A program made the translations under genes and the position numbers. Below, piece by piece: positions 1 through 22,505 of a stretch of DNA of 22,505 nt. Source of the stretch: a virus; IMG/VR virus record IMGVR_UViG_3300010412_000088, positions 1 to 22,505 of that record; one strand, written 5' to 3'. The notes beneath the pieces were generated by a model, which was given only the letters and a program-made list of their open reading frames with translations, was not told where the DNA came from and made no database searches. Within the stretch, counting starts at the first letter, position 1, and each line of letters starts with the position of its first letter.

Positions 1-1
1 A

Positions 2-1183
2 ACTACTGGTAGTTGCGCATATATTGATGTAGCGGCTGGGTCTTATTCTACAGTCAATCCTACACATGCAAATTCTACTATTAATACAGGTTATTTATTC
101 TTTGGAGTAAACGGTGCAGGTACTGGGACTTATAATAACCGCTGGGGAGTATATATCTCTTCTCCAATTAATAACTACTTTGCTGGTGGTGCTCAAATCG
201 GGGGTACTGCAACTGGTTCCACTAGCGCAGCCGGTTTTGGTGTAGGCACCTCTCCTTCAGGAGTAGCTGGTAGTATTACTATGACTAACAGTTTAGTTGG
301 TGCGTCCAACATTACTATGGGTAGTCAGACTAACAAAGCTACTATTACGTATACAACCAATACTGCTAGAATATACGCACTGCCTGATGCTGGTGCTGAT
401 GCTTCATTCGTGATGAGCGAAGGAACTCAGACAATAAATGGTGCGAAGTCGTTCACGCAAAGTGTTTCGATCAATAGCGACTCCACCGGAGCATTGACCC
501 TGAGTAGAAGTGCTGACGATCAGTTTTTAGGCACAACGTATGCCACCACGGGAACTACAAGATGGTTACAGTATATAGCGAACAATTCAACCGCCGATAT
601 GATATTCCAATCCAGGGATGCTTCTGGGGCAGTATTAGGGGCATCCCTAGTTCTCAGAAATGCCACACGCAATGCTGATTTTTACGGCAGCGTGGGTATC
701 GGTAACTACGCCCCGACAGAAAAATTGCATGTGCAAGGTAATATTCGTGTTGCTAATGCTTACGTTGATGCTGCAAATTCTAAAGGAACTGCAGGACAAG
801 TGCTAACTTCAAACAGCACCCATTCTTATTGGGCGGCAGTCGGAGCAGCCTCGAATCTAGCTATAACGGGTAGTATAACTGAAGATGTTGATAACACTAC
901 CTACACTGCAGTAACAGGGTCAGTAGCACTTTCAGCTGCTGCAGGAACTGTTCAGGTTTGGACTCTATCTGGTTCTGTAACTTCCGTTACAGACTCATTG
1001 TCTTCCGGTCAGTATATCACGTTAATGATTGCGGATGGCACTGCTTACACAGTCACATGGGGCACAACAGTTACCTGGGTTGGCGGTACTGCACCCACTT
1101 TAGCTACGACCGGTTACACAGTGATTGAAATTTGGAAAGTTGGCACTGTTGTATATGGTGCTTATGTAGGAGCTGTTGCCTGA
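2..1183 (+). CDS. Tail fibre protein, C-terminal part (5' end outside the window)
   Basis: The reading frame is open from the first bases of the window to the TGA at 1181-1183, so this is the C-terminal ~393 residues of a longer protein. The internal ATG at 281 is not a real start because the same frame continues upstream. Composition is typical of trimeric phage fibres: rich in Gly, Ser, Thr, Ala and Asn, almost no Cys. A '[18 protein letters not shown]' segment (about 694-753) matches the recurring 'GIGTTSPSEKLHV' signature of phage fibre shafts, usually found ahead of a C-terminal domain. The last ~110 residues form a beta-rich domain ending in '[18 protein letters not shown]', a tail-fibre C-terminus seen often in environmental phages. 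No S74 chaperone-type autoprotease is visible. The next gene starts in the stop codon (TGATG), so the two are probably translationally coupled. Role in host recognition is inferred. Confidence 0.85.
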
Positions 1184-2871
1184 TGATTAGAAATCATATT
1201 ATGAAAAAAACTACTATCAGCAGTGTTCCACCTGCTGACCCAGACTTTGTGCTGGAAGTTAATGTCACTAATGTATATTCTAAAATTATACAGCTACCTT
1301 TATATGGAACGGTAAATGCTACAGTCGATTGGGGTGATGGCGCAATCGAGACATTTACGACGCCAGGAACTAAAACTCGTTTTTATGTAAACACCGGTGT
1401 TTATACTATTAGAATAAGCGGAACAGTTACACAATTCGGCATCACCAGCACCCTAAGCCGTCCTCAGTATTCCAGATGCTTATCCTTCGGTTCTATAGGC
1501 CTAACAAGCTTAGCAGGGGCCTTTCGCGACTGCGCTAATTTGACAGAAGCCCCAGCACAACTGCCCTCAGGCGTGACCAGTTTATTTTTTACGTTCCTCA
1601 ATGCTTCGTCATTCAATTCAGACATAAGCGCCTGGAATACGTCAAACGTAACTACGATGAATAGCACGTTTTATGGGGCTGCAGCATTCAATCAGAATAT
1701 AGGGTCATGGGATACTAGTAAAGTTACGGACATGTATTACTTGTTCTATAACGCTACTGCATTCAATCAGAATATAGGGTCATGGAATACAGCAAATGTA
1801 ACTAACATGTCGTATATGTTCTATGGTGCAACAGCATTTAATCAGAACATAGGGTCATGGAATACCGGTAAAGTTACTGATATGTCGTATATGTTCTATG
1901 GTGCCACAGCATTCAATCAAAACCTTGGTTCGTGGAATACTAGTAATGTCACTACTATGGCTAACATGTTTTACGGGGCATCTTCTTTCAACGGCGCTAT
2001 AGGCTCATGGGATATTTCAAAAGTTACTACCATGACTGGTATGTTTCAAAACGCGACCGCCTTTAATCAGGATCTAAGTTTATTAGACCCTATCAACGTA
2101 ACTGTTATGAGTAATATGTTCAACGGGGCAACAAACTTCAATCAAAACCTAACGTCTTGGTGTGTAGGTAGTATTTCAACGGAACCTACTGGGTTTGCAA
2201 CAAACTCAGCGTTATCTGCTGGCAATAAGCCGGTATGGGGAACCTGCCCCTTATATACTGTCTCCGGTTCACTAACATTTGTCGGCTCCGCGACCGGAAC
2301 AAATACTGCAACAATGCCTACGCACCAAACAGGTGATTTGATTATATTGTGGTGTTTCAGAGATGGCTCTACTACTGCACCGACTCCACCAGTAGGTTTG
2401 GGATGGTTAGCAATAACATCACGAACTGGAACATCGTGTTCATCTAGATTTTACTATAAAATTGCTGCTAGTTCTAGCGAGACTGTAGGAACATGGACAA
2501 ATGCTACAACAACTTTAGTTCAAGTATATAGAGGCAATTTTTATACTTCTAATGCCACCACAATACCAATATATTCTACCTCAAATGCTGCTGCTACAGC
2601 AAACGTCACATACAACGCGTTAAACTTTTGGAATAATTTGGGATGGACTATCTATGTTTCCGGGCATACTTCAATTAATACTAGTCTAGAGACACCGCCG
2701 ACTAACTTAACTTTAAGGTCTACTGTAGTAACTGCTACAGATGAGTCTGCAGGATTCGATAGCAACGGAGTAACTGCTGTTTGGCCGACTACAAACGTTG
2801 CAGTTGGCGGAACTGCTTCTAACTGGATAACTGCAGGTATTCGCCTGCGAATGCAAGCTACTAAAAGTTAA
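1183..2871 (+). CDS. Adsorption/tail-fibre-like protein with eight BspA (DUF285) repeats
   Basis: About 562 residues from the ATG at 1183, which overlaps the upstream stop as TGATG and has AGGAG at 1168-1172. An in-frame ATG at 1132 is less likely because it lies inside the fibre gene and adds a Cys-rich out-of-frame tail; ATG 1201 is an alternative. Three parts are visible. An N-terminal beta domain (~1240-1440) carries a 'VDWGDG' motif typical of PKD/BspA-like surface proteins. Eight 25-residue repeats follow in exact 75-bp register, with the pattern F-N-x-x-I-x-x-W-(N/D)-T-x-x-V-T-x-M-x-x-M-F. They match the BspA-like/DUF285 (TIGR02167-type) repeat of bacterial surface lipoproteins. The C-terminal ~200 residues (from ~2260) form a beta-sandwich of a type frequent in phage structural proteins, with a '[13 protein letters not shown]' core. 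Its place between a fibre gene and a fibre chaperone gene suggests it is part of the adsorption apparatus; that is inference. Confidence 0.8.
1591..2190 (+). repeat. Eight 75-bp tandem coding repeats (BspA/DUF285 type)
   Basis: The conserved '(A/S)-F-N' codons recur at 1609, 1684, 1759, 1834, 1909, 1984, 2059 and 2134, exactly 75 bp apart without a single indel. Units starting at 1684, 1759 and 1834 are also close at the DNA level: each carries 'AATCAGAA(T/C)ATAGGGTCATGG'. The outer units are more diverged. Each unit encodes one 25-residue repeat. Confidence 0.92.
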
Positions 2872-2885
2872 TATGGAGAAATAAC

Positions 2886-3332
2886 ATGTATATAAAATTA
2901 ATTGAAGGGATACCTACTCAATACACTTTAAGTGAATTATTAAAAGATAATCCAGGGACATCTTTTCCTGCAATCCTGTCTGACGAATTGTTACAGCAAT
3001 TTGATATTTTTCCAGTGACAATATTACCAGCCCCAGCAATAGACGAAAAAACACAAAAAATTCAAAGTTCTTATGAGTTAATTGATGGGTCGTGGTGTGT
3101 TGTGGGCAAAATAGTAGAAAAAACACAAACAGAGATTGATGTGTGGCTAGATTTTAAAGCGAGCGAGGTGCGAGCAGAGCGAAACAGACTGTTAGCTGAA
3201 ACCGATTTTTACGCCTTAGTAGATAATACCATGAGTATCGAAATGGCAGAATACAGAAAAGAACTCCGTGATGTGTCATTACAGCGTGGATTTCCAGATA
3301 AGGTAGTGTGGCCTATCAAACCTAATAATTAA
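2886..3332 (+). CDS. Tail fibre assembly chaperone (Phage_tail_APC-like)
   Basis: A 148-residue protein with GGAG at 2875-2878 ahead of the ATG. The C-terminal ~60 residues match the Phage_tail_APC (pfam16778-type) pattern: 'RAERNRLLAETDFYAL', a spacer, a 'YRKELRDVS' helix, then 'GFPDKVVWPIKP'. In that family Arg/Leu-rich helices and the terminal GFP-x-x-V-x-WP motif are the hallmark. Members sit directly downstream of tail fibre genes, as here, and are thought to assist folding or attachment of fibres. The N-terminal half is acidic and mixed alpha/beta and was not recognised. The assignment rests on the C-terminal motif and on gene position. Confidence 0.78.
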   Translation: MYIKLIEGIPTQYTLSELLKDNPGTSFPAILSDELLQQFDIFPVTILPAPAIDEKTQKIQSSYELIDGSWCVVGKIVEKTQTEIDVWLDFKASEVRAERNRLLAETDFYALVDNTMSIEMAEYRKELRDVSLQRGFPDKVVWPIKPNN

Positions 3333-3380
3333 TGTTTTGTAAAATAAATAATAATAGATACTTACCTAATAAATTTTATA

Positions 3381-3409
3381 TGGACAGTTAAAGGTTATCA
3401 TAGTAATAT
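3381..3409 (+). promoter_or_regulatory. Candidate sigma70-type promoter
   Basis: TGGACA at 3381-3386 (5/6 to TTGACA) lies 17 bp from TAATAT at 3404-3409 (4/6 to TATAAT). It sits in the 111-bp gap before the holin-like gene, one of the few gaps in the block. Transcription would begin near 3416, leaving a ~28-nt leader with AGGA at 3434-3437. The rest of the gap (3333-3380) is AT-rich and shows no hairpin or gene. Prediction from consensus only; AT-rich DNA gives chance matches. Confidence 0.4.
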
Positions 3410-3443
3410 AAACAAAATACTATTTAGATCGGTAGGATTACTT

Positions 3444-3746
3444 ATGGAGCCAACTCGTGAGTTAGACCAAATACGCTCAGAACTAGATAAGCTGCACGAT
3501 AGAACTAACGCTACAAAAGCTGCGTTATCAACATTTGAAGCTTTAACTACAGCACAGCAAACACAAATTATGCATTGTTTAGAGGCCATACAAAAAGATA
3601 TGGATACAATGCGAGAAGCAGTTGCTTCACTTCAATCTCTAGCTACAAAAGGCGAAACATCTTTAAAAACTTTTTTATGGATAGGCGGAACAATCGCCGC
3701 TATAACGTCTTTTTTGTTAATGTTATATAGCTACATACCTAAATGA
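3444..3746 (+). CDS. Small coiled-coil protein with one C-terminal membrane segment; putative holin-like (XhlA-type)
   Basis: A 100-residue protein with AGGA at 3434-3437, 6 nt before the ATG. Residues ~4-68 are predicted helical and coiled-coil-like, with charged and leucine heptads. Residues ~76-98 are a single hydrophobic segment ('FLWIGGTIAAITSFLLMLY') followed by a short tail ending in Pro-Lys. The layout, a soluble coiled coil plus one C-terminal anchor, is that of XhlA-like proteins and some small phage lysis proteins. Holin genes next to terminase genes are known, for example T7 gp17.5. The stop overlaps the terminase start as ATGA (3743-3746), so the two are coupled. A small terminase subunit is an alternative suggested by position, but a membrane segment argues against it. 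The function is inferred. Confidence 0.55.
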   Translation: MEPTRELDQIRSELDKLHDRTNATKAALSTFEALTTAQQTQIMHCLEAIQKDMDTMREAVASLQSLATKGETSLKTFLWIGGTIAAITSFLLMLYSYIPK

Positions 3747-4990
3747 AATCATTTTTTAAAATACCAATTGAAAAGCTGTTGGCCCGGCTTCCAAAACCTA
3801 CTACTTTCAATGAGAGTCAGTGGGCGATGATTAATGGGTTAAACGAATCTCGTTTCTGGGTACACATAGCTGGTAGACGTACTGGAAAATCGTACGCAGC
3901 TGCTATTCTTGCTTTCGCTAAACTGCTAGAACCTAATCAACAGGTAATGGTAGTTGCTCCTAACTTTTCTCTATCTTCGATTATCTGGGATTATGTAACC
4001 GATTTAATTAAACAGATGGATATCGAAGTTGATAAGTTTAACCAAAAAGATAAGGTGGTTAAGCTTATTAATGGTTCTATATTTAGATTACTATCAGCCA
4101 ATAACAGAGACTCCTTAGTAGGACGAGCCGCTAATTTAATGATTATTGACGAAGCTGCAATTATTCCAGATGATGAATATTTTACTCGAGATTTGCGTCC
4201 TGCCCTCTCAACATTCCCTGACTCTCGTTGTTTGTGGATTTCTACACCGCGTGGTAAAGGTAATTATCTATATGGGTATTATATGCGCGGACAAAATAAA
4301 GAAGAAAACCCGGACTGGGGTTCAGCTGTATATACATGGCGCTCAAATCCTATGCTATCTGAAAAAGACGTAGCAGAAGCTAAACGTACTATGACTCGCG
4401 CATTGTACTTACAAGAGTATGAGTGCGAGTGGACTACTACTGAATCTCAAATCTACGACCATCTAAATGAAGAAACTCATAAAGGTAACTATCAAGGAAA
4501 ACAGTTTTATGAAACTTTTGCTGGGCTTGACGTAGGGTATCGAGATGAAAACGTATTCGTGGTTATAGGCTATGACGGTGATAAGTACTTCGTACTAGAT
4601 GAGTACATATCCAAAGAATCTACTACCTCTGAACTAGCTAGTATTATTCAAGAAAAGATAACTGAGTGGCGCATAGATAATATATACATTGATAGTGCTG
4701 CCCAACAAGTCAAAGCTGACTTTGCTTACGATTATGACATACATACTACTAACGCAGTAAAGTCTGTTAATGATGGTATTACTTTTATCCAAGCTCTTAT
4801 AGAACAAAACAAGCTATTTTTTGATGAGGATGGGGCGCAACATACCTTCCATGCTATGAGCTCCTACAAGTGGAACCAAACAACAGATGTCCCAAAACCT
4901 GTTCACGATTGGGCCTCTCACCCTTGTGACGCTGTTAGATATGCGTTGTACACTCATCACAAGATGAGCTCAGTATCAATTTATCAATAA
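3743..4990 (+). CDS. terL: Terminase large subunit (DNA packaging ATPase/nuclease)
   Basis: A 415-residue motor protein that pumps DNA into the procapsid through the portal and cuts concatemers. The N-terminal ATPase shows Walker A 'GRRTGKS' (residues 44-50), Walker B 'LMIIDEA' (132-138, catalytic Glu137) and a coupling motif 'STPR' (167-170). The C-terminal RNase H-like nuclease shows the expected acidic triad: Asp263 in 'GLDVGY', Asp317 in 'IYIDS' and Asp396 in 'PCDAVRY'. Length is at the short end of the usual 400-600 range but all motifs are present. The start ATG overlaps the upstream stop (ATGA). No recognisable small terminase subunit precedes it in this window. Confidence 0.97.
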   Translation: MKSFFKIPIEKLLARLPKPTTFNESQWAMINGLNESRFWVHIAGRRTGKSYAAAILAFAKLLEPNQQVMVVAPNFSLSSIIWDYVTDLIKQMDIEVDKFNQKDKVVKLINGSIFRLLSANNRDSLVGRAANLMIIDEAAIIPDDEYFTRDLRPALSTFPDSRCLWISTPRGKGNYLYGYYMRGQNKEENPDWGSAVYTWRSNPMLSEKDVAEAKRTMTRALYLQEYECEWTTTESQIYDHLNEETHKGNYQGKQFYETFAGLDVGYRDENVFVVIGYDGDKYFVLDEYISKESTTSELASIIQEKITEWRIDNIYIDSAAQQVKADFAYDYDIHTTNAVKSVNDGITFIQALIEQNKLFFDEDGAQHTFHAMSSYKWNQTTDVPKPVHDWASHPCDAVRYALYTHHKMSSVSIYQ

Positions 4991-4998
4991 GAGGTAAC

Positions 4999-5382
4999 AT
5001 GGCAGAGTTAAAACGAGAAATAGTCAAATATGTGAGAGACTATATCAAAAAAGATTATAAATTACGTGATTGCTGCTACATCTGTGGTGAGTTACAGAGC
5101 CTTGAGCTACACCATTTATATAGTGTTAGTGAATTATTTAACCTATGGTGTACTCAGCATCGTATAAAAGCTGTTACAACCGAGCAACAAATTAAAGAGC
5201 TACGCGTGCAGTTTGCATCAGACTACTGCGATAAACTGAGTCATGAAAATTTATATACACTATGTAGTAATCATCACAAAAGGTTACACAACATTTACGG
5301 CCAAACTTATAGTAACTCACTAGCACCAAAAATAAAAAACTGGTTAGAAAATCAACGCGCTAAGCATCAAACAGAGCAATAA
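4999..5382 (+). CDS. HNH endonuclease, terminase-adjacent
   Basis: A 127-residue protein 8 nt after terL, with GAGG at 4991-4994. It carries a complete HNH core: Cys26-x2-Cys29 ('CYIC'), the His pair at 38-39 ('LELHHLYS'), then Asn84 and Cys89 with 'NHHKRLH' (His92, His93, His97). The Cys residues and one His would hold a structural zinc; His39 and a C-terminal His/Asn would bind the metal at the active site. HNH proteins encoded beside terL in HK97-type phages are known to take part in cleavage at packaging. A free-standing homing endonuclease is the alternative. Position and compact size favour a packaging role, but this is inference. Confidence 0.85.
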   Translation: MAELKREIVKYVRDYIKKDYKLRDCCYICGELQSLELHHLYSVSELFNLWCTQHRIKAVTTEQQIKELRVQFASDYCDKLSHENLYTLCSNHHKRLHNIYGQTYSNSLAPKIKNWLENQRAKHQTEQ

Positions 5383-5404
5383 CCATTTTAAAAAAATATA
5401 CTAT

Positions 5405-5433
5405 TTGAACTCTCTATAAAAAGTATATATTAT
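5405..5433 (+). promoter_or_regulatory. Candidate sigma70-type promoter upstream of the portal gene
   Basis: TTGAAC at 5405-5410 (5/6 to TTGACA) is separated by 17 bp from TATTAT at 5428-5433 (5/6 to TATAAT). It lies in the 79-bp gap between the HNH and portal genes, so transcription would start near 5440. AAAGGA at 5445-5450 then serves the portal ATG at 5462. The match and spacing are good, and the gap has no other evident content except the inverted repeat at 5412-5437. Confidence 0.55.
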
Positions 5434-5437
5434 AGAG
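5412..5437 (+). repeat. Perfect 8-bp inverted repeat overlapping the promoter -10 element
   Basis: CTCTATAA (5412-5419) and TTATAGAG (5430-5437) are exact reverse complements with a 10-bp spacer, and the right arm covers the predicted -10 hexamer. It could be an operator for a dimeric repressor (arm centres 18 bp apart). As RNA it would lie mostly upstream of the predicted start, so a DNA role is more likely than a hairpin role. Confidence 0.45.
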
Positions 5438-5461
5438 TAATAGTAAAGGATAAACGTGTAA

Positions 5462-6715
5462 ATGTCTAATAATAACGGTTCATGGAGAACTTGGGTATCA
5501 GAAAAGCTAAATCCGGCGCAACCTTCCATTGCGTCGCTAGAACCTTTTGCATCCCCTGAAACAATAGTAGACTACGAGCAGGCGTATAGAGAAATCGAAA
5601 TTATACACCGAGCTATAGAAATGGTAATTAGTGCCTGCGTAGAAGTTCCTTTAATTATTGAAGGCAATGGGCCTGCAAAGAAAATCAATAAGCTACTCAA
5701 TGTTAAACCGAATCCTTTTGAGGATAGAGTGCGTCTATTTAGGCGCGCTTTTTTAGATTTTCATTTAGACGGTAATGTGTTCTTTCATTATGACGGAGAG
5801 AGTTTATATCTTCTTCCTGCTAATGATGTTGAAGTTGTGCCTGACGAAAAAACTTTCGTATCCCACTACAACTACTTAGTGAGTAACCAGCGTTCTACAG
5901 ACCACTACGGATTCAATAAACAGACTAGAAAGTCTACCGCTATTCGTTTTGAGCCAAATGAAATTATACATATAATGAATGAAAATGAGCACTCTATATT
6001 TAGAGGCACCTCTAAGCTAAAGCCAATTCTTCGTTTGATTGAGCTTTACTACTATATGATTAATTTCCAACGTCAGTTTTTCAAAAACAACGCTCTGCCA
6101 GGTTTTGTTCTAACTACTGATAACATACTATCAGCTAGAGTTAAACAACGACTATTAGAAGCTTGGCGCTCTACGTATACTACTATATTTGATGGCGCCA
6201 GAAATCCGGCTATTTTAGACGGTGGACTAAAGATTGACCGTTTTTCTACAGTCAACTTCGACCAGCTTGATTTTGAAGAGTCTATAGAACGCATACAGCA
6301 AGACATGGCAAAAGCTCTAGGCGTGCCTTATGTTTTGATGAAGTCTGGTAACAATGCAAATATAGATGCAAACCAAAAGCTATTCTATTTACATACTGTG
6401 CTGCCTATTTTAAATCAGTTTTCTAGCGCATTTTCACATTATTTTAATACAAGTGTGGCTATTAGACCAGATAGGTTAGCAGTGCCAGCACTTCAGCCAG
6501 ATAATAAGACTCAAGCCTCCTATTATGCAACTTTAGTTAACACGGGAATCATTACACCAAATGAAGCTCGTGAAGGTTTAAGATTTGCCAAAATTGATGG
6601 GCTTGATACAATAAGAATACCGCAGAATATTACTGGAAGCGCAGCGAATCCAGCAACTGGTGGTAGACCAGACTCTGATTCAGCGTCTGTGAGCGAGGAA
6701 ACAACTAATGATTAA
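5462..6715 (+). CDS. Portal protein (HK97/lambda-like, Phage_portal family)
   Basis: A 417-residue protein of the usual portal length. It forms the dodecameric ring at the capsid vertex through which DNA passes. Recognisable features are the N-terminal 'Y..AYREIEIIHRAIEMVI' helix, the clip-region 'LNVKPNPFEDRVRLFRRAFLD' segment, 'GNVFFHY', the 'F.P.EIIHI' strand, the long stem helix around 'LIELYYYMINFQRQFFKNNA', and the C-terminal 'MAKALGVPYVLM' and 'TGIITPNEARE' motifs common to HK97-type portals. The start is supported by AAAGGA at 5445-5450. It sits between packaging and protease genes and overlaps the latter by 8 nt. Confidence 0.95.
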   Translation: MSNNNGSWRTWVSEKLNPAQPSIASLEPFASPETIVDYEQAYREIEIIHRAIEMVISACVEVPLIIEGNGPAKKINKLLNVKPNPFEDRVRLFRRAFLDFHLDGNVFFHYDGESLYLLPANDVEVVPDEKTFVSHYNYLVSNQRSTDHYGFNKQTRKSTAIRFEPNEIIHIMNENEHSIFRGTSKLKPILRLIELYYYMINFQRQFFKNNALPGFVLTTDNILSARVKQRLLEAWRSTYTTIFDGARNPAILDGGLKIDRFSTVNFDQLDFEESIERIQQDMAKALGVPYVLMKSGNNANIDANQKLFYLHTVLPILNQFSSAFSHYFNTSVAIRPDRLAVPALQPDNKTQASYYATLVNTGIITPNEAREGLRFAKIDGLDTIRIPQNITGSAANPATGGRPDSDSASVSEETTND

Positions 6716-9275
6716 TAAAACATTTTATTTAGATAGTTCTTTCGAAGCTAAAGCTGTAGGTAAGGAATCTAAATCCTTAAAAATAGCAGGGTATGCCAAT
6801 ACTACTGCCAAAGACCGTGCAGGAGATGTTGTTACAGCCGAAGCATGGGCAAAAGGCGTAGAGAATTTTAGAAAAAACCCTGTTATGCTATATCAACACA
6901 AGCATGAATGCCCTATTGGCCGTTTTGATAAAATTACGGTTGATAAAAAAGGTATTTATGTGGAAGGTAGCGTAAGTGAAGCCGCTGAGAAAACACACGG
7001 AATCCATACGCTAATCAAAGATGGAGCTTTAAAAAGTTTCAGTGTTGGCTTTAGAGTCAAAGACGGTAAATATAACAGCAAAGATGACACTATGCTGATT
7101 ACAGACGTTGAACTACTAGAAATCTCAGTAGTAAGCGTGCCTTGTAACCAAGAGTCTCTGTTCAGTATTAGAAAAAGCTTTGAAAATACTGAAGAGTATA
7201 ATTCATTCATCTCTTCTTTTAAAGAAGCTTCCATTGAAGAAAAAAGAATGATGGACGGAATTAAAGCTGGTTATACAGATATAGTTGATGGTCACTACCA
7301 CACTATTGAAGTAGATGATGAAGGTAATGGTGTTACAACTTATACTTCTCATATGCAAAACCACGCACATAAAATTGTAAATGGTGAGATACAAGAGGCT
7401 ATGGGGCATACACACTCAATAGCTGTAGTAGGTGTCCCTGTTGCAACTGAAGAAGAGGCTGAAGTTAATGAGCGCCCTCTATCTCCTTCTGAATTAGAAG
7501 CAATTGGTAAGTCAGAAGAACTAAGTGAAAAATCTGAGCTAGAAACAGCTACTAAAGACGTTGCCGCAGTTGAAGAAACTGAGGAAGTCGAAGAGATAGA
7601 CGATATAGTAGACCCTAATGCTAGTATTCCGTTTATCAATCTGCTATCTGCAGAAGTAGAAAGTATCAAAGCTGGAGACCTTGTAAATTACAAAGAAAAA
7701 TTCTACAAGGTAGCCGAGACGCCAACTGTCCAAAACCCAAACTTTAAATTTTTAGAAGTTGACGCAAACGGTAAAGACTGTGATAATACTATTAATGTGA
7801 ATACAGACGAGATATCACAAATCAATAAAACAATTAAGACTATGAGTGAAGATACAGTTTCTAAAGAACAATCCTCAGAAGCCCTTCACGAAGATTCAAC
7901 AAAGGAGAACGACAAAATGGCTGAACAAGTCGTAGAATCTATCGACCTAACCGAGGCAAAAGCCGAAGTTAACAAAAGCGTGGCTACTGTCTCAGCACCA
8001 CGAGTTGCTGATCTAGTTGAAAAAACTGGTGAAGCTATTCTCAAGGAAGCTGATGCAAAAGAAAAAGCTGGTGCTTATACACCAACACAATCTGATGAAG
8101 TTAAAGAACTTCAGGCTCAGATGGCAAAGTATCGTGACGAGATTAAAGCTCTGCAGAATAGCAAAATGCTATACGCAGAAAACTCTCGCACTGGTTCTCA
8201 GTTCTCTGAGAAAGAAATGGCTAACGCTGTTCTACTTTCCAAGCTACTAAACAAGCGCGATGTATTTGATACTAAGTACGGTTCCCGTATGAAGGCAATT
8301 ACTTCCGAAACCCTATTCCTATCCAACTTCTCTTCCAACATCTACACTGAAATGGAACAGCAACTAGTTATTGCTCCAATGTTCAACCGTATTCCAGTTG
8401 ACGCTAAGAGCTTCCGCGTTCCAGTAGCTGACGAAGATACTGATGGTGATGTAGCAATGTTCGCTAGTGGTACTTACGCAACAGGTATTGCTGACCTAAC
8501 TAACGTACCAACATCCAATCAGCACAGCATTTCTGCAGTTGAGTTTACTCCACACAAGTTCATGGCTTCTACTCACCTTGCAAAAGACGAAGAAGAAGAT
8601 ACAGTTCTACCACTTATCGACTTCCTACGTACTGCAGCTACTCGCCGTCTAGCTCGCGCTATTGATAAGTCCATCCTACGTGGTACTGGCGCTCTATCCG
8701 GCTTCACTGCATCCCCAACTAACGCTATTACTGCTGGTACTGGTTATGCTTCTGTTATCAAGGGTATCACTGCTCTTGCTGCTGCAGCATCCCTAAATAC
8801 TCCAACAGGAACTACTACTGATAAGGCTGACCCAAGCGATATCGCTGCTGCTCGTACTCTTATGGGTAAGTATGGCCTACAGCTTGGTAACGACCTAGTT
8901 TATGTAACTTCGATCGAAGGCTATAATAACCTAGTAACTACTGCTGACTTCCGTACAGTAGATAAGTTTGGTCCAAACGCTACTTACCTAACTGGTTCAG
9001 TAGGTGCTGTATACGGTATTCCAATCGTAGTATCTGAGTTCATGGACTCTGCAGCTGCTGCTTCTAATACAATCGGTACTCTAATCTATAAGCCAGGCTT
9101 CCTAATCGCTGAGCGTCGCGGTATTGAAGTAGAAAGTGAATACGAACCACGTCAGCAAGTTACAGCAATGTATCTAAGCACTCGCTTCGATTTCAAAGCT
9201 CTAACTACTGTAGCAAGTGCAGCTCTAAGCTCACGCTATGCTTACGCAGTAAACGTTTCCACTGCTGCTGCTTAA
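6708..9275 (+). CDS. Prohead protease (S78) fused to HK97-fold major capsid protein
   Basis: An 855-residue polyprotein; AGGA at 6696-6699 serves the ATG, which overlaps the portal gene by 8 nt. Residues ~22-160 are an S78 prohead protease with likely catalytic His64 ('YQHKH', His66 less likely), Ser112 ('FSVGF') and Glu138 ('LLEISVVSVP'). Residues ~160-400 are an acidic linker holding three HxH motifs (196/198, 219/221, 234/236) and a small beta segment near 310-355. Residues 404-490 are helical and charged, resembling the HK97 delta scaffold. The rest is an HK97-fold capsid protein, with the E-loop/N-arm around 'FRVPVADEDTDGDVAMFASG' and a C-terminal 'GTLIYKPGFLIAERRGIEV' segment. Most phages encode these as two genes. 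A strong internal start at 7917 would give a separate 452-residue capsid precursor. Codon choice changes sharply in the capsid half, as expected for a far more abundant product. Confidence 0.93.
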   Translation: MINKTFYLDSSFEAKAVGKESKSLKIAGYANTTAKDRAGDVVTAEAWAKGVENFRKNPVMLYQHKHECPIGRFDKITVDKKGIYVEGSVSEAAEKTHGIHTLIKDGALKSFSVGFRVKDGKYNSKDDTMLITDVELLEISVVSVPCNQESLFSIRKSFENTEEYNSFISSFKEASIEEKRMMDGIKAGYTDIVDGHYHTIEVDDEGNGVTTYTSHMQNHAHKIVNGEIQEAMGHTHSIAVVGVPVATEEEAEVNERPLSPSELEAIGKSEELSEKSELETATKDVAAVEETEEVEEIDDIVDPNASIPFINLLSAEVESIKAGDLVNYKEKFYKVAETPTVQNPNFKFLEVDANGKDCDNTINVNTDEISQINKTIKTMSEDTVSKEQSSEALHEDSTKENDKMAEQVVESIDLTEAKAEVNKSVATVSAPRVADLVEKTGEAILKEADAKEKAGAYTPTQSDEVKELQAQMAKYRDEIKALQNSKMLYAENSRTGSQFSEKEMANAVLLSKLLNKRDVFDTKYGSRMKAITSETLFLSNFSSNIYTEMEQQLVIAPMFNRIPVDAKSFRVPVADEDTDGDVAMFASGTYATGIADLTNVPTSNQHSISAVEFTPHKFMASTHLAKDEEEDTVLPLIDFLRTAATRRLARAIDKSILRGTGALSGFTASPTNAITAGTGYASVIKGITALAAAASLNTPTGTTTDKADPSDIAAARTLMGKYGLQLGNDLVYVTSIEGYNNLVTTADFRTVDKFGPNATYLTGSVGAVYGIPIVVSEFMDSAAAASNTIGTLIYKPGFLIAERRGIEVESEYEPRQQVTAMYLSTRFDFKALTTVASAALSSRYAYAVNVSTAAA
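7901..7919 (+). promoter_or_regulatory. Internal ribosome binding site and ATG for a separate capsid precursor
   Basis: AAAGGAG at 7901-7907 is followed after 9 nt by an in-frame ATG at 7917 (codon 404 of the polyprotein). It is one of the best Shine-Dalgarno matches in the window and lies exactly at the boundary between linker and capsid scaffold domain. Initiation here would give a 452-residue scaffold plus capsid protein in excess over the protease fusion. Confidence 0.75.
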
Positions 9276-9303
9276 TAGCTAGCTTACAATTAGAACTAAA
9301 CAG

Positions 9304-9329
9304 GGGGAGGCGGTCAACGCCTCCCCTTA
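9304..9329 (+). terminator. Rho-independent-type terminator after the capsid gene
   Basis: A perfect 9-bp stem GGGGAGGCG (9304-9312) / CGCCTCCCC (9318-9326) with loop GTCAA, followed by TTATT. It begins 28 nt after the capsid stop. The U-tract is short, so it may act as a partial terminator or an mRNA-stabilising end that lets the capsid message exceed downstream messages. The remaining bases of this 74-nt gap hold only AAGAGGTG (9336-9343), the ribosome binding site of the next gene. Confidence 0.8.
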
Positions 9330-9349
9330 TTCAATAAGAGGTGTAGAAA

Positions 9350-10675
9350 ATGAATAATTTAGAAGAAGGTCTTGGCAAGTACGCATATATAAATCTTGCG
9401 CAAGTTAAAGATTATCTTAGTATAAGCAGCAATACCCAAGATGCTAGGTTGAGCAATATTATTCATTATGCTACCGGCGTTATTGAGCATTATATTGGGC
9501 AAGAAGTATTAGCTAATGACTATGTTGAAACGTTTGACGGAGGAGTTTCTTCTGTTTTTGTTAACAGACTACCTTTATCAGCAGTCTATCAAGTAACAGA
9601 GTTTAACGGAAGCAAGCATGTTGTTTTAACTGACCCACAAGTAGATGGGAGTCCTATTGGTAACTCTCCAGGCACTGCTTTAGTATCAGTAGGCACTGTC
9701 GAACTAAGTTCGAGAGTTAAAAAATTTGGGTCTAGCAGTGCTAAGTTATCAAACACATCGTATATTTACTCAAATAGTTTATCTCCAGACTTGCGTTTTG
9801 GAGAAGGAGATTTTACTATTGAGATGTTTGTCCGCACTGATAGTGCTTTGCAAAACGTCTCTATCTTTACTATGGAGCAAAATGCTTCTAATTCTGTAGA
9901 TTTCAAACTAGCTAACGCTCATGGCCTAGCATTAACTACTAATACAGCAGGGATTGCTTCTACTATTCTAGGGGCTAATACTCTAGTCGAAAGCCAACTA
10001 TATGTACCGCGTCACTGGAACCATGTCGCTGTCACTAGAGATACAGTCTCAGAAAGAGTATATCTACATTTAAATGGCACAACAATAGCCAATACTTTTG
10101 TTGCTACTACAGATATGACTTACTCTAATAGCTTATCAATAGGTAAAACATTTGCTGGCTATATAGATGAAGTACGAGTTTCAACCGTAGCTCGTTATGT
10201 ATCAGATTTTCAACCACCTTCAAACCGCTTTAGACCTGATGAAGCTACAGCACTACTAATTCATTTCGATGAAACTTACCAGCAAGCGAATATACAAGAT
10301 GCGCACAGCGCTCCTCAGGGATATAACTTTTCTACTACCACTGGCGAAATTACAAAAGATACTGGTGCTGGAAGCACACTCCGCACATATCGCTCAATGC
10401 AAAAGTCATACCCTGCACTAAGCATTACTGGGCCTGCTGCTTTTGCACCATACCCGAACGGCGTAAAAGTTAACTATAGAGCCGGATATGAAGTCGGTAA
10501 AGTACCTTACGATTTACAAATAGCTACTCTCGACTACATCAAAACTATATACAAGCAAGACCAAGAAAAACGTTCATTCAGTTTTGAGGGTGAGCGCGGA
10601 GACAGCTTTGAGCTATCAGGTAACTTCCCACCACATGTACGCAGGGTTCTTGACTTGTATAGGATTATTAAGTAA
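9350..10675 (+). CDS. Head-tail connector (gp6-like) with a LamG/concanavalin-like insertion
   Basis: 441 residues; AGAGGTG at 9337-9343, 6 nt before the ATG. Residues ~13-80 ('NLAQVKDYLSISSNTQDARL' and following helices) and the C-terminal ~75 residues ('GVKVNYRAGYE' then 'LQIATLDYIKTIYKQ') match the two halves of HK97 gp6/DUF3199-type connector proteins, normally ~100-200 residues, which form a ring under the portal. Between them lies a ~190-residue module (about 110-300): 'FGSSSAKL', 'GDFTIEMFVRTD', 'HWNHVAVTRD', 'VYLHLNGT' and 'GYIDEVRVS' form the classic run of a Laminin-G/concanavalin-type jelly roll. The connector role fits its place right after the capsid gene. The purpose of the inserted domain is unknown; display at the neck is inferred. 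Confidence 0.82.
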   Translation: MNNLEEGLGKYAYINLAQVKDYLSISSNTQDARLSNIIHYATGVIEHYIGQEVLANDYVETFDGGVSSVFVNRLPLSAVYQVTEFNGSKHVVLTDPQVDGSPIGNSPGTALVSVGTVELSSRVKKFGSSSAKLSNTSYIYSNSLSPDLRFGEGDFTIEMFVRTDSALQNVSIFTMEQNASNSVDFKLANAHGLALTTNTAGIASTILGANTLVESQLYVPRHWNHVAVTRDTVSERVYLHLNGTTIANTFVATTDMTYSNSLSIGKTFAGYIDEVRVSTVARYVSDFQPPSNRFRPDEATALLIHFDETYQQANIQDAHSAPQGYNFSTTTGEITKDTGAGSTLRTYRSMQKSYPALSITGPAAFAPYPNGVKVNYRAGYEVGKVPYDLQIATLDYIKTIYKQDQEKRSFSFEGERGDSFELSGNFPPHVRRVLDLYRIIK

Positions 10676-11985
10676 TGCGTAAGTTTTTCTCCGTTGAAAT
10701 AAGCAATAAAGTAACTGATACTAACGGTCAAACTTATAAAAGCTTAGACCAACTATTGCTGGCTCGTACTAGATTAAGTAAATTACGTGGGGTAGACGCA
10801 GCATATAAACAAGCGTATGCTGCGACTACTTCTCTATTAGAAACAACAATTGCAAGAAGTATGGGTGCAACTAAAGTTAAAGAGACTAGCGGTAAAGGTG
10901 CCATTTTCGACTTTATACTTTACGATGAGGATAGTAACTTAACTTCTGCTGAAGCGAAGTTAATTAACGTACAAACAGATGGTAAGCGCGTAACAGAAGC
11001 ATCTGCTATATCTGTATCTAGTAGCTCCATCGCTTTGCGAAGTGGTACTGCTAAAAGCTTGATTACAGGAATCAATTCAGCTATTGACTTATCTACCATG
11101 ACTCCTGGTAAGGAGATATCAGGTAAAGAAGCTACGTCAACTACTAAAGTTGGGGTCAAAAAGTCATTTGTTAATAGGCTATTAGAAGCTAAAGGTGACC
11201 AACTAGCATTAAAAAAAATCCTAAACGGCAAGGATGAGGCTGCGATTGCTCTACGTAGAAACTTTGAACTAAAATCTAGTGACATACGAATACTATATAA
11301 TCTTGGTGGTGTGACTAAAGTAGCCTCTATAGGTTGGACATGGAGAGATATATACAGAAATAATAAAGCTAGTATAACTATCGAGTCTATGGGGGATGAT
11401 AAGGGAGTCTTTATTAACGTAGTCTTTAGTGAGAGTTTGATTCGCGACGCAATTAATAAAGCAAATCGTAGGACTATGGATACTATATCTAGCGAAGTCA
11501 ATGATTCACTACTCAAAGCTCTGGCCAAAGATTTTAGCTACCTGTCGCCCAATATAAAAACCATTATTGATAAGGTTATTACAACTGATATTACTTATGA
11601 CGCAGGTTCCGTACTTGTTTATAACGGTTCTATTAGACAAAAAAACAGTAAAAAAATGGCTGCAGTATCCCGTACTAGGCAAGCATTCATATCTAATATT
11701 CAATGGACTATGCTAACGCAGAAACGACTAGGTGAGACCATGAAACGTGTAGGTGACCCTGCTCCTCCAGATATCAAAGAACGTAGCGGTAGATTTAGGC
11801 AGAGTGTACAGGTAACAGCTAATTATAGAAGTAACTTACTAAGTTACACTTATAACCCGCTGTACAGAGGGTTAGAACATTATGGGTATCACCCGGAACT
11901 GCAAGTTGAGCGAGCTATAAGAGACGTAGCTCAGTCAATATATAACAGACATTTTAGTATTATGCGACAAGGAGCTTTTGCGTGA
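10675..11985 (+). CDS. Putative neck/head-completion protein
   Basis: A 436-residue protein whose start overlaps the upstream stop as TAATG. I do not firmly recognise the family. The last ~70 residues ('RSGRFRQSVQVTANYRSN', 'YNPLYRGLEHYGYHPE', then a terminal helix) resemble a C-terminal module found in neck or tail-completion proteins of several phages. The N-terminal part is helical and basic and has no signal peptide or membrane segment. The central region (~150-320) is mixed alpha/beta without known motifs. Its place between connector and tail-terminator-like genes, where HK97-type phages carry head-closure and gp10-like proteins, supports a role in the head-tail joint. It is much longer than usual head-closure proteins. 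Confidence 0.6.
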   Translation: MRKFFSVEISNKVTDTNGQTYKSLDQLLLARTRLSKLRGVDAAYKQAYAATTSLLETTIARSMGATKVKETSGKGAIFDFILYDEDSNLTSAEAKLINVQTDGKRVTEASAISVSSSSIALRSGTAKSLITGINSAIDLSTMTPGKEISGKEATSTTKVGVKKSFVNRLLEAKGDQLALKKILNGKDEAAIALRRNFELKSSDIRILYNLGGVTKVASIGWTWRDIYRNNKASITIESMGDDKGVFINVVFSESLIRDAINKANRRTMDTISSEVNDSLLKALAKDFSYLSPNIKTIIDKVITTDITYDAGSVLVYNGSIRQKNSKKMAAVSRTRQAFISNIQWTMLTQKRLGETMKRVGDPAPPDIKERSGRFRQSVQVTANYRSNLLSYTYNPLYRGLEHYGYHPELQVERAIRDVAQSIYNRHFSIMRQGAFA

Positions 11986-12437
11986 TTTTTAATAGACGCA
12001 CTGAGATAGTAAATTTTTTAGTCGAGAGGCTAAAAGTTATAGACGGCGGTATTTCTCCGCATAATGACTCATACAAGTTCAAGTATAATCTGTTTAACAA
12101 TGTTTATAGACAAATAAAATTCCTCGATGAAGTAAATGATTTCCCTGCTCTATACCTTTCTGCGGGTGCCGAAATGCGAAATTTTCAATCAGAAAATTTG
12201 ACGGTGGCAACTTTAACAGTTATGATAAGAGCATACGTATATGGAGAAGATAACTCTCAGCTACAAGTAGATAATCTCGTAGAAGATGTTGAACATGTCA
12301 TTTATTCTATAGGTGATGAGCCTGAGCGCGGTATATTGGATATAACTATAGAAAATATAACCGAAGACGAGGGTTTAGCATTTCCTTATGGAGTTGCAGA
12401 AATTGAGTTATCCGTAGTCTATAGACTCGAATATTAA
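11982..12437 (+). CDS. Tail terminator-like protein (lambda gpU-position)
   Basis: 151 residues beginning with GTG at 11982, overlapping the upstream TGA by 4 nt (GTGA) and served by AAGGAG at 11969-11974. It has an alpha/beta composition: an N-terminal helix ('EIVNFLVERLKVI'), a 'FPALYLSAG' strand, an edge strand 'TLTVMIRAYVYG', a helix 'LVEDVEHVIYSI' and a C-terminal strand 'AEIELSVVYRLEY'. That order fits tail terminator proteins, which cap the finished tail tube and bind the neck, and the gene lies immediately before the tube gene as in lambda (U-V). Sequence similarity is weak, so the call depends on fold pattern and synteny. Confidence 0.65.
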   Translation: MIFNRRTEIVNFLVERLKVIDGGISPHNDSYKFKYNLFNNVYRQIKFLDEVNDFPALYLSAGAEMRNFQSENLTVATLTVMIRAYVYGEDNSQLQVDNLVEDVEHVIYSIGDEPERGILDITIENITEDEGLAFPYGVAEIELSVVYRLEY

Positions 12438-12449
12438 GGAGACAAATTT

Positions 12450-13679
12450 ATGAGTACAGCTCTTAATTTACAAAGAAATTCTGAGGTCTATGTATCTACT
12501 GTAGACTTAGCCAGCGGAGCTGCGGCAACTACAATGACTCCGTCTAACACTTGGAAACTCGAAGTTTTAGCCGGTTTCGCGGTAACTGCCTCATCAGCTA
12601 CACAAGACATTACCTCACTAGAATCTGGACTTGACCCAGACCGCTCACAGCAGCGTTTCAACACTGCTGTTAACCCAGTTGACTGGAACTTACAAGTATA
12701 TCTACGCCCAACCGGAGCAGAATCAACTGCCGCTCCGGGAGCTAACGTAGGTCTAGGCTCTAACTCACGCCCAGTCGCTGACTGGTTCATGTGGCAGTCA
12801 CTGGTATCTAATACTCGTCCTAGCACAGGTACAGCTATGCAGTCTGCCTGGCAAAACGGCGGTATTCTGCGTACTACAACCGTAGCAGCCGCAGCTAATA
12901 CAGCAGCTTCAAAATCTAACTTCGCAGTTCCTAGCGAAATGCACATGTATTTCAAACTTGATAACGTAATCTATCAGGTAGCTAACTCCTCTGTAGGACA
13001 AGCTACTGTAGATGCTGGCATCGAGGAAATTGCTACAGTTACTTGGACAGGGCAGGGACTAAGCCTAAAGCAACTAATCGGCACTAATAAAACTAATGCT
13101 GAGGCTGTATTCAAAACAGCTAATGCTAACGCTACTAACCTTACAGCTGCTGCTAGTTACCACCCATACAACCAAACATCTGTTAATGGTTCACTAGGTA
13201 CAAACTCTTTCATCAAGAACCGTTTAAGCACCATCCAAATTAACTATGATGATGGTAGCGGTAACACAGCTTTCACACTACCAGTTACAGCTTTAAGTTT
13301 TGATTATAACAATAACTTAACTTACCTATCTCCAGAAGAACTAAATACTCTGAACACTCCGATAGGTTCGTTTGTTGGTACACGTGCTGTTACAGGTTCT
13401 GCTACAATGTACTTACGCGTTAATGATAATGAATCTGCTGGTTTAATGCGCAAGATTATCAATGATACTCGTACTACTTCAGCCCAGTCAGCAAATGCTA
13501 ACTTAATTATTGGCGGTACAACAGCACCATATGTATCATTCTTTATGCCAGCTGTACAATTTGACTTCCCACAAACTGCTATCGAAGACGTAATCGCGGT
13601 AAGCGTTAACTTCGTAGCACAAGAGCCAACAGCTTCAAAAGGTGATGGCGGAGAAGTTGTAATAACTGCCAAGAAGTAA
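12450..13679 (+). CDS. Major tail tube protein
   Basis: 409 residues preceded by AAGGAG (12436-12441). Rich in Ala, Thr, Asn and Ser and largely beta, as expected of a tube subunit. The C-terminal region ends with 'IEDVIAVSVNFVAQEPTAS', resembling the last strand of tube proteins. Like the capsid half, it is enriched in C-ending codons compared with its neighbours, consistent with high expression. It stands directly before the frameshifting chaperone pair and the tape measure, the fixed position of the tube gene in long-tailed phages. It is longer than lambda gpV (246 residues), so an extra surface domain may be present; I cannot name it. It is followed by an extensive RNA structure. Confidence 0.85.
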   Translation: MSTALNLQRNSEVYVSTVDLASGAAATTMTPSNTWKLEVLAGFAVTASSATQDITSLESGLDPDRSQQRFNTAVNPVDWNLQVYLRPTGAESTAAPGANVGLGSNSRPVADWFMWQSLVSNTRPSTGTAMQSAWQNGGILRTTTVAAAANTAASKSNFAVPSEMHMYFKLDNVIYQVANSSVGQATVDAGIEEIATVTWTGQGLSLKQLIGTNKTNAEAVFKTANANATNLTAAASYHPYNQTSVNGSLGTNSFIKNRLSTIQINYDDGSGNTAFTLPVTALSFDYNNNLTYLSPEELNTLNTPIGSFVGTRAVTGSATMYLRVNDNESAGLMRKIINDTRTTSAQSANANLIIGGTTAPYVSFFMPAVQFDFPQTAIEDVIAVSVNFVAQEPTASKGDGGEVVITAKK

Positions 13680-13686
13680 TAATTTC

Positions 13687-13802
13687 TGAGGGGAAATAAT
13701 TACAAGATTTAACCAGAGAGCGTCTATCGGCTTGCGAAACAAAGTTTCCCCTCACTTTGCTTAGCAGATTCCCCGATGGACGCTCACTTTTATAGAGGGA
13801 AA
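13687..13802 (+). promoter_or_regulatory. Structured leader: long hairpin with pseudoknot option, overlapping the chaperone ribosome binding site
   Basis: This covers most of the 126-nt gap between tube and chaperone genes. GAGCGTCTATCGG (13718-13730) pairs with CCGATGGACGCTC (13773-13785): 13 bp with one G-U. An inner stem (13732-13744 with 13755-13767, two mismatches) presents the 10-nt loop TTTCCCCTCA (13745-13754). That loop is perfectly complementary to TGAGGGGAAA at 13687-13696. It is also complementary, with one bulged C, to GAGGGAAA at 13795-13802, which contains the ribosome binding site of the next gene (ATG 13806). The outer stem is followed by ACTTTTAT, so it may also end transcription in part. 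The pairing is read directly from sequence; regulation is inferred. Confidence 0.7.
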
Positions 13803-13805
13803 CCA

Positions 13806-14237
13806 ATGAGTAAACTAAAATCAATGCTAGTACAAGACACTTCTACCTGGGTAGAATTTCCAGATATACCTGGTTTTGAAGTAAATCTTCGCTTTATTAC
13901 AAGAGAAGAACTACTGAAAATTCGTTCAGCTAGCTTAACTTATAAATTTAATAAGCGCACTCGTCAACGTGAAGAAGAAGTTGATAGCGCAAAATTTCTA
14001 GAAAACTATGCAGAACGCGCAATTTCAGGATGGAAGGGTTTAAAAATTAAACATCTTCCTCTGCTTATGCCAGTAGATATAAGCAGCTTTAAACCAGACG
14101 ATGAGCTAGAATATAGCCCTGAAGAAGCTGTAGAATTGCTGAAAAACTCCCCAGTTTTTGACCAATTTGTTACTGATTCTCTAGCTGATTTTGAACAATT
14201 CTCGCGCAAAAAAGCTGAAGATAACGCAAAAAACTAA
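13806..14237 (+). CDS. Tail assembly chaperone, zero-frame product (lambda gpG analogue)
   Basis: 143 residues from the ATG at 13806, 6 nt after GAGGG (13795-13799). An in-frame ATG at 13776 is rejected because it lies inside the RNA hairpin stem and has no ribosome binding site. The protein is small, helical and charged, opens with 'MSKLKSMLVQDTSTWVEFP' and has a 'RFITREELLKIR' segment typical of tail assembly chaperones. The acidic C-terminal half ends in 'RKKAEDNAKN'. It binds the tape measure and recruits tube subunits in related phages. The last sense codons form a -1 slippery heptamer directly before the stop, giving a longer second product (see 13806-14602). Confidence 0.85.
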   Translation: MSKLKSMLVQDTSTWVEFPDIPGFEVNLRFITREELLKIRSASLTYKFNKRTRQREEEVDSAKFLENYAERAISGWKGLKIKHLPLLMPVDISSFKPDDELEYSPEEAVELLKNSPVFDQFVTDSLADFEQFSRKKAEDNAKN

Positions 14238-14602
14238 CCAATTACCTCCGCAACCAGCTTGGTGGCGGAGGTTTAACTCTTGACCAGTATTTAGTTATGT
14301 GTGAACAGATGGGGTGGGAGCCTGCTGAAGAAGAAATCCCAGTAGATCCTGCCTCATTCGACTTAGAAGTACAGCAAGCGCTAGTACTATTAAATACTTT
14401 ACCAGATAAGTGGGAAGGTATGAGCGGTACTTGGATGGGTAAAGACTATAGTGGCTTAGGCACTATAATGGATATATACGACATAGAGGATAGACGACAA
14501 GTATTTGAACTATTGCAAGTAGCAGAAGCTGAATTATCACGCTACTACGCGCAAAAACAAAAAGAACAAGAAGCCATGAGCAAGGCAAAGAGAGCAAAGT
14601 AA
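13806..14602 (+). CDS. Tail assembly chaperone, -1 frameshift fusion product (lambda gpGT analogue)
   Basis: At A AAA AAC (14228-14234) a -1 slip bypasses the TAA at 14235-14237. Reading then continues from 14234 in the other frame through 'LTNYLRNQLGGGGLTLDQYL' to the TAA at 14600-14602, giving about 265 residues. The downstream frame is open for the whole distance between the slip site and its first ATG at 14297. That ATG has no ribosome binding site, so independent initiation is unlikely. The added domain ('LDQYLVMCEQMGWEP', then an acidic stretch and a C-terminal basic helix) is the T-like half that contacts tube subunits in lambda. The minor product appears in the virion assembly path but not in the virion in lambda-like phages. 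Confidence 0.88.
14228..14272 (+). promoter_or_regulatory. Programmed -1 ribosomal frameshift site with stimulatory hairpin
   Basis: The slippery heptamer A AAA AAC is in the correct zero-frame phase (gcA AAA AAC TAA). Nine nt downstream is a hairpin: ACCTCCGC (14244-14251) pairs perfectly with GCGGAGGT (14265-14272), extended after one A-G mismatch by ACCA/TGGT around a GCT loop. The zero-frame stop lies between slip site and hairpin. This is the standard arrangement for tail-chaperone frameshifts. Confidence 0.9.
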
Positions 14603-17600
14603 ATGGGTATCATCAAGAACCTTATAGAAACTAAATTCACGAGTTTAGGTGCTAACAAAGTAGCCGCCGACATTGAGCATTTAGATAGGTCTCAAACCCG
14701 ATTAGGTCAGTCTAGCGCAAGTGCCGGACGCCAATTTGCTGCGCAATCTCAAGGGCTAGGCGGTTTAGTTGGTGCTTATGCTGGCGCTGCTGCTACTACC
14801 TTTGCTCTTGAAGCTGCTTTTACTGCGTTAACTAACGCGGCCAGAACTGAAAATATCGTCAAAGGTACGTCAATGCTAGCTGCTGAGATAGGACAGTCTG
14901 GACCAGCTATTCTATCCAAACTGCAAGCTATTACTCAGGAACAGATAAATCTGGCAGAAACTGCACAGAACACTAACTTAGCACTTTCTGCTGGATTTAA
15001 CTCTACACAAATAGAAAAGCTAACTGTAGTCGCACAAAAAGCTTCTACAGCTTTAGGTCGTGATTTATCAGACTCTTTTCAACGTTTAGTTAAAGGTTCA
15101 GCTAAGTTAGAACCAGAACTATTAGACGAACTAGGTATTTTTACGCGTATTGACCCTGCTGTTAAAAAATACGCTAAAACACTAGGAGTATCTGCTGATT
15201 CTTTAAGTGAATTCGAGCGTAGACAAGCTTTTGTTAATGCTGTTATTGAAGAAGGTAATAGAAAGTTTGCTAGTATAGATACTAGTGCTCCTTCTGCACA
15301 AAAATCACTAGCACAGTTACTAACTCAGGTTCAGAATTTATCTGTTACGTTCACTAATCTAATTAATACTGCTTTAGGCCCATTAGTCTCCTTATTCTCA
15401 AAAGACTTTGGTAACGCTTTAGTACTTTTTGGGGCTATTTTCCTTCTCGTGTTTAAAAAAGCCGGTTCTATAGTTACAGCTTTTACAACAGACCAACTCT
15501 CAAAAGCTAATATGTGGGCTACTGGATGGATTACTGCTGCAGAACAAGTCTCTGGCTCTTATGCTAAGCTAGAGGCATCGCAAAAGTCTTTTAAAGGTAG
15601 AATCGATGATAGAGATGGTTTGTTAGGTGCAGATAAATCAGGCAGATTTAACGTAGCTGGTGTGGACCGAGCAGCTGTAAAACGTTTTGCTGATATACGC
15701 AAGGAGTTTCAAAGTGGGATTATACAAACTCTCAGCGTTCAAGAAATCTCCCAGCGACTAAAAGTCCTAGATGCAGACTTTGAAAAGTTTGGAGACAAGC
15801 TTGGTACTATCGCTAGAGAAGACGTAGTAAAAATGCGCCAAAGTATGGTAGATTTTACTAAAGATACTTCTAAAGGTACTAAGTTAGTAGTTGGTGGATT
15901 AGGAGCAATTAAGAACGGACTATCTGCAGTAACTACAATTGCAAGCGGGGCGTTTACAGCTTTTAGTTGGTTCTTTGCTATTAGTTCCGTTTTAGAACTG
16001 CTAGGCATCGACATACTAGGAGCCATATCCGACAAACTTAGTGAGATATATAAAAAGTCAAACCAAGCTAAAGAGGGTTTTGTAGGTTTAACGCTATCTG
16101 CTATTGGCGGGAGCTCAACGCTAGTCGAAAATCTAAAAGCTGTTGGAGCAACGGAAGAAGATATTAGTAAAGTATCTGATACTATAAAAGAACTGAATAA
16201 GGAAATACAAGCCAGCGCTCAACGAAAGTTCTTTGGTGGCAGGGGTGGTCGACCAGTACCTACAGCAGCACAGGCTCGTGCCGCTGAGCTTGCCGCCGCT
16301 AGAAAAGCACTGGTTTATACACAGAATCAGATTAGTCAGGCTATGGGTACTGGGGATACTGCTGAGCTATCCTCGTTACGTCAACGTAGTGAGTACCTAA
16401 AAGCTATTATAGCTTCTTATGAAACCTACGGCAAAGAGCTTAGCCTAGTTGCTGGCCAGCTAAGTGCGATGTCTGGTCTTTCTACAGAAGAAATAGGTAA
16501 AGTATTCTCACAACAAGATATAACTATACTAAATGGCTACATACGAGTTTTTGGCATGGCTATTAAAACTTCTAAAGATGGGATAGCTGACTTAGACTCT
16601 TTATCTCAGACTCAAAAGAATTTGCTAACTAATTATGTAAACGTCACTAGTGCTGTTGATAATGCTAATGCTGCTTTTGAAGCAGGTTCTGCTACTGCAC
16701 AAACTCTAGCTGCAGCCGTCACTGGCACAGCTAGTACTTATCAAGATGCAAAAGACAATGCAAAAGCTTATGCTTTAGAATTGATAAACAGCGGAGTTCC
16801 TGCAAGCATGGCTTTCGCTATAGCTAATGAGGAAGTTAACAAATTAGGAGATTCTCTAGATAGCTTACGAGAAAAAGCAAAAACACTGGAAGATTTGGAA
16901 GCTGTCGCTGCTGGTATAAGTAGTGCTTTCGGAGGTGCTATAGCTACTACAAAAGACTTGTCTTTTAAAGGTCTAGTAGATTCTGCAGGTAAGTTTGCTA
17001 CCTCTGAAGTTGAAATTGCGCGCAATCAAGCAAATCTATTAGTAGATACTTTAAATAAAAGTTTATCTGCTAAAATGCAGTACGAGGAGCTACTATCGCA
17101 AGGCAAATCAGTTTCTTCCGAAATAGCTACCGCTGCAGGTAACTTTGATTTAGCGGCAAAAGCTTTGACAGGTAGCGTTATCGAGAAGTATCTGGCTATT
17201 AAAAATGCTGCTGAACAAGTTAAATCTAGTCTAGCTTCTATACGCGAAGAGGCTATACAAACAGTGCAGGAACTAACTGCTGAGCAACCTGTTATTAAAG
17301 CCAAGTTTGAGCTTGATATATCTAATTTACAGAGCGAAGCTACTCGTGCAGCGCAGCAGCAAAAAATAGATCTACTACGTGGTGATTTAGATATACTTTC
17401 TGCAAAAAAAGAAGCCGGAGCTATTACTGGTATGGAAGCAGCTACTGCGGAGAATAGTATACAGCAGCAGATTCTTCAGGAACGTAGAAATTTAATTGAA
17501 ATAGAAGCGCAGATATCGAGAGATACTGTTGCTCAAGAACTAGAGATTGCAAGACTACAGTACGAGCAGCGTGTAGCGGCTATTGATGTAGAAGCAAAGT

Positions 17601-19021
17601 TACTTCAAGATAAAGTAGATGCTGAAGTAAAAAATCTTCAGAATCAAATCAGTGTTTACGATGAGTTTTTAGCAGCGTATACTGACGCGAATAATACTTT
17701 AGTTACTGGCTTGACTAGTTCTGCTACGGAAATGTCACGAGTAATTGCATCTACTTTTACAAGTGCGACCCAGTCTTTAGCAGGAGTTCTAGCCCCATTC
17801 GGTGCTGGAGCGGCAACCGCTGTCTCCGCCTTCACAGCTAATCTACCAGAACTAGCTGATGCAGCAGCTATTAGTGCAGATTTAGCGACTACATCCTCAG
17901 CTATTAAACTTGATGCTGCTGTTACTAAAACAGTAATAGCAGCTACTGCAGCAGTACAGAAAAAAGCCGCGGAAGAAGAATACGATAGGACTGTTCAGTT
18001 AGCTGGCGAAAGACTAAATGGCATAGAAGCTAATGCTGAAGCACAAGCTGCAGCCCTTGCCAAAGCTACGGAGGCTGAAAAGTATTTAGCAGATTCTAGA
18101 ATAAAAGCTGCTGAGGGTGCCGGTGGCGGTGGTGGAGGAAAAGATACTCAAGCTGAACTAACTGAGATTCAAAAGATGTTAACACAGCTATTTGATTCTA
18201 TCAAATCAAATATCTCTGATGCTTTAATGAGTTTAAACGATTTAATATTCTATGGTGAAGGTAATTTTGGCGATATAATGGGTAATTTATTTAAGTCAAT
18301 ACAACAAGACTTATTTAAAACCACTATCGCAGACCCCCTGTCTGATACACTAACTGAAGGTATCTTTAGTATCTTTGGTATCAAAGGTGGTAAAAAGGGT
18401 ATTGAGAATGCTCGTGTAGTTAACGGAGCCTTGCAAGTGCAAGTAGTTTCTGGCCCTTCTGACTTGTTCGGTGGACTATTTAAGAGTAAAGACAGTAAAG
18501 AAGAAGACCCAACTGGTGGAGCATTCAGTGGATTTTTTGATAAGATAGGCGGATTCTTCTCCAACTTATTTGGGTCTGACGGTATTATAAGTCGTTTATT
18601 TAGTGGCCTATTTGGTCAGGGAGGTATTCTGTCTGGTTTATTTGGCGGTATACTTAGCTTATTCGGATTTGGAACTGCTGCAGCTCAAGGCGGATTGATG
18701 CACCTAGCACAAGGTGGCGCGGCTATATCTTCTACAATGCGTAGAGACCGCATACCAGCAATGCTAGAACCAGGTGAGTTCGTACTGCGTAAACAAGCAG
18801 TAAAATCTGTTGGTGTGCCCGCACTTCAGGCTATGAACGCGAGTGGAAAATCCACAAATGGAGCTCCTATCATTAATATTACTAATGAAGGCTCACCAAA
18901 AGATGTACAAACTGCTCAGCCTCGTTTTGATGGCGAGAAATATGTTATTGATATTGTTATGCGCGATTTTGCCAATAACGGACCTATTCGCAGGTCACTA
19001 AGAGCTAAAGGAGGATTATAA
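14603..19021 (+). CDS. Tape measure protein
   Basis: 1472 residues, the longest complete gene here. It sets tail length and is released at DNA injection. The N-terminal ~250 residues carry the Ala/Gln-rich helical region common to lambda-type tape measures. Two hydrophobic segments (~270-290 and ~449-475) could insert in the host membrane. Residues ~900-1020 are a strong coiled coil. A Gly-rich hinge near 1172 leads to a C-terminal domain with Gly-Leu-Phe repeats ('GLFGQGGILSGLFGG') and the conserved 'AQGGLMHLAQGG' and 'RDRIPAMLEPGEFVLRK' motifs. At ~0.15 nm per residue, the rule from other siphophages, the tail would be roughly 220 nm. The ATG follows the chaperone-fusion stop with no gap (TAAATG) and only a weak ribosome binding site, suggesting coupling to the frameshifted chaperone. 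Confidence 0.95.
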   Translation: MGIIKNLIETKFTSLGANKVAADIEHLDRSQTRLGQSSASAGRQFAAQSQGLGGLVGAYAGAAATTFALEAAFTALTNAARTENIVKGTSMLAAEIGQSGPAILSKLQAITQEQINLAETAQNTNLALSAGFNSTQIEKLTVVAQKASTALGRDLSDSFQRLVKGSAKLEPELLDELGIFTRIDPAVKKYAKTLGVSADSLSEFERRQAFVNAVIEEGNRKFASIDTSAPSAQKSLAQLLTQVQNLSVTFTNLINTALGPLVSLFSKDFGNALVLFGAIFLLVFKKAGSIVTAFTTDQLSKANMWATGWITAAEQVSGSYAKLEASQKSFKGRIDDRDGLLGADKSGRFNVAGVDRAAVKRFADIRKEFQSGIIQTLSVQEISQRLKVLDADFEKFGDKLGTIAREDVVKMRQSMVDFTKDTSKGTKLVVGGLGAIKNGLSAVTTIASGAFTAFSWFFAISSVLELLGIDILGAISDKLSEIYKKSNQAKEGFVGLTLSAIGGSSTLVENLKAVGATEEDISKVSDTIKELNKEIQASAQRKFFGGRGGRPVPTAAQARAAELAAARKALVYTQNQISQAMGTGDTAELSSLRQRSEYLKAIIASYETYGKELSLVAGQLSAMSGLSTEEIGKVFSQQDITILNGYIRVFGMAIKTSKDGIADLDSLSQTQKNLLTNYVNVTSAVDNANAAFEAGSATAQTLAAAVTGTASTYQDAKDNAKAYALELINSGVPASMAFAIANEEVNKLGDSLDSLREKAKTLEDLEAVAAGISSAFGGAIATTKDLSFKGLVDSAGKFATSEVEIARNQANLLVDTLNKSLSAKMQYEELLSQGKSVSSEIATAAGNFDLAAKALTGSVIEKYLAIKNAAEQVKSSLASIREEAIQTVQELTAEQPVIKAKFELDISNLQSEATRAAQQQKIDLLRGDLDILSAKKEAGAITGMEAATAENSIQQQILQERRNLIEIEAQISRDTVAQELEIARLQYEQRVAAIDVEAKLLQDKVDAEVKNLQNQISVYDEFLAAYTDANNTLVTGLTSSATEMSRVIASTFTSATQSLAGVLAPFGAGAATAVSAFTANLPELADAAAISADLATTSSAIKLDAAVTKTVIAATAAVQKKAAEEEYDRTVQLAGERLNGIEANAEAQAAALAKATEAEKYLADSRIKAAEGAGGGGGGKDTQAELTEIQKMLTQLFDSIKSNISDALMSLNDLIFYGEGNFGDIMGNLFKSIQQDLFKTTIADPLSDTLTEGIFSIFGIKGGKKGIENARVVNGALQVQVVSGPSDLFGGLFKSKDSKEEDPTGGAFSGFFDKIGGFFSNLFGSDGIISRLFSGLFGQGGILSGLFGGILSLFGFGTAAAQGGLMHLAQGGAAISSTMRRDRIPAMLEPGEFVLRKQAVKSVGVPALQAMNASGKSTNGAPIINITNEGSPKDVQTAQPRFDGEKYVIDIVMRDFANNGPIRRSLRAKGGL

Positions 19022-19437
19022 TGGCTATATACCCAACCGACGCCGTCGGTAACTACGCTGGTGGCAGCTTTACTTCAATGGCTAGTAGAAAACCGGATAA
19101 AGGGTACGGGACTAGCATAGAGTATTCTACAGTAGTATTCGAGAGTGAAAGCGGTTACGAAAAACGCCGTCTTCGCTCTCGAAGACCAAAACGAACCTAT
19201 GACCTCACATATACAAACGTAACTGGTGTTGAACGTTCAGCTATTGAATCTTTTTTTAGAGCACAAAGCGGTTCATTTGAAACTTTTACTTTTGATTTGA
19301 CTCACATTAATGAAACTGGTACAGTAACTGTACGATTTGAAAGTTCAATAAAAATCACTCATGTGCTTAGTGGAGGCTCTCTACCTTCTCAGAACTTTTA
19401 CAACATATCGTTCACATTAAAAGAAACTTACGACTAA
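19021..19437 (+). CDS. Minor tail protein, lambda gpM-like
   Basis: 138 residues; AAAGGAGG (19007-19014) is an excellent ribosome binding site and the ATG overlaps the tape measure stop (TAATG). A beta-rich protein with a 'YEKRRLRSRRPKRTYDLTY' basic stretch and a C-terminal 'FYNISFTLKETYD' strand. The pattern 'sex..fF.aq.GsfetFtfd' followed by this terminus is that of phage minor tail proteins of the gpM/DUF2460 group (lambda gpM, 109 residues). Such proteins form part of the tail tip between tape measure and gpL. The gene order H-M-L of lambda is preserved here. Confidence 0.75.
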   Translation: MAIYPTDAVGNYAGGSFTSMASRKPDKGYGTSIEYSTVVFESESGYEKRRLRSRRPKRTYDLTYTNVTGVERSAIESFFRAQSGSFETFTFDLTHINETGTVTVRFESSIKITHVLSGGSLPSQNFYNISFTLKETYD

Positions 19438-19441
19438 CTTT

Positions 19442-19456
19442 AGGAGACTTATCATT
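19442..19456 (+). promoter_or_regulatory. Ribosome binding site for a probable ATT start
   Basis: AGGAG at 19442-19446 lies 7 nt before ATT at 19454 and 4 nt before an in-frame ATC at 19451. No ATG, GTG or TTG is in frame near it. The next in-frame GTG (~19520) lacks an upstream ribosome binding site, and the first in-frame ATG (19682) has GGAG only 2 nt away. The spacing favours ATT. Confidence 0.5.
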
Positions 19457-22400
19457 ACATCTCGTACATATGACTTAACAATTAAAGTAAGCAACGCTGC
19501 CCTTTTTCAAAGCGGCAACGTGTTAATAGGTAATACTAGCGGAACTGTTGGGTATATTACCGCAACTGATAAGCCTAATAACATCCTAAAAGTAAAACTT
19601 GCAAATAGTTTGCAGGAATTTATTAGTACAGAATATGTTCACTCTAATATAGCAGTAATTACAGGTACTACTAGCGGAGACATGGCGAATAGTCGTGCAC
19701 TCCCCTTCGTGTCCAACGTAATGACCAGTAACATCACATCTGCTACATCTCTTATATCATCTATAACTCCAAGTACTTTTATTGCACAAAAAAATGCTTT
19801 TACTCAAAATCCTATAGTAAGGCTCTACTCAATTTACTATCCTGGAGAATGGTATCCTCCAAACTCAGCTGGCAATCCTTCTGGTATGGGTGAGGGCAGG
19901 TCTTGGCCTGTAGGATTCCCTCTACGATTCGCTGAAGTAGTTGGGGACACTGCTGATGATTTAATGTATAATGTTACTTATGGCGGTACTTCTTTTATCC
20001 CATTCCCAGTTAACATATCTGGCATTGAGCAGACTAATGAGGGTCGTATTAATGAACTCTCGCTAACCGTATTCAATGTAGACAACATAGTATCTCGCCT
20101 AGTAGAAGACCCATACCTAGTAGGTAATAATATATCGAACTCAGTAATGGCGCACGTAAATGGGGAATTAGTGCATGGCATAGACCCACGTACTGTACCC
20201 AGCAGTTGGACAGATTTTCCCACTGGCTCTACAGAACGAGCACTTCTCAAAGCGGCTAGAGATAAGGGGCTTAACTATAGCACAGACATAGTTAACGAGT
20301 ATGGTCAGCAAAACGCAGCTTTTACCTATGAGCAAACTCAATCTATTGGAGGCACGTGGATTACTGAAAAACCAGATTCTAGAGACTTGTTAGGTGGTGT
20401 AGTAGAGATTAAAACTACTTTTGCTAACTTTCTAGATTATTGGCCAGAGCACAGTTCTATAGTGTCACAAAATAGTACTAGCACGGCTTCTACCATCGAG
20501 GTTAAAAATGCAGCAGCTTACAGGGTTGGAGACTCAGTTCGTCTAGCTAACAGTTCTCGCGGAGTTATTACGTCAATAGTAGATAATAAAACTATCAATA
20601 TCGACAGACCTCTGCTACAGTATAAGTATATAGGAGCTCAAGAAGCAAATATTCGCGGAATGTACTTTAAGCCTACTGGCGATAGAATGTATATAAGCGG
20701 TAACTCCTCAGACCGAGTTAGAGAGTATACTCTATCCAACTGGAATGTAGACCAGTCTACTTTTTTAAGAGATAAATCAGTATCAGCTCAAGATGGAAAC
20801 CCAGCAGATATCACATTCAAACCTGACGGAACAAAGATGTACTTAGTAGGAACAACTTCCAATTCTCTGTTTGAATACTCACTATCAGAAGCTTGGAACG
20901 TGTCCTCAGCTAACTTAACTGCTACAGTTAATGTTTCAGCTATTACAACCGAAAACAATGCAACAGGGGTTGCGTTTAGTGCTAATGGTGCAAACGTATA
21001 TATCATCGGTTTTGATACAGATACGGTATATCAAATGAGTGTGCCCACCGCTTGGAGCATAAGCAGCATAGGTAATACAGTTTTACAGTCTAAGTCTATT
21101 ACTTCACAAGAAACTTCTCCATACACTCTATCCTTTAGCTCTTCTGGAGACTATATGTATGTAGTGGGTAATAGTGGAGATGATATTAACCAATATACTC
21201 TAAGTAGCGCTTGGAATGTAGCAACAGCTGCATATACTAGGATTGCTGGATTAGGCGACTTAGACGGTACTATGACCGCACATGCATGGGCTGACGATGG
21301 CACCAGACTCTTTGTAGCCGGTCAAGGAACAGACAATGTATACAGATTTAGCCTAACCGAGGCTTGGAACGTAGCCACACTTACTTCATCTTTAGCTTTT
21401 ACGGACAAACCTTTATACATAGTAAACGCACAAGCTGACTCAGAAAGCTATATAGAAGATAAGTTTAGAATAGATCAGTTAGAAGGTTTGGCAGACCATG
21501 TAGCTACCTTCGGTCTTGTATCATGGTTACAGTATTTTAAGATATCACTTCCTCGTCGCAAGTATTATAAAAATACTTGCCAATGGACTTATAAGGGTGC
21601 TGAGTGTCAATATCCAGGACCTGGCGGCATAGAAATCCCAGGTACTAGTCCTATACTATACTCTACAAAATCATATAATCTGCAAAACGAAGACACTACT
21701 ATTAAAAGTGTGTCTCTAGTTGATTTGTCAGGCTGGGAAAATGGTTTAACCTCGGTTCCTGGTTATACAAACTACGGGGACGGGAACTCGCTAAAGATAG
21801 ATAGAACACCATATAATAAGCGTAAAGTAGTTTGGGATGTTAGTAATCAAGATGCAGCAGCAGATTCAGATGGTGGTTTCTATACTCCTCGATATGCAAT
21901 TAATAAAAATCAGTTATACCGATTCTCTGTTTGGATTCGTCGTAAAACTATTGGTAATGGTCAAAGTTATTTAAGCGCTTTTGGTTACAATAGTTCAAAT
22001 GTATTAGAAGGTCTGTTACGACGTTCAGACGGTGTATTAAATACTAACCCTCATTTTAACTCTATCAACTGGACTCTAGACACGTCAACCTGGTATTTGT
22101 TTGTTGGACATGTTTGGCCTGTAGGTTCTGGTATAGGTGGTATACACCCTGATTCAGGCATTTATAAAAAAAGTAGCCTTCCAGTTAGTACCATAATTGC
22201 AAATAAGATAAGTGGTAATCCGAATGATTGGGTATGGCAAACCACTTCGACACAAGTTTTACTACGAGCACTACTAAATGGTTCAACTGATACTACTACT
22301 AACCAACAATTCTATCAACCTAGGATAGACTTGTGTGACGGTAACGAGCCGTCTTTAGAGGATATACTAATATACCCTAGTGAGCAGCTTGAATCGCGTG

Positions 22401-22505
22401 CAGGCGAAGATATTTGTGCTAAATCATTTGCTGCTTGCACTCTGCGCAACAATCAAATACACTATGGTGGATTTCCTGGTGTTGGTCGCTCAATACCAAG
22501 AGCGT
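19454..22505 (+). CDS. Tail-tip protein, lambda gpL-like, with inserted beta-propeller and beta-sandwich (3' end outside the window)
   Basis: The frame is open from the 19435 stop of the previous gene to the right edge, about 1017 codons with no stop. Residue numbers assume the ATT start. Residues ~1-330 are a beta-rich tail-tip part containing 'PIVRLYSIYYPGEWYPPNS' and 'ISGIEQTNEGRINELSLTVF', the latter a gpL/gp16-type core. Residues ~400-650 hold five ~53-residue blades of the pattern F-x-x-x-G-x-x-(M/V)-Y-(I/V)-x-G...Y-x-L-S-x-x-W-N-V, i.e. a propeller. The gpL cluster domain follows: Cys709-x8-Cys718 ('CQWTYKGAEC') and Cys988-x6-Cys995 ('CAKSFAAC'), then 'HYGGFPGVGR'. These spacings match gpL proteins, whose four cysteines hold a 4Fe-4S cluster. 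Between the two pairs lie ~270 extra residues resembling a carbohydrate-binding-type beta-sandwich ('YRFSVWIRR', 'TSTWYLFVGHVWP', 'QPRIDLCDGNEPS'). lambda gpL has 232 residues in total. Confidence 0.85.
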   Translation, partial: MTSRTYDLTIKVSNAALFQSGNVLIGNTSGTVGYITATDKPNNILKVKLANSLQEFISTEYVHSNIAVITGTTSGDMANSRALPFVSNVMTSNITSATSLISSITPSTFIAQKNAFTQNPIVRLYSIYYPGEWYPPNSAGNPSGMGEGRSWPVGFPLRFAEVVGDTADDLMYNVTYGGTSFIPFPVNISGIEQTNEGRINELSLTVFNVDNIVSRLVEDPYLVGNNISNSVMAHVNGELVHGIDPRTVPSSWTDFPTGSTERALLKAARDKGLNYSTDIVNEYGQQNAAFTYEQTQSIGGTWITEKPDSRDLLGGVVEIKTTFANFLDYWPEHSSIVSQNSTSTASTIEVKNAAAYRVGDSVRLANSSRGVITSIVDNKTINIDRPLLQYKYIGAQEANIRGMYFKPTGDRMYISGNSSDRVREYTLSNWNVDQSTFLRDKSVSAQDGNPADITFKPDGTKMYLVGTTSNSLFEYSLSEAWNVSSANLTATVNVSAITTENNATGVAFSANGANVYIIGFDTDTVYQMSVPTAWSISSIGNTVLQSKSITSQETSPYTLSFSSSGDYMYVVGNSGDDINQYTLSSAWNVATAAYTRIAGLGDLDGTMTAHAWADDGTRLFVAGQGTDNVYRFSLTEAWNVATLTSSLAFTDKPLYIVNAQADSESYIEDKFRIDQLEGLADHVATFGLVSWLQYFKISLPRRKYYKNTCQWTYKGAECQYPGPGGIEIPGTSPILYSTKSYNLQNEDTTIKSVSLVDLSGWENGLTSVPGYTNYGDGNSLKIDRTPYNKRKVVWDVSNQDAAADSDGGFYTPRYAINKNQLYRFSVWIRRKTIGNGQSYLSAFGYNSSNVLEGLLRRSDGVLNTNPHFNSINWTLDTSTWYLFVGHVWPVGSGIGGIHPDSGIYKKSSLPVSTIIANKISGNPNDWVWQTTSTQVLLRALLNGSTDTTTNQQFYQPRIDLCDGNEPSLEDILIYPSEQLESRAGEDICAKSFAACTLRNNQIHYGGFPGVGRSIPRA

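Follow-up and report, generated by a model that had tools for sequence, protein, structure and literature searches.

A conserved two-hairpin RNA element with a predicted kissing-loop contact in the tube-chaperone gap of uncultured T5-like phages

Siphophages produce the tail tube protein and the tail chaperone and tape-measure proteins in different amounts from one transcript, a difference usually ascribed to the strength of the ribosome-binding sites. Control of translation by a loop-loop pseudoknot is known from repZ of the IncI-alpha plasmid, where the pairing activates translation. The guanidine-II riboswitch (mini-ykkC) carries tandem hairpins with kissing loops upstream of a Shine-Dalgarno sequence, the exposure of which has been proposed to vary with the kissing state; its ACGR tetraloops form two G-C kissing pairs, its ligand is known and its linker is the anti-Shine-Dalgarno sequence (PMC9300104). 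We describe here a conserved RNA element, so far undescribed and absent from Rfam, that is located, in a widespread and uncultured group of aquatic phages, between the gene for the most abundant tail protein and those for some of the scarcer ones. Neither the contig in which it was noticed nor 8 diverse relatives matched any family at the gathering thresholds of Rfam 15 (best sub-threshold E value, 0.39 or worse), and no phage tail element of such a layout was found in the open-access literature. For Rfam and for the papers found, this agrees with the original prediction, which knew of no described element built in this way.

The phage record and the gap between tube and chaperone genes

The window, by which we mean the whole stretch of 22,505 nt that was analysed (22.5 kb), is the viral contig IMG/VR record IMGVR_UViG_3300010412_000088. 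It encodes, in this order, the portal, protease-capsid, tail terminator, tail tube, tail chaperones and tape measure. The portal is nearest to those of T5-like Demerecviridae (35-37% identity) and the tube protein shares 27-29% identity with Demerecviridae major tail proteins, identities that place the contig in a distant, uncultured T5-like lineage. Further, a nucleotide search of cultured phages with the contig returned no match. A single 855-aa ORF (6708-9275) fuses a prohead serine protease (Peptidase_S78, residues 12-162) to a capsid domain (Phage_capsid, residues 540-832), and another ORF (9350-10675) has a head-tail connector-like N-terminus together with concanavalin A-like lectin and head-completion domains. 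A gap of 60 nt (14237-14297) lies between the two chaperone ORFs, which thus show no obvious G/GT frameshift overlap of the lambda type. An in-frame ATG at 13776 lies upstream of the chaperone start (ATG at 13806), within the 3' arm of the second of the two hairpins listed below; its use would add 10 residues, and no clear ribosome-binding site precedes it. The features of the gap and of the genes on either side are as follows.

12450-13679, + strand: major tail (tube) protein gene, T5 pb6-like (phrog_3575 major tail protein, E 8e-48)
13676-13703, + strand: hairpin H1, with a lower stem (13676-13680/13699-13703) and an upper stem (13682-13685/13694-13697), from fold prediction and alignment A2
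13687-13693, + strand: H1 loop UGAGGGG, one half of the predicted kissing contact (GAGGGG in 121/121 relatives)
13704-13717, + strand: linker between H1 and H2, with an ACCAGA motif conserved in the contig's clade (alignment A2)
13718-13785, + strand: hairpin H2, from fold prediction and compensatory changes in the alignment
13746-13754, + strand: apical loop of H2 (CCCCTC in 121/121 relatives)
13795-13802, + strand: chaperone ribosome-binding site GAGGGAAA, a possible competing partner of the H2 loop (GAGGG enrichment; no co-change)
13806-14237, + strand: tail assembly chaperone gene, downstream of the RNA element (phrog_313 tail assembly chaperone, E 3e-16)

Searching IMG/VR with the proteins of the tube and chaperone genes and with divergent relatives, and extending the search to bacterial genomes, we obtained 123 chaperone loci with a readable upstream gap, which represent 34 lineages at 80% identity. 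All but two of these loci (121/123) carried GAGGGG followed 51-67 nt later by CCCCTC; the two that were missing both motifs belong to the cultured T5-like Erwinia phage KEY and Vibrio phage 234P7B. In most lineages, the small H1 carries GAGGGG at its tip and the long H2 carries CCCCUC in its apical loop. A covariance model built from the contig's clade alone found one strong match per record, at the homologous place, and a single significant match in this contig. The same model detected divergent clades on which it had not been trained (E values of 7e-6 to 1e-14); two divergent-clade records fell below detection. When 16 phage records were searched for second copies, the best extra match (G014, positions 36193-36281, E 0.001) was rejected as an unrelated hairpin without either motif. 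That locus (L263) is, in its own right, a strong hairpin with a 13-bp stem within an apparent coding region (fold z -4.7). The only relative among the bacterial genomes (L187) lies on a contig of 5 kb that had been binned with a SAR86 MAG, which may hint at a host or be a stray phage contig.

Two hairpins and their complementary loops

The outer stem of H2 (13718-13730/13773-13785) is the 13-bp helix that had been predicted, with one G-U pair. Above it, the original prediction had drawn a single inner stem (13732-13744/13755-13767); pairing is predicted there as well, but in two helices, a middle one (13732-13735/13764-13767) and an apical stem (13740-13745/13754-13759), with internal loops between them. 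Likewise, the loop lies where it had been placed but measures 8 nt (13746-13753) and not 10, the earlier count having taken in the closing U-A pair. A 3' bulge occupies 13768-13772. None of 200 shuffles folded as well as the region of the element (z -3.3). From base to loop, H2 stands ~24 bp high in nearly all lineages (20-27 bp in all but one), the asymmetric 3' bulge beside its outer stem is kept across clades, and an internal loop, CUUGC/GCAGAU, is conserved clade-wide. The primary sequence of the stems is replaced from clade to clade, as in the outer-stem examples GGGTGTTCAYC, GGGTAGCTACC, GAGRCAGCTATC and GGCGCTTACCG.

The H2 loop had also been predicted to have a perfect complement upstream, and it does: TGAGGGGAAA (13687-13696), which occurs once in the contig, is the exact complement of the loop, and CCCCUCA (13748-13754) in the loop is complementary to 13687-13693. 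The pairing stands, yet the partner is not the single strand that had been envisaged. TGAGGGG is itself the apical loop of H1, a hairpin that starts on the tube stop codon (TAA, 13677-13679, in the base of H1), and the contact would therefore join loop to loop rather than loop to single strand. Across lineages, H1 starts at or just past the tube stop and GAGGGG follows the stop by 8-24 nt (8 nt in this contig); most lineages show a clear hairpin, but in some (e.g., L149 and L187) it is weak, so that a clean prediction is not obtained everywhere. Over all 22,505 bases the + strand has a single GAGGGG and a single CCCCTC, and the 117 nt upstream would be expected to contain the 10-mer about 1e-4 times. 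Together with the conservation in 121 of 121 relatives, this expectation bears out the earlier judgement that the match is unlikely to be accidental. Chance complementarity in an ordinary intergenic gap has nothing in its favour except the small size of the motifs; already refuted by the conservation, it retains a practically negligible probability.

The alignments provided further evidence for both stems. Compensatory double changes were present at 17 of the 25 predicted pairs in the alignment of the contig's clade, and alignment A2 showed them at 10 of 11 alignable pairs of the H2 outer stem, along with changes on both sides at 4 of 4 pairs of the H1 upper stem. Nested and kissing pairs were standard in 97.5% of cases, against 46-54% when the partners were slid by 1-3 columns. 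The 6-bp core, GAGGGG x CCCCUC, never varies and gives no covariation of its own, so that only its flanks are informative. In the 34 lineages, the H1 flank paired better with its own loop than with the loops of other lineages (2.21 vs 1.41 bp, z 5.0; duplex energy z -4.3); this shuffled-partner test disregards kinship, and we hence added tree-based contrasts, which agree with it but are few. The base after GAGGGG in H1 and the base before CCCCUC (13747) formed G-C in 63 sequences, A-U in 22 and G-U in 17 (102 of 111); the mismatches (9 of 111) fell in three small groups and A-C never occurred. At the four supported independent contrasts of the protein tree, the loop base followed H1 or was unchanged and never went the opposite way, but with only 4 contrasts the sign test was not significant (p about 0.25). 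Covariation of the loop with its upstream partner, which had been proposed as a check, was thus seen in the relatives as co-change at the flanking pair around an invariant complementary core. These results support the upstream pairing as a predicted kissing-loop contact between H1 and H2: two hairpins with complementary apical loops and covarying stems are present, and the contact itself is predicted from the sequence. What sequence comparison establishes is a pair of co-evolving hairpins with invariant, complementary loops, in a single copy and at a fixed position.

An invariant core could also mean protein recognition. A phage or host protein, such as the tube or chaperone protein, would then bind the GAGGGG/CCCCUC tip and the similar ribosome-binding site of the chaperone gene and exert feedback repression. 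The loop cores are invariant where the stems change freely, the same motif appears again at the chaperone site, and the conserved internal loop of H2 would also suit such binding. However, there is no protein candidate, and the co-change at the flanking pair points to selection on base pairing itself. We hold protein recognition to be improbable.

The chaperone ribosome-binding site and the question of termination

The original prediction also described the upstream partner and the chaperone ribosome-binding site as near-copies of each other. This proved correct: the chaperone site resembles the H1 loop. Its sequence is almost absent from the sites of other genes in these contigs. GAGGG was found in the chaperone site of 24 of 34 lineages vs 1 of 105 other genes in the same contigs, an enrichment whose Fisher value is overstated because the lineages are related; the other genes had mostly AGGAG-type sites where these were recognisable. 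Further, the energy of pairing with the loop averaged -12.8 kcal/mol for the chaperone site vs -5.8 kcal/mol for other SD-like sites. Because it is so unusually G-rich, the chaperone site looks matched to the loop. This likeness would be left unexplained if the kissing complex were a stabiliser that keeps exonucleases off the 3' end of the abundant tube message, or a processing site cut by a double-strand-specific RNase. Such a function would fit the position, immediately downstream of the stop codon for the most abundant tail protein, and the long, nearly perfect outer stem maintained by compensatory changes, and it needs neither a U tract nor a matching site; we nevertheless regard it as quite unlikely.

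Masking of the chaperone site by the loop, as first proposed, was only partly supported by the comparisons. In its favour is the G-rich near-copy; against it are the missing co-change, the clades with weak sites and a tight geometry. For the site, pairing with its own loop was not superior to pairing with the loops of other lineages (z -0.06, 34 lineages), and the base after GAGGGG in the site was A whether the loop base was C (48) or U (17). The H1 flank prefers its own loop and the ribosome-binding site shows no such preference, which suggests that the loop evolves with H1. Moreover, the match of site to loop is weak in about a third of the lineages. The site is reduced to GAGAGG or GAGG in 8 of 34; among the weak sites, GAGAGG characterises an entire clade and GAGGAA occurs sporadically in other lineages. 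The distance from the base of the ~24-bp hairpin H2 to the site is 7-23 nt, and only 7-10 nt in 11 of 34 lineages. A stack of 24 RNA pairs is roughly 65 angstrom long, and in these lineages the loop of an intact H2 would pair with the site only under strain, which bending of H2 at its conserved bulge might relieve. The spacing of the site bore no relation to its complementarity to the loop (Spearman 0.16, p 0.38).

In phages, terminators are commonly placed between abundant and scarce late genes, and H2 could act downstream of the tube gene as an intrinsic terminator of partial efficiency. Transcripts would then mostly stop at H2, so that less mRNA is made for the chaperone and the tape measure, and kissing between H1 and H2 would tune the speed at which the terminator hairpin forms. 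In the marine and clade-B lineages, H2 resembles intrinsic terminators in having a G+C-rich stem base that runs directly into 5-7 U, and a d'Aubenton-type score was above 0 in 10 of 34 lineages. The T content was also higher in the 9 nt after H2 (62%) than in the H1-H2 linker (34%). Unlike intrinsic terminators, H2 has a very long stem, conserved internal loops and an invariant apical loop. This contig's copy fails the score (-52) and does not look like an intrinsic terminator; many of its clade-mates (e.g., L101, L116 and L112) keep the structure without a U tract, and no alternative antiterminator stem was seen. A pattern scan found no terminators in the contig, but its loop limit of 3-8 nt excludes stems like H2. 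Partial termination is in our view unlikely as the general explanation: it may be an added role in some lineages and is not the conserved role of H2.

Tail-protein ratios and comparison with known systems

The reading that we prefer, tentatively and with slightly less than even confidence, is that the ~120-nt element acts in cis as a kissing-loop RNA in the tube-chaperone gap of the late mRNA and sets the expression of tube versus chaperone. H1 would form on the tube stop codon and H2 would end 7-23 nt before the chaperone site, with the tips UGAGGGG and CCCCUCA joined in a compact kissing complex. We infer that the element would set the yield of the chaperone and of the downstream tape measure against that of the very abundant tube protein mainly via chaperone translation. 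In the resting fold, H1 would occupy the H2 loop and leave the chaperone site free. Opening of H1, for example by ribosomes finishing the tube gene, would free the H2 loop, which might then bind the G-rich site where geometry allows, the least certain step of the model. Of the putative two-state switch in the original prediction, the upstream pairing found support and the evidence that the site is hidden is mixed.

The same components could give a ribosome-gated negative coupling, in which ribosomes finishing the tube gene melt H1, the H2 loop captures the chaperone site and heavy tube synthesis curbs the chaperone and tape measure. If true, this would fix the stoichiometry of the tail. A ribosome terminating on this contig's tube stop would overlap the 5' arm of H1, because GAGGGG follows the stop after 8 nt. 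With a gap of up to 24 nt elsewhere in the group, however, ribosome gating is at best lineage-dependent, and we rate it as rather unlikely. A discrete RNA device at this locus makes the control of tail-protein ratios directly testable, and the invariant kissing tips and near-constant height of H2 make it a good structural target.

Cultured T5-like Demerecviridae (e.g., KEY and 234P7B) share the order of terminator, tube, chaperone and tape-measure genes, but in the records examined tube and chaperone are separated by a minor tail gene, and the genes almost abut. These phages were rejected as holders of the element, which is absent from the records examined. At the cultured T5-like loci (L159, L160 and others), the minor tail gene stands where the uncultured group has the RNA element; the gene was not found elsewhere in 8 records of the uncultured group, in a search without a positive control. 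As proposed for the phage element, repZ has a hairpin loop that pairs near the ribosome-binding site of the next gene and is coupled to termination of upstream translation, but the genes, the sequence and the order of the hairpins differ. The guanidine-II riboswitch is closest in layout, with tandem hairpins, kissing loops and a downstream Shine-Dalgarno sequence in common. Membership in that family was rejected because the loops here are CUGAGGGG and UUCCCCUC and ACGR loops are absent. The phage element is set apart from it by 7 predicted kissing pairs, loops of 8-11 nt, a second hairpin of ~24 bp and its place in a phage operon.
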